From Patescibacteria group bacterium (lineage in GTDB: Bacteria > Patescibacteriota > Minisyncoccia > Moranbacterales > DUUL01), in the NCBI GenBank assembly GCA_015493225.1, contig WGDO01000012.1, positions 1-52,897 on the forward strand: 52,897 nt of DNA, given 5' to 3'. Shown here piece after piece: positions 1 to 52,897 of the stretch; positions within the stretch are counted from its first letter, which is position 1; each line of letters opens with the position of its first letter. The translations under genes and the position numbers were made by a program. The notes under the pieces were generated by a model, which was not told where the DNA came from, did no database searches, and was given only the letters and a program-made list of their open reading frames with translations.

Positions 1-2156
1 ATTCTGCTAAAAACATCCTTAAGCAATACGAAGAACAATTTAGTTTTTTAATTCAAGAACAACAACAGGCCCAAAGAGAATATCAAGCTTCTCTAAAAGA
101 AGCCAGTAATTTTAAAAACGAATTAATTAAACAAGCTCAAACAGAAAAGAGCTATTATCAAGATAGACTAAAACTAGCCGAGGCAAGATTAGACTATGAT
201 CAAATAGCTAGAACAGATAATTCTGATTTAGATTCTTATCTATCTTTTGTTCCAGCCACAGTTTCTTCTGCTAGTCTAGCTTCTTCCTTTGGACTTAACT
301 TTTCCGTTGGATTAGGAGCTTTAGATAAACTTAAAAAATCTCTTAAAAAACTTAAGAAAAAAGCTAAGAAGGCTTACAAGAAAGCAGAGAAGAAAGCTAA
401 GAAAAGACGGGAAGAAGAGAAGAGAAGAAGAGACGCTCAAAGAAGTGCTTACTATGCCAAATTAAATGCCTGGAAAAAAGCCGAAGCAAAACACCAAGCA
501 GCGATTAAAGAACATACCTGGTTTGATGCCAACGGAAACGGTTACTCCGGATTTTATTCTGAAGCAGGAGGGTATTCTCATACTCCGCCTAAGCCTCGTT
601 GGTCAGATTATTTATCCTTTGCAAGTCATTCTAACTCAACTAAAATTCCTTGGTACCAAAAACTTCTTGGAGCTACTGCGTGGGCTTCTACTACTAATTC
701 ATATCAACCTAAAAAAGGTTGGTTAGATAAAATTAAAGATTTGGGAAAAAATGCTTGGGATGGATTTAAAAATTCTGCTTTTGGTGGAGGCGTTATTAAA
801 GCCTACCAAAAAGCTACAGACTCCTTGAAAAATACTTGGGACATTATCAGACAAGGAGCATCTCAAGCCTGGGATAAAACTAAACTAATTCTCCCAACCG
901 TAACAAATATTGCTGAAAAAACTGCTAACGGAATTAAAAACATTGCCAGTGGTATTGGTGGATATTTGAAAAAAGCGGTGGTAGAATTGCTTAAAACAAC
1001 CGCCACTCCTTTCTTTGCTATTGGTAATTTTGCTGAAGGGATTGAGGATAAAATTAAAGGGTGGTATAATGAAATTAGAAAAAAGAAACGAAAAAAAGAA
1101 AAAGATAAAAAAATATTAGAAGATTTAAAAACTGACAAAGCGCTGGCTTCCAATATTTCTCATATTGCTTATGATAAAAATAATGAAGATGAGCTAAAAA
1201 GAGAACAAGAACTGTTAGCTATTGGATATGAAGAAATTTCTGCCAATGAAGATAAATTAAAAGAATTCTTGGGAGATGGATGGGTTGCTAAAGTATTTGG
1301 CGAGAATGCTGAAGAGAGAGCTACTTTGGAAGATGGTGACTCTGGCTTTAAAGCTAAAATCTTTGTAAATCCTCAAACCGGAGCAGTAGCTTTAACATTT
1401 GCCGGAACAAATTTTCAAGAAGCAGGTGATACGGCGACTGACGTAACACAACCATTTGGGCTAGAGACCGCTCAATATACTTTTGCTATTAATATTGGTA
1501 AAATTATCGAGGAAAAAATAAACAGGGGGGAATTAAATAGGGATAATATTTTTGTCATGGGACATTCCTTAGGGGGAGGTTTAAGTGCGGTAGTGGGAGC
1601 AATGCTTGGCATCAGAACTTATACTTTTAATGCAGCTGGAATACATGAGAATACTCTCAAGCAGGCATTTAAGGCAATAGGAAAAACATATAACGGCAAT
1701 CGTCAATTTAATAACATTATTAATTTTAGAACTGAAGGAGATATTTTAACTCACTTGCAGGAAGAAGCTACTGCTCAGGATTTGACTTATTATCTAAAAT
1801 GGATGCAAGTAATTAAGGATACTCCGGGAACGGGATATGTTGCCGGTAAAATAGTTAGGAAACAGCTTAATGTTACAGGTATATCTGATGAAGCATTAGC
1901 AATTATTAATCAACATATTCAGAATGGAGATAGCATTAGCGAAGTCTTACCAGACGCTTTGGGGCAACAGGTTGATGTGGAAGCGGGATTGGTGCAAAAT
2001 ATTGGACATGTTGGTGTTATGGCTATTGTTAATATACCCGCAGTAACAGTTATTGCAAATACATTAATACCATCAAAAAATTTACTGGACATTGACTTTT
2101 TTCTGAATAGAACCGGTGAATTGGGTTGGGAAGGAATAGAACATACTATTTATTAA
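1..2156 (+). CDS. Large protein with C-terminal lipase/alpha-beta hydrolase domain (5' end outside window)
   Basis: The reading frame is open from nucleotide 3, so the gene starts before the window and about 717 residues are visible; no internal start needs to be assumed. The visible part begins with a glutamine-rich coiled-coil-like stretch, then a very Lys-rich segment (about nt 330-430), then a Gly/Trp/Ser-rich linker. The last third contains TFAGTNF and GHSLGGG (Ser codon at 1566), the nucleophile elbow of class 3 lipases and related hydrolases. Asp at 1740 and His near 2007 are possible triad partners. The layout (long variable region, enzymatic C-terminus, ankyrin-like genes directly downstream) resembles a polymorphic toxin, but this is inference. 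It could instead be a large surface lipase. The N-terminal export signal, if any, is not visible. Confidence 0.7.
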   Translation, partial: SAKNILKQYEEQFSFLIQEQQQAQREYQASLKEASNFKNELIKQAQTEKSYYQDRLKLAEARLDYDQIARTDNSDLDSYLSFVPATVSSASLASSFGLNFSVGLGALDKLKKSLKKLKKKAKKAYKKAEKKAKKRREEEKRRRDAQRSAYYAKLNAWKKAEAKHQAAIKEHTWFDANGNGYSGFYSEAGGYSHTPPKPRWSDYLSFASHSNSTKIPWYQKLLGATAWASTTNSYQPKKGWLDKIKDLGKNAWDGFKNSAFGGGVIKAYQKATDSLKNTWDIIRQGASQAWDKTKLILPTVTNIAEKTANGIKNIASGIGGYLKKAVVELLKTTATPFFAIGNFAEGIEDKIKGWYNEIRKKKRKKEKDKKILEDLKTDKALASNISHIAYDKNNEDELKREQELLAIGYEEISANEDKLKEFLGDGWVAKVFGENAEERATLEDGDSGFKAKIFVNPQTGAVALTFAGTNFQEAGDTATDVTQPFGLETAQYTFAINIGKIIEEKINRGELNRDNIFVMGHSLGGGLSAVVGAMLGIRTYTFNAAGIHENTLKQAFKAIGKTYNGNRQFNNIINFRTEGDILTHLQEEATAQDLTYYLKWMQVIKDTPGTGYVAGKIVRKQLNVTGISDEALAIINQHIQNGDSISEVLPDALGQQVDVEAGLVQNIGHVGVMAIVNIPAVTVIANTLIPSKNLLDIDFFLNRTGELGWEGIEHTIY

Positions 2157-2166
2157 TATAAATTCA

Positions 2167-3357
2167 ATGAAAAAAATAACGATATTAGTATTGGGTATAA
2201 TGGTAATTGTTTTGTTTGTGGGGATAACCAAAAAAGATGCTATTGTTGAAACAGTAGATTATTTTGGTAAGGTAATTAAAATGACGATGTTTTTTGCTGG
2301 CATTCCTACCAAAGAAGATAAAATTGCGGCAGAGAAAGAAGCTATCAGAACAAATCCGGCTACTTATTTTTCCGACCAAAAAATAATTGATTTTTGCCTG
2401 GCTTTGAAAAATTATGATTTGCAAAAAGCTGATCAATTATTAAAGGAAGGAATAGATATTAATACTATTGGTAAAGACGGAATGACTCCTTTTTATTTTT
2501 GGTGGTATGCTAATAGCTTGGAAAGGGATGAGTGTTCTTTTCGGAAAACTTTTAAATATTTTTTAGAAAAAGGAGCTAATCCGTTGATGTTATATAAGAG
2601 GCCAAAGAGATCTTTTAGTTTTGTGTTAAAAGAGGTGGTTTATTATGCGGATGCTTATTACTTGGATGCAATCTTAAAATATCAAGTGATAACCAGTAAA
2701 AATTTAGGCCAGTCTTTTGAATATGTTCATAAAAAATGGGGAAATATTGTTAAGGGTAGTACTACTAAAAATAAATATTGGCCACTTAATGCAACTCTTG
2801 ATGTATTAAATAACGATATTGCTTTTAAGAAATTATTACACCACCTAGTCCAACACAAAATCATTGATAAAAACAATCCGGAAACATTTCCTGGTGGATA
2901 TTATGTTTATGGCAAAGACTGGGATAGAATTTATTTTATGTTAAAGGAGGGATTAACTTACAAAACAAAAATAAAACCAGAACAAAAAGATTATGATTTA
3001 ATTAAAAGATTTAAATTAATTACTTGTAAAGATAATTGTGTTGGAGCAGTATATTATTACAATGAATTTGGAGAAGACTATAGACAAAAAACATTGGAAA
3101 TATTGGAAGAAAGAGGAGAAAAAGTTGTCCATCCTGTGCTACCAAAAAATGAAAAATATGTTAAAGAGAACGGACGTTATATTTTGTATGTTGATGAGGG
3201 AATTGATTATAAAGGAGACAGAATAGAAGGGAAGGAGGATAAATGGATAAAATTTATTAATTCATCTTTAAATAAGCATACCAAAGAAAAACTTGAGCAA
3301 AAAAGAGAAAAAAGACAAAAAGAATTGGAAGAAGAGTTGAAAAAATGCGAATTGTAA
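2167..3357 (+). CDS. Membrane-anchored ankyrin-like protein (paralogue 1 of 3)
   Basis: A 396-residue protein starting 10 nt after the lipase gene, so probably cotranscribed. Residues about 3-20 form an uncleaved signal anchor (ITILVLGIMVIVLFVGI). Around residues 68-110 there is an ankyrin-like unit: YFSDQKIIDFC, a helix with DLQKADQLLKEG, then DINTIGKDGMTPF. A second weaker unit contains FLEKGANPL. The C-terminal part has EKYVKENGRYILYV, a motif shared with the next two genes, and a charged tail. Ankyrin-like proteins next to toxin genes can act as immunity proteins; that role is inferred from position. No catalytic motif is visible. Confidence 0.7.
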   Translation: MKKITILVLGIMVIVLFVGITKKDAIVETVDYFGKVIKMTMFFAGIPTKEDKIAAEKEAIRTNPATYFSDQKIIDFCLALKNYDLQKADQLLKEGIDINTIGKDGMTPFYFWWYANSLERDECSFRKTFKYFLEKGANPLMLYKRPKRSFSFVLKEVVYYADAYYLDAILKYQVITSKNLGQSFEYVHKKWGNIVKGSTTKNKYWPLNATLDVLNNDIAFKKLLHHLVQHKIIDKNNPETFPGGYYVYGKDWDRIYFMLKEGLTYKTKIKPEQKDYDLIKRFKLITCKDNCVGAVYYYNEFGEDYRQKTLEILEERGEKVVHPVLPKNEKYVKENGRYILYVDEGIDYKGDRIEGKEDKWIKFINSSLNKHTKEKLEQKREKRQKELEEELKKCEL

Positions 3358-3367
3358 AATTGTCTGA

Positions 3368-3445
3368 AACAAATATTTGGTAAAAGATGGTATTAACGGA
3401 AAGGTTGGAGCTAAAATGCATGGTGAATATATTTATGAATATTAA
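3368..3445 (+). other. Possible gene remnant between ankyrin paralogues 1 and 2
   Basis: This short open stretch follows a stop at 3365, has no good start, and encodes about 25 residues ending GAKMHGEYIYEY. It looks protein-like but matches neither neighbour. It may be the tail of a lost gene. The evidence is thin. Confidence 0.2.
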
Positions 3446-3454
3446 TCAAATAAT

Positions 3455-4501
3455 ATGACTAAAAAACAAATCTGGTCTATAATCATATTAATTTTCATTC
3501 TCTTATCCGGAGTTGTGTCTTTCGGTATCTATCGTTTTTCTCAAAAATTTTCCAAAATAGTTCAAGAGAATCAAATTAAACAACATCAATACGATCCGGA
3601 AAATTTATTTACTGATCAAAAAGTGATTGAATTATGTTATGCTCTTAAGGTCGGTGATTTAAATAAAGCCGATGAACTGTTAAAACAAGGAACAGATATC
3701 AATTTTAAAGGAAAAGAGGGAATGACTCCTTTTTTGTGGTTGTTTAAATTTAGTGGTTTGCGAGATAAAGATATTATGAAAAAAAGTTTTCAATGGTTGG
3801 TGGAACATAAAGTAGATCCGACGGTGATTTATCATTGGAAAGGAAATGCTTATTATACGGTTTTTCACATTACTGCTGAGAATTCTAATATTTTTTATCT
3901 CAAGACACTTCTAGAATCCGGTTTGATAAAAGATGTCGATTTAGAACTGCCAGAGAATGCCAATCCGACAGCACTTTTGCAAGCAGATTTATCAGATAGA
4001 TTTGAAAATTTTAAATTGCTTTTAGATTATGGGGCAGATCCGAATAAAATAATTAAATTAGCTGTTGACAGACCAACTTTAAATATTGTTGAAGGAAATA
4101 TGTCCTGGCGTTTTGCTTATGAGTTACTAAAACGAGGAGCAAATTTTAACACTAACATGAGAGATGGAAAACCTGAAATTGTTAGGGTTATTGAAGATAT
4201 TGTTTTTGTCCCCTCTGTTTCCCTAAACTATCGCGGAGCAGATTATCGTCAAAAATGTGTAGAGTTTTTAGAAAATCATGGCGTAAAAGATATTCATCCT
4301 GATATGCCAGATGATGAAAAGTATGTTAAAGAAAATGGGAAGTATCAATTATATATTTTAGAAAAAGAAGGAGACAAAGCTGGACAATGGGTTAAGTTTG
4401 AAGAATCTTCCAAATATGAAATTCCCCCAACTGAAGAAGAAAGAAAAAAAGCAAGAGAAGATGAAGACAAATATTATGAGGGGCTAAGATATAAAAAATA
4501 G
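3455..4501 (+). CDS. Membrane-anchored ankyrin-like protein (paralogue 2 of 3)
   Basis: A 348-residue protein with an N-terminal membrane anchor (residues about 7-27), then FTDQKVIELCYALKVGDLNK, KADELLKQGTDIN and KEGMTPFLWL, which align with paralogue 1. Further helix pairs include FENFKLLLDYGADPN and FAYELLKRGANF, better ankyrin matches than in paralogue 1. The C-terminal block has RGADYRQKCVEFLENHG and DEKYVKENGKYQLYI. The three genes probably arose by tandem duplication and then diverged. The protein is probably anchored in the membrane with the repeats outside. Immunity against the upstream hydrolase is an inference from gene order. Confidence 0.7.
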   Translation: MTKKQIWSIIILIFILLSGVVSFGIYRFSQKFSKIVQENQIKQHQYDPENLFTDQKVIELCYALKVGDLNKADELLKQGTDINFKGKEGMTPFLWLFKFSGLRDKDIMKKSFQWLVEHKVDPTVIYHWKGNAYYTVFHITAENSNIFYLKTLLESGLIKDVDLELPENANPTALLQADLSDRFENFKLLLDYGADPNKIIKLAVDRPTLNIVEGNMSWRFAYELLKRGANFNTNMRDGKPEIVRVIEDIVFVPSVSLNYRGADYRQKCVEFLENHGVKDIHPDMPDDEKYVKENGKYQLYILEKEGDKAGQWVKFEESSKYEIPPTEEERKKAREDEDKYYEGLRYKK

Positions 4502-4511
4502 TTATTTATTA

Positions 4512-5525
4512 ATGAGTCTTAAAAACATACCAAAATTTGTTTGGGTAATACTAATAATGGCTATGATCATTATTATCCCTTACAAAATATATATGTCAAA
4601 ATACTCTGCTAAAAACTATTTTACCGATAAAAAAGTAGTTGCTCTTTGCAATGCCGCTAAAAAAGGAGACACTAAAAAAATAGATAAATTATTGGCAGAG
4701 GGAGTTGATATTAATACTGTTGGTAAAACAGGGCTAAACCCTCTTTACTGGCTTTTGGTAATGAATAAAGAATCTAAGAAAAAAAGAATTGGGTTTAAAT
4801 ATCTTTTAGAGAAGGGAGCTAATCCGTTGCAAGTACACATAAAAAGTGGATTAAATATAATTCATACTACTGCTAGATACAAAAATCCCGATTATTTAAA
4901 AATGATTCTAAAATATGGACACATTAAAAGAAAAGACCTGGATGCAGAAATACCAAATGAAGATTTTTCCAATGCTCTTTTGCAGGCTTATGCTATTAAC
5001 AGATTTGAAAACTTTAAACTTCTTTTAGACGCTGGAGCGGATATGAATTGGCGTAAAACTGATGAAGTGGGTATGGTTAAATCAGTTTTACGGAGTTGTA
5101 GTTTGACTGGCGATTGGAAGTTTGTTTATGAGCTTCTAAAACGAGGGGTGGATTATTCCAAAGACTTAAAATATGTAAAAGACAGCATAGAATCAACAGT
5201 GGGAAGTATTTATAGTCCAGCTTCTTCTATTGATTTCAGAGGAATAGACTGGCGTCAAAAAGTAGTTCAATTTTTCCGAGAAAAAGGAATTGAAATGAAG
5301 CCCGGGATGTCTAAGAGTGAAAAATATGTAAATGAAAATGGTAAAGATATTTTGTATGTTAATGATGGACTAATGTCTGATGGTAAAAGAATTAAGGGGA
5401 AGCCAGACAAATGGGTTAAATTTTCCGAGTCAACTTTTTACAAAAAGGCTACAAAAGATCTTAATCAACAAAAGTATCTAGACAAAGATCTTGAGAAAAT
5501 GAAGATTAAGAGGTTGGGGGATTAA
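4512..5525 (+). CDS. Membrane-anchored ankyrin-like protein (paralogue 3 of 3)
   Basis: A 337-residue protein starting 10 nt after the preceding stop. It has a hydrophobic anchor at residues about 9-25 (VWVILIMAMIIIIPYKI), then YFTDKKVVALCNAAKKGD, KLLAEGVDINTVGKTGLNPL, FKYLLEKGANPL, FENFKLLLDAGADMNW and FVYELLKRGVDY: several ankyrin-type helix pairs. The C-terminal motif SEKYVNENGKDILYV is shared with paralogues 1 and 2. No enzyme motif is seen. It is best read as the third member of the tandem family, with a possible immunity role. Confidence 0.7.
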   Translation: MSLKNIPKFVWVILIMAMIIIIPYKIYMSKYSAKNYFTDKKVVALCNAAKKGDTKKIDKLLAEGVDINTVGKTGLNPLYWLLVMNKESKKKRIGFKYLLEKGANPLQVHIKSGLNIIHTTARYKNPDYLKMILKYGHIKRKDLDAEIPNEDFSNALLQAYAINRFENFKLLLDAGADMNWRKTDEVGMVKSVLRSCSLTGDWKFVYELLKRGVDYSKDLKYVKDSIESTVGSIYSPASSIDFRGIDWRQKVVQFFREKGIEMKPGMSKSEKYVNENGKDILYVNDGLMSDGKRIKGKPDKWVKFSESTFYKKATKDLNQQKYLDKDLEKMKIKRLGD

Positions 5526-5573
5526 AATAATCAAATAGATAAAAAATAATAAATAATAATTAAATCAGAAAAT

Positions 5574-6401
5574 ATGAAAGCAATTAGCAGGGAGAAGTGG
5601 ATTAAACTTTTTGTTGTAGAAACTTTAGTGTTTATTATTCTTGTGATGAGTTTTTCTATGACGAAACAAGATAAATTCAGTGGTGTGGATATTGTAGGTA
5701 TAATATCATTGTTGTTGTTTATTCCAATGAGTATTTATTTGTTTATTAAGAGTATTGGAAGATTGAAGGATGTTGGAATGAGTGGGTTGTGGACGTTGCT
5801 AATATTAATTCCCATAATCGGCTGGGGAAGTCTGTTGGCCATTTTGTGCTTAAGAGGCACAGAACACAAAAAAGGAGCAGTCTCAAGAGCAATGAAAATT
5901 GGTAGTATTGGCTTTGGTGGGATTACGGCTATTGTAGCTTTTTTGATTTTTGCAATGTTTATTACAAACACAGACCAAGCTAATACCGGAGATACAAGTA
6001 CTCAACAAAAATTACCCGCAAAAAGTGAACAGAACAATAATCAGAACAATAACGCAATCGATAATATTGAAAATGCCAAAAGCTCTGATAGTTCAGAAAA
6101 TACAACTAATAAGGAAGCCGGTGATGTTATTGATGTTGAGGGACTAAAAAGTCCTGGGATTGCTGATTCCTTACTTACTAAAGACGCTATGAGGGGAGTT
6201 GTAATGGAGCTTGCCATGAAAGGTTGTGATAAGTATGATTCGCATAAATCTTATATACTTAAAGACCCAGTAATGGAAACCGCTAAAAAGGGTTCTTGGC
6301 AAGAACGTTGGATTGTGTCTGCCTGTGGCAATAAATATCAAATAGATTTAAATTTTACAGAAGTAATCGGCGAAGGAACAACCTGGACAATTCTAAAATA
6401 A
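5574..6401 (+). CDS. DUF805-like membrane protein with an extracellular domain
   Basis: A 275-residue protein. Residues 1-135 hold about four hydrophobic segments; GRLKDVGMSGLWTLLILIPI followed by GWGSLLAILCLRGTE matches the conserved core of small DUF805 membrane proteins. An Asn/Ser/Gln-rich linker (about 140-185) leads to a C-terminal domain with two cysteines (MKGCDKYDSHKS and VSACGNKYQIDLNF), probably outside the membrane. It lies 48 nt after the ankyrin paralogues and before a terminator, so it may be the last gene of that operon. It is not similar to the ankyrin proteins. Function unknown. Confidence 0.6.
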   Translation: MKAISREKWIKLFVVETLVFIILVMSFSMTKQDKFSGVDIVGIISLLLFIPMSIYLFIKSIGRLKDVGMSGLWTLLILIPIIGWGSLLAILCLRGTEHKKGAVSRAMKIGSIGFGGITAIVAFLIFAMFITNTDQANTGDTSTQQKLPAKSEQNNNQNNNAIDNIENAKSSDSSENTTNKEAGDVIDVEGLKSPGIADSLLTKDAMRGVVMELAMKGCDKYDSHKSYILKDPVMETAKKGSWQERWIVSACGNKYQIDLNFTEVIGEGTTWTILK

Positions 6402-6419
6402 ACTAACAAAAAAAATCTT

Positions 6420-6455
6420 AAAAAAATCCAGGGGTTTTATCTTTGGATTTTTTTT
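6420..6455 (+). terminator. Rho-independent terminator after the lipase-ankyrin cluster
   Basis: An 11-bp stem (AAAAAAATCCA at 6420-6430 with TGGATTTTTTT at 6444-6454) around a 13-nt loop, running into a T tract. It lies just after the stop of the DUF805-like gene. Confidence 0.65.
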
Positions 6456-6469
6456 GTTTGTTGGAGATT

Positions 6470-6600
6470 TTTTTGGAAATTTACTCGTCGAATAGTGGTA
6501 GGCAAGACCTTGGTAAAAACAACATCGAGGCAAAGCCTCGACCTAAAACTTGAACACCGAGGTTCACCTGCCGGGTAGGCAGGCAAGGCTTCTGAATTTT
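6470..6600. repeat. Non-coding spacer with GC-richer small palindromes
   Basis: The spacer holds TCGAGGC/GCCTCGA (6525-6541, loop AAA) and CCTGCC/GGCAGG (6567-6583). It is richer in G and C than its surroundings and looks like dispersed-repeat debris. No convincing gene is present on either strand. Confidence 0.4.
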
Positions 6601-6645
6601 CTTTTGAATTTATAGAAATATTTTTTGGAAGTTGTAAATTGCCAA

Positions 6646-6684
6646 AAAGATTACCCCCAAAGATTACCCCCAAAGATTACCCCC
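6646..6684. repeat. Three tandem 13-bp repeats upstream of the hsdM promoter
   Basis: Three perfect copies of AAAGATTACCCCC lie end to end and stop 4 nt before the -35 box. They could be a regulator-binding array or a slippage-prone tract. Confidence 0.6.
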
Positions 6685-6688
6685 AACC

Positions 6689-6717
6689 TTGATTTAGTAA
6701 GCAGTAAAGAGTATACT
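6689..6717 (+). promoter_or_regulatory. Promoter of the type I RM operon
   Basis: TTGATT, a 17-bp spacer and TATACT, 35 nt before hsdM. The box, spacer and flanks closely match the promoter at 46956-46984. Confidence 0.65.
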
Positions 6718-6751
6718 AAAAGAGTAAATAGTGATGTAAGATTTAAAAAAT

Positions 6752-8308
6752 ATGATAAAAAAGAAAAAAGTAGAGCAGAAAATTGATGGGGATTTTGAAA
6801 AGACGCTTTTTAAGACTGCTGATAAATTGCGTAAAAATATTGATGCAGCTGAGTATAAGCATATTGTACTTGGTTTGATTTTTCTTAAATACATTTCTGA
6901 TTCTTTTAAAGAACTACATAACAAACTTGTTGCAGGAGATGGTGAATATGAAGGGGCTGACCCAGAAGATATTGATGAATATCGTAGTGAGAATGTGTTT
7001 TTTGTGCCACAAAATGCTCGGTGGTCTTATTTACATGATCATGCAAAACTTCCAACCATTGGAACTGAACTAGATGATGCAATGGAATTAATAGAGAAAG
7101 AAAATCCAACCTTAAAAGGCATATTACCAAAAGTGTATGCAAAACCAAACTTAGACAAAACAGCACTTGGAGAATTGATAGATTTAATAAGTGATATTGA
7201 CCTCGGAGATGCAACGGCCAAATCAAAAGATTTACTTGGCAGAGTGTATGAATATTTTTTAGGGGAATTTGCGAATGCTGAAGGTAAAAAAGGTGGACAG
7301 TTCTATACTCCAAAATCAATTGTAAAGTTGATGGTGGAAATGATAGAGCCTTACAAAGGACGAGTATATGATCCAGCATGTGGTAGTGGAGGTATGTTTG
7401 TAATGAGTGAAAAATTTATACAGGAGCACTCTGGAAGGGTTGATGATATTTCTATTTATGGTCAAGAGTCTAATCAAACAACATATAAACTCTGTCGGAT
7501 GAATTTGGCGATTAGAGGAATTGATAGCTCACAGGTAAAATGGAATACCGAAGGATCATTTTTAAACGATGCACACAAAGACCTTAAAGCAGATTTTATC
7601 TTGGCAAACCCTCCGTTTAATGTGAGTGATTGGTCTGGCGAATTACTACAAGGCGACCCACGATGGCAATATGGCACACCACCAAATGGGAATGCAAATT
7701 TTGCCTGGATGCAACATATGATTTATCATCTTTCGCCAAAAGGAACGATGGCACTTGTTCTTGCCAATGGTTCACTCTCATCAAATACTAGTGGCGAGGG
7801 GGAAATTCGCACAAAGATTGTTGAAGCTGATTTGGTAGATTGTATTGTAGCACTTCCAAAACAACTTTTTTACAATACAGGAATTCCAGCTTGCCTGTGG
7901 TTTATATCACGCAAAAAATCAGGCAATGGAGATAGAAAAAGAAATAATGAAACACTTTTTATAGATGCAAGTGAAATGGGAAGATTGGAAGATAGAGTGC
8001 ATAGAGTTTTTGATGAAAAAGATATTGCAAAAATAGCTAACACATATCACGAGTGGCGAAAAAAAGATAGTAAATATGAAGATGTGCAAGGTTATTGTAA
8101 ATCTGCAACGCTTGAAGATATAGATAAAAATGATTTTGTACTTACTCCTGGGCGATATGTAGGTATCCCAGAAGAAGAGGATGATGGAATTCCATTTGAA
8201 GATAAAATGAAAGATCTAACAGAAAAATTATCACAGCAGATGAAAAAAGAACAAAAAATGAATAAAGAAATTAAAAATCAACTTGAAAAGATTGGCTTTG
8301 AAATCTAA
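6752..8308 (+). CDS. hsdM: Type I restriction-modification methyltransferase subunit HsdM
   Basis: A 518-residue N6-adenine methyltransferase subunit that, with HsdS, methylates the recognition site and, with HsdR, forms the restriction complex. The N-terminal helical domain is followed by [13 protein letters not shown] (about 183-195), the SAM-binding motif DPACGSGG (207-214) and the catalytic motif NPPF (286-289). The length is normal for the family. It is the first gene after the promoter at 6689. No Shine-Dalgarno precedes the ATG, as is usual in this window. The frame is intact, so the methyltransferase is probably functional. Confidence 0.93.
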
Positions 8309-8492
8309 TGTGTGCTAAATAAAGGGGTATATAATGGTTACTATTTTATGTATTATCTTACTTGATTGAGGAACGATATTTTTTAGTAATGTGTCAAAAA
8401 ATGCGATAAATGAAGAGATTCTTTACTTGATGACTACTTTGATAGGTAGGTAATCAAAAAAATAGTAAATTACAACAAAAGTTTAAGACATA

Positions 8493-8607
8493 TTACATAA
8501 CAGTTAGTAAGTTTGTTACATCTTTTATTTTTAATGATGAAAAAAATTGCTTAAAATAAAGAATTATGTTATCATAATGTTACATAATAAATAAATATTT
8601 GTTACAT
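8493..8607 (+). promoter_or_regulatory. fic promoter with repeated GTTACAT motifs
   Basis: The 297-nt spacer after hsdM contains a promoter (TTGCTT 8547-8552, 17-bp spacer, TATCAT 8570-8575). TTACAT-type motifs lie at 8493, 8515-8521, 8579-8585 and 8601-8607; the last overlaps the start codon of fic. The spacing suggests an operator array. The rest of the spacer (8309-8492) holds nothing recognisable. Confidence 0.45.
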
Positions 8608-9751
8608 GTCTAAATATAAAAAATTACATCTTCCTGAGCCAAAATTTGGTTCAGAGTTAACGAAGTTAATATTAGAACTTGATAGATTACGTCATTTACA
8701 GCTTGGTGGGACAACGCCAGCACATATCTTTTTTCAATTAAAGAGCATTTTTCATTTATTGGAAAGTATTGGTTCAGCAAGGATTGAGGGGAATAGAACT
8801 ACTATTGCAGAATATATTGAAAATAGAATTACTCCAGAAAAAAACCCTTCAGAAGATATTTTAGAAATTCAAAACAATGAAAAAGCAATGATTTTTATCG
8901 AAGAGAATAGTGAAAATTCTCAAATTAATCATATGTTTATTCGCGAATTACAAAAAATTATTGTAAAAGATTTAGTTAGAGAGGGGGATCAAACACCTGG
9001 ACAATATAGAGACCATAATGTAAGCATCGCTAATTCAAAACACACTCCACCAGATTATACGCAGGTGCAGGGATACATGGACGAATTGGTTAATTTTATA
9101 GGTGTGGATAACGATCCTCAGTTTGACTTATTGAAAACTGCAATAGTGCATCATCGCTTTGCTTGGATACATCCATTTGGAAATGGAAATGGCAGAACTG
9201 TGCGAGCTTTGACATGTGCTATGTTGATTAGGCAAGGATTCAATTTAGAAAAGGGAAGACTAATTAATCCCACTGCTGTATTTTGTAGTGATAGAAATAA
9301 ATACTATGATAAATTAGAATTAGCTGATTCTGGAGAGGATAAAGCTATTTTGAATTGGGCATATTATGTGCTTAGTGGGCTAAAAGAAGAAATTTCTAAA
9401 ATTGATAAATTAAGAGATTATAAATATCTAAAAGAGAATATTTTAGACGAAGCTCTCAAACATGCTTTTGATAGAAAATTAATCAATAAAAAAGAAAGAG
9501 ATGTATTGGTTATTGCCATAGAAAAAAAAGAATTTCAAGCCAGAGATGTTAAGCATTTATTTGACGATGGTGTCGCACACACAGAGATATCTCGATTTTT
9601 ACGAAAAATGAGAGAAAATAAATTAATTATGCCAATAGAAGAAAAATCACGAAAGTATACCATTAACATTTCTAATGGATATTTGCTTAGAGGCATCATG
9701 CGAGCTTTCGATAAAAATAATTTCCTACCATTAAAAGATGAGTTAGAATAA
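8606..9751 (+). CDS. Fic-domain protein with N-terminal inhibitory helix and winged-helix-like C-terminus
   Basis: A 381-residue Fic-family protein; such enzymes usually transfer AMP from ATP to target proteins. The motif at residues 189-200 reads HPFGNGNGRTVR and keeps the catalytic His, but the usual Asp/Glu before GNGR is Asn193. SARIEG at 57-62 fits the (S/T)xxxE(G/N) inhibitory helix, so the protein would be self-inhibited by its own N-terminus. Residues about 280-370 look like a winged helix (HTEISRFLRKMRENKLI). It lies inside the RM operon between hsdM and hsdS but has its own promoter. The target is unknown. Confidence 0.87.
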   Translation: MSKYKKLHLPEPKFGSELTKLILELDRLRHLQLGGTTPAHIFFQLKSIFHLLESIGSARIEGNRTTIAEYIENRITPEKNPSEDILEIQNNEKAMIFIEENSENSQINHMFIRELQKIIVKDLVREGDQTPGQYRDHNVSIANSKHTPPDYTQVQGYMDELVNFIGVDNDPQFDLLKTAIVHHRFAWIHPFGNGNGRTVRALTCAMLIRQGFNLEKGRLINPTAVFCSDRNKYYDKLELADSGEDKAILNWAYYVLSGLKEEISKIDKLRDYKYLKENILDEALKHAFDRKLINKKERDVLVIAIEKKEFQARDVKHLFDDGVAHTEISRFLRKMRENKLIMPIEEKSRKYTINISNGYLLRGIMRAFDKNNFLPLKDELE

Positions 9752-9763
9752 TAAAATTAAACT

Positions 9764-11026
9764 ATGACAAAAGTTCAAGATAAAAAACAGAATAAGGATA
9801 ATGTACAGACGCATTGCAATGCGTCTCTACGAGATGGTTGGGTGGAGATGAGCGCTGATAGATATTGTATAAAAGTTGCGGACGGAACTCACGATTCACC
9901 AAAGAAAACAGAGGAGGGAAAATTACTTATTACGTCTAAGAATATCAAAAATAGTAAACTTGACATGTCTTCTGCTTATAAAATTTCAATTCAAGATTAT
10001 GAAGATGTGAATAAAAGAAGTAAAGTTGATAAATGGGATGTTCTATTATCAATGATTGGAACTGTTGGTGAGGTATGTTTGATAGATAAAAAACCAGATT
10101 TTGCAATTAAAAATGTAGGATTATTTAAATGTGGCAATGAGGTTATAGCGAAATGGTTGTACTATTATTTAATAAGTTCTGTCGGTAGAAATTATATTTT
10201 AAGTAGACTAAGTGGAACAACTCAAAAGTATATAACACTAGGCGAATTAAGGAAAATGCCAATAAAATTTCCTAAAAATCCGGAAGAACAAAAAGCTATT
10301 GCGGGGGTGCTTTCTAGTTTTGATGATAAGATTGAGCTTTTGCGGGAGCAAAATGAGACTTTGGAAAATATTGGACAAGAGGTTTTTAAAGAGTGGTTCG
10401 GCAAATACAAGGCAGAAGATAAATTGCCTGACGGCTGGAGAGTTGGAATCTTAGGTGAAGAATTTGAAATTCAAATCGGAAGAACTCCACCAAGAAAAGA
10501 GGATCAGTGGTTTTCAAGTGTGCCAATAGGTAAAAAATGGATTTCAATTAAAGATATAGGTAATGCAGGAACTTATATTTTCAATACTTTGGAGTATTTA
10601 ACGAACGAAGCAATACAGAAATTTAATATTCCAATTATTGCTGAAGATACAACGATTTTAAGTTTTAAAATGACGGTTGGGAAATTAACAATTACAACAG
10701 AAGATATGGTTTCAAATGAAGCAATTGCACAGATGAAACATCTAACCGGAAGTTTGTCTTCAGAATTTATATATCTATATCTTAAAAATTTAGATTTTAA
10801 TTCTTTGGGTAGCACTTCTTCAATTGTTACAGCAATAAACTCAACAATTATCAAAAATTTGAAAATTATTATTCCAGAGAGGAAGGTTTTGGAAAAGTTT
10901 GATAAAATTATTCAATCAATATTTAAAAAAATAAAAAATAATTCAGAGCAAATTCAAACACTCTCAAAAACTCGTGATGTGTTTTTACCGAAGTTAATGA
11001 GCGGGGAAGTGAAGGTTAATTTTTAA
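9764..11026 (+). CDS. hsdS: Type I restriction-modification specificity subunit HsdS
   Basis: A 420-residue specificity subunit with the expected two halves. Target domain 1 begins at DGWVEMS and has CIKVADGTHDSPK. Conserved region 1 contains EEQKAIAGVLSSFDDKIELL and a coiled-coil-like helix ending FKEWF. Target domain 2 starts at DGWRVGILGEEFEIQIGRTP, and the gene ends with a second helical repeat and LPKLMSGEV. The subunit sets the DNA sequence recognised by HsdM and HsdR. The first ~20 residues are unusual because a 28-bp palindrome (9803-9830) lies in the reading frame there. A later start at 9849 would skip it but would remove the conserved GW. Confidence 0.92.
   Translation: MTKVQDKKQNKDNVQTHCNASLRDGWVEMSADRYCIKVADGTHDSPKKTEEGKLLITSKNIKNSKLDMSSAYKISIQDYEDVNKRSKVDKWDVLLSMIGTVGEVCLIDKKPDFAIKNVGLFKCGNEVIAKWLYYYLISSVGRNYILSRLSGTTQKYITLGELRKMPIKFPKNPEEQKAIAGVLSSFDDKIELLREQNETLENIGQEVFKEWFGKYKAEDKLPDGWRVGILGEEFEIQIGRTPPRKEDQWFSSVPIGKKWISIKDIGNAGTYIFNTLEYLTNEAIQKFNIPIIAEDTTILSFKMTVGKLTITTEDMVSNEAIAQMKHLTGSLSSEFIYLYLKNLDFNSLGSTSSIVTAINSTIIKNLKIIIPERKVLEKFDKIIQSIFKKIKNNSEQIQTLSKTRDVFLPKLMSGEVKVNF
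9803..9830. repeat. 28-bp near-perfect palindrome inside the hsdS 5' end
   Basis: Two 14-nt arms meet at 9816/9817 (inner part AGACGCATTG / CAATGCGTCT) with one mismatched pair near the ends. It is much more GC-rich than the gene and looks like a small dispersed palindromic element fixed in frame. Confidence 0.7.
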
Positions 11027-11037
11027 TAAAAATAATT

Positions 11038-12102
11038 ATGGATAAATTAAAAATTAAAAATAATCTCGTTAGAAATAGAGAATCTGTAAAGGTAGAATTT
11101 AAAAGCACTTTTCATCTTAGTCAAAAGGAATATATAAGAACAATTTGTGCTTTCGCAAATAGTCAAGGTGGAAAAATTATCTTTGGGGTAAAAGATAAGC
11201 CGAGAGAGGCAATAGGCCTAAATAAGAAGAAATACAAATTATTCAATGAGTATGACTCAAAAGATTTAACAAACCAGATCCAAAATAATTTATCAGAAAA
11301 TATTTTTTTTGAGTTTTCAGAATTTGAACAAGAAATAAATGGCGATAAATTAGTATTTGGTGTTTTGTCGATAAAGGAATCAAAAAATAAACCAATTATT
11401 TGTACAACAACAGATACAGGGAAAAAATTAAGAGAAGGAGCTGTTTATTACAGATATAGTGGAAAAAGCGAAGAAATAAAATCCCAGGATTTTATAAGAT
11501 TAATACAAGATGAACGTGAAAAGGAGAAAAAAATATTTTTAAAGCATTTAGAAAAAATCACCTCAAAAGGGCCATCAAACGTTGGAGTTTTTAGTTATGC
11601 TGGAGAAATGTTTGTGGATGATAAGAAAATTATAATTGATAAAGAGGCGGTTAAACAGATAAAATTTATAAAAGAAGGTCAGTTTGTAGAAAAAGAAGGA
11701 TTTCCAGCGCTTGTTCTTAAAGGAGAAATTAAAAATATGGATAGCTTAGAAATTGTGCATGAAGTAAGTGATCCTAATATTACACATCCATTTGAAGGTA
11801 TGAGCTCTATAAAGGAGGAAATTTTAAAAAATAAACAAATTTCTTTCGTGGATAGGGAAACGTCTAATGGTATAATTAAAGATGCTATTTATATTAAACA
11901 TTTAAGCAAGAAATATTCATTACAATATTTGTTACAAAAGATAAATAGTTTTTTAGCCTTAGAGGATGATATAAAATATTGTTGGCATAATAAGAAAAGG
12001 ACTGTAAAGAAATATAGCAGAACTTTTGTGAATAAATGTGTTAAAATTTTAAAATCAGAAAAAGAATTAAAAAAAATACTAGAATCAAAGGTTAAAAATT
12101 AG
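11038..12102 (+). CDS. AlbA_2 (Schlafen-type) domain protein in the RM operon
   Basis: A 354-residue protein whose first ~160 residues match the AlbA_2 fold: ESVKVEFKSTF, then TICAFANSQGGKIIFGVKD, then GKKLREGAVYYRYSGKSEEI. These domains are linked to nucleic-acid binding, and such genes are common passengers in type I RM loci. The C-terminal half has no motif I recognise. It starts 11 nt after hsdS. A role in defence or in regulating the RM system is inferred from position only. Confidence 0.75.
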   Translation: MDKLKIKNNLVRNRESVKVEFKSTFHLSQKEYIRTICAFANSQGGKIIFGVKDKPREAIGLNKKKYKLFNEYDSKDLTNQIQNNLSENIFFEFSEFEQEINGDKLVFGVLSIKESKNKPIICTTTDTGKKLREGAVYYRYSGKSEEIKSQDFIRLIQDEREKEKKIFLKHLEKITSKGPSNVGVFSYAGEMFVDDKKIIIDKEAVKQIKFIKEGQFVEKEGFPALVLKGEIKNMDSLEIVHEVSDPNITHPFEGMSSIKEEILKNKQISFVDRETSNGIIKDAIYIKHLSKKYSLQYLLQKINSFLALEDDIKYCWHNKKRTVKKYSRTFVNKCVKILKSEKELKKILESKVKN

Positions 12103-12156
12103 GTAATTACAGTATCTAAAAAAAGGAGGTAGTAATTTAATTATAAAATTATCTCT

Positions 12157-13167
12157 ATGGAATTTGTTATATTAGAATCACGTTTTGGGTTAAGTGTTGA
12201 AGAAAGTAATAGTATTCTTGCAAATACGCGAAATAGATGTTCACAAGACCTTGTAGAAATAATACAAAAAATTGCCCATATTTTGTATCCTGAGGAAGAA
12301 TTTGAAATATATTTTTTACCATCAGAGCCAGGGTCTTTTAGAGATATTATTAAATTTGCTAAAAAACATCCAAAAGGTTCGGCTATTGTTGGTAGCGTTA
12401 CTATAATTACAGCAGTTATTAGTACGAGTGTTGCATATTTGGTTTATAATGATTCTCATGAAAGTCATAAACATGATAAAAAAATGTGGATTATTGAAGA
12501 TGTTAAAAAGTGTATGGAATTAGCACAACAAAAAGCAGAGTTAAGCGAGGATTTTAATGTCAATGGTTTTCCACAAGAAAAAATAGATGAAGTTTGTCAG
12601 AATCTTAGCTTGCAAAGAAAGAAAAATGACAGGTATCGTGTTTTAAAAAATGATGCTAATATTACAGAAGAAGAAACTATTTTAAAGACAAGTTCGGGTG
12701 AAATTTTAAGTACAAACAATGTTGCGAGAGAGAATTTTGAGGATTATATTGAACCAATTGTAAAAGAAGAGGGGCTTATTAATTTAGAAGTTGAGGGGAT
12801 TATTGAGCTGTTGGGTCCAGTATTAAAACAGCGAAAGGAAGGTGGAGGTATTAGGTGGAAAGGTATTTATCATGGGGACGATATTAGATACAAGGAACTC
12901 CAAGTTTTTGCAGATGGCGAGAGTATTAATTTTTATATGCAAGATACTGATTTTAAAAATAAAATTGCAGATCAAGATATCGTTTTTACTAGTGGTGATA
13001 ATATGGCAGTTAAAATGAAAATTACATTTATGTTAAGTGACAGTGCATTAAAAAGAAAAACAGTTTATGTTGAAAAAATTATTCGATTTAACAAAGATGT
13101 TATTGAGCATAAAGTAAAAACAACAAAAAAGAGTGCAATATTAAATAATCAATCTTCTTTATTTTAA
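12157..13167 (+). CDS. Unknown single-pass membrane protein in the RM operon
   Basis: A 336-residue protein of unknown family. It has a soluble N-terminal part of about 70 residues, a membrane segment at about 74-95 (GSAIVGSVTIITAVISTSVA), a charged linker with His residues (NDSHESHKHDKK), and a larger C-terminal domain. The segment IEGIIELLGPVLKQRKEGG-like region is followed by a beta-rich stretch with KELQVFADGESINFYMQD. It lies between the AlbA_2 gene and hsdR on the same strand. An SD-like AAAGGAGG sits about 25 nt before the start, too far to be typical. Function unknown. Confidence 0.6.
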   Translation: MEFVILESRFGLSVEESNSILANTRNRCSQDLVEIIQKIAHILYPEEEFEIYFLPSEPGSFRDIIKFAKKHPKGSAIVGSVTIITAVISTSVAYLVYNDSHESHKHDKKMWIIEDVKKCMELAQQKAELSEDFNVNGFPQEKIDEVCQNLSLQRKKNDRYRVLKNDANITEEETILKTSSGEILSTNNVARENFEDYIEPIVKEEGLINLEVEGIIELLGPVLKQRKEGGGIRWKGIYHGDDIRYKELQVFADGESINFYMQDTDFKNKIADQDIVFTSGDNMAVKMKITFMLSDSALKRKTVYVEKIIRFNKDVIEHKVKTTKKSAILNNQSSLF

Positions 13168-13177
13168 TTAAAAAATT

Positions 13178-16100
13178 ATGACAAAAATAACAGAATCAAA
13201 AGTTGAAGATGTGATGATTGAGATGTTGGAGTCTATTGGCTATACATATCTTTCACCAGAAGATCAAGAGGACGAGCGCCTGTCTGCCTCTGGCACAGGT
13301 AAAAAAAGTCTCTCTGATGTGGTGTTAGTTGATAGATTGCGAGAAGCTATTGGGCGTATCAATCCTGATGTTTCAGAAATTGCCAAAGAGCAAGCTGTCA
13401 AAGATGTGCTTAATTTGCCAACTCAGAATTTGGTGGAAAATAATGAGTTTTTCCATAATATGCTCACAAACGGTGTGGATGTGGAGGAGATGAAAGGTGA
13501 TGATGTGCGAGGAGAGAAAGTGTGGTTGGTGGATTTTGAAAATATAGAAAATAATGATTTTGTTGTAGCAAATCAATTTAGTGTAACACCTCTTGGGCAA
13601 GATAAAGGATATAGTGGCTCAAAGCGTCCAGATGTGGTTTTGTTGATAAATGGTTTACCGTTAGTAGTGATAGAGCTCAAAAATCCAGTAGATGAAAATG
13701 CAACAGTCAAAAAAGCTTATACACAATTACAAAATTACAAAAAAGCAATTCCTCAACTTTTTTATTACAATGCGCTACTTGTTGCATCTGATGGGTTGGA
13801 TGCAAAATATGGCTCACTTACTGCGAAGTGGTCACGATTTATGACTTGGAAAACGCAGGGTGGAAAAAAGGAAGATGACATTACCAATCCACAGATGGAA
13901 ACTTTGACAAATGGACTATTAAATAAACAAGTATTTTTAGATATAGTTAAACAATTTAGCATATTTGAAAAATCACAAACTACAAACAATGACACAGGAC
14001 TAACAACTGTAGAAATTGTTAAAAAAATCGCAGCGTATCATCAGTACTATGCAGTAAATAAAGCTGTTGTCTCAACTCAGGAAGCGTCTAAAGAAACAGG
14101 TGATAGAAAAGCTGGTGTTGTGTGGCATACGCAAGGTTCAGGGAAGTCTCTATCAATGGTTTTTTATGTTGGCAAAATTGTGCTTGCACTAGACAATCCA
14201 ACTATTGTTGTGATAACTGATAGAAATGATTTGGATGAGCAGTTGTTTGATACTTTTTCACAGTCTAATCATCTTTTGAGACAAACCCCAGTACAAGCAA
14301 CAAGTCGTGAAAATTTGAAGCAGTTACTTAAGACTACAGGAGGTGGAATTATTTTTACAACTATTCAAAAGTTTTCTCCTGATGGACAAGAAATAGAATT
14401 TGAAATGTTGTCTGAGAGAAAAAATATTGTAGTAATAGCTGATGAGGCACATCGTAGTCAATATGGTTTTGGGGCAAAGACGGTGATGAAAGATGGTAAA
14501 GCTATGACAAAATATGGATTTGCTAAATATTTAAGAGATGCTATCCCAAATGCGTCATTTATAGGTTTTACAGGAACTCCAATAGAAAAAGAAGATGCAT
14601 CAACTCCAGCAGTATTTGGAAATTATATTGATGTATATGATATTGAGCAGGCTGTAACTGATGGAGCAACTGTAAAGATTTTTTATGAGTCAAGATTAGC
14701 AAAAATACACTTAGACTCTGAGAAGAAAAAAGAACTTGACGCAAAAGTTGACGAGATAACAGAGGGAGAGGAATCAACTGCAAAGGATGAGTCAAAGGCA
14801 AGATGGACACAACTAGAAGCTGTAGTGGGGCACAAAGAACGGTTAAAAGAGGTATCAAAAGATATCGTAGAACATTTTGAGCAGAGGCAAGAGGTGAATG
14901 AGGGTAAGGGACTTATTGTTTCTATGAGTCGGCGGATTGCTGTGGAACTTTATGATGCAATTGTCAAAATTCGTCCAGATTGGCATAGTGAAGATAAGAC
15001 AAAAGGTGTTATCAAAGTTGTGATGACATCAAGTTCAAGTGATCCAGAGAATTGGCAAATACACAACACAACAAAACAAGAGAGACGAGAACTGGGAGAT
15101 AAACTGAAAAATCCAGATGATGAGTTAAAGTTGGTTATTGTGCGTGATATGTGGCTTACTGGATTTGATGCGCCATGTCTTCATACGATGTATATAGACA
15201 AGCCGATGAAAGGACATAATTTGATGCAAGCAATTGCTAGGGTGAATAGGGTTTTTAAAGATAAACCAGGCGGACTTATAGTTGATTATATTGGCATTGC
15301 ATCAGATTTGAAAAAAGCTTTGTCAACTTATACACAAAGCGGTGGTAAGGGTACACCAACATTAGATCAAGAAGAGGCGGTGAGTGTAATGCTTGAAAAA
15401 CATGAAATAGTATTGCAATTATTTGATGGATTTGATTTTAAGAGATATGACGGTGCAGATACACGAGAAAAAATGACAATTATTTTGGAGGCACAAGAAC
15501 ATATTCTTGGTTTGGAAGATGGTAAAAATAGATTTGAAGAACAGGTAAAATTGCTTTCTCAAGCATTTGCTTTGTCAGTGCCAAATCCTCGGGCTATGGC
15601 TATTAAAGAGGATGTAGGATTTTTTCAGGCAGTGAGAGCACGACTTGCAAAGTTTGAGCCAGAAGGTGGTGCTAAGAGCAATGATGAAATTGAAACAGCT
15701 ATTCGTCAGATTATAGACGAAGCCGTTGTGGCTGATAAAGTGATTGATATTTTTGATGCTGCTGGAATTAAAAAACCGGATATTTCTATTCTGTCGGATG
15801 ATTTCTTATCGGAGGTAAAAAATATGAAGCAGAAGAATTTGGCGGTTGAGCTTTTGAAAAAGATTTTGGGTGATGAAGTAAGGACTCGTTCTCGTGGAAA
15901 TTTAATACAGGGAAAGAAATTATCAAAAATGCTTGAACAGGCAATAAATAAATATCACAATAATTTATTGACAGCGACAGAGGTTATTGAGGAGTTGATA
16001 GACATTGCAAAAGAAATGAAAGGAATGGACAATAGGGCCGAAGAAATGAATTTGTCAGAGTATGAAGTTGCATTTTATGACGCCCTTGCAAATAATGATA

Positions 16101-16348
16101 GTGCCGAGGAAGTTTTGGGGAATGAAATACTTTGTGAATTATCAAGAGTGTTAGTTGAAAAAATGAAAGCTAATACAGCAATTGATTGGACAATTAAGGA
16201 GAATGTGAGAGCAAGATTGCGCGTGATAGTGAAAAGAACATTGAGACAATTCGGTTATCCACCAGATATGCAAAAGCTAGCAATAGACAATGTAATGAAG
16301 CAAGCGGAAATGTTGGCAAGCGATTGGAGTGATACGACTTCCTCCTGA
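13178..16348 (+). CDS. hsdR: Type I restriction endonuclease subunit HsdR
   Basis: A 1056-residue subunit that translocates and cuts unmodified DNA. The N-terminal nuclease domain has Asp152 ([11 protein letters not shown]) and the E-x-K motif at 166-168 (VVIELKNP). The ATP-dependent motor follows: TQGSGKS Walker A at 318-324, DEAH at 422-425, FTGTPIE, and later [11 protein letters not shown] and AIARVNRVF helicase motifs. The C-terminus is a long helical region that would contact HsdM. The frame is intact and ends with TGA. Together with hsdM and hsdS the system looks complete. Confidence 0.93.
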
Positions 16349-16443
16349 TCATGCAGGAGCTTTTGTTTATATTTGAGAAAAAATAAAGCATAAAGAATAA
16401 AACAAAAACATGAGAAGACTGGTTGTTAATTATGAATTATAAG

Positions 16444-16525
16444 ATAACCAGGCATTCGCCGGTCGGGAGTCCATAAACCAGGCATTCGCCGGTCAAGACC
16501 GAGCATACGCCGGTCAAGAGTCTAT
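16444..16525. repeat. Three imperfect repeats with the core GCATWCGCCGGTC
   Basis: Two ~30-nt units containing ACCAGGCATTCGCCGGTC are followed by a shorter third unit with GCATACGCCGGTC. They lie in the non-coding spacer after hsdR and are more GC-rich than the flanks. Confidence 0.6.
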
Positions 16526-16615
16526 GCAATGTTAAACTTAAAAACCCCCGAAGCTTGAACAAATTATTTTTAAACCTTCTATCGAAATTTGAAAAATAAC
16601 CCGTCCAGCCTTCCG

Positions 16616-16633
16616 CCCCCTTTGAAAAGGGGG
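16616..16633. repeat. REP-like hairpin CCCCCTTT/AAAGGGGG
   Basis: Perfect 8-nt arms around GA. The surrounding sequence (CGAAATTTG, then CCCCC and GGGGG runs) resembles the hairpin pair after rplV at 25049-25095, suggesting a dispersed element. Confidence 0.5.
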
Positions 16634-16651
16634 CAGCTTAAAATTTGGAAT

Positions 16652-16680
16652 TTGACAGTGTGCTGAGTGTGTACTATGCT
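16652..16680 (+). promoter_or_regulatory. Promoter of the broken rhuM
   Basis: TTGACA, 17-bp spacer, TATGCT. A small inverted repeat (TACTAT at 16672-16677 / ATAGTA at 16685-16690) overlaps the -10 box and start region. Confidence 0.5.
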
Positions 16681-16709
16681 CAAGATAGTAAACGATGTAA
16701 ACAAAAAAT

Positions 16710-17760
16710 ATGACAAAAACAATATTAAAAGGAAAAAAGAGTAGACAAAAAAACAATAAGAAAACAACAGCCCGTTCATCTGCTGCTGAATATTTGATTT
16801 TTGTATCAGCGACAGGTGATGACAAACAGGCTGTAGAAATGCGTTATGAGGACGAAAATATTTGGTTAGCACAAAAGATGATGGCTGAATTGTATGGTGT
16901 AAGTGTGTCGGCTATCAATCAACATCTGAAAAAACTAATTAAAGATCAAGAGATAAGTGATTCAGTTATTAAGCAGTACTTAATAACTGCTTCAGGTAGG
17001 AAAGAATATAAAACAGCCCATTATAATCTCCAGGCTATTATTTCCGTTGGATTCAAAATAGAAAATGAACGAGCAATACAGTTTCGTAAATGGGCACGTC
17101 AAATCGTAAAAGACTATACTATTCAGGGCTGGACCATGGACACAGAACGACTTAAAAAAGCGCACCAATTCGATAAAAAGTTTTTTGAGAGGCAACTTCA
17201 AAAAATTCGTGAAATTCGTTTGAGCGAGCGAATGTTCTACCAAAAAGTTACAGATATTTACACAACAAGTGTTGATTATGATCCATTGGCAATGAGTACG
17301 AAAGATTTTTTTAAAAAAGTACAAAATAAGCTTCACTATGCGGTGCATCGACATACTGCTGCCGAGCTTGTTATAAAAAGGTCGAATGCAAAAAAAAGAA
17401 AATATGGGACTTTCCACATAGGAGTCAGCACCAGATGGGAAAATTCAAAAATTTGATGTTTCTATTGCAAGAAATTACCTCACTTCGAAAGAAATAAATT
17501 TTTTGGAGCGTCTTGTCTCTATGCATCTTGATTATGCAGAATTACAAGCAACTCGTAATATACCTATGATGATGGAGGATTGGGTAAAGCGTTTGGATGG
17601 GCTTATTGAATTTAATGGTGCAGAGCTTTTGACCGATGCAGGAAAAATTAGTCATGAAGAAGCAAAATTGCACGCTGAGACACAATTTGAAAAGTATCGC
17701 ATTGCTCAAGATAAGCTATTCGAGAGCGATTTTGATAGATTTATTAAATTAAGTAACTGA
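16710..17760 (+). pseudogene. rhuM: RhuM-family gene broken by a frameshift and an in-frame stop
   Basis: The first part (16710-17456) encodes the N-terminus and middle of a RhuM-like protein: NIWLAQKMMAELYGVSVSAI (helix-turn-helix-like), HYNLQAIISVGFKIE, FYQKVTDIYTTSVDYD. An A8 run near 17391 shifts the frame. The correct next frame (AKKENMGLST) then meets TAG where the family would have an aromatic residue, and continues SIARNYLTSKEINFLERLVS to the stop at 17760. Two lesions mean a dead or split gene. The intact relative is at 49451. RhuM genes often accompany restriction or other mobile loci; their function is unclear. Confidence 0.8.
16963..16989. repeat. Inverted repeat inside rhuM copy 1
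   Basis: CAGTTATTAAG and CTTAATAACTG are perfect 11-nt arms with a 5-nt loop, centred on the Gln-Tyr codons that align with the palindrome centres in the other two rhuM copies. Confidence 0.7.
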
Positions 17761-17856
17761 AAATTTAATAATTTCGCTGTCAAAATAGTAGCATAGTGGT
17801 AATTTTAAACAAGAAAACCGAGAGTTTTTGGCTTAAATAAAGGAAAAAAGCAGGTG

Positions 17857-17888
17857 TTGACATCACTAGTATAGTCTGTTATACTAGT
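17857..17888 (+). promoter_or_regulatory. Promoter with palindromic operator before the ATPase gene
   Basis: TTGACA (17857-17862), 17-bp spacer, TATACT (17880-17885). A perfect inverted repeat ACTAGTATA (17865-17873) / TATACTAGT (17880-17888) fills the spacer and covers the -10 box. A related CTAGTGTAGTATAAT lies at 17900-17914. This is the layout of a repressor operator. Confidence 0.65.
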
Positions 17889-17918
17889 AACATATAATTC
17901 TAGTGTAGTATAATATAT

Positions 17919-19343
17919 ATGAACGAAAAAATAGTACAATATTTACAACAACAAATACGAACCACTGATGAGCGGTTGGCTCGTTTTACACATAGTCCCA
18001 AAGGCGAGCAGCATCCAACTCGTTTTATGTTTGTAAAATTAAATAGGTATATTGACAATTTTTTACAAAAAACATTGGAAAATAGAATGGTAATAATACC
18101 AGGATTTCGTGGTGTAGGTAAAACAACTTTAATGTCACAAGTTTGCAGTAAATATAAAAAAGAAAATTATGAAGTCCTGTTTCTTTCAGTGGAAGACGCA
18201 AAAAATTTACTTGATATTGGGATAGCTGAACTGATGACAGCCTATGAGGAAATCTTAGGCTATAATTTGGAAAAGGCAGATAAGCCAATCATTATTTTTC
18301 TAGACGAGATTCAGAGTGATGCAAAATGGGCAGTAACATTAAAATCCTTATTTGAAAAAACAACCAATGTTTTTTTCTGTTGCACGGGTTCATCAGCCGT
18401 AGTATTACAAACTACCCCAAATTTAGCGAGAAGAGCAATTTTTGAAAAAATGCCACCTATCTGTTTTACGGAATATCAAATGATAAAAAATTCTGTATTT
18501 CCCAAAAAAGGATTAAAAGAAAAAATTAGACAGGCAATATATTTTTCACAGAATGCCAATGAAGTGTATTCAAGGTTGGCTACACTAAAAACAGAAGTCA
18601 ATCAATACTGGGCAAAAGTAGATCGTAATGATGTTAAAAAATATTTGACTTCTGGAACTTTGCCATTTGCATTAACTATGCCAAATGAATTAGCGGTTTA
18701 TGACTCCATATCGTTACTGATTGATAAAATTATCAAATTGGATTTGCCAATGTTGGGTAATTTTGACAAAAACACACTGAGTGCAGTAAAAAGAATCCTA
18801 TTTATACTAGCTGAAAATGACACAACTAGTCTAGCTGGTCTAGAGAGGATATTTAAAATCAACCGGCTAACAATTGCGAATGTTTTAGATGTTCTAGAGA
18901 AGGCGGAGCTATTGATAAGAGTGTCGGCATATGGTTCAAATATGTCAGTGGCTAAGAAACCTGTTAAATATTTATTTATGTCTCCGGCAATTAGAATGGC
19001 TTTTTTCTATTTTACGGGACAAGAGGCAACTTTTCTCGGTCGCCAAGGAAAATTGCTAGAGGATTCAGTTGGAGCTCATCTCTATCGAGAATTTATCCTA
19101 AGGAGTCAGGGGGCTATTCGCTACGATAGCGCTCAGGGAGGAGCTGATTTCATTCTGCAGATACAAAATAGTAAGCAAATTATTGTTGAAGTTGGAATGG
19201 GAAAAAAAGACAAGAGGCAATTAGTAAATAGTATGAAAAAAATAAATTCTGATTATAGTTTAGTATTTTCTAGTAATGAGTTGCAAGTAGATAACGAATT
19301 ACAAATAGTTTTTGTGCCATTGGATTATTATTTTTTGATGTAA
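17919..19343 (+). CDS. AAA-type ATPase of the DUF4143 group
   Basis: A 474-residue ATPase. Walker A is GFRGVGKTTL and Walker B is IIIFLDEIQ, followed by FCCTGSSA, all typical of AAA_14/DUF4143 proteins. A winged-helix-like stretch (LAGLERIFKINRLTIANVLD) follows, then a C-terminal nuclease-like fold (GGADFILQI, IIVEVGMG) in which the usual E-x-K Lys appears to be Gly, so it is probably not a nuclease. It has its own promoter with a strong operator. No Shine-Dalgarno is visible in the short leader. Members are abundant in mobile regions and their cellular role is not well defined. Confidence 0.8.
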   Translation: MNEKIVQYLQQQIRTTDERLARFTHSPKGEQHPTRFMFVKLNRYIDNFLQKTLENRMVIIPGFRGVGKTTLMSQVCSKYKKENYEVLFLSVEDAKNLLDIGIAELMTAYEEILGYNLEKADKPIIIFLDEIQSDAKWAVTLKSLFEKTTNVFFCCTGSSAVVLQTTPNLARRAIFEKMPPICFTEYQMIKNSVFPKKGLKEKIRQAIYFSQNANEVYSRLATLKTEVNQYWAKVDRNDVKKYLTSGTLPFALTMPNELAVYDSISLLIDKIIKLDLPMLGNFDKNTLSAVKRILFILAENDTTSLAGLERIFKINRLTIANVLDVLEKAELLIRVSAYGSNMSVAKKPVKYLFMSPAIRMAFFYFTGQEATFLGRQGKLLEDSVGAHLYREFILRSQGAIRYDSAQGGADFILQIQNSKQIIVEVGMGKKDKRQLVNSMKKINSDYSLVFSSNELQVDNELQIVFVPLDYYFLM

Positions 19344-19414
19344 TAATATAGACATAATACGTCAATGCAACTAAAACAATTAATTAGAAAGACATAACAA
19401 TTAATTTTAAAACT

Positions 19415-19945
19415 ATGAAACAAGAAGATGAATTATATTATGATGCGATGGATGCATTAATGGAGGGAGATTCTGAGGAAGCAGTAGCATTGCTCAAAGA
19501 AGCTTTGGCAATTGATAAAAATTATGTGCAAACTTATGTTGGATTAGTATCTGCCTATGGTATGGAAAGGGATGATAGGAGAAGAATAGAAGCGACTAAA
19601 AAAGCGTTTGAAATAACTAAGAAGGATTATAAAAAATGGCCCAAAGAAATGTTGTGGGGCTATATGGAAAATAGGGCACATTTACGAGCCATACAGTATA
19701 TGGCTGATTTATATTGGGACAACGGAGAGGACGAAAAGGCCATAGAATTATTTGAGTTATTATTAAGGTTGAACCCAGGAGATAATCAAGGAGTAAGATA
19801 TGAATTAGCTGCTTTGTATGCTGGTAAAAGTGGTAGAGAATTGAATAATATGTTCGATAAGGGAAATGCTACTCAAAATTGGGATGACTTGGAAAAAATG
19901 CTTGCTAAACAAAACAAGAAACATAAATTTTGGGGACAAGGGTAG
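19415..19945 (+). CDS. Small TPR-repeat protein
   Basis: A 176-residue protein with tetratricopeptide-like helix pairs: DAMDALMEGDSEEAVALLKE near the start, ALAIDKNYVQTYVGLVSAYG next, and DLYWDNGEDEKAIELFELLL in the second half. It has no signal peptide and is probably cytoplasmic, with a binding role. It lies 71 nt after the ATPase gene and could share its transcript. It is very acidic. Confidence 0.7.
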   Translation: MKQEDELYYDAMDALMEGDSEEAVALLKEALAIDKNYVQTYVGLVSAYGMERDDRRRIEATKKAFEITKKDYKKWPKEMLWGYMENRAHLRAIQYMADLYWDNGEDEKAIELFELLLRLNPGDNQGVRYELAALYAGKSGRELNNMFDKGNATQNWDDLEKMLAKQNKKHKFWGQG

Positions 19946-19998
19946 GGTGGATTTTTGCTTCACAAACGGTTAATAAAATGATATACTGAAAAAAAGAA

Positions 19999-20027
19999 TT
20001 GACGAAGGGGCTATTATAGGATATAAT
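19999..20027 (+). promoter_or_regulatory. Promoter of the HicBA pair
   Basis: TTGACG, 17-bp spacer, TATAAT, about 40 nt before hicB. Confidence 0.6.
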
Positions 20028-20067
20028 AAAACTTCTTAAGTGATTTTAGTTATTAAACAATACAATT

Positions 20068-20394
20068 ATGTCTATCATAAAACAGGCAAAAGATAACATT
20101 GCAAAATTTATACTTGGTTCGAAATCTGTGCCCAGGGAGCTTTTAGAATTGTCTAATTATTTTCGTTCCTACGGGCCTATTAATTTTAAGTTTCACAAAG
20201 ATGGTGATGTAATAACAGCTACTAGTACAAATTTTAGACATGGTTCAATCATTACCTCTGGTAAAGATAAAAAAGAACTAGACGAAAATATAAAAGACGC
20301 AATCATGACAGCTTTCGAGATACCAAGTTCTTATGAAAAGGAGGCAAAAATTAACAATGTAAGTTCTAATAAAAAAGAATATGCCTTCGCGTAG
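20068..20394 (+). CDS. hicB: HicB-like antitoxin
   Basis: A 108-residue protein with a HicB-like core: INFKFHKDGDVITATSTNF, then SIITSGKDKKELDENIKDAI and FEIPSSY. It overlaps the next gene by 14 nt, so the two are translationally coupled. HicB antitoxins bind and block HicA and often repress their own promoter. No clear C-terminal DNA-binding domain is seen. The antitoxin comes first here, whereas hicA first is the more familiar order. Confidence 0.7.
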   Translation: MSIIKQAKDNIAKFILGSKSVPRELLELSNYFRSYGPINFKFHKDGDVITATSTNFRHGSIITSGKDKKELDENIKDAIMTAFEIPSSYEKEAKINNVSSNKKEYAFA

Positions 20395-20626
20395 TGAGTT
20401 GCCCGGATTGATTAAAAAACGGAAGTTTATAAAAGCTCTTGAAAAAAGTGGTTTTGTGATAAACAAAAAAGGAGGTAAAGGCGGACATTTCAAGGTTATC
20501 TACAAAAATGAAAAAACCATAACATTGCCTTCTTCTGATTTAAGAAAGGATCAATTGTATTATATAGTAAAAGCCATAGAAAATATTAGTGACGTTACCT
20601 GGGATGATTTAAAAAAATATTTGTAG
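20381..20626 (+). CDS. hicA: HicA-like mRNA interferase toxin
   Basis: An 81-residue protein with the HicA layout: IKALEKSGFVINKKGGKGGH, then TITLPSSDLRKDQLYYIVKA. HicA toxins are double-stranded-RNA-binding-fold proteins that cleave mRNA, and the conserved His of GGHF is the likely catalytic residue. The start overlaps hicB by 14 nt. A good terminator follows, so the pair is a self-contained unit. Confidence 0.78.
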   Translation: MPSRSELPGLIKKRKFIKALEKSGFVINKKGGKGGHFKVIYKNEKTITLPSSDLRKDQLYYIVKAIENISDVTWDDLKKYL

Positions 20627-20632
20627 AATATT

Positions 20633-20664
20633 AAAACACTCTGGAGGGAGTGTTTTCGTTTTTT
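20633..20664 (+). terminator. Terminator after hicA
   Basis: A 9-bp stem AAAACACTC/GAGTGTTTT (20633-20641 with 20648-20656), then a CG and a T6 tract. It separates the accessory region from rplU. Confidence 0.75.
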
Positions 20665-20719
20665 AAATGTATTTTCGAATGTAAAAACCTTGTGTAAATA
20701 AATCATCTAACGCTAAAGC

Positions 20720-20747
20720 TTGACAAGTTTTTATTCTTTGCTATAAT
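20720..20747 (+). promoter_or_regulatory. Promoter of rplU
   Basis: TTGACA, 16-bp spacer, TATAAT: the strongest match to consensus in the window. The leader is about 60 nt. Confidence 0.75.
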
Positions 20748-20813
20748 AGACTAAGTAATAAACTTGTTACCAAATAAGTTTATCAAAATTTTTAAGTAGA
20801 TTTCAAAATATTT

Positions 20814-21131
20814 ATGACAACTATTGCGGTAATTAAAACAGGCGGAAAACAATATAAGGTCTCTGAAGGAGATATTATTAATGTTGAAAAAATTGAGAAA
20901 AAAGACGGCACTAAAATCAAGTTGCCAATTTTATTTGTGGGAAATGACAAGGAAGTAAAAGTTGGTACTCCAGAAGTAAAAGGAGCGACAGTGGAAATAG
21001 AAGTGGTGGAGCAAACTCGCGGAAAGAAAGTTGTGGGAGTTAAGCATAAACCCAAGAAACGACAACTGAAAAAATTTGGGCATAGGCAGGATATGACGAA
21101 AATTAAGATTGGGAAGATAACAGGGGCTTGA
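20814..21131 (+). CDS. rplU: 50S ribosomal protein L21
   Basis: A 105-residue protein with typical bL21 features: AVIKTGGKQYKVSEGDII at the start, VVGVKHKPKKRQLKKFGHRQ and MTKIKIGKI near the end. It binds 23S rRNA in the large subunit. L27 (rpmA), which usually follows L21, is not here; the S10 cluster follows instead. The next promoter overlaps its stop codon. Confidence 0.95.
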   Translation: MTTIAVIKTGGKQYKVSEGDIINVEKIEKKDGTKIKLPILFVGNDKEVKVGTPEVKGATVEIEVVEQTRGKKVVGVKHKPKKRQLKKFGHRQDMTKIKIGKITGA

Positions 21132-21155
21132 CTTATTTTTAAAAGTGTATATAAT
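21128..21155 (+). promoter_or_regulatory. Promoter of the S10-spc ribosomal cluster
   Basis: TTGACT, 16-bp spacer, TATAAT; the -35 box overlaps the rplU stop. The leader to rpsJ is about 80 nt with no Shine-Dalgarno. Confidence 0.7.
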
Positions 21156-21236
21156 AGAATAAGTTAGGTTGCTAAGAGAAATTTTAAACGCAATCAACCA
21201 CCAAGATATTTAATTAAATTGTTCATTTGTTAAGTT

Positions 21237-21590
21237 ATGAAAGACGATAGCAAAAAGATAGATAAGGTTATTGATAAAACAGCTGAGAAATCTAAGCTTA
21301 GGATTAAAATTAAAGCTTTTGATCATAAAGTTATAGACCAGGCTGTTAAACAAATTATTGAAACCGCCGAAAGAAGTGGCGCCACAATTGTCGGACCAAT
21401 TCCGTTACCAACGGAAATTAAGAAGATGACAGTTAACCGTTCTACTTTTAAAAATAAAACGGCCAGGGATCAATATGAAATTAGAACTCACAAAAGATTG
21501 ATTGATATTGTCGAACCATCAGAAAATACCATTGGAAACTTAACGAATATGGATTTACCGGCAGGAGTTGGAGTGGAAATTAAAATGTAA
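21237..21590 (+). CDS. rpsJ: 30S ribosomal protein S10
   Basis: A 117-residue protein with LRIKIKAFDHKVIDQAV, GATIVGPIPLPTEI and RTHKRLIDIVEPSENTI, all typical of uS10. A ~20-residue Lys/Asp-rich N-terminal tail precedes the core. It is the first gene of the S10 cluster. The following 111-nt spacer before rplC is long for this operon. Confidence 0.95.
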   Translation: MKDDSKKIDKVIDKTAEKSKLRIKIKAFDHKVIDQAVKQIIETAERSGATIVGPIPLPTEIKKMTVNRSTFKNKTARDQYEIRTHKRLIDIVEPSENTIGNLTNMDLPAGVGVEIKM

Positions 21591-21701
21591 CAAATAAAAT
21601 TAATCAAAGTCCAGATGGATACTAGGTTAATTTAAAGTCAAAATATTTTATTGATTTTAAGTTAGCGCAGGTATTTACGGATAAATAGCTGTTTTTTTAT
21701 T

Positions 21702-22262
21702 ATGAAAATGATTTTAGGAAAAAAATTAGGAATGACCACTATATACACTGAGGAAAAGGCTCAGCATGTTACCTTGGTTGATACAAACACCAATAGTATT
21801 GGTGGCATTAGAACAGAAGAGAAAGATGGTTACACGGCTGTTCAGGTTAAATTTACTCCAGAGAAAAGCAAGGAAGTCATTAGCGAATTTAGAATAGAAG
21901 AAATCGGTGAGCTTAAGAAAGGAGATAAGGTTGAGGCTAGGCAGTTTTCTAAAGGAGATAAAGTCATCGCTAAGGGAATTTCCAAGGGAAAAGGATATCA
22001 GGGTGTAGTAAAGCGACATGGTTTTGCAGGTTCTCCAGCTTCCCATGGACATCGTCATGACTTGAGAGCTCCCGGTTCTATCGGTAGTGCTTTCCCGGAA
22101 AGAGTTATGAAAGGAAAAAGAATGGCCGGAAGGATGGGGTCCCAGAGTGTTACAGTGAAAAATTTAGAAATTGTTCAGGTAGGTGAGGATGGAATTATTG
22201 CCATCAAAGGAGCTCTTCCTGGAAATAATAAAGGAATTGTTAAAATAATAAGTCAAGATTAA
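21702..22262 (+). CDS. rplC: 50S ribosomal protein L3
   Basis: A 186-residue uL3, a little shorter than the ~209 residues of E. coli. It begins MILGKKLGMTTIY and has GKGYQGVVKRHGFAGSPASH and FPERVMKGKRMAGRMGSQ, the loop that reaches toward the peptidyl transferase centre. It is followed after 11 nt by rplD. Confidence 0.95.
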   Translation: MKMILGKKLGMTTIYTEEKAQHVTLVDTNTNSIGGIRTEEKDGYTAVQVKFTPEKSKEVISEFRIEEIGELKKGDKVEARQFSKGDKVIAKGISKGKGYQGVVKRHGFAGSPASHGHRHDLRAPGSIGSAFPERVMKGKRMAGRMGSQSVTVKNLEIVQVGEDGIIAIKGALPGNNKGIVKIISQD

Positions 22263-22273
22263 GATTAATAGTA

Positions 22274-22900
22274 ATGAAAGTTGATGTAAAAGATTTAGCC
22301 GGAAAAGTAGTTGAGACCTTGGAGTTAAAATCCAAAGCTTTTAATGTAGATGTTAATGAGAATTTGTTGCATCAAGTTTATGTTGCTCAGTATGCCAATC
22401 AGCGACATTCTAAAGCTCACACCAAGACCCGAGGAGAAATTCAAGGTTCCACAAAAAAACCCTGGAAACAAAAAGGAACGGGACGAGCTAGAACCGGAGA
22501 TGTTAAAAATCCGATTTGGCGAAGTGGAGGAACTGTTTTCGGCCCAAGAAGCAATAGAAATTATTCTCAGAAGATTAATAAAAAAGAAGCTCGTTTAGCA
22601 ACTATTATGGCCTTGGTTTCAAAAATTAAAGAAGATCAATTAGTAGTCGTAAGAGATTATAATTTAAAAGAAGTGAAAGCAAGTTTAATGGCTAAGGTAG
22701 TTGATAAATTAAAACTAGCTGGTAAAACTTTAATGGTTTTTGATAAAGATGGTAAAAAATATATGCGAGCCAGTCAAAATTTATCACAGATTAGTAATTT
22801 AGATGTTGAGAAATTAAATGTTTTAGACATTTTGAATAATAAATACATAGTAGTTAATGAAGCGGGAATGAAATTTTTAGATAAAAAGTATAGTAAATAA
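22274..22900 (+). CDS. rplD: 50S ribosomal protein L4
   Basis: A 208-residue uL4 with TRGEIQGSTKKPWKQKGTGR and RTGDVKNPIWRSGGTVFGP, the extended loop that lines the exit tunnel. Length is normal. In many bacteria L4 represses the S10 operon; no leader structure for that was recognised here. Confidence 0.95.
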   Translation: MKVDVKDLAGKVVETLELKSKAFNVDVNENLLHQVYVAQYANQRHSKAHTKTRGEIQGSTKKPWKQKGTGRARTGDVKNPIWRSGGTVFGPRSNRNYSQKINKKEARLATIMALVSKIKEDQLVVVRDYNLKEVKASLMAKVVDKLKLAGKTLMVFDKDGKKYMRASQNLSQISNLDVEKLNVLDILNNKYIVVNEAGMKFLDKKYSK

Positions 22901-22919
22901 TTAGTTAAACGATAAAACA

Positions 22920-23396
22920 GTGTCAGCATTTTGGAAAAAAGACAATAAAGATTCACAGGATAAGGAAGCCTCTGCTAAAAAAGACGGTGCTGTTGTTGCA
23001 GATAAAAAAGAAAGTAAAGCTAAAAAAGTTTCTCAGCCAGTTGAAAAAACAGCCAAGAAAAAAGATAGTAAAAAGAAAGGAAAAAAGGATAAAGGATTGG
23101 TTGTTCCAGAAGAAAAAGCGACTTTGATAAATAAAGTATTAATTAAACCAATGATTTCCGAGGCAGTAATGAAGGCCCAGGAGATAGGAAAATATACATT
23201 TAAGGTTAGAATGTCTGCCACTAAAAAAGAAATAGCCTTGGCAGTAGAATCATTGTACAAAGTAACCGTTCGAAAAGTAAATGTTGTAAATTACGGAGCT
23301 CAGAATAAAATGTTTAGAGGGAAAAAAGGAAGTACTAAGGGGTATAAAAAAGCAATTATTTCCCTAAAAGAAGGTGATAAAATTAAGTTATTTTAG
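22920..23396 (+). CDS. rplW: 50S ribosomal protein L23 with a long charged N-terminal extension
   Basis: A 158-residue protein. The uL23 core is in the second half (LINKVLIKPMISEAVMKAQ, then VNVVNYGAQNKMFRGKKG and LKEGDKIKLF). About 60 extra residues, rich in Lys and Glu, come first; the family usually has about 95-100 residues. The start is GTG at 22920. A start inside the extension cannot be excluded, because no Shine-Dalgarno marks either position. Confidence 0.92.
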   Translation: MSAFWKKDNKDSQDKEASAKKDGAVVADKKESKAKKVSQPVEKTAKKKDSKKKGKKDKGLVVPEEKATLINKVLIKPMISEAVMKAQEIGKYTFKVRMSATKKEIALAVESLYKVTVRKVNVVNYGAQNKMFRGKKGSTKGYKKAIISLKEGDKIKLF

Positions 23397-23409
23397 TTAA
23401 TTTAGAAAT

Positions 23410-24243
23410 ATGGCAGTTAAAGTTTACAAAAAGAATACAGCGGGACGACGAAAAATGTCAATTGTTAAGCCTGAAAATTTAACCGATAAAAAACCGGAAA
23501 AATCTTTGCTTAAAAAATTGAATAAAAAAGTTGGTCGTTCTCATGGAAAAATTTCTATCCGACATCGAGGTGGTGGTGCAAAGAAAAAATATCGAGTTAT
23601 TGATTTCAAGATGAGAAAAATAGGTGTGGAAAGTATCGTTGAAGCTATTGAAAAAGATCCAAACAGAAGTGCTCTAATAGCCCTAATGTTAGATACCGAT
23701 GGAGAAAGAAGATATATTTTGGCAACGCAAAATATGAAAGTTGGTGATAAAGTAATCGTTGACGAAAAAACACCAATGACCGAAGGAAATAGGATGATGT
23801 TGAAAAATATTCCTGTTGGAACAACAGTTTGTAATATTGAGATGGTTCCAGGAAAAGGTTCTCAAATTGTTAGAAGTGCCGGTTCCTCAGCTCTTTTGCA
23901 AGCAATTGATAATGGAATGGCCCAGTTAAAAATGCCATCAACAGAAATTAGAATAGTTAGAGAGGATTGTTTTGCAACCATCGGACAGGTAAGTAATTTT
24001 GAACATAATATTTATAGAATTGGTAAGGCCGGAAGAAGGCGACACATGGGTTGGAGACCAGCCGTGAGGGGTAGTGCTATGAATCCAGTTGACCATCCAC
24101 ATGGTGGTGGAGAAGGAACTCAACCAATCGGGTTGAAATATCCAAAAACACCCTGGGGAAAACCAGCTTTGGGAGTTAAGACTAGAAAAAAGAAGAATGC
24201 ATCCAATAAGTTTATTATTCGTCGAAGAAAGAAAAGGAAGTAA
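23410..24243 (+). CDS. rplB: 50S ribosomal protein L2
   Basis: A 277-residue uL2 of standard length. HGKISIRHRGGGAKKKYR lies near residue 45-62, and the conserved C-terminal region has MGWRPAVRGSAMNPVDHPHG, with the His needed for peptidyl transferase activity, then KKRK at the end. It lies 13 nt after rplW. Confidence 0.97.
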   Translation: MAVKVYKKNTAGRRKMSIVKPENLTDKKPEKSLLKKLNKKVGRSHGKISIRHRGGGAKKKYRVIDFKMRKIGVESIVEAIEKDPNRSALIALMLDTDGERRYILATQNMKVGDKVIVDEKTPMTEGNRMMLKNIPVGTTVCNIEMVPGKGSQIVRSAGSSALLQAIDNGMAQLKMPSTEIRIVREDCFATIGQVSNFEHNIYRIGKAGRRRHMGWRPAVRGSAMNPVDHPHGGGEGTQPIGLKYPKTPWGKPALGVKTRKKKNASNKFIIRRRKKRK

Positions 24244-24273
24244 AGTTTAAAAACACTAAGTAAGAAAAAAAAT

Positions 24274-24597
24274 ATGTCAAGAAGTTTAAAAAAAGGTCCA
24301 TATATTGATCCAATAATTTTAAAGAAGGTGCAAGGAAAAAAACCGGCTGATGTTGGAGTTATTAAAACCTGGTCTCGTTCTTGTACTATTTTTCCAGATA
24401 TGGTTGGATTTACCTTTGCAGTTTACAATGGACGGAAATTTATTGAAGTGCATATTTCAGAAGACATGGTTGGACATAAGTTAGGAGAATTTTCTCACAC
24501 TAGAACATTTGTGAAACATGGTGGTAAGATTCAAAAAGATTTGGAACAAGCTTCAAAAGAAAGAGAAATTCAAGCAGCCAAATCCTCTAAAGAATAG
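24274..24597 (+). CDS. rpsS: 30S ribosomal protein S19
   Basis: A 107-residue uS19: [34 protein letters not shown], and [20 protein letters not shown] short charged C-terminal tail extends beyond the usual ~92 residues. It binds 16S rRNA in the 30S head. Confidence 0.96.
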
Positions 24598-24621
24598 TTT
24601 ATTTAGAATAATTTAATTTAT

Positions 24622-25047
24622 ATGAAAGTTCAAGTAAGATTAAATAATTATAGACGATCAGCCAGTAAGGTTCGAGAATTAATCCCAGTGATTAAAGGAT
24701 TGGATGTTTCTCAGGCTGAAAATCAACTAAGAGTTTTAGCTAAGGGCAGTGCTCCAGATATGCTAAAGCTACTACTAAGTGCTGTGGCCGCTGCTAAGAA
24801 TGATTTTAATTTAAAGGAAAAAGATTTGATTGTTGATAACATTATGGTGCAAGAGGGTAAAACTATGAAACGATGGAGGGCCAGAGCCTATGGTCGAGCA
24901 AATCAAATTTTGAAAAGAAGTTGTCATGTTTTATTGACTGTTAAGGAAAGAGAGGATAGTATAAAGGAAGAGAAGCTCGTAAAGGAAAAAACAGAGGGAA
25001 AAAAGGAGAAAGATACGAAAGAAAAAGAAGTAAAGAAAGCTGATTAA
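24622..25047 (+). CDS. rplV: 50S ribosomal protein L22 with a charged tail
   Basis: A 141-residue uL22. The core has RRSASKVRELIPVIKGLDV and MKRWRARAYGRANQILKRS, the tunnel-lining hairpin. About 30 Lys/Glu residues are added at the C-terminus. The stop is followed after 1 nt by two hairpins (25049-25095), unusual inside this operon. Confidence 0.95.
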   Translation: MKVQVRLNNYRRSASKVRELIPVIKGLDVSQAENQLRVLAKGSAPDMLKLLLSAVAAAKNDFNLKEKDLIVDNIMVQEGKTMKRWRARAYGRANQILKRSCHVLLTVKEREDSIKEEKLVKEKTEGKKEKDTKEKEVKKAD

Positions 25048-25048
25048 A

Positions 25049-25095
25049 CCCCCCAAATTTTTCTTCGAAAAATTTGACCCCCTTTACACAGGGGG
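25049..25095. repeat. Two adjacent hairpins between rplV and rpsC
   Basis: AAATTTTTC/GAAAAATTT (25055-25063 with 25067-25075) and CCCCC/GGGGG (25078-25082 with 25091-25095). A C6 run at 25049-25054 could pair with the G5 run instead. No T tract follows, so this is not a typical terminator. It resembles the element near 16616. Confidence 0.6.
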
Positions 25096-25132
25096 TAACT
25101 GAAAAGTAATTTAATTTAATAACAAGACAAAC

Positions 25133-25795
25133 ATGGGACAAAAGGTAGATCCACGAGTACTAAGATTGGGAATAAACAAGACCTGGAATTCTCTTTGGTA
25201 TAATAAGAAAAATTATAAAAATCTTTTGCAACAAGATATTGTTTTGGTTGATTATATTAAAGCAAGATATAAAACAGCTGGTATTGCTGAAGTGCGAGTA
25301 GAGAGAAGTATTGCTAAATTGCGAATAGTTATTAAAACAAACAAACCTGGTATAATTATTGGACGAGGCGGACAAGGATTAGAAGACCTACGAAAAGATC
25401 TAGAAAGAAAATTTTTATTTAATGAAAAATTAAAAGCAATTATTGATGTCAAGGAAGTAAAGAGCATGAATGAGAGTGCTCAATTGTTAGCCGACGATGC
25501 TGCTTTCCAACTGGAGAAACGAATTGCCTTTAGGAGAATTATGAAAATGATGCTAGATAAAGCCATGCAGGACAGAAATATTAATGGAATTAAAATATCT
25601 TTGTCTGGACGTTTAGGTGGAGCAGAAATGTCTCGAGTGGAATGGTTGGCTAAAGGAAATATTCCTTTGCACACCTTAAAAGCAAATATCGATTTTGCCA
25701 AATCAACAGCTCGAACAACCTACGGAGCTATTGGAGTAAAAGTTTGGTTGAATAAAGTTAGCGCTAAACCAGCAGTTGATAGATATAAGAAATAA
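25133..25795 (+). CDS. rpsC: 30S ribosomal protein S3
   Basis: A 220-residue uS3. It begins MGQKVDPRVLRLGINKTW, has the KH-domain loop IIIGRGGQGLEDLRKD, and the C-terminal SLSGRLGGAEMSRVEWLAKG and TTYGAIGVKVW. It forms part of the mRNA entry site. Length is normal. Confidence 0.97.
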   Translation: MGQKVDPRVLRLGINKTWNSLWYNKKNYKNLLQQDIVLVDYIKARYKTAGIAEVRVERSIAKLRIVIKTNKPGIIIGRGGQGLEDLRKDLERKFLFNEKLKAIIDVKEVKSMNESAQLLADDAAFQLEKRIAFRRIMKMMLDKAMQDRNINGIKISLSGRLGGAEMSRVEWLAKGNIPLHTLKANIDFAKSTARTTYGAIGVKVWLNKVSAKPAVDRYKK

Positions 25796-25817
25796 TATTT
25801 AGTATAGTTACAAAGTT

Positions 25818-26228
25818 ATGTTGATGCCCAAGAAAGTAAAATTTAGAAAAGTTCACCGAGGTGGTAGGATTAAAGGATTATCCTATCGTGGTAATAAGTT
25901 GTCTTTTGGTTCCTATGGATTGAAATCAATGGACATTGGAATGTTAAATTCTAGAGAAATTGAAGCGGCTCGACGAGCTATTACCAGATATGTTCAGAGA
26001 GGTGGAAAGATTTGGATTAGAGTATTTCCCGATCATTCTATGACTAAAAAAGGAGCAGAAGTTCCAATGGGTAAGGGTAAAGGAGCTCCAGATCATTTTA
26101 TTGCTAAAATTAAACCAGGAAAAATTATATTTGAAATGGATGGTATTGATGAGGAGACAGCCAGAAGGGCTTTACGTTTGGGGTCTGATAAGCTAAGCGT
26201 ACGTACTAAATTTATTAAGAATAATTAA
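25818..26228 (+). CDS. rplP: 50S ribosomal protein L16
   Basis: A 136-residue uL16. The start at 25818 ([16 protein letters not shown]) matches the family, so it is preferred over the ATG at 25824. It has [20 protein letters not shown] and [20 protein letters not shown]. It binds near the A-site tRNA and is followed after 1 nt by rpmC. Confidence 0.96.
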
Positions 26229-26229
26229 G

Positions 26230-26418
26230 ATGAAAGCAGTAGAATTACAAGAACAAACTAAGGAAGAATTATTGGAATTGTTAAGACAAAAAGAGGCTGG
26301 TTTAGTAAAGCTTAAGTTTGGAGTAGCAATGAAACAGCAGAAGAATTATAAAGAAATTCCAGCCGTTAAAAAGGATATTGCCAGAATTAAGACTCAATTA
26401 AAATTAGTAAACAATTAA
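26230..26418 (+). CDS. rpmC: 50S ribosomal protein L29
   Basis: A 62-residue, two-helix uL29: TKEELLELLRQKEAGLVKLK and IPAVKKDIARIKTQL. Normal length and position; it sits at the tunnel exit next to L23. Confidence 0.93.
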   Translation: MKAVELQEQTKEELLELLRQKEAGLVKLKFGVAMKQQKNYKEIPAVKKDIARIKTQLKLVNN

Positions 26419-26427
26419 TTTATAGAT

Positions 26428-26703
26428 ATGACTGAAAAGGAAACAACTACAACTGCTAAGGCAGAAGCAACAAAAAATAAATCATTGAAAAGAGGTGTTG
26501 TAATTAGTGATAAATTGGATAAAACGATTGTTGTTAAAGTTAATACTCTCAAGGAACATCCAAAGTATAAAAAGCGATATATGAGCTCTAAAAAATACAA
26601 GGTTCATGATGAAAAAAATGAACACAGTATTGGTGACAAGGTTAGTTTTGAAGCCTGTCGTCCAATTAGTCGTGACAAAAGATGGATTATTGTAAATAAA
26701 TAG
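26428..26703 (+). CDS. rpsQ: 30S ribosomal protein S17
   Basis: A 91-residue uS17: RGVVISDKLDKTIVVKV, then RYMSSKKYKVHDEKNEHSIG and CRPISRDKRW. A Thr/Lys-rich N-terminal tail of about 18 residues precedes the OB-fold core. It binds 16S rRNA in the 30S body. Confidence 0.95.
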   Translation: MTEKETTTTAKAEATKNKSLKRGVVISDKLDKTIVVKVNTLKEHPKYKKRYMSSKKYKVHDEKNEHSIGDKVSFEACRPISRDKRWIIVNK

Positions 26704-26720
26704 ATAAATTTTTATAAGAA

Positions 26721-27086
26721 ATGATACAAGCATTAACAAAATTAAAAGTAGCCGATAACTCTGGAGCAAAAATAATCCAATGTTTTAAGGTATTGGGTGG
26801 AAGTCGTCGTCGTTATGCTGCAGTGGGTGATATTATTGTTGCTTCTGTGAAAGAAAGTGAGCCACGAAGTGCTGTTAAAAAGAAAGAGGTGGTTAAAGCT
26901 GTGGTAGTTAGACAAACTAAAACATTGAAAAGAAAAAATGGAATATCTATTCGTTTTGATGAAAATGCTGCTGTTATTTTGGATGGAACAGAGCCGAAAG
27001 GAACTAGAATTTTTGGACCTATTGCCAGAGAGGTGCGAGAAGCTGGATATACTAAAATTATTTCCCTAGCGGAAGAAGTCTATTAA
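26721..27086 (+). CDS. rplN: 50S ribosomal protein L14
   Basis: A 121-residue uL14: [39 protein letters not shown] and [19 protein letters not shown]. Standard length. It opens the spc part of the cluster. Confidence 0.97.
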
Positions 27087-27134
27087 GATTTTAGGAATTT
27101 AAGAATTTAAGAATTTAGTCTGTTAATTAAACAT
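27087..27134. repeat. GAATTTAA-type simple repeat between rplN and rplX
   Basis: Short tandem units (AGGAATTTA, AGAATTTA, AGAATTTA) fill the spacer. The same motif recurs at 27441-27499 and 28652-28740. Confidence 0.55.
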
Positions 27135-27440
27135 ATGAGAATCAAAAAAGGAGACAATGTAAGAATTTTAAGCGGTAAAGATCGTGGTAAAACTGGGAAA
27201 GTCATTAAGGTTTATCCGGGGAGAGAAAGATTAATAGTGGAAAATATTAATCTAGTGAAGAAACATAAAAAATCACGACAGAGTAATGAACAAAGCGAGA
27301 GAATGACCATTGCTGCACCAATTCATGTTTCAACAGTTATGTTGATTTGTCCAAAATGTTCCAAGCCAACTAGATTGGGAGTCAAGGAAATTGATGGAAA
27401 GAAAGTGAGAATTTGTAAAAAATGTCAAGCGGAGATTTAA
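27135..27440 (+). CDS. rplX: 50S ribosomal protein L24
   Basis: A 101-residue uL24: KKGDNVRILSGKDRGKTGKV (KOW motif), then VENINLVKKHKKSRQ and a C-terminal zinc-ribbon-like pair of CPKC and CKKC. An early assembly protein of the large subunit. Confidence 0.95.
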   Translation: MRIKKGDNVRILSGKDRGKTGKVIKVYPGRERLIVENINLVKKHKKSRQSNEQSERMTIAAPIHVSTVMLICPKCSKPTRLGVKEIDGKKVRICKKCQAEI

Positions 27441-27499
27441 GAAGTTGAAAAATCAGGAATTTAAGAATATAAAAATTTAGAAATTTAAGAATTTAAGAT
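27441..27499. repeat. GAATTTAA-type simple repeat between rplX and rplE
   Basis: Imperfect units of AGGAATTTA, AGAATATAA, AGAAATTTA and AGAATTTA fill the spacer up to the rplE start. Confidence 0.5.
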
Positions 27500-28042
27500 A
27501 TGAATAGTTTACAGCAAAAATTTATTAAAGAAGTTCAACCAGCCCTAATGAAAGAATTTGGCTATGACAATATTATGGAAGCGCCATTAATTAATAGTGT
27601 GTCTATCAACATGGGTTTATCCCAGGGTATTGGTAATAAAGAATTTATTAAAGATGTTCAAAATGATTTGCGATTGATTGCTGGGCAAAGTTTAGTTATT
27701 ACTAAAGCTAAAAAGTCTATTGCTGGATTTAAAACCAGAGCTGGACAGGAAATTGGAATGAAAGTAACTCTTCGGGGAGGTAAGATGTGGGATTTTGTAT
27801 ATAGATTGATAGGAGCTTCTCTACCTAGGATTAAGGATTTTCAGGGATTAGAAGTTAAGTCTTTCGACAAAAATGGTAATTTTAGTATAGGGATTAAAGA
27901 ACATTTGATTTTTCCAGAGATTTCCACTGATGATCTGAGAACAACATTTGGTTTTCAGATTAACATCAATACCGATGTTAAAAGTCGAGAAGAGGGAATA
28001 CAAATGTTGAGACTATTAGGTTTTCCAATTAAAAAAGATTAA
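27500..28042 (+). CDS. rplE: 50S ribosomal protein L5
   Basis: A 180-residue uL5: MKEFGYDNIMEAPLI, ITKAKKSIAGFKTRAGQEIG and VTLRGGKMWDFVYRL, then IKEHLIFPEI near the end. It binds 5S rRNA and contacts P-site tRNA. Normal length. Confidence 0.96.
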   Translation: MNSLQQKFIKEVQPALMKEFGYDNIMEAPLINSVSINMGLSQGIGNKEFIKDVQNDLRLIAGQSLVITKAKKSIAGFKTRAGQEIGMKVTLRGGKMWDFVYRLIGASLPRIKDFQGLEVKSFDKNGNFSIGIKEHLIFPEISTDDLRTTFGFQININTDVKSREEGIQMLRLLGFPIKKD

Positions 28043-28053
28043 TTAAAAATTCA

Positions 28054-28446
28054 ATGAATATCGATCAAATTGCAGACATGTTAACAAGAATTAGGAATGC
28101 TCAACTGGCTAGAAAAAGCGAAGTTGTTATGCCTTCTTCTAAATTTAAAATAGCTTTAGCTAAAATTTTGAGTAAAAATAAGTATATTGGAGGTGTAGCT
28201 ACTTTTTCTGATGACCACAAAGCTTATTTGAAAATTCAATTAAGATATTTAAACGGCGTACCTGCTATCAAGGGGATAAAAAAAGTGAGTAAACAGGGAC
28301 AGCGAATTTACATCAATAAAGATGAACTACCGATTATTAAAAATGGCTATGGAATGGCGATTGTTTCTACTTCCCAAGGTTTATTAACAGATCAATCCGC
28401 CAGAAAGAATGGTTTAGGTGGTGAAATTATTTGTGAAATTTGGTAA
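28054..28446 (+). CDS. rpsH: 30S ribosomal protein S8
   Basis: A 130-residue uS8: DQIADMLTRIRNAQLARK, VMPSSKFKIALAKIL, and the C-terminal GMAIVSTSQGLLTDQSARKN and GGEIICEIW. It directly follows L5; in the common bacterial order S14 lies between L5 and S8. Confidence 0.96.
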   Translation: MNIDQIADMLTRIRNAQLARKSEVVMPSSKFKIALAKILSKNKYIGGVATFSDDHKAYLKIQLRYLNGVPAIKGIKKVSKQGQRIYINKDELPIIKNGYGMAIVSTSQGLLTDQSARKNGLGGEIICEIW

Positions 28447-28465
28447 TTAATTTAGATAAAAAAAG

Positions 28466-28651
28466 ATGGCAAAAAAATCAGTAATAGCAAGAGCAGAAAA
28501 GAAACCTAAGTTTTCGACACGAAAAGTTAATCGTTGTTGGAAGTGTGGACGAAAACATGGTTATATGAGAGATTTTGGTTTGTGTCGTATTTGCTTTCGG
28601 GAATTAGCCGATCAGGGTTCAATTCCAGGAGTAAAACGGTCAAGCTGGTAA
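28466..28651 (+). CDS. rpsN: 30S ribosomal protein S14, zinc-binding type
   Basis: A 61-residue uS14 with two CxxC pairs ([20 protein letters not shown]) and ends PGVKRSSW. It lies after S8 rather than before it, reversing the common order. The protein itself looks normal. Confidence 0.95.
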
Positions 28652-28740
28652 TTATTAAGAAGTTCAGAATTTGGGAATTTAAGAATTTGGAGAATAAGAG
28701 GATGATTCATAAATTCATAAATTCATAAATTTATAAAATT
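28652..28740. repeat. Two kinds of simple repeat between rpsN and rplF
   Basis: AGAATTTGG/GAATTTAA-type units are followed by three copies of ATTCATAA-type units just before the rplF start. Confidence 0.5.
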
Positions 28741-29283
28741 ATGTCAAGAATTGGAAAGCAGCCTGTAGAAATTCCAGACGGAGCAACTGTTTCTATAGAA
28801 GATACTATTATAAAGATAAAAGGTTCTCAGGGAGAATTAAGCTTTGATTATGGTTATGAAGTAACTGTAGAAGTTAAAGACAAGGAAGTTATTATTGAAC
28901 AAAAGGGTAATAGTAAATTTGCTCATTCCATGTGGGGAACAACTAGGTCGCTGATTCAAAATATGATTGAGGGTGTTACCAATGGTTTTAAGAAGACCTT
29001 AGAATTACATGGAGTTGGCTATAAAATGGCTGTGCAGGGTAAAAAAATGGTTTTGAATTTAGGCTTTTCTCATCCAGTTGAGTTGGAAATACCCGAAGGA
29101 TTGAAGGCAGAAGTCGATAATGAAAAATTAATTATTTCCGGAACTGATAAACAAGCCGTCGGTCAATTTGCTGCTGAAGTTAGGGCCTTAAAGAAGGTTG
29201 AACCGTATAAAGGAAAAGGCTTTAGATATGAAGGTGAACAATTTATCAAGAAAGAAGGTAAAAAAGCCGTTGGTACGGAATAG
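28741..29283 (+). CDS. rplF: 50S ribosomal protein L6
   Basis: A 180-residue uL6: MSRIGKQPVEIPDGATV, GTTRSLIQNMIEGVTNGFKK, LHGVGYKMAVQGKKMVLN, and the C-terminal VEPYKGKGFRYEGEQF. Normal length; it lies near the sarcin-ricin loop. Confidence 0.97.
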   Translation: MSRIGKQPVEIPDGATVSIEDTIIKIKGSQGELSFDYGYEVTVEVKDKEVIIEQKGNSKFAHSMWGTTRSLIQNMIEGVTNGFKKTLELHGVGYKMAVQGKKMVLNLGFSHPVELEIPEGLKAEVDNEKLIISGTDKQAVGQFAAEVRALKKVEPYKGKGFRYEGEQFIKKEGKKAVGTE

Positions 29284-29307
29284 TTGTATAAAGTAAATAA
29301 TAAAATT

Positions 29308-29649
29308 ATGAAAAAGAGTAAAAATTTAGTAAGATTACATCGAAAGAGAAGGGTACAAATCACTGGAACAACAAAAGTCCCTCGATTAAGTGTTTTTCGA
29401 AGTTTACGAGTTATCTATGCAATTTTAATTAATGATACCACTGGACACACATTGGCTGAGGCAGACTCTCGAGAAATTAAAGGTGGAAAATATGACAAGG
29501 AAACAGCTTCTAAAGTTGGAGAATTGATTGCCAAAAAGGCCGGAGAGCAAAAAATCGCTCGAGTGGTTTTTGATAGAGGTGGTTATAAATATCATGGCAA
29601 GGCACAATCCTTGGCCGAAGGAGCTCGTAAAGGTGGTTTAAAATTTTAA
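29308..29649 (+). CDS. rplR: 50S ribosomal protein L18
   Basis: A 113-residue uL18: RLHRKRRVQITGTTKVPRLS, VFRSLRVIYAILINDTTGHT and YHGKAQSLAEGARKGGLKF. The ATG at 29308 is chosen over an in-frame TTG at 29284, which directly abuts the rplF stop and would add eight uncharacteristic residues. It binds 5S rRNA. Confidence 0.95.
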   Translation: MKKSKNLVRLHRKRRVQITGTTKVPRLSVFRSLRVIYAILINDTTGHTLAEADSREIKGGKYDKETASKVGELIAKKAGEQKIARVVFDRGGYKYHGKAQSLAEGARKGGLKF

Positions 29650-29673
29650 TAAATTATTCTTATTTAATATACT

Positions 29674-30294
29674 ATGGAAAAAGGAAAAGGCAACAATTTC
29701 AAAAAGAGGAGATTTCAAAAAAGAGAGAAGCCGGAATTCGATCAAAAAATGATTGACTTGGCCAGAGTAACTCGTGTAGTTAAAGGTGGACGAAGATTTT
29801 CTTTTCGAGCCTCAGTAGTTATTGGAAACCGTAAAGGAAAAGTTGGTTTTGGAGTAGCTAAAGGAAATGATGTTTCCATCGCCATTGGCAAGGCAGTAGT
29901 TGAGGCTAAAAAACATATGATAACCGTTAAGCGAACCAATACCACCATTGCCTTTGATATTAAAGAAAAATATGGAGCAGCTAGAGTAATGTTACGACCA
30001 GCCAAGGAAGGACGAGGAGTGGTAGCTGGTGGAGCGATGCGGGCGGTAATTGAATTAGCTGGAATAAAAGATGTTGTTGCTAAGTCATTGGGAACTTCCA
30101 ATAAATTAAATGTAGCCAAAGCAACTATCAAAGCTTTGTCTAGGTTGAATCAAGAAATGGTCGTGGAAAAAGTTGAGAAGAAAGATAAGAAAGAAAAGAA
30201 AGAGTCAGGAGATAAAAAAACAACCTCAGCTGAAAGTGAAAAATCGGCCAAGACCACTGAAGACAAAAAAGAGAAAAAAGATAAGAAAAAATAA
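29674..30294 (+). CDS. rpsE: 30S ribosomal protein S5 with charged tail
   Basis: A 206-residue uS5: VTRVVKGGRRFSFRASVVIG, GNRKGKVGFGVAKGNDV, and AKEGRGVVAGGAMRAVIELA. About 40 Lys/Glu residues extend the C-terminus beyond the usual length. It would be followed by rpmD (L30) in many bacteria; here rplO comes next. Confidence 0.96.
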   Translation: MEKGKGNNFKKRRFQKREKPEFDQKMIDLARVTRVVKGGRRFSFRASVVIGNRKGKVGFGVAKGNDVSIAIGKAVVEAKKHMITVKRTNTTIAFDIKEKYGAARVMLRPAKEGRGVVAGGAMRAVIELAGIKDVVAKSLGTSNKLNVAKATIKALSRLNQEMVVEKVEKKDKKEKKESGDKKTTSAESEKSAKTTEDKKEKKDKKK

Positions 30295-30321
30295 TATTTA
30301 AGTTATTTAAGTTCAGGAGTT

Positions 30322-30747
30322 ATGCAAATCAATACATTGAAAGCGAGAAAATTAAAGACTAAAAAAAGAGTTGGTCGGGGAGGAACCAATGGCACTTATT
30401 CTGGTAAAGGAATGAAGGGTCAAAAATCTCGTAGTGGTTATTCTCGACGGTCTACCTGGGAAGGTGGACGAACTACTTTAATCGCCGCTACCAAAAAGAA
30501 TAAGGGATTTAAATCTCGTAATGCTAAAAATCAGGTAGTTAGTTTAGATATGTTGGAAAAGAAGTTTAAAGATGGAGACACAGTGGATTTAACTTCCTTG
30601 ATTGAAACTAAGATTATCAAAAAAGTTTCTGCTCCGGTAAAAATTCTTAGTGTGGGAAAATTGACTAAAAAATTAACAGTTAAAGATGTTTTAGTTTCCG
30701 CAACTGCCAAGGAAAAAATCACCAAAGCCGGCGGAGAAGTGAAATAA
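30322..30747 (+). CDS. rplO: 50S ribosomal protein L15
   Basis: A 141-residue uL15: KKRVGRGGTNGTYSGKGMKG, GYSRRSTWEGGRTTLIAATK and a C-terminal KITKAGGEVK. It is the last gene of the cluster before a terminator. secY, its usual next gene, is about 6 kb downstream. Confidence 0.95.
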   Translation: MQINTLKARKLKTKKRVGRGGTNGTYSGKGMKGQKSRSGYSRRSTWEGGRTTLIAATKKNKGFKSRNAKNQVVSLDMLEKKFKDGDTVDLTSLIETKIIKKVSAPVKILSVGKLTKKLTVKDVLVSATAKEKITKAGGEVK

Positions 30748-30807
30748 TAAAAAACTATTTTTAGGGCAAGAAACCACTTTCAACAAAATAAAATCATCAA
30801 ACCAAAC

Positions 30808-30832
30808 AAAAACGGGCGTAGCCCGTTTTTTC
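30808..30832 (+). terminator. Terminator of the ribosomal cluster
   Basis: AAAAACGGGC / GCCCGTTTTT around GTA with a T tract, 60 nt after rplO. Confidence 0.8.
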
Positions 30833-30854
30833 TTTGATAAAAGTAAAGTTTCAA

Positions 30855-30883
30855 TGGACAATTGGCTAAAAATACGATAAAAT
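30855..30883 (+). promoter_or_regulatory. Promoter of surface-protein cassette 1
   Basis: TGGACA, 17-bp spacer ending AATACGA, TAAAAT. The same layout precedes cassettes 2-4. Confidence 0.6.
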
Positions 30884-30915
30884 AAGGTAAAGTAAAAATT
30901 AATTTAAATAAGTTT

Positions 30916-31656
30916 ATGATAAAAAAATTAATTATTGGAACCGTTATTTTAATAGCTCTTATTGGAGGGGTTGTTTTGTGGAATCAGAAAAACAATAAAC
31001 AAAATACTAATCGGGCGGAACAACACATTACTAAACAAAATAAAAAAGAAAAAGCCCAAGAGAAAATTGTCAAAGCTTTGAAAGGTGATTTTTCTGACGA
31101 CAAAAAATACAAAGCTCCTAAAAAAAGAAAAGTTGTTAGGGTAGAAGATATTAAAAATATAATGGAATTAGTTGATGGTGAATATAAGTTTAATAAGGTA
31201 GATACCTCAAATTGGAAAACTTATCGTAATGAAGACATTGGTATTGAAATGAAGATTCCAAGTGATTGGATGTGTATAGAAGATAAAGTAACAAAATTAA
31301 TAGCTGTAGATAAAAAATATTCCAGAGTATGCTTGGCCAAAAATGCTTTGAAAAATAAAAATATATATAAGGCTATAAATAAGAATGACGCCTTTTTTAT
31401 GTATGTCGATAAAGATCCTGTGTTAGATTTTAATGTAAAATGGGATATATTGGATTATATAGATTCAGATAAAGATAATAAATTGTATATTGCTAATATT
31501 GATAATGCAAAAGAGTTATTGTCCATCAACAAGAAACATATTATTATTAAAGCCGATATTAAAGGTGAAGAATTTACATTTAGACTTGATAGAAAGAGCA
31601 ACAAATCAAAACAAATATTTGATGGTATTATGCAAACTTTAAAATTCATAAATTAA
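30916..31656 (+). CDS. Membrane-anchored protein, cassette 1
   Basis: A 246-residue protein. The N-terminal anchor (IIGTVILIALIGGVVLW) is followed by a Lys/Gln/Asn-rich linker and a domain starting NWKTYRNEDIGIEMKIPSDW, similar to PsbP-like or related small extracellular domains. Cassettes 3 and 4 share the anchor and the NWKTYRN motif. No lipobox is seen. It is probably exported but held in the membrane. Function unknown. Confidence 0.65.
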   Translation: MIKKLIIGTVILIALIGGVVLWNQKNNKQNTNRAEQHITKQNKKEKAQEKIVKALKGDFSDDKKYKAPKKRKVVRVEDIKNIMELVDGEYKFNKVDTSNWKTYRNEDIGIEMKIPSDWMCIEDKVTKLIAVDKKYSRVCLAKNALKNKNIYKAINKNDAFFMYVDKDPVLDFNVKWDILDYIDSDKDNKLYIANIDNAKELLSINKKHIIIKADIKGEEFTFRLDRKSNKSKQIFDGIMQTLKFIN

Positions 31657-31669
31657 TCTGATTTTATGT

Positions 31670-31694
31670 AAAGAGTCTAAAACAAGGACTCTTT
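31670..31694 (+). terminator. Hairpin after cassette 1
   Basis: AAAGAGTC/GACTCTTT with a 9-nt loop and a short T run inside the stem; a plausible terminator. Confidence 0.5.
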
Positions 31695-31869
31695 CATAGG
31701 CTTGGATAATATTCCTTGTTTAATATAGGACATTGACAATTAAATAATAAACACAAAATAGGAGGTGCTATCGACTTGAGATAAAAATTTGGTAGAGGAA
31801 GAATAAAAGGCAAAGCAAAAATAACAGTTAAAATTTTGGAATTTTATTGAAAAGATTGCAGAATTTTGA

Positions 31870-31898
31870 TTGACAGTCAGTAGAAAATGCGACAGAAT
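31870..31898 (+). promoter_or_regulatory. Promoter of cassette 2
   Basis: TTGACA, 17-bp spacer ending AATGCGA, CAGAAT. It aligns with the other three cassette promoters and overlaps an in-frame ATG at 31887, which therefore cannot be the start. Confidence 0.55.
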
Positions 31899-31952
31899 AA
31901 GGGAAAAATAAAAGTAATAGAAGATAGTTTAAATAAATTTAAGTTTAAGGTT

Positions 31953-32600
31953 ATGACAAAGCGAAAAAGTAGAACACTAATAGTTTTAGGCATGATATTA
32001 ACAATAATCATTTTGATTGGTGGTTTTTTTGTGTATACAAAAGATATTAGGTATAGACTGGCTGATGTGAGATTCTGTAAAAACAAAATGTCATTTTGGA
32101 ATCAATCTAAACAATTAAAAAAAAGATGTTATACTGACAGTTATAGCTATAAAATATATCACAATATTTCTGTGTATAAAATGAAGAATATTAATGAAGA
32201 GAGTAATGCTATGAAAATTTTTTTTGCTCATGGCGAGAACAGTTTTAAAGAGGCTGAGAAAGCGTCTCGGGAATTTAAGATGGTTTTTCGTAAAAACTTC
32301 AATGATAATATTGTTGATGAAAAATTTGTGTATAGTTTTGATAAATATAAAGTATTTGGTTTCGTGAATAGAAAATTGGGAGATACTAATGTTAAAATTT
32401 CTTCGACAAGAGGTGATGCTGTATACTTAGTTATTTATTCAGGAGAGACAAATAATCCAGTTGTTGGTTACAGGATAGGAATTGCTTTGAGTAATCCAAA
32501 TAAATATACGGAATGGAACAAAAGTCCTTACAAAAAAGTTTCTCAAAAAGACATAAAAAATATCATCAAATTAGTATTTGAAAATGATAAGTTAAAATAA
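31953..32600 (+). CDS. Membrane-anchored protein, cassette 2
   Basis: A 215-residue protein with an N-terminal anchor (LIVLGMILTIIILIGGFFVY) and a downstream domain containing two cysteines (FCKNKMSF, KKRCYTDSY). The start at 31953 is chosen over the in-frame ATG at 31887, because the latter lies inside the promoter and because 31953 fits the position and leader of the other cassettes. It lacks the NWKTYRN motif, so it shares the promoter type and anchor rather than the whole domain. Function unknown. Confidence 0.6.
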   Translation: MTKRKSRTLIVLGMILTIIILIGGFFVYTKDIRYRLADVRFCKNKMSFWNQSKQLKKRCYTDSYSYKIYHNISVYKMKNINEESNAMKIFFAHGENSFKEAEKASREFKMVFRKNFNDNIVDEKFVYSFDKYKVFGFVNRKLGDTNVKISSTRGDAVYLVIYSGETNNPVVGYRIGIALSNPNKYTEWNKSPYKKVSQKDIKNIIKLVFENDKLK

Positions 32601-32691
32601 TTTTGCTCATCATTTTATTAATCACAATGAGCTGGTGGAAAGGAAAATAAATTTAAATTTAAAAACTAATCAAAGCACCAAAGGTAAACCA

Positions 32692-32717
32692 TTATGATAT
32701 TATTGATAATATCATAA
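32692..32717. repeat. Perfect 11-bp inverted repeat
   Basis: TTATGATATTA / TAATATCATAA with a TTGA loop, in the spacer between cassettes 2 and 3. It may bind a regulator or stabilise an mRNA end. Confidence 0.55.
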
Positions 32718-32800
32718 TAAGTAAGATAAAAGTTGTGATCAAAATCCTGTTTTTAAAAATGTTTGAAGACGAAATTTTGATTGAAGGAAAATAATTTTTA

Positions 32801-32829
32801 TTGACAAATAGCAAAAAACACGATAAGCT
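32801..32829 (+). promoter_or_regulatory. Promoter of cassette 3
   Basis: TTGACA, 17-bp spacer (AATAGCAAAAAACACGA), TAAGCT. Nearly identical to the cassette 4 promoter except in the -10 box. Confidence 0.55.
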
Positions 32830-32861
32830 AAAGGAAATTAAAAATTAATTTGAATAAGATT

Positions 32862-33587
32862 ATGAGGAAAGGAAATTTTATAATTTTAGGAATAATTTTG
32901 ATAAGCATAGTTTTAATCGGGAGTGTATTTTGGTATGCAAATAATAAACAATCAGAAATAACAATGCATAGTAATAAACAAGAAATGATTAACCAAAATA
33001 ATGAAACATTAATCAAAGTTTTTAAGGACGATGACAATGAAATAAATTCTGAAAAAATTAATACTTCAAATTGGAAGACTTATAGAAATAATTATTATGG
33101 TTATCAAGTAAGTTATCCAGGAGATTGGGAGATTTATATAAATGACCAGAGAGAGCAAGGGACTAAATCTGTCGATGCAATAATGTTATATATTACAAAA
33201 AATTGTGATTTGCAACAGCTTAAGCGAGATAAGACAACATGTGCTAATGAGATAATAATAAGTACGCATAAACCGACGGTTATGCCATGTGCTCCATTTG
33301 AAAATAAAACTCAAAATGGTAAATTACCAGTTACTATTTCAGAGGCTTTTCATAATATTTTTTCTCTTAATAAAAATGAAAATAGAAAATCATTGCAATA
33401 TAATAAGGAGTCAGCATGTTTTATTTATGATAGTATTCCGCAGTGTAGCTATAGTTTTATAAGTGATCCCATTTATTTCAATGAAGAAAGTTGCTATCTT
33501 ATAGACATAAAAGATTCCACTGGAGATAGAAAATATCTCAAAACAGAAAAAGCAATTCTTGAAACATTCCGATTCATTAGAAAATAG
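32862..33587 (+). CDS. Membrane-anchored protein, cassette 3
   Basis: A 241-residue protein from the ATG at 32862, which matches the leader position of the other cassettes; an upstream in-frame TTG at 32850 is less likely. The anchor (IILGIILISIVLIGSVFWY) is followed by a polar linker and NWKTYRNNYYGYQVSYPGDW, the motif of cassettes 1 and 4. Several cysteines follow (for example KNCDLQQ, TTCAN, MPCAP, ACFIYDS and QCSYSF), so disulfides are possible outside the cell. Function unknown. Confidence 0.65.
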   Translation: MRKGNFIILGIILISIVLIGSVFWYANNKQSEITMHSNKQEMINQNNETLIKVFKDDDNEINSEKINTSNWKTYRNNYYGYQVSYPGDWEIYINDQREQGTKSVDAIMLYITKNCDLQQLKRDKTTCANEIIISTHKPTVMPCAPFENKTQNGKLPVTISEAFHNIFSLNKNENRKSLQYNKESACFIYDSIPQCSYSFISDPIYFNEESCYLIDIKDSTGDRKYLKTEKAILETFRFIRK

Positions 33588-33657
33588 TATTTTTCAAAAA
33601 GAGATTTTCATGAACCGAAAATCTTTTGAAAGAAGAATAATATTTCTTCAAAGTTAA

Positions 33658-33831
33658 ATGTACTTTAAAAATAAAAGAAGATTTAAAAAGTTTAAAAAAA
33701 TCTCTCCAAAAAAATGTTTAAAGAGTCTTAATGAATCTCTTCAAGGAAAAAATATGACAGGTAGCTTACAAATTACAGCAGGTTCTATCCGTGAATATAT
33801 GAATAAATGGATCAATAATGATAAAAAATAG
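33658..33831 (+). CDS. Small hypothetical protein
   Basis: A possible 57-residue gene with a very basic start (MYFKNKRRFKKFKK) and a second half reading LQITAGSIREYMNKWIN. No promoter or Shine-Dalgarno is clear, but a strong terminator follows 24 nt later. It may be real or the remains of a longer gene. Confidence 0.3.
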   Translation: MYFKNKRRFKKFKKISPKKCLKSLNESLQGKNMTGSLQITAGSIREYMNKWINNDKK

Positions 33832-33854
33832 ATAGTCAACCTCACTAACAAACC

Positions 33855-33892
33855 ACAAACAAAAACCGGGATTAAAACCCCGGTTTTTGTTT
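33855..33892 (+). terminator. Terminator before cassette 4
   Basis: A long stem built on AAAAACCGGG and CCCGGTTTTT with flanking A/T pairs, followed by further T residues. Confidence 0.75.
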
Positions 33893-33914
33893 AGTTATTA
33901 TGACATAATTTTTA

Positions 33915-33943
33915 TTGACAAATAGCAAAAAATACGATAAAAT
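33915..33943 (+). promoter_or_regulatory. Promoter of cassette 4
   Basis: TTGACA, 17-bp spacer (AATAGCAAAAAATACGA), TAAAAT: the best match of the four cassette promoters. Confidence 0.65.
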
Positions 33944-33975
33944 AGAGTAAAGTAAAAATTAATCCTAATAAGCTT

Positions 33976-34620
33976 ATGAAGAAAAATTTAATCATTGGAA
34001 TCATTGTTTTAATAGTTCTTGTTGGGGGAGTTGTTTTGTGGGGTCAGAAAAACAATCAGCAGGGTACCAATCAGCCAAAACAACAAACAAAAAAAGAAGT
34101 TGTTAAGCAAGGTCAAGAACAAAAAATAGCAAAAGAATTTATTAATTCATTTCCAAAAACAACTTTAGAAGAACTTGATTTTAAAAAATTAGATATGTCT
34201 AATTGGAAAACATATAGAAATGAGGAATTTGGATTTGAGGTAAAATATCCGCAGAACTGGACTTACGGAGAATTAAAGTGTGATGCAAAAAAATGTGGTT
34301 TTCCGAATAACGTTGTTGAAGGAGTTGTATTTAATGCTCCAGGTGATACACCAGGTGGTGGAACGTGGGCGGTGAGTTTTTTGGATAATGATTTGGATGT
34401 TATTGAAAAAGATATTGATAATAATGGTTCGCAATTTAATGATAGGGTAGAAAAAAGAAATAGTATTACATTTCAAAACAGAAGTTGCATGTTAGTTGGT
34501 ATAGCAAGTGCTCAAAATAAATGGATGTCAAGAAATATTTTTTGTCCCTACAAGGGAAAGATATTTAAAATTTATTTAGATGGAAGAGGATATTTCCAAG
34601 GATTTAAATTCATTAAGTAA
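33976..34620 (+). CDS. Membrane-anchored protein, cassette 4
   Basis: A 214-residue protein closely related to cassette 1 at the anchor (IIGIIVLIVLVGGVVLWGQK) and linker, then NWKTYRNEEFGFEVKYPQNW. Three or four cysteines follow (ELKCDAKKCGF, RSCMLV, IFCPYKG). Leader and promoter match those of cassettes 1 and 3. Probably a surface-exposed, membrane-held protein of unknown function. Confidence 0.65.
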   Translation: MKKNLIIGIIVLIVLVGGVVLWGQKNNQQGTNQPKQQTKKEVVKQGQEQKIAKEFINSFPKTTLEELDFKKLDMSNWKTYRNEEFGFEVKYPQNWTYGELKCDAKKCGFPNNVVEGVVFNAPGDTPGGGTWAVSFLDNDLDVIEKDIDNNGSQFNDRVEKRNSITFQNRSCMLVGIASAQNKWMSRNIFCPYKGKIFKIYLDGRGYFQGFKFIK

Positions 34621-34622
34621 TT

Positions 34623-34656
34623 ACACTTCCAGCAGATATTTTATCTGTTGGAGTGT
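34623..34656 (+). terminator. Hairpin after cassette 4
   Basis: ACACTTCCAGCAGAT can pair with ATCTGTTGGAGTGT with one or two wobble or mismatched positions. Only a weak T run follows. Confidence 0.5.
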
Positions 34657-34770
34657 GGTTATTTAAATGGTAAATAATCAACGTTCTTTAAAATTAAACA
34701 ATAAGGAGTGCAAATAGAAGAAGAAAGCAACGGATGATTGTATAATTGTTAATTTAACTGGAGGAATAAA

Positions 34771-36168
34771 ATGTTCAGCAGAGTGTTAAGGATAGTTTTA
34801 TTTTTGTTTGTATTTTTGTTTCCATTAAATCTTTTTGCCAGTGTGGCAGATTTGAATTTGAAACTACCATTCCCAGCAGGGGAAACTTGGCATACTTCAT
34901 GTGCATATAATGGTACGGGGACTTGTAGTACTCATGCTGTATATACTGCCAGTGGTCACCCTAATAAAGATCGTTATGCCTTGGATTTTAATTATGGAAG
35001 TGGCAATGACGACCTTGGCAAAAGTATTCGTGCAGCAACAGCTGGCAGAGCAGAAATACATACTGGAAATACGGGGTATGGTAATCATGTTTTACTGCAT
35101 CATGGTAATGGATATGTTACACATTACGCTCATTTTCAGAGTATCTCCGTGAAAGAAAATCAGTGGGTATTGCAAGGCCAAGAGATTGGTAAATGTGGAA
35201 GTACTGGTAATAGTTCTTCTGCTCATTTGCATTTCGCTCTGTATCATAATGGACAAGCGACAAGACCAGAGCCGATGGGAGGATACAATGATTTATCTCC
35301 AATGCACTATTCATACACTTCCGCAAATGGAGACCCAGTTTTTCATACAGTTGCTTATGAAAGCGATGAGTTTAAAGGGGCTTTAGTCCTAGTACGAGAG
35401 GATGGTCAGTTTCCACAGGATTGTAGTGGTATTGATCAAACCATTTTTTATCGTCAGTGGCGAGAAGGAGGTAGCTGGTCAAGTTCTATGGAGGTTGTTT
35501 CTTTGAGTCCAGATAGTGGAGCTTATGAGTATTGTTCCGAAGCCGCTTATGGTGGATTTAATGATGTCGATTTGGAAGATATTATTGGAGAATTTTTTTT
35601 AGTAGAAGAAGGTACCGGCGGAGGCCCCGGCTACACCAATGATTCAAGTACTTCTAATCCCTGGGCGGGGTATGCCCATGATGTCGGGTTAAAGTACATG
35701 AAAATCGGTAAGAAGTCTTCCGGGCATTGGAGTGGTTCTAAAACCTGGACGGTGGGAGAAATCCCAGATAAAAGAGACTTCAGAATTAAACTCAAACAGA
35801 AAGGAGGAATATGGCCAGACGGAGATACTTGTGCAGAAGTATGGTTTTCGCACAATAAGCACTTTACGGATGAGGATTTGTTTCTGAAAAGGAAATGTAA
35901 AGACCTTTCCGATGAAACAGAAGATGAAAGGTCTATTTATGTAAAAGATGTTCATCTTCCTACCATGGAAGCCGGTGAAGATTACTATTTCTTTACGGTA
36001 GTTACTTATCCCGGAGGAGCAAACTTTTCTTCGGAAGGGGATAATGATGAGCAGGTTAAAATAAATATCGTAGAAAATCCGGATAACCAGTATAATCCAA
36101 CCCCGACTCAAAGCACCTTAAGTCCCGCTCAGATTATGTTTATTCTTAATCAGAAGTGGGTTGATTAA
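34771..36168 (+). CDS. Secreted M23 (LytM-type) metallopeptidase
   Basis: A 465-residue protein with a cleavable signal peptide (LFLFVFLFPLNLFASVA). The peptidase domain has the expected zinc motif order: RYALDFNYG, then HYAHF and HLHFALY. Such enzymes cut peptidoglycan cross-links. The C-terminal ~200 residues are beta-rich and unassigned. A clear Shine-Dalgarno (TGGAGG, 8 nt before ATG) precedes it, unlike most genes here, and base composition is less AT-rich, so it was probably acquired from another lineage. Possible roles are in wall remodelling or attack on a host cell. Confidence 0.85.
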   Translation: MFSRVLRIVLFLFVFLFPLNLFASVADLNLKLPFPAGETWHTSCAYNGTGTCSTHAVYTASGHPNKDRYALDFNYGSGNDDLGKSIRAATAGRAEIHTGNTGYGNHVLLHHGNGYVTHYAHFQSISVKENQWVLQGQEIGKCGSTGNSSSAHLHFALYHNGQATRPEPMGGYNDLSPMHYSYTSANGDPVFHTVAYESDEFKGALVLVREDGQFPQDCSGIDQTIFYRQWREGGSWSSSMEVVSLSPDSGAYEYCSEAAYGGFNDVDLEDIIGEFFLVEEGTGGGPGYTNDSSTSNPWAGYAHDVGLKYMKIGKKSSGHWSGSKTWTVGEIPDKRDFRIKLKQKGGIWPDGDTCAEVWFSHNKHFTDEDLFLKRKCKDLSDETEDERSIYVKDVHLPTMEAGEDYYFFTVVTYPGGANFSSEGDNDEQVKINIVENPDNQYNPTPTQSTLSPAQIMFILNQKWVD

Positions 36169-36190
36169 TTCAATATCAGGAGATAATAAA

Positions 36191-36553
36191 ATGAAAAAAA
36201 GTATTGTGGTAGTATTATTGGCAATGGGTTTTATTGCAATCTCCGTAAACTCGGTTTTGGCATTTGCCTGCGTTGGCAAACCACATGTTTCAATGTCATT
36301 ACAGAGTGGAACAGTCTCAGCTGATATTGGTTATGGCACCTGGTATCTCTGCTCTCTTAATTCAACTGAAGCCGGTATTACTCCCCAGGCTTGTGAGAAG
36401 ATTTACAATGGCTTACTATTGGCTGAATCACTGAATAATAAGTCAGCCATTTATTTTCCAGGTGGAGCCGGAAGTTGTGAAACAATCGGAAGCTGGAAAT
36501 ACCCGGATGTATCACATTATTTTATTGATTTTCTGATTGGTCCGGCTAATTGA
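36191..36553 (+). CDS. Small exported protein of unknown family
   Basis: A 120-residue protein with a clear signal peptide (IVVVLLAMGFIAISVNSVLA, cleavage after ALA or nearby). The mature part has four or five cysteines (FACVGKP, WYLCSLN, PQACEKI, GSCETIG). ATG at 36191 is used because AGGAG lies 8 nt upstream. It follows the M23 gene by 22 nt with the same style of ribosome site, so the two are probably one acquired operon. Confidence 0.7.
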   Translation: MKKSIVVVLLAMGFIAISVNSVLAFACVGKPHVSMSLQSGTVSADIGYGTWYLCSLNSTEAGITPQACEKIYNGLLLAESLNNKSAIYFPGGAGSCETIGSWKYPDVSHYFIDFLIGPAN

Positions 36554-36571
36554 TTGAATACTAACCTCAAC

Positions 36572-36668
36572 TCTGATATATATATCCTTAATCGGTAAAA
36601 CTGATTAAAGATGAATATATGTGTATCAGGAAAGGCGCCGTAGAATCAAATTTTGCGATGCCTTTTTT
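36572..36668 (+). terminator. Nested hairpin and terminator after the M23 operon
   Basis: An outer stem (CTGATATATATATCC with GAATATATGTGTATCAG) encloses TTAATC/GATTAA. A second hairpin AAAGGC/GCCTTT (36631-36666) ends in a T6 run. The rest of the spacer up to secY holds the secY promoter. Confidence 0.6.
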
Positions 36669-36725
36669 AATATTTTTTTTGGGGTGGTTTATATAAGCAA
36701 TGTTTATGAAAAAACCAAATTAAAA

Positions 36726-36754
36726 TTGACATTACTCCTTATTTATATTAAAAT
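36726..36754 (+). promoter_or_regulatory. Promoter of secY
   Basis: TTGACA, 17-bp spacer, TAAAAT, about 100 nt before secY. It shows that secY is transcribed apart from the ribosomal cluster. Confidence 0.65.
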
Positions 36755-36797
36755 AAGAACATACTTGAAATTGGAAATAATTTCACAAATTTAATAT

Positions 36798-36819
36798 ATT
36801 TCAGGATTATTCCTGAAAT
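36798..36819 (+). promoter_or_regulatory. Hairpin in the secY leader
   Basis: ATTTCAGGA / TCCTGAAAT, perfect 9-bp arms with a TTAT loop, 35 nt before the start codon. Not followed by a strong T tract, so it may affect translation or mRNA stability. Confidence 0.5.
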
Positions 36820-36853
36820 TGTTTTAGGTGTTTAAATATAAAATAATAACAAT

Positions 36854-38128
36854 ATGTTTGATAAGTTAGTAAGAATTTTTAAGATTAAGGATTTGCGAAA
36901 TAAAATCCTATTTATTTTTGGTGTTTTAATAGTCTATCGTTTGGCAGCCAACATTCCCATCCCAGGAGTAGACGCTTCCCAAATCAAGGACTTTTTTAGT
37001 GGAAATCAATTATTTAATTTTCTGAATATGTTTTCCGGAGGAGGTTTAAAAAACATTTCCATTGTGATGCTGGGAGTCGGTCCTTACATCACCGCTTCAA
37101 TTATTATGCAATTGATGACAATGATTTTTCCTAAACTAGACCAAATGAATAAAGAAGAGGGAGAAGCCGGCCGACAAAAATTCAATATGATTACTCGTTA
37201 TTTAACAGTGCCCTTAGCAGCTATCCAGGCCTTTGGAATGGTTGCTCTTCTGAAGAGTCAACATATGATGGGTGATCTAACTGCTTTTAATTATCTAATG
37301 ATTATTGTTACCGCCACCGCTGGAACAATCTTCCTAATGTGGCTAGGCGAGTTAATTACAGAAAAAGGAATTGGTAACGGTGTTTCTATTTTAATTTTTG
37401 CCGGAATTGTTATTGCTCTTCCCACAGCCGTTCAACAAATTATTGCCACCTGGGATCCAACCCAAGCTCTATTATATATTGGTTTCTTGGTTCTAAGCAT
37501 TTTAACAGTGGCAACCATTGTTATTAGTAATGAGGGTACGAGAAATATTCCAATCACTTTTGCTCGGCGAATGCGAACTGGCGATGGTGCCGGTGGTAGC
37601 GTGGAATCACATCTGCCATTAAAAGTGAATCAAGCTGGAGTTATTCCAATTATTTTTGCCATGTCTATTATGTTATTTCCCCGAATGATTACCGGAGTTC
37701 TTGCCAACGTTAGCAATCCGGCCGTGGCTAACATTGCTGGTAAGGTAGCTGACTTTTTTGCCAATCAGCTATACTATGGGATAATTTATTTTATTTTAGT
37801 AGTGGCCTTTACCTTTTTCTACACAGCTGTTACTTTTGACCCTAAGAGTGTTGCAGAGAATTTACAGAGACAGGGTGGTTTTATTGCTAACATTCGTCCC
37901 GGTGAGCCAACCGTAGAATATTTAAATTATCTTACCAATAGAATAACTTTATCCGGAGCTTTATTTCTAGGTCTTATTGCCGTTTTGCCATTTATTGTTC
38001 AAGGAATGACTGGTATTCAGACTTTAACTATTGGTGGAACAGGAGTTTTGATTGTGGTCTCCGTAGTTATTGAAGTAATCAAACAAATCGAAGCGCAATT
38101 GGTGATGCGTGATTATGATGGATTGTAA
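36854..38128 (+). CDS. secY: Preprotein translocase subunit SecY
   Basis: A 424-residue channel subunit with about ten membrane segments. Conserved stretches include RLAANIPIPGVD, MLGVGPYITASIIMQLMT, RQKFNMITRYLTVPLAAIQA, GNGVSILIFAGIV, LPLKVNQAGVIPIIFA and a C-terminal IEAQLVMRDYDG. It usually ends the spc operon; here it stands alone behind a 6-kb insertion. adk, map and infA do not follow. Confidence 0.96.
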   Translation: MFDKLVRIFKIKDLRNKILFIFGVLIVYRLAANIPIPGVDASQIKDFFSGNQLFNFLNMFSGGGLKNISIVMLGVGPYITASIIMQLMTMIFPKLDQMNKEEGEAGRQKFNMITRYLTVPLAAIQAFGMVALLKSQHMMGDLTAFNYLMIIVTATAGTIFLMWLGELITEKGIGNGVSILIFAGIVIALPTAVQQIIATWDPTQALLYIGFLVLSILTVATIVISNEGTRNIPITFARRMRTGDGAGGSVESHLPLKVNQAGVIPIIFAMSIMLFPRMITGVLANVSNPAVANIAGKVADFFANQLYYGIIYFILVVAFTFFYTAVTFDPKSVAENLQRQGGFIANIRPGEPTVEYLNYLTNRITLSGALFLGLIAVLPFIVQGMTGIQTLTIGGTGVLIVVSVVIEVIKQIEAQLVMRDYDGL

Positions 38129-38467
38129 TTTACGAATTTTTAGCCCTACGAATCTACAAATCAAGTACGAATTTACAAATATACAAATATTTTGCATTTA
38201 AATTTTAAATTTAAAATTTTAAATTTAAATTCAATTTAAAATACCTCAATTTAAAAACTCATTATAACTCTTCCTATATAGATTCCTTTAAATAAATTGT
38301 GAAATCATTTTATAAATTTAAAATTTGAATATTGAAAATTTTTATCTCCCGTTTAGAGATGAAATTAAAAATCGCAAATTTAAAATTAAAATTATCTACC
38401 ATCTACTAATTACTACCCACCAAACAGCCAGGCGGCTATAAAACAAGCAGATAAAATTAATTAAAAA
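38129..38467. repeat. Very AT-rich spacer with palindromes and a dispersed-repeat copy
   Basis: The first part (CCCTACGAATCTACAAATCA and following) resembles the repeats at 45018 and 50795. Then come palindromic runs of AAATTTAAAATTT type. No gene is evident. Confidence 0.5.
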
Positions 38468-38997
38468 ATGTCAAAAAATAAGCAATTAACAATTAGAAAT
38501 TCAACAGCGGAATTTTTGATATTTACTTCACAGGCTGGAGAAGATGGGATTGAGGTTAGGGTTGAGGATGAAAATGTTTGGTTGACGCAAAAATTAATTG
38601 CGAAACTTTTTGATGTAAATATTGCAACTGTTAATGAACATTTGAAAAATCTTTTTACTAACAATGAAATTGACAAAAAAACAACTATTAGGAAATTCCT
38701 AATAGTTCGAAAAGAAAGAAATAGAGCAGTTTCTCGAGAAATAGAACATTATTCCTTAGAAGTAATTATTCACTTAGGTTATAAGATAAATTCCCAAAAA
38801 GATTCGGAATTTAGAAAATGGGCGACGGGTGTTCTAAAGGATTTTACGATTAAAGGGTATGTCTTGGATAATGAAAGGTTAAAAAATGGAGCGTATCTGA
38901 GTCCCCAGTATTTTAAAGATTTGAAAAATATCGTCCAATTCAAGACAAGCTTTATGAATCTGATTTTGATAAAGCAGCTAAAAATCTGTTAGAATAA
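38468..38997 (+). pseudogene. rhuM: Internally deleted rhuM
   Basis: The N-terminal ~155 residues are RhuM-like (NVWLTQKLIAKLFDVNIATV, HYSLEVIIHLGYKIN, FRKWATGVLKDF). Near 38920 the sequence jumps straight to the C-terminal end of the family, but in another frame: EKYRPIQDKLYESDFDKAA, ending at the stop 38995. About half the gene, including the domain around FYQKVTDIY, is missing. The C-terminal fragment matches the end of the copy at 16710 (EKYRIAQDKLFESDFDRF). Confidence 0.8.
38683..38707. repeat. Inverted repeat inside rhuM copy 2
   Basis: AACTATTAGGAA / TTCCTAATAGTT, perfect 12-nt arms around one A, centred on the Lys-Phe codons. Confidence 0.75.
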
Positions 38998-39080
38998 AAC
39001 TAAGTGGTAATTTTGGTTTTCGAGCGACCAGGTATCTATAATTTAGTTGATGTGTGTAAAAAAGTGGCAAAATATCAATA

Positions 39081-39135
39081 GTAAAATTACTGAATACAAT
39101 CAGTAATAGCTTGTAAAATTACTGAATACAATCAG
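39081..39135. repeat. Two 23-bp direct repeats before ligA
   Basis: Two identical copies begin at 39081 and 39113 (32-nt period). Each contains TTACTGA..TCAG; the first forms a 7-bp inverted repeat with TCAGTAA. Confidence 0.6.
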
Positions 39136-39226
39136 CAAAAAAAATAAAAGTAATCCCGATTTGGAAATGGTTGTTTGGTGATTATATGGGTGATTATAAA
39201 TTTACAAATAAATAGTAGATGGATAA

Positions 39227-41386
<2,160 letters not shown>

Positions 41387-41405
41387 ATTTGCTCCAGAGA
41401 AAGTG

Positions 41406-41433
41406 TTGTTATTTTTAGAAAAGATGTTATACT
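41406..41433 (+). promoter_or_regulatory. Promoter of the DUF1508 gene
   Basis: TTGTTA, 16-bp spacer, TATACT, about 30 nt before the start codon. Confidence 0.5.
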
Positions 41434-41464
41434 AAAAATATAATTAATAAATAAAAGTAAATTT

Positions 41465-41791
41465 ATGTTTGAAATTTACAAAGACAAAGCAGGGGAGTTT
41501 CGTTTTCGTTTGATTGCGAAGAATAAAGAACCAATCCTTTCTTCTGAAGGCTATAAAACTAAAGCAGCTTGTAAAAATGGAATTGCTTCAGTAGCAAAAA
41601 ATAGTCAAGACAAAGAATTGTTTGAAATTAAAGAAGCTAAAAATGGTAAAGCTCATTTTGTGCTTAAGGCCAAAAACAATCAAGTAATTGGTCAAAGTCA
41701 AATGTATGCCACTAAGCGTGGTGCTAGTTGTGGGGTTCGTTCTGTAGCTACTAATGCTAAAAAAGGAGAAATTGTAGATACAACAAAATAG
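41465..41791 (+). CDS. DUF1508 (YegP-like) protein with two repeats
   Basis: A 108-residue protein made of two ~50-residue DUF1508 units: FEIYKDKAGEFRFRLIAKN with SSEGYKTKAACKNGIASV, and FEIKEAKNGKAHFVLKAKNN with SQMYATKRGASCGVRSVA. It matches YegP-family proteins, which are small and cytoplasmic with no firmly known function. It has its own promoter and terminator, so it is a single-gene unit. Confidence 0.88.
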   Translation: MFEIYKDKAGEFRFRLIAKNKEPILSSEGYKTKAACKNGIASVAKNSQDKELFEIKEAKNGKAHFVLKAKNNQVIGQSQMYATKRGASCGVRSVATNAKKGEIVDTTK

Positions 41792-41841
41792 TAACCAATA
41801 GCCAGTAATTGGTAATCAGTAACTGGTAATTAGCGATTGGC

Positions 41842-41869
41842 AAAAGTCGTGGCGAAGCCACGACTTTTT
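41842..41869 (+). terminator. Terminator after the DUF1508 gene
   Basis: AAAAGTCGTGGC / GCCACGACTTTT around GAA, a perfect 12-bp stem with T residues. Confidence 0.85.
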
Positions 41870-41893
41870 GATAAAAAATATGTTATTTTTTAT

Positions 41894-41922
41894 TTGATTT
41901 TAAGTTTGTAAAATAGTATAAT
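41894..41922 (+). promoter_or_regulatory. Promoter of the acyl-CoA synthetase gene
   Basis: TTGATT, 17-bp spacer, TATAAT. Transcription from about 41929 would place the hairpin at 41970-42069 in the 5' leader. Confidence 0.65.
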
Positions 41923-41969
41923 AGAGATAGTTTGAACTTATCTAAAGTAAACTTGTGTATCAAGCTTCT

Positions 41970-42069
41970 CATCGAGCTTTTCGGGCGTTATTTTCTACCT
42001 GATGTTTGACTTCTCTTTATTTTTAAGCGTCAAGCATGCGTCCGAAAATAACGCCCGAAAAACTCTATG
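41970..42069 (+). ncRNA. Structured leader hairpin, copy 1
   Basis: A 100-nt hairpin: outer stem of 25 positions (41970-41994 with 42045-42069, 23 paired), an internal loop CTACCTG (41995-42001) opposite GCGTCCG (42038-42044), and an inner 9-bp stem ATGTTTGAC (42002-42010) with GTCAAGCAT (42029-42037, one G-U pair), closed by an 18-nt loop. It lies between a promoter and the acyl-CoA synthetase start, 57 nt upstream of it. The second copy keeps the loop and the pairing but changes the stem sequence. No T tract follows, so it is not a simple terminator. It could be a cis-regulatory RNA, or a DNA hairpin element. Confidence 0.6.
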
Positions 42070-42126
42070 AATAAAGAAATTTAGCAATTTATTTTAGATG
42101 ACTTATTTTGATTAATATAAAAACAA

Positions 42127-44232
42127 ATGGAAAAAATATTTAAACCTCAAAAAGTAGCCATAGTTGGAGCGTCGGCAACAGCTGGTAAAATTGGCAATAT
42201 TTTAATTAAAAATATTAAGTCAAAAGTCCAAAGTCCAAAGTCAAAAGTCAATCCTACTCTGCTATCCCACTTCGCTAAAGTTACGAGGGATAAGAAGCTT
42301 CGCGGGACAGGCACAGGGGGTGTAAAGATATTTCCTGTCAACCCCAAGGGTGGAGAAATTGATGGATTAACTGTCTATAAATCTTTGGCGGATATCAAAG
42401 AAAAGATAGATTTAGCAGTCATTGCTGTCCCAGCAAAATTTGTTAATCAAGTTATTCAAGAGGGCGCCAGCAAAGAAGAATCAGTTAGTAATTTTATAAT
42501 TATTGCTGCCGGTTTTGGTGAGGCTGGTCCCGAAGGCATAGCTCGCAAGGAGGAAATGCAAAAATTAATCAAAGAATATAATTTAAATATTCTTGGGCCG
42601 AATTGCCTAGGAGTTATTAATGCCACCGAAAATATTAATTTAAGTTTTGCTAAGAAAGAAGTTGCCGTTGGTAAAATAGGTTTAATTTCTCAGTCCGGAG
42701 CCTTCATCACGGCGATGATTGACATCGCCGAAAAAGAGCAATTTGGTTTTTCCCTAATCGCTTCTTTGGGAAATAAAATTGATATTAATGAAGTTGAGTT
42801 ATTAGACTATTACAACCAAGACCCCAACACTAAAATTATTGCTCTGTATTTAGAAAGTATTAGCCAGGGGAAAGAATTTCAAAAGAAATTAACAGAAGTA
42901 AAAAAGCCAGTGATAATTATTAAAGCAGGCAATACAACTCGTACTCAGCAAGCCATTCAATCCCACACTGGTTCCATGGCTGGAGAATCAGCTGTTATCG
43001 AGGAAGTCATTAAAGACAGTGGGGCAATCCAAGTTGATAATTTAGAAGATTTCGTTACTATCTTACAAATTTTTAATAATTTCAAAACTACTTCCTCTGG
43101 GCAAAATTTAGTTATTGTAACCAATGCTGGTGGCCCAGGAGTAATTACTACCGATTTAATTGAAAATAGTAAATTAGCCTTACGAGAATTTACGAAAGAA
43201 GAGAAGAGAGAATTAAAAAACCTATTACCGAAAGAAAGTTCTGTCAACAACCCCATTGACCTTTTGGGAGATGCTTTAGAAGATCGTTATGACAGCATAT
43301 TGCAAAAGTTGCAGACAATGCCGAGAGTTGATGGAGTGTTGGCTTTGATTACTCCCCAGTCTCAAACACCCATAAAAGAAATTACAGAAGTAATTATCAA
43401 GGCTAATCAAGAGTCAGCATTTCCAATTTTCCCCATTGTCATTGGAGGAGAAGCGGAGAGGTCGGCCAGTAAGATATGCCGTCAAGCAGGTTTTAATAGC
43501 TTTACTTTTCCAGTTATGGTAACCAGGGCTTTAAATTTAATGACTCCAAAATTAGCACAAAAAAATAAAGATAATTCAAAAGACAAAGAGAACCTACAAA
43601 GTAGCAAGACAATGGGGAAATTATTAAGCTATCAAGACACAATACAAATTGCTCTAAAATATAATCTTAATATTTTGGGAGCAGAATATCCAAACACTTC
43701 TCGGGAACTGGAGGAAGCAGTGAAGAAAATTGGATTGCCTGTGGTAATGAAAGTGGATAGTCCAAACATTATTCACAAAAATGCTCACAATGGAGTAGTG
43801 GTTGGTTTGGAAACTTTGGCAGAAGCCCAAATTGAATTTTCTCGATTCCAAAAAGATTTCCCAGGAGAAAAAGTTTTAGTGCAACATCAGGTTTCCAGCG
43901 GTTTGGAAATTATATTAGGATTAAAAAGGGATGAGTCATTTGGACTAGTTTTGGTTATTGGGCTAGGAGGAATTATTACGGAAATTCTGGATGAAAAAAT
44001 ATTATTTGTGAATGAAGTTAGCGAAGCTCAGATTAGATTTAAATTGGAAAATAGTAAATTATTAAAAATTTTACAGAAAGAAAAAATTTCTGAAAATGAT
44101 TTAATAGATCAGGCTTTGCGATTGTTTAAATTGGGGCAAGAAAATACAGACATCAAAGAGATTGATATTAATCCAATGTTTTTTTACAAAAATAAACAGC
44201 CAGTAATTGTAGACTTTAAAATAATTAAATAA
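42127..44232 (+). CDS. ADP-forming acetate/acyl-CoA ligase, alpha and beta parts fused
   Basis: A 701-residue enzyme that would interconvert acyl-CoA, ADP and phosphate with the free acid, CoA and ATP, giving substrate-level ATP formation. The N-terminal CoA-binding domain starts VAIVGASATAGKIGNIL. The ligase domains have LGPNCLGVIN, LISQSGAFITAM and SHTGSMAGE with the phosphohistidine at His280. The C-terminus is an ATP-grasp domain (KVLVQHQVSSGLEIILGLKR). Residues 31-65 are an extra segment from repeat-like DNA at 42217-42322, interrupting the usual run into FPVNPKGGEIDG. Fermentative energy metabolism is plausible. Confidence 0.88.
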   Translation: MEKIFKPQKVAIVGASATAGKIGNILIKNIKSKVQSPKSKVNPTLLSHFAKVTRDKKLRGTGTGGVKIFPVNPKGGEIDGLTVYKSLADIKEKIDLAVIAVPAKFVNQVIQEGASKEESVSNFIIIAAGFGEAGPEGIARKEEMQKLIKEYNLNILGPNCLGVINATENINLSFAKKEVAVGKIGLISQSGAFITAMIDIAEKEQFGFSLIASLGNKIDINEVELLDYYNQDPNTKIIALYLESISQGKEFQKKLTEVKKPVIIIKAGNTTRTQQAIQSHTGSMAGESAVIEEVIKDSGAIQVDNLEDFVTILQIFNNFKTTSSGQNLVIVTNAGGPGVITTDLIENSKLALREFTKEEKRELKNLLPKESSVNNPIDLLGDALEDRYDSILQKLQTMPRVDGVLALITPQSQTPIKEITEVIIKANQESAFPIFPIVIGGEAERSASKICRQAGFNSFTFPVMVTRALNLMTPKLAQKNKDNSKDKENLQSSKTMGKLLSYQDTIQIALKYNLNILGAEYPNTSRELEEAVKKIGLPVVMKVDSPNIIHKNAHNGVVVGLETLAEAQIEFSRFQKDFPGEKVLVQHQVSSGLEIILGLKRDESFGLVLVIGLGGIITEILDEKILFVNEVSEAQIRFKLENSKLLKILQKEKISENDLIDQALRLFKLGQENTDIKEIDINPMFFYKNKQPVIVDFKIIK
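42217..42322. repeat. Repeat-like insertion in frame inside the acyl-CoA ligase gene
   Basis: It starts with AAGTCAAAAGTCCAAAGTCC-type units, then a GC-richer part with TATCCC/GGGATA and two CTTCGC motifs. It adds about 35 residues without breaking the frame. Confidence 0.55.
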
Positions 44233-44278
44233 AAATTTATCCAAGGGTATTTATATGTAAAATGTACTCTAAGCGCTT

Positions 44279-44380
44279 CATCAAACTTTCTGGATACTAT
44301 TTTCTACCTGATGTTTGACTCTTTGTAATTAAAGAGAGTGTCAAACATGCGTTCGAAAATAGTATCCAGAAAGTTTGATG
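44279..44380 (+). ncRNA. Structured leader hairpin, copy 2
   Basis: A 102-nt hairpin with a perfect 25-bp outer stem (44279-44303 with 44356-44380), the same internal loop CTACCTG (44304-44310) opposite GCGTTCG (44349-44355), a perfect inner stem ATGTTTGAC / GTCAAACAT, and a 20-nt apical loop that can form a further small stem (CTCTTT/AAAGAG). It precedes the receiver-domain gene by 46 nt. Relative to copy 1, eight outer pairs are changed on both sides so that pairing is kept. Confidence 0.6.
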
Positions 44381-44426
44381 AATAAAGAGTTGTCAAAAAT
44401 AACCTTAGATAAATTAAAATAAATTT

Positions 44427-45005
44427 ATGGCCATAGATATAGACAATAATAATAAAATTTTAATCATTCAACCAGATGACCAAACGCGTAGTATGTTAGT
44501 GGAAATTTTTAAAGAAAATGATTTTGATGTGCTGGAGGCCCGTGATGGCGCCGAGGGTTTTGCTAAAGCTAATAATCAGCCAGACATTAGCGTTGTTTTG
44601 ACTGATTTAACTATGCCTCGAATTGATGGTTGGGAATTTTTGAAAACAAAAAAAGATAATGAATTTTTGAAAGATGTTCCAGTGGTTATTTATGCTAATT
44701 TAATTAGTCGGGAAGATAAACAAGCAGCTCTGGATGCCGGGGCTCAGGATTTTATTGCCAAAGGAGCGGCTTCTCCAGCGGAAATTGTGCAAAAAGTAGC
44801 CCGAGCGATGCAACAGGGGGAGTATGATTTGCAGGTTGATCCCTACGCCTTAGACGCTCAGCAATTTATTGAAGATTTTCATCTCAACAGTAATTTTCAA
44901 TGTACCAATTGTGGAAGTCCCTTAGCAGTGAGAATTAAAGCTTATAAGGGCAAGGATTTAACAGCTAAAATTGTGTGTCCGAACTGTGGAAAGGAATATC
45001 TTTAA
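44427..45005 (+). CDS. Response-regulator receiver domain with C-terminal zinc ribbon
   Basis: A 192-residue protein. Residues about 10-130 are a receiver domain: KILIIQPDDQTRSMLVEIF, the phospho-acceptor Asp in VVLTDLTMPRIDGWEFL, and the conserved Lys in DFIAKGAA. The usual switch Thr/Ser after the fourth strand appears to be Ala (VVIYANL). The C-terminus carries two CxxC pairs (CTNCGSPLA and CPNCGKEYL), a likely zinc ribbon. No DNA-binding domain or histidine kinase is nearby. A structured leader precedes it. Confidence 0.8.
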   Translation: MAIDIDNNNKILIIQPDDQTRSMLVEIFKENDFDVLEARDGAEGFAKANNQPDISVVLTDLTMPRIDGWEFLKTKKDNEFLKDVPVVIYANLISREDKQAALDAGAQDFIAKGAASPAEIVQKVARAMQQGEYDLQVDPYALDAQQFIEDFHLNSNFQCTNCGSPLAVRIKAYKGKDLTAKIVCPNCGKEYL

Positions 45006-45017
45006 TTATTACGAGTT

Positions 45018-45140
45018 TACGGCCCCTACGAAAATACAAATTAATTACGAATCTACGAATTACTCACTGCGTTCGCTATGTAGCAGATTTGTCATCCTTG
45101 AGCGGGAGATAAATAGGTTTGCAGAGACCACAATAGTTTA
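45018..45140. repeat. Dispersed repeat, copy before recJ
   Basis: GGCCCCTACGAAAATACAAA, then ACTCACTGCGTTCGCTATG, then a GTAGCAGATTTGTCATCC-like part. It closely matches 50795-50960, and its first part matches the spacer after secY. Confidence 0.65.
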
Positions 45141-45159
45141 AATTTAAACATTTATATTT

Positions 45160-46914
45160 ATGAAAGAAAATTGGAAAATAAGAAAAGAGGGAAAAACACA
45201 GGAAAACAATAAATCAGAGAGATTATTTCCGGAGCTGGAAAAAACAACTGAAGATATTTTATTAAAAAGGGGTGTTGATACTGAAGAAAAGAAAAAAGAA
45301 TTTTTATACCCCGACTATGATCAAAACACCTATGACCCAAATTTACTGAGCGATATGGAAAAGGCAGTGGCAAGAGTTTTACGGGCTAAAAAAAATAAAG
45401 AACTAGTTTGTATTTATGGTGATTATGATGTTGATGGTATTACGTCTTCTACTATTTTACATGATTTTTTTCAACAAATCGGCATCAAGTCCTTTACCTA
45501 CCTACCAGATAGAAATAAAGAGGGCTATGGTTTAAACAATAAAGCCATTGACTATATTCTAGAGCAAAAAGCTGATTTGATTATCACCGTTGATTGTGGA
45601 ATTACCGGAGCGAAAGAAGTTGAATATGCTCGGCAGAAAAATTTAGATATAATTATAACCGATCATCATTTTGTTCCGGAGCAAATTCCCCGGGCAGTGG
45701 CGGTAATTAATCCCAAAAAACCGAAAGATAAGTATCCAGAAAAAATGTTAGCAGGAGTGGGCGTAACTTTTAAATTTATTGAAGCCATTGCTCAAAAAGT
45801 TAAAAACTATGACTTAGAACAATTGAAGTGGCTATTGGATTTAGTGGCCATTGGTAACGTGGCAGATTGTGTACCATTGTTAGGAGAGAATAGAACCCTG
45901 ACTAAATTTGGGTTAGTTGTTTTGGCACGTACTCGTCGCACGGGGTTGAAACAACTATTTGAAGTAGGGCGTGTTAAAATTAGTCCCTCTCAATTACCGA
46001 CGGGAGAACAGATTGGTTTTCAAATTGCTCCACGTATCAATGCCGCCGGTCGAATGGATCATGCCAGTGCTGCCTATGAGCTGTTGATTAAAAAAGAAGA
46101 TGACAGGGTGGGAGCTAGAACTTTAGCTTTGGATATTGAGGCCCAGAATAAACACCGTCAAAAAGTAACTCAGGAAATTATTAAAGAGGTAGAAAATAAA
46201 TTGGACAAAGATAATTTACCAGCGGTAGTTATTGAATCATCTGAGCATTGGCGATTGGGTGTAGTTGGTTTGGCCGCGGGGAGAGTAGCCGATAAGTATA
46301 ATCGTCCTTGCATCGTCCTCCAGGAGAAAGAAGGAGTTTTTAAAGGCTCATGTCGTTCCGTACCAGCTTTTCATTTAATGGAGGCGTTAACAGAGTTAAA
46401 GGATTTATTGGAAGCCTTTGGCGGGCATTCCCAGGCCGCTGGACTAACGGTCAAAAAAGAAAATTTTGTGGAATTTAAAAAGCGATTTACAAAATTAGTT
46501 GAGAGCAAAAAGTTAGGTGATGTTAAAAAGAGTATTGATATTGATGAAAAAATAAAAATAAATAATATCAATGAAAAACTATTAGATGAATTGATGCTAA
46601 TGGAGCCGTTTGGGCAAGGAAATAAAAAGCCAAAATTTATTTCGGAGAATATCGTTATTCAAAAAATTGCCTATCTCGGCGCCGACCAACAGCATTTAAA
46701 AATGTGGGTAACTGACTCCAAAGATGGCGCCAGAAGCCTAGAACTCATCACTTTTAATTATAAAAATAATCTGGAGATATTCAAATCAAACAAAAAACAA
46801 GAAAATCTTCAACCCGGCAACAGAATAAACATCGTTTACACCCTCGAAGAAAACATCTGGAACGGCCACCGCTCCATCCAAGGCCGAATCGTTGATTTGG
46901 AAATTGGGAAGTAA
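45160..46914 (+). CDS. recJ: Single-stranded-DNA exonuclease RecJ
   Basis: A 584-residue DHH-family 5'-3' exonuclease for recombination and mismatch repair. It has YGDYDVDGITSSTILHDFF (metal-binding motif), VDCGITGAKE, ITDHHFVPEQIP (the DHH motif), GVTFKFIEAIA, and the DHHA1 region with FGGHSQAAGLTV. Length is normal. It follows a dispersed repeat and no clear promoter was recognised. Confidence 0.95.
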   Translation: MKENWKIRKEGKTQENNKSERLFPELEKTTEDILLKRGVDTEEKKKEFLYPDYDQNTYDPNLLSDMEKAVARVLRAKKNKELVCIYGDYDVDGITSSTILHDFFQQIGIKSFTYLPDRNKEGYGLNNKAIDYILEQKADLIITVDCGITGAKEVEYARQKNLDIIITDHHFVPEQIPRAVAVINPKKPKDKYPEKMLAGVGVTFKFIEAIAQKVKNYDLEQLKWLLDLVAIGNVADCVPLLGENRTLTKFGLVVLARTRRTGLKQLFEVGRVKISPSQLPTGEQIGFQIAPRINAAGRMDHASAAYELLIKKEDDRVGARTLALDIEAQNKHRQKVTQEIIKEVENKLDKDNLPAVVIESSEHWRLGVVGLAAGRVADKYNRPCIVLQEKEGVFKGSCRSVPAFHLMEALTELKDLLEAFGGHSQAAGLTVKKENFVEFKKRFTKLVESKKLGDVKKSIDIDEKIKINNINEKLLDELMLMEPFGQGNKKPKFISENIVIQKIAYLGADQQHLKMWVTDSKDGARSLELITFNYKNNLEIFKSNKKQENLQPGNRINIVYTLEENIWNGHRSIQGRIVDLEIGK

Positions 46915-46955
46915 AGAAATCCGGAAAAAATAACCCTAAAACAGCCATATTAACC

Positions 46956-46984
46956 TTGATTTAGGAGGTGGTAAAGAGTATACT
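46956..46984 (+). promoter_or_regulatory. Promoter copy before the KAP NTPase island
   Basis: TTGATT, 17-bp spacer, TATACT. It matches the hsdM promoter region, including AACCTTGATTTAG before and GTAAAGAGTATACT across the -10 box. The rest of the spacer up to 47069 holds nothing clear. Confidence 0.6.
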
Positions 46985-47069
46985 TGAAGAGTAAATGATA
47001 ATTAAAATTTGTGTATGGTTTTGCACTTTTTTCCAAAATTTCACACGAAGATGATATTTGTGAAATTAA

Positions 47070-47234
47070 AGACAACGACAGAAAATAATTATAGATTTTG
47101 GCAAAAAGATTAACCCAGAAAAGGTCGAAAAACTAAACCTAAACGAAAACGACATTTTTGTCTGCTTTGACTCCGCACTAAACGACAGCGATAAAATCAA
47201 TTTGACAAAAAGCATAAATCTTAAGATGGTGTAA
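47070..47234 (+). pseudogene. C-terminal gene remnant
   Basis: An open stretch with no good start, encoding about 54 residues ending DIFVCFDSALNDSDKINLTK and LKMV. It looks like the tail of a lost protein, possibly a DNA methyltransferase C-terminus, but this match is from memory and weak. The next gene begins 5 nt later. Confidence 0.35.
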
Positions 47235-47238
47235 AATT

Positions 47239-48729
47239 ATGACAAGTAACAATGATAAAGTAGAAAAAGTGTTAGATAAAATTTATATTCCAGTTGAGGG
47301 TATTTTTGATAAATTTGACGAACATTTAAAGAGTAATAAAAGAATTCTTTTTTCAGGAAAGTTTGGGACAGGAAAAACATTTTTCTTGAATGAATTTTTT
47401 AAGGCAAAACAAGATAATTATGACGTGTATCATTTATATCCAGTTAATTATCAAATTTCTAGTAGTCAAGACATAATTGAATTAATGAAATATGATATTT
47501 TGATTAGTTTGTTAAATAAAAATGATAAGTTGTTTAAAGAAAATGATGAAAATAAGTTAAAAATATTAGTTGAATATATGAAACAAGCTGGCTCAGTTAA
47601 TTCATTTTTAGATTCAGCATTGTCAATTTTAAATATATTTGAGGTTGGTAAAACCTTAGGAAAACCATTGCAAAGTATGCTTAAATTTGATAAACAATTT
47701 CAAGAATTTGCAAATAAATATAAAAAAGGTGAAAAAGGCATTGTAGAAGAATATATCAAAGAAGTTGGTCAAAAGAATATCTCTGAAACCGATTATTTTA
47801 GTCAGATACTAAAAGATAAAATAAAACTACAAAAAGGAAAAAAGCAAAAAAGTGTTTTGATTTTAGATGATCTTGATCGTATTGATCCAGAACACATATT
47901 TCGTATTTTTAATATTTTTTCTGCACATCATGATGAAGAAAACAATGAAGTGGAAAATAAATTTGGGTTTGATAAAATTATTTTGGTGTGTGATTATAAT
48001 AATATAAGGAGTATATTTCATCATAAGTATGGAGCCGATGCTGATTTTAATGCATATATAGATAAGTTTTATTGTAGTCATCCATATGAGTTTAATAATG
48101 TGGATGTTGTCAGCAGTGCAATTACAGAAATTATTAGTAGGTATAAAACAGAGGATGAATACATTGTAAAACATGGTTTACTTACTCAACCATCAACTTA
48201 TTTGCATATGATATTTTTATTAATTGTAGAAGATGCCCTTACGTTGCCTCAACAATATCAGATAACATTACGGCAAATATTAAAACCGGTTGATTTTCAG
48301 AATGATGCTATAAGGAGTGGTGTATATGATGAGATTCATACACGCATTAATCCTACTAGAGAACATGGAATAGTGCAATCATTTAGAATTGTTGCAAAAG
48401 TGTTAAAGGGAATACTTGGTAGTAATGAGGATGTTCTTTTATTGTTTGACAGGGTAATAAATAATGATAATAGTACAGAATTTAGGCTTAGTGAAATGAA
48501 TGGTTATTTACTTCGAATGATTAAGGGAATAGAGTTAAATATAGATAAAGTTATTTCTAATATAGACATTGGCCAATATAAATATAAAATAGAAATTTCT
48601 GATGGTAAAATAAAAAATATTAAAGCAAAAAATGCTGATGGCTTATTGTTGTCGGATAAACAAGTGTGGTACGCTTTAATGCAGTATTGTATTAAAGATG
48701 ATTGGTCTATACTCAAGGGTAAATATTAA
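47239..48729 (+). CDS. KAP-like P-loop NTPase
   Basis: A 496-residue protein. Walker A is GKFGTGKT (about 40-47) and Walker B with the following motif is SVLILDDLDRIDPEHI (about 205-220), the LDDLDR signature of KAP-family NTPases. A sensor-like ILVCDYNNIRSIFHHKYG comes next. No membrane segment is obvious, but a small membrane protein is encoded directly downstream. KAP NTPases often occur in phage-defence and other conflict loci. This two-gene unit behind a copy of the RM promoter may be such a system; that is inferred. Confidence 0.75.
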   Translation: MTSNNDKVEKVLDKIYIPVEGIFDKFDEHLKSNKRILFSGKFGTGKTFFLNEFFKAKQDNYDVYHLYPVNYQISSSQDIIELMKYDILISLLNKNDKLFKENDENKLKILVEYMKQAGSVNSFLDSALSILNIFEVGKTLGKPLQSMLKFDKQFQEFANKYKKGEKGIVEEYIKEVGQKNISETDYFSQILKDKIKLQKGKKQKSVLILDDLDRIDPEHIFRIFNIFSAHHDEENNEVENKFGFDKIILVCDYNNIRSIFHHKYGADADFNAYIDKFYCSHPYEFNNVDVVSSAITEIISRYKTEDEYIVKHGLLTQPSTYLHMIFLLIVEDALTLPQQYQITLRQILKPVDFQNDAIRSGVYDEIHTRINPTREHGIVQSFRIVAKVLKGILGSNEDVLLLFDRVINNDNSTEFRLSEMNGYLLRMIKGIELNIDKVISNIDIGQYKYKIEISDGKIKNIKAKNADGLLLSDKQVWYALMQYCIKDDWSILKGKY

Positions 48730-48782
48730 TAATATTACATGAAGTTATTTTAGTGTAGTTTTGAAATAATAAGTGTAAAAAG

Positions 48783-49295
48783 ATGAATAATATGACAAGT
48801 GAGATGAAAACATTTTTAGAAAATCAAGATATTTTAGGACCTTTTGTTAGCATGTTTTTAACGGTCACTATTATAGTGTGGATTATTCCAAAAATGCAAA
48901 AAAAGAAAAAAGATGCTAGAGAAAAATTACGTAATTTTTATAATATAACATATGCGTTTGTGATGATCCGGGAAAATTTTAGTATTAAAATCGATGATGT
49001 TGTTCACAATAAAGAGAATTGCGGAGAATTTCATAGTTTTTTTATGGGCAATGGTAAACAATCTGTCAATTTGATTTTTGAAGAGATCGAATTTTTTAAT
49101 TTTGTTAATGCTAATTTTGCCTATGTAAATAAAGATTTGCAAGATTTATTTATAGAATATTTTAAAATTAGGGGTCCTGAAACTGTGCAAAATAAAATAG
49201 GGTGTAGTAATAGTAAAATGATTAAATTGCGAAAGGAAATTGAAGAAAAAATTATTAATCAATATAATTTTTATAAAAAAATTATTAACAATTAA
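48783..49295 (+). CDS. Small single-pass membrane protein next to the KAP NTPase
   Basis: A 170-residue protein with one membrane segment near residues 18-36 (ILGPFVSMFLTVTIIVWIIP) followed by a basic stretch (KMQKKKKDAREK), so the rest is probably cytoplasmic. The soluble part is helical and charged with no known motif. It lies 53 nt after the NTPase gene and probably works with it, perhaps tethering it to the membrane. Confidence 0.6.
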   Translation: MNNMTSEMKTFLENQDILGPFVSMFLTVTIIVWIIPKMQKKKKDAREKLRNFYNITYAFVMIRENFSIKIDDVVHNKENCGEFHSFFMGNGKQSVNLIFEEIEFFNFVNANFAYVNKDLQDLFIEYFKIRGPETVQNKIGCSNSKMIKLRKEIEEKIINQYNFYKKIINN

Positions 49296-49299
49296 CATA

Positions 49300-49437
49300 A
49301 TGAAAATAAATTTTACAAAAAAGCAGTTTGAGACTTTGCTGAAGTGGGTCTATATGGGAAATTGAGTGGCTAATGAAATATATAATTATGGAATAGATAG
49401 GTTGGAAATAGTTAAGGATAAGGATAATAGAAAATGA
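49300..49437 (+). pseudogene. Small gene interrupted by TGA
   Basis: MKINFTKKQFETLLKWVYMG-N is followed by TGA (49363) and then reads on in the same frame as VANEIYNYGIDRLEIVKDKD to a stop at 49435. The TGA sits where a Trp would fit. Since TGA ends real genes here, this is probably a decayed small gene rather than recoding. Confidence 0.4.
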
Positions 49438-49450
49438 ATAAAATAAATCT

Positions 49451-50506
49451 ATGGCAAAAATAGCAGAATCAAAAAGTGGAGATATAGTTTCTGATAACTT
49501 TATTATCTATCAAAGTGATGATGGGCAAACTAAACTTCAGGTGAAGTTGGAAGATGAAACAGTCTGGCTTACGCAGGAACAAATAGCTATGCTTTTTGGT
49601 AAGGGACGTTCAACAATTACCGAACATATTAAAAATATTTTTCAAGAGGAAGAACTTGATGAAAAAGTGGTATGTCGGAAATTCCGACATACCACAAAGC
49701 ACGGTGCTATAAAAGGAAAAACTCAAAGCAAAATAACAAATTATTATAATCTTGATGTAATAATTTCCGTTGGTTATCGTGTCAAATCTCAACAAGGAAC
49801 ACGGTTTCGACAGTGGGCGACCAAACGAATTCATGAGTACATTGTAAAAGGTTTTACTATGGATGATGACCGATTAAAGCAAGAGGGGGCGAAATCTCGG
49901 TATTTTGAAGAACTTTTGCAAAGAGTAAGAGATATTCGAAGTAGCGAAAGAAATTTTTATCAAAAAGTGACTGATATTTATGCTACCAGTATTGATTACA
50001 AAAAAGATGATAAACTTACCAAACAATTTTTTGCTACTGTGCAAAATAAAATGCATTTTGCTGTATACGGAAAAACTGCTGCGGAATTAATTGATGAACG
50101 AGTGGATAGCACAAAACCATTTCTAGGATTGACTAATTTTAAAGGAAAATATATCACAACAGGAGATATCGAGATTGCAAAAAATTATCTTTCCGAAAAA
50201 GAACTTAATGAATTGAATTTAATTGTTTCAATGTATCTTGATTTTGCTGAATTGCAGGCGATTAATAAAAAACCGATGAGAATGAAAGATTGGATTGATA
50301 AGCTGGAGTTTTTCCTAAAGGGAGCAGATAAACAAATTTTACAAAATAGCGGAAAAGTAAGTCACAAAAAAGCGATAGAAAAAGCAAAAGCTGAGTATGA
50401 AAAATATAGAATAGAAAATGATAAAAAGTACATCTCTAATTTTGATCGAGAAGTAAAGAAACTTTTAAATAATGGTAAGAAAACATCACAAGATAATGAA
50501 AATTAA
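49451..50506 (+). CDS. rhuM: RhuM-family protein, intact copy
   Basis: A 351-residue protein. The N-terminal part has TVWLTQEQIAMLFGKGRSTI, a helix-turn-helix-like segment that may bind DNA. Then come YYNLDVIISVGYRVKSQQ, FRQWATKRIHEYIVKGFTMD, FYQKVTDIYATSIDYKKDD, FFATVQNKMHFAVYGKTAAE and EIAKNYLSEKELNELNLIVS. RhuM proteins are named from a Salmonella pathogenicity island; their biochemical role is unclear. This is the only undamaged one of three copies. A perfect palindrome lies in its coding sequence. Confidence 0.85.
   Translation: MAKIAESKSGDIVSDNFIIYQSDDGQTKLQVKLEDETVWLTQEQIAMLFGKGRSTITEHIKNIFQEEELDEKVVCRKFRHTTKHGAIKGKTQSKITNYYNLDVIISVGYRVKSQQGTRFRQWATKRIHEYIVKGFTMDDDRLKQEGAKSRYFEELLQRVRDIRSSERNFYQKVTDIYATSIDYKKDDKLTKQFFATVQNKMHFAVYGKTAAELIDERVDSTKPFLGLTNFKGKYITTGDIEIAKNYLSEKELNELNLIVSMYLDFAELQAINKKPMRMKDWIDKLEFFLKGADKQILQNSGKVSHKKAIEKAKAEYEKYRIENDKKYISNFDREVKKLLNNGKKTSQDNEN
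49667..49695. repeat. Inverted repeat inside rhuM copy 3
   Basis: GTGGTATGTCGGAA / TTCCGACATACCAC, perfect 14-nt arms around one A, centred on the Lys-Phe codons. Confidence 0.85.
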
Positions 50507-50546
50507 ATTTAGTAAAAATTTATAAATATAATTCTGTGTTAAATGA

Positions 50547-50699
50547 AAAGTAAAAAAGATTTATCTAAAATTTGTTAGTGGGGAATTAAGAAGAAATAAA
50601 ATACATTTTGCTATTAACTCTGACACGAAATTTTATGACTATCAGAAACATCAATGGTTTGTCGATAGGCAACCAATCTTAGATGCAATTTTCAAATAA
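50547..50699 (+). pseudogene. C-terminal gene remnant after rhuM
   Basis: An open stretch with no ATG, encoding about 50 residues that end FYDYQKHQWFVDRQPILDAI-FK. It looks like the tail of a lost protein of unknown family. Confidence 0.3.
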
Positions 50700-50739
50700 A
50701 AATGTTAATAATATCTGCATAAACTGTCAGTAATTTTTG

Positions 50740-50768
50740 TTGTGGGAGATGGGATTGTGGGGTATAAT
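50740..50768 (+). promoter_or_regulatory. Promoter of dnaB
   Basis: TTGTGG, 17-bp spacer, TATAAT. The leader to dnaB would be about 250 nt and includes the dispersed repeat. Confidence 0.5.
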
Positions 50769-50794
50769 AAAAGCGTTGCCTTCAATTTTCGGCC

Positions 50795-50960
50795 CCTACG
50801 AAATTACAAATCAATTACAAATATACGAATAGCTCACTGCGTTCGCTATTTTTAATTTATGATTTACAACTTTCCGTTTATCGCTTAATATTTATATAGT
50901 CGTAAATTTGTAGTAGATTCATTATCCCTAAATAGGAAATAAATTAATTTGTAGAAGTAG
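50795..50960. repeat. Dispersed repeat, copy before dnaB
   Basis: GGCCCCTACGAAATTACAAA, GCTCACTGCGTTCGCTATT and a later GTAGTAGATTCATTATCCC part. It aligns with 45018-45140 over most of its length. Confidence 0.65.
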
Positions 50961-51026
50961 AAAATTCAAAATTAAACATTAGAACATTCATTTAAAATTT
51001 AAAATTTAAAATTTCGCGAAGCGTTT

Positions 51027-52511
51027 ATGACTGTAAAAACAACCCAATCAAATAAAATAAATAAATCTAAATCAATTGCGCCGACAAAAAGTGCTAAGAC
51101 TTCTTTGTATCAAGAATCTTCTTTAAAAATTCCTCCCCACAATGACGAGGCAGAAGAATCAGTTCTGGGTTCTTTGATGATGGATAAAGATGCCATCGTA
51201 AAAGTAGTGGATATTGTGCATCCGGAAGATTTTTACAATGATCATAATGGGGCTATCTATGAAGTTCTTTTGGAATTATATAACGAGCAATCACCGTTGG
51301 ATATTTTAAATGTAAGTTCTAAGTTGAAAGAAAAAAAGCTATTGAAACAAATCGGTGGTCGAGGAAGACTGACAGAGTTAATCAATGCCGTGCCTACCGC
51401 TTCCAATGTAGACTCCTATGCTAAAATTGTTAAAAATAAGGCTAACCTAAGAAGGCTGATTCAAACTGCTTCTGATTTAGTTCAGATGGGTTATGATGAA
51501 GAAATGCCAGTGGATGAAATTATGGACCACGCCGAAAAAAAGCTATTTGCAGTCTCTCAAAGTACTGTAAAACAAGGGTTTACCTCTATTAGTAGTTTAC
51601 TAGAAGGAGCATTTAATCGTATTGATGAAATACATCGTAACAAAGATAAATTTAGAGGGATTGAGAGCGGTTATCCTGACCTGGATAAAATTCTTTCCGG
51701 TTTTCAAAAATCAGACCTAATTATTCTAGCTGCTCGTCCTTCTATTGGTAAAACATCCTTTGCTTTAGACATTGCTCGTCAAGCCGCCCTGCGTTCTAAG
51801 GAGCCAGTGATGATTTTCTCTTTGGAGATGTCCTCGGACCAATTAGTGGATAGGATGTTGTCGGCGGAAGCCCGAGTGAGTTTGTGGGGTTTGCGTACTG
51901 GTAATTTGCAAGAGGACAGTGATGATTTTCAAAAGATCGGTGATTCCATGGGTGTTTTGTCAGAAGCACCGATTTACATTGATGATTCTGCCACCGCTAA
52001 TATTATGGAAATGCGGGCCATGGCTAGGAGATTTCAGGCGGAGCATGGATTGGGAATGCTTATTATAGATTATTTACAATTAATGGAAGGGCGGGGGAAT
52101 AAGGCTCAAGAGAATAGGGTTAATGAAATTTCGGAAATCTCTAGAGGCTTGAAAAATTTAGCCAAAGAACTTAATGTACCAATTCTAGCCCTATCTCAGT
52201 TATCCCGTGCTGTGGAAAGTAGAAGTCCACAGATTCCTAAGCTATCCGATTTGCGAGAATCTGGTTCCATCGAGCAGGATGCTGACGTAGTAATGTTTTT
52301 ATATCGAGAAGACCGAGAAAACCCAGATACAGAAAACACAAACATTGTTGAGGTACATATTGCCAAGCACAGAAATGGTCCCGTTGGACGAGCAATGTTA
52401 TATTTTGATGAAGAGTATGCCTCCTTTAAATCCTTGGATGTTCACCAGCAACCACCGGAGGATGAATTTGTTACTAATCCGCCAACGCCAAAAGATGAAC
52501 AAGGGGAGTGA
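51027..52511 (+). CDS. dnaB: Replicative DNA helicase DnaB
   Basis: A 494-residue hexameric helicase. After a basic N-terminal tail of ~35 residues come PHNDEAEESVLGSLMMD and the N-terminal domain, then the RecA-like domain: GFQKSDLIILAARPSIGKTS (Walker A), MIFSLEMSSDQLVDRML, MLIIDYLQLMEG (Walker B), ALSQLSRAVESR and RESGSIEQDADVVMFLYR. Length is normal. A long, repeat-bearing leader precedes it. Confidence 0.96.
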   Translation: MTVKTTQSNKINKSKSIAPTKSAKTSLYQESSLKIPPHNDEAEESVLGSLMMDKDAIVKVVDIVHPEDFYNDHNGAIYEVLLELYNEQSPLDILNVSSKLKEKKLLKQIGGRGRLTELINAVPTASNVDSYAKIVKNKANLRRLIQTASDLVQMGYDEEMPVDEIMDHAEKKLFAVSQSTVKQGFTSISSLLEGAFNRIDEIHRNKDKFRGIESGYPDLDKILSGFQKSDLIILAARPSIGKTSFALDIARQAALRSKEPVMIFSLEMSSDQLVDRMLSAEARVSLWGLRTGNLQEDSDDFQKIGDSMGVLSEAPIYIDDSATANIMEMRAMARRFQAEHGLGMLIIDYLQLMEGRGNKAQENRVNEISEISRGLKNLAKELNVPILALSQLSRAVESRSPQIPKLSDLRESGSIEQDADVVMFLYREDRENPDTENTNIVEVHIAKHRNGPVGRAMLYFDEEYASFKSLDVHQQPPEDEFVTNPPTPKDEQGE

Positions 52512-52601
52512 GATTTGATGACAAATTCTAAATAATAAATCCTAAATCCTAAACAATTACTCAATTTCAGGCACTGGTAACCAATTAGTAGTTTCAAAAC
52601 A

Positions 52602-52630
52602 TTGATTTTAAGCTAACCTTAGGGTAAAAT
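52602..52630 (+). promoter_or_regulatory. Promoter of the zinc-ribbon gene
   Basis: TTGATT, 17-bp spacer, TAAAAT. A TTTTTACTTT/AAAGTAAAAA hairpin lies just downstream. Confidence 0.5.
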
Positions 52631-52682
52631 AGAGATGTTTTTACTTTCAAAAGTAAAAAACACTAAATTTTAACTTTTTACC

Positions 52683-52897
52683 ATGGTTATTCCTAAAAAA
52701 AATTATGTCCCAGATGTGGTTCCCAGTCAGTTATTAAATCTGGGTCTAAGCACCTTCAAATATTTACTAAACTTGGCTGGAAACTTAAAAAGTTCCAAAT
52801 GTATAGATGTAAAAGTTGTTCTAGACAATGGCATAATGCTAAAAATACTGTTATGGGAATGTTGGATATAGAAATGATTGAACAAGCAGCCTTTATG
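52683..52897 (+). pseudogene. Zinc-ribbon, transposase-like gene, frameshifted at an A8 run and cut by the window end
   Basis: ATG at 52683 reads MVIPKK, then an A8 run (52695-52702) precedes the frame that carries a zinc ribbon: LCPRCGSQSVIKSGSK, then YRCKSCSRQWHNAKNTVMG, open to the window end. One more A would join the two. Zinc ribbons of this form begin many transposases. The shift could be a mutation, a sequencing error or slippage-based expression, which insertion sequences sometimes use at A runs. Confidence 0.5.

What the first reader, a model, noticed from the sequence alone, without database searches (positions are those of the whole stretch)
41970..44380. Two leader hairpins with eight compensated base-pair changes
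The hairpins at 41970-42069 and 44279-44380 share an internal loop (CTACCTG opposite GCGTYCG) and inner stem, but their 25-position outer stems differ at positions 5, 7, 12, 13, 16, 17, 18 and 19. At each the partner base on the other arm has changed too, so pairing is kept (G-C to A-T or T-A to C-G and so on). Copy 2 pairs at all 25 positions and copy 1 at 23. This is the pattern expected of a selected structure, and I know of no named RNA family with it. Gene conversion between arms of a palindromic DNA element is the main alternative.
Basis: seen in the sequence. Interest (0 to 1): 0.87.

Follow-up and report, generated by a model that had tools for sequence, protein, structure and literature searches.

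The report
Palindromic repeat family just after promoters
The two hairpins are copies of an apparently undescribed family of palindromic DNA repeats, found in one group of tiny bacteria, that usually sits a few bases after a gene's promoter; the matched changes in their arms look like DNA copying between the two arms rather than proof of a selected RNA.

Summary
They are two of 17 copies in this 1.3-Mb Moraniibacteriota-like genome. A second genus holds 10, a third 6, a fourth 1; none was found in the other 127 genomes of the order searched. There is no Rfam match.

The covariation is real (70 double-changed cells against 24 when shuffled), but the arms do not look held by RNA selection. G.U and A.C mismatches are equally common (29 v 26), whereas tRNAs of the same genome give 49 v 0. 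One copy (L003) has the loop half of one arm rewritten as the exact complement of the other; another (L053) has its core inverted. Both are known footprints of template switching.

Copies cluster by genome and are mostly absent from orthologous sites: a MITE-like dispersed repeat. Unexpectedly, 18 of 25 copies start 10-14 nt after a host -10 box (background about 2), and all 17 in this genome lie in the downstream gene's sense. So most are probably transcribed as long structured 5' leaders with a conserved internal loop. Whether placement reflects targeted insertion or selection is open.

The parts
41894..41922 (+). Host promoter of copy 1: TTGATT, 17 nt, TATAAT (-10 at 41917-41922); predicted start of transcription about 41929
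   Evidence: 10 of 12 consensus matches, joint best in the region; -10 ends 12 nt before the element
41935..41955 (+). Copy 1, outer inverted repeat, 5' strand (AACTTATCTAAAGTAAACTTG)
   Evidence: Pairs with 42083-42104; no shuffle of 30 as good; predicted fold
41970..41995 (+). Copy 1, 5' arm (25 positions of the finding plus the closing C-G pair)
   Evidence: Sequence
41996..42001 (+). Copy 1, internal loop, 5' strand TACCTG
   Evidence: Conserved in 18 of 27 copies exactly, 94% per position
42002..42037 (+). Copy 1, inner stem ATGTTTGAC / GTCAAGCAT (42002-42010 with 42029-42037) and terminal loop
42038..42043 (+). Copy 1, internal loop, 3' strand GCGTCC
42044..42069 (+). Copy 1, 3' arm
42083..42104 (+). 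Copy 1, outer inverted repeat, 3' strand
42127..44232 (+). Gene behind copy 1: ADP-forming acyl-CoA synthetase-like protein, 701 aa (name from its sequence, not from a family search)
   Evidence: ORF; the G001 orthologue L064 also has a copy 50 nt before its start
44193..44222 (+). Weak promoter-like site before copy 2: TAAACA, 18 nt, TAAAAT; its -10 ends 11 nt before the element
   Evidence: 9 of 12 matches
44234..44246 (+). Copy 2, outer inverted repeat, 5' strand AATTTATCCAAGG
   Evidence: 12 of 13 pairs with 44403-44415; no shuffle of 30 as good
44279..44304 (+). Copy 2, 5' arm
44305..44310 (+). Copy 2, internal loop, 5' strand TACCTG
44311..44348 (+). Copy 2, inner stem ATGTTTGAC / GTCAAACAT (44311-44319 with 44340-44348) and terminal loop
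44349..44354 (+). Copy 2, internal loop, 3' strand GCGTTC
44355..44380 (+). Copy 2, 3' arm
44403..44415 (+). Copy 2, outer inverted repeat, 3' strand CCTTAGATAAATT
44427..45005 (+). Gene behind copy 2: response-regulator receiver protein, 192 aa (name from its sequence)
   Evidence: ORF; the acs-to-regulator gap is 194 bp here and about 11 bp in G001 (L076)

Best explanation
The hairpins belong to a family of short (about 170-180 bp), non-coding, quasi-palindromic dispersed repeats: a MITE-like element restricted, as far as searched, to one family of Ca. Moraniibacteriota. Each copy has an outer inverted repeat (consensus AACTYATYTAGGG...CCCTRAATGAGTT), a 25-bp arm pair, a conserved 6x6 internal loop flanked by TTATTTT/AAAATAA, and a 9-bp inner stem. 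Shown: copies multiplied separately in each genome and are mostly absent from orthologous sites. Shown: the arms stay complementary without the G.U bias of an RNA helix. Inferred: replication template switching between the arms (arm homogenisation) produces the compensated changes. Shown: most copies begin 10-14 nt after a host -10 box, in the gene's sense, with the hairpin ending 25-70 nt before the start codon. Inferred: they are transcribed as 5' leaders and fold into long hairpins that are likely RNase III substrates and may stabilise or tune the mRNA, as Correia/NEMIS elements do. Not known: which enzyme moves them, and whether the promoter placement comes from targeted insertion or from selection.
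For: 17, 10, 6 and 1 copies in four genera. Copies cluster by genome, and the copies at the orthologous acs gene (w1, L064) fall in different groups. 12 of 13 G001 orthologues of G000 target genes have no copy; the reverse holds for gpmI, htrA, ahpD and the L051 gene. In pairs 6-20 of the arms G.U 29 v A.C 26, against 49 v 0 in tRNAs of this genome. L003: loop strand GCGTCC rewritten to CAGGTA, the exact complement of the facing strand; L053: core inverted relative to its flanks. Both products are documented for template switching between inverted repeats (PMC8604942; PMC8794818). G004 arms share only about half their letters between copies yet pair 85% Watson-Crick. -10 box 10-14 nt upstream in 18 of 25 copies v mean 2.1 in other windows. 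RNase III genes in all four carriers.
Against: No target-site duplication was seen and no autonomous partner or matching transposase was found. Strict sense orientation in G000 (17 of 17) and the tight promoter spacing are not expected of an ordinary MITE. The conserved internal loop suggests a specific binding function. Equal G.U and A.C could also arise if copies decay neutrally after being shed by a source copy whose RNA was under selection.
Confidence: 0.6

Rival explanations
1. A bona fide cis-regulatory leader RNA family, riboswitch-like or protein-binding. The internal loop with its flanking A-U stem is the binding site, and the leader has been carried to many genes by duplication.
For: Sense orientation in 17 of 17 G000 copies, promoter spacing, constant distance to the start codon, and a loop conserved while the arms diverge.
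Against: No G.U bias in the arms. The target genes are unrelated (acs, response regulator, infA, map, murG, xth, clpP, groES, thioredoxin, glycosyltransferases). Orthologues mostly lack it. Some G001 copies are antisense to the neighbour or have a flipped core (L049, L053). No terminator follows the window hairpins. No Rfam match.
Confidence: 0.24
2. A single-stranded-DNA or cruciform recombination site (attC-like or IS200-like logic): a recombinase recognises the folded hairpin by its unpaired loop bases, and the arms matter only as a scaffold.
For: Arms free in sequence but complementary, with a fixed unpaired core (G004); symmetric mismatch types fit a DNA hairpin.
Against: No integrase cassettes. 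Y1 transposase genes do not track the element: present in G000, G001, G003 and G005, not detected in G004 or G009, and not flanked by it. Size and layout differ from attC and from IS200 ends.
Confidence: 0.08
3. A REP element (GTAG- or CGTC-tagged) mobilised by a RAYT transposase.
For: The loop strands contain CTAC (GTAG on the other strand) and CGTC. A Y1 ORF of 278 aa exists in G000 (L090).
Against: REPs are 20-40 bp with the tag unpaired at one end (PMC3733652). Here the unit is about 175 bp, the motifs lie inside the loop, and the Y1 gene is not flanked by this element.
Confidence: 0.03

Closest known systems
Correia repeat / NEMIS elements of Neisseria (MITE)
   Same: Short non-coding palindromic repeats, dispersed next to genes, co-transcribed, folding into long hairpins; one lies immediately downstream of the mtrCDE promoter, RNase III can cut the transcripts, and inversion has been reported (PMC10969869, PMC2649163).
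   Different: Here the unit lies a fixed 10-14 nt after host -10 boxes, in the sense of the gene, has a conserved asymmetric internal loop, and its arms differ between copies with compensation. No promoter of its own was found. Sequence homology was not compared.
REP elements, GTAG and CGTC families (PMC3733652)
   Same: Dispersed extragenic palindromes with unpaired conserved bases.
   Different: REPs are 20-40 bp, tagged at one end, and lie mainly after genes.
Riboswitches and other structured 5' leaders (Rfam cis-reg)
   Same: Structured 5' leader on the sense strand near the start of transcription, with a conserved unpaired core.
   Different: No shared regulon, no orthologous conservation, no G.U bias in the arms, no Rfam match, no terminator switch.
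Template switching between inverted repeats (PMC8794818, PMC8604942)
   Same: Arm homogenisation, blocks of compensated changes and spacer inversion.
   Different: A mutational process, not an element family; here inferred from sequence patterns and not observed.

Membership tests
MITE | Short, without coding capacity, multi-copy and dispersed | tested here: met
   About 170-180 bp, no ORF; 17 and 10 copies per genome
MITE | Terminal inverted repeats | tested here: met
   AACTYATYTAGGG / CCCTRAATGAGTT in the same register in many copies, variants that still pair in others; better than at least 29 of 30 shuffles in 11 of 27
MITE | Presence/absence at orthologous sites | tested here: met
   12 of 13 G001 orthologues of target genes lack it; window gap 194 v about 11 bp
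MITE | Target-site duplication | tested here: inconclusive
   None seen by eye in filled/empty comparisons, but the two genera are too far apart to align the sites base by base
MITE | Autonomous partner with matching ends | tested here: inconclusive
   Only Y1 and reverse transcriptase genes were sought; neither tracks the element
Correia / NEMIS | Sequence homology to Neisseria Correia ends | not tested
   No Correia sequence was compared; the likeness is in how it may work only
REP (GTAG / CGTC) | 20-40 bp hairpin with the tag unpaired at one end | tested here: not met
   Unit about 175 bp, motifs inside the internal loop
REP (GTAG / CGTC) | Flanks a RAYT gene | tested here: not met
   Y1 ORFs in L089 and L090 have no copy nearby
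Cis-regulatory RNA (riboswitch-like) | Located in the 5' leader, sense strand | tested here: met
   17 of 17 in G000; -10 spacing in 18 of 25; no transcript data
Cis-regulatory RNA (riboswitch-like) | Helices held by selection on the RNA (G.U kept, A.C not) | tested here: not met
   29 v 26 in the arms; tRNA control 49 v 0
Cis-regulatory RNA (riboswitch-like) | Kept in front of orthologous or functionally linked genes | tested here: not met
   Only acs shared, and those two copies are not sisters
Cis-regulatory RNA (riboswitch-like) | Match to a described family | tested here: not met
   No Rfam 15 match at gathering score; sub-threshold hits over the element are almost all miRNA-type hairpin models

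The most novel reading that the evidence does not exclude
A mobile palindromic element that inserts directionally into the melted DNA of active promoters (about +4 to +7 from the start of transcription) and so gives its hosts ready-made structured 5' leaders with a protein-binding internal loop: a transposon that spreads a leader-RNA module.
Probability: 0.2. Interest if true: 0.85.

Novelty: new variant of a known kind. Interest (0 to 1): 0.55.

Why it matters
First, it is a worked example in which strong, statistically solid compensatory covariation, the usual proof of a functional RNA, is better explained by DNA-level copying between palindrome arms; the G.U/A.C ratio with a tRNA control is a simple general test. 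Second, the literature searched here shows no MITE-like family in Patescibacteria (0 papers hold both terms; open-access library only), bacteria with very small genomes. Third, the placement 10-14 nt after a host -10 box, always in the gene's sense in this genome, is not explained by ordinary intergenic insertion. It makes a testable question: targeted insertion into open promoters, or selection for a structured 5' end.

Tried and rejected
Intrinsic terminator: no T-run follows either hairpin. Known RNA family: none. Retroelement: reverse transcriptase domains in G000 and G004 but not in G001 or G009. IS200/RAYT: Y1 ORFs in G000 and G001, neither flanked by the element, and none detected in G004 or G009. 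Phage or plasmid origin: no DNA match; pattern absent from IMG/VR. Ancient leader inherited with each gene: contradicted by the tree and the empty sites. Element carrying its own promoter: rejected, since the -10 is also present at empty orthologous sites (sugT, GT, gpmI, htrA) and the upstream flanks share little beyond the hexamer. The test whether outer stems pair better with their own partner than with other copies' partners was weak (permutation p = 0.046), because the repeat is conserved. In the outer stem the mismatch count (22 G.U v 7 A.C) is biased by the scoring used to find it and was not used; it leaves room for RNA selection there.

Full report
Observation. Each change is compensated: positions 5, 7, 16 and 18 go from G-C to A-T; 12 and 19 from T-A to C-G; 13 and 17 from C-G to T-A. 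Copy 1 fails at positions 4 and 8 only.

A repeat family. The core TTTTCTACCTGATG has 12 exact and 5 one-mismatch matches in the genome (one element counts twice because both its arms match). A covariance model from 16 copies (R1) finds 17 elements in G000 and 10 in G001, an assembly of Ca. Moraniibacteriota (JALVDV01). A second model that includes these (R2) finds 6 in G004 and 1 in G009, and none in the other genomes of a 131-genome search of the order (stricter filters there may lose weak matches). R2's training set already held one of the G004 copies and the G009 copy; R1 alone had found both (E = 0.0017 and 6e-6), and the five other G004 copies were unseen by the model.

Anatomy. The unit is larger than the reported hairpin. 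It runs from an outer inverted repeat (AACTYATYTAGGG or AACTYATYTAAAGTAAA) through the 25-bp arms, the internal loop and inner stem, and back to the complementary repeat. Copy 1 and copy 2 have different but self-complementary outer repeats. In 27 copies the loop strand TACCTG and the inner stem are about 94% conserved, the loop-side stem TATTTTC/GAAAATA about 96%, the facing loop strand 80% and the distal arms 79%. In G004 the loop region reads TCACTG/ACGTTC and in G009 TCCCTG/ACGGTC, always next to an A-T stem like TTATTTT/AAAATAA, while the distal arms are unrelated between copies and still pair.

What made the compensated changes? An RNA helix under selection tolerates G.U but not A.C. A DNA palindrome treats the two alike, since G.T on one strand is A.C on the other. 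Pairs 6-20 of 33 copies hold 29 G.U and 26 A.C (G000 6/8, G001 20/10, G004 3/8). Stems of tRNAs of the same genome hold 49 and 0 (6 of 42 tRNAs did not parse, and even one A.C in each of those would leave a large contrast). G001 alone leans towards G.U, so the result is a pooled one. The L003 copy has GCGTCC replaced by CAGGTA, the exact complement of the facing loop strand, so that the hairpin is a perfect palindrome there. In L053 the core points one way and the outer flanks the other. Arm homogenisation, multi-base compensated changes and spacer inversion are the described products of template switching between inverted repeats (PMC8604942; PMC8794818). The data do not exclude that a source copy evolved under RNA selection and that the present copies are decaying.

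Mobile or inherited? Copies group by genome, and the copies in front of the orthologous acyl-CoA synthetase gene in G000 (copy 1 of the window) and G001 (L064) belong to different groups; single branches of this short-sequence tree are weakly supported. Chimeric protein queries located orthologues of the target genes. Of 13 found in G001, 12 have no element, and the infA region has one in the opposite orientation (L049). In the window itself, copy 2 lies in a 194-bp gap between acs and the response-regulator gene; in G001 that gap is about 11 bp (L076). This is gain or loss of a discrete unit, with separate amplification in each lineage. No enzyme was identified: Y1 transposase and reverse transcriptase genes do not follow the element.

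The promoter. Of 25 copies with a recognisable 5' end, 18 have a -10-like hexamer ending 10-14 nt upstream, against a mean of 2.1 for equal windows further up. For copy 1 it is TTGATT-17-TATAAT, joint best promoter match of the region. At sugT, GT, gpmI and htrA the genome without the element keeps a -10, so the promoter is the host's. All 17 G000 copies lie in the sense of the next gene, and 18 of 27 hairpins end 25-70 nt before its start codon. Several G001 copies break the rule (L045, L049, L056, and L053 with its flipped core). Most copies are therefore probably transcribed from about +5, giving mRNAs whose first 170 nt or so fold on themselves. Long helices of this kind are RNase III substrates in general (established knowledge), and all four carrier genomes encode RNase III. 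I infer processing or 5'-end protection; nothing here measures it.

Comparison. The closest known systems are the MITEs that sit in leaders, above all Correia/NEMIS elements, of which one lies just downstream of the mtrCDE promoter and whose transcripts are cut by RNase III (PMC10969869). The element meets the MITE criteria of size, copy number, inverted ends and presence/absence; target duplication and autonomous partner are unresolved. It is not a REP by size and layout (PMC3733652), and it fails the tests that would make it a riboswitch-like RNA family.

Verdict. A new MITE-like palindromic family with an unusual promoter-locked, sense-oriented placement and a conserved internal loop. A leader-RNA function of the core remains open.

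Noticed in passing
window 42217-42320: The acs ORF carries an in-frame insertion of about 30 codons (SKVQSPKSKVNPTLLSHFAKVTRDKKLRGTGTGG) absent from the G001 orthologue; part of it (GCTAAAGTTACGAGGGATAAGAAGCTTCGC) recurs with mismatches elsewhere in the genome near tRNA genes (contig 24). It looks like a second repeat family inside a coding gene, as Rickettsia palindromic elements do.
   Followed up: partly
window 38144-38180 and 45024-45060: A third intergenic repeat, CCCTACGAATCTACAAATCAAGTACGAATT, 84% alike; its reverse complement also follows the L013 element.
   Followed up: no
L090 (G000 contig 25), Y1 transposase-like ORF: The 278-aa Y1 ORF contains palindromes such as TTTGCGAAGGTCCAACCTTTGCA within its coding region.
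   Followed up: no
L092 (G009), 1400-1640: The ileS leader has a T-box-like GGTGGTACCACGG and a terminator-like stretch, with the repeat element lying between these and the start codon.
   Followed up: no
L100 and L105 (G004), just 3' of the element: Both copies are followed at a similar distance by a CCCCCTT...AAGGGGGATTAAGGGGG repeat, although their distal arms are unrelated.
   Followed up: partly
L001 (G000) and L078 (G001), infA leader: A terminator-like stretch ending GCGCCTTCGTTTTTTT or GCAACCTTCGTTTTTTT is shared upstream of infA in both genera; possibly a conserved infA attenuator.
   Followed up: no
G000 contigs 49 and 68: Two RNase III genes in one very small genome; the assembly has 2.3% estimated contamination, so one may be foreign.
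   Followed up: no
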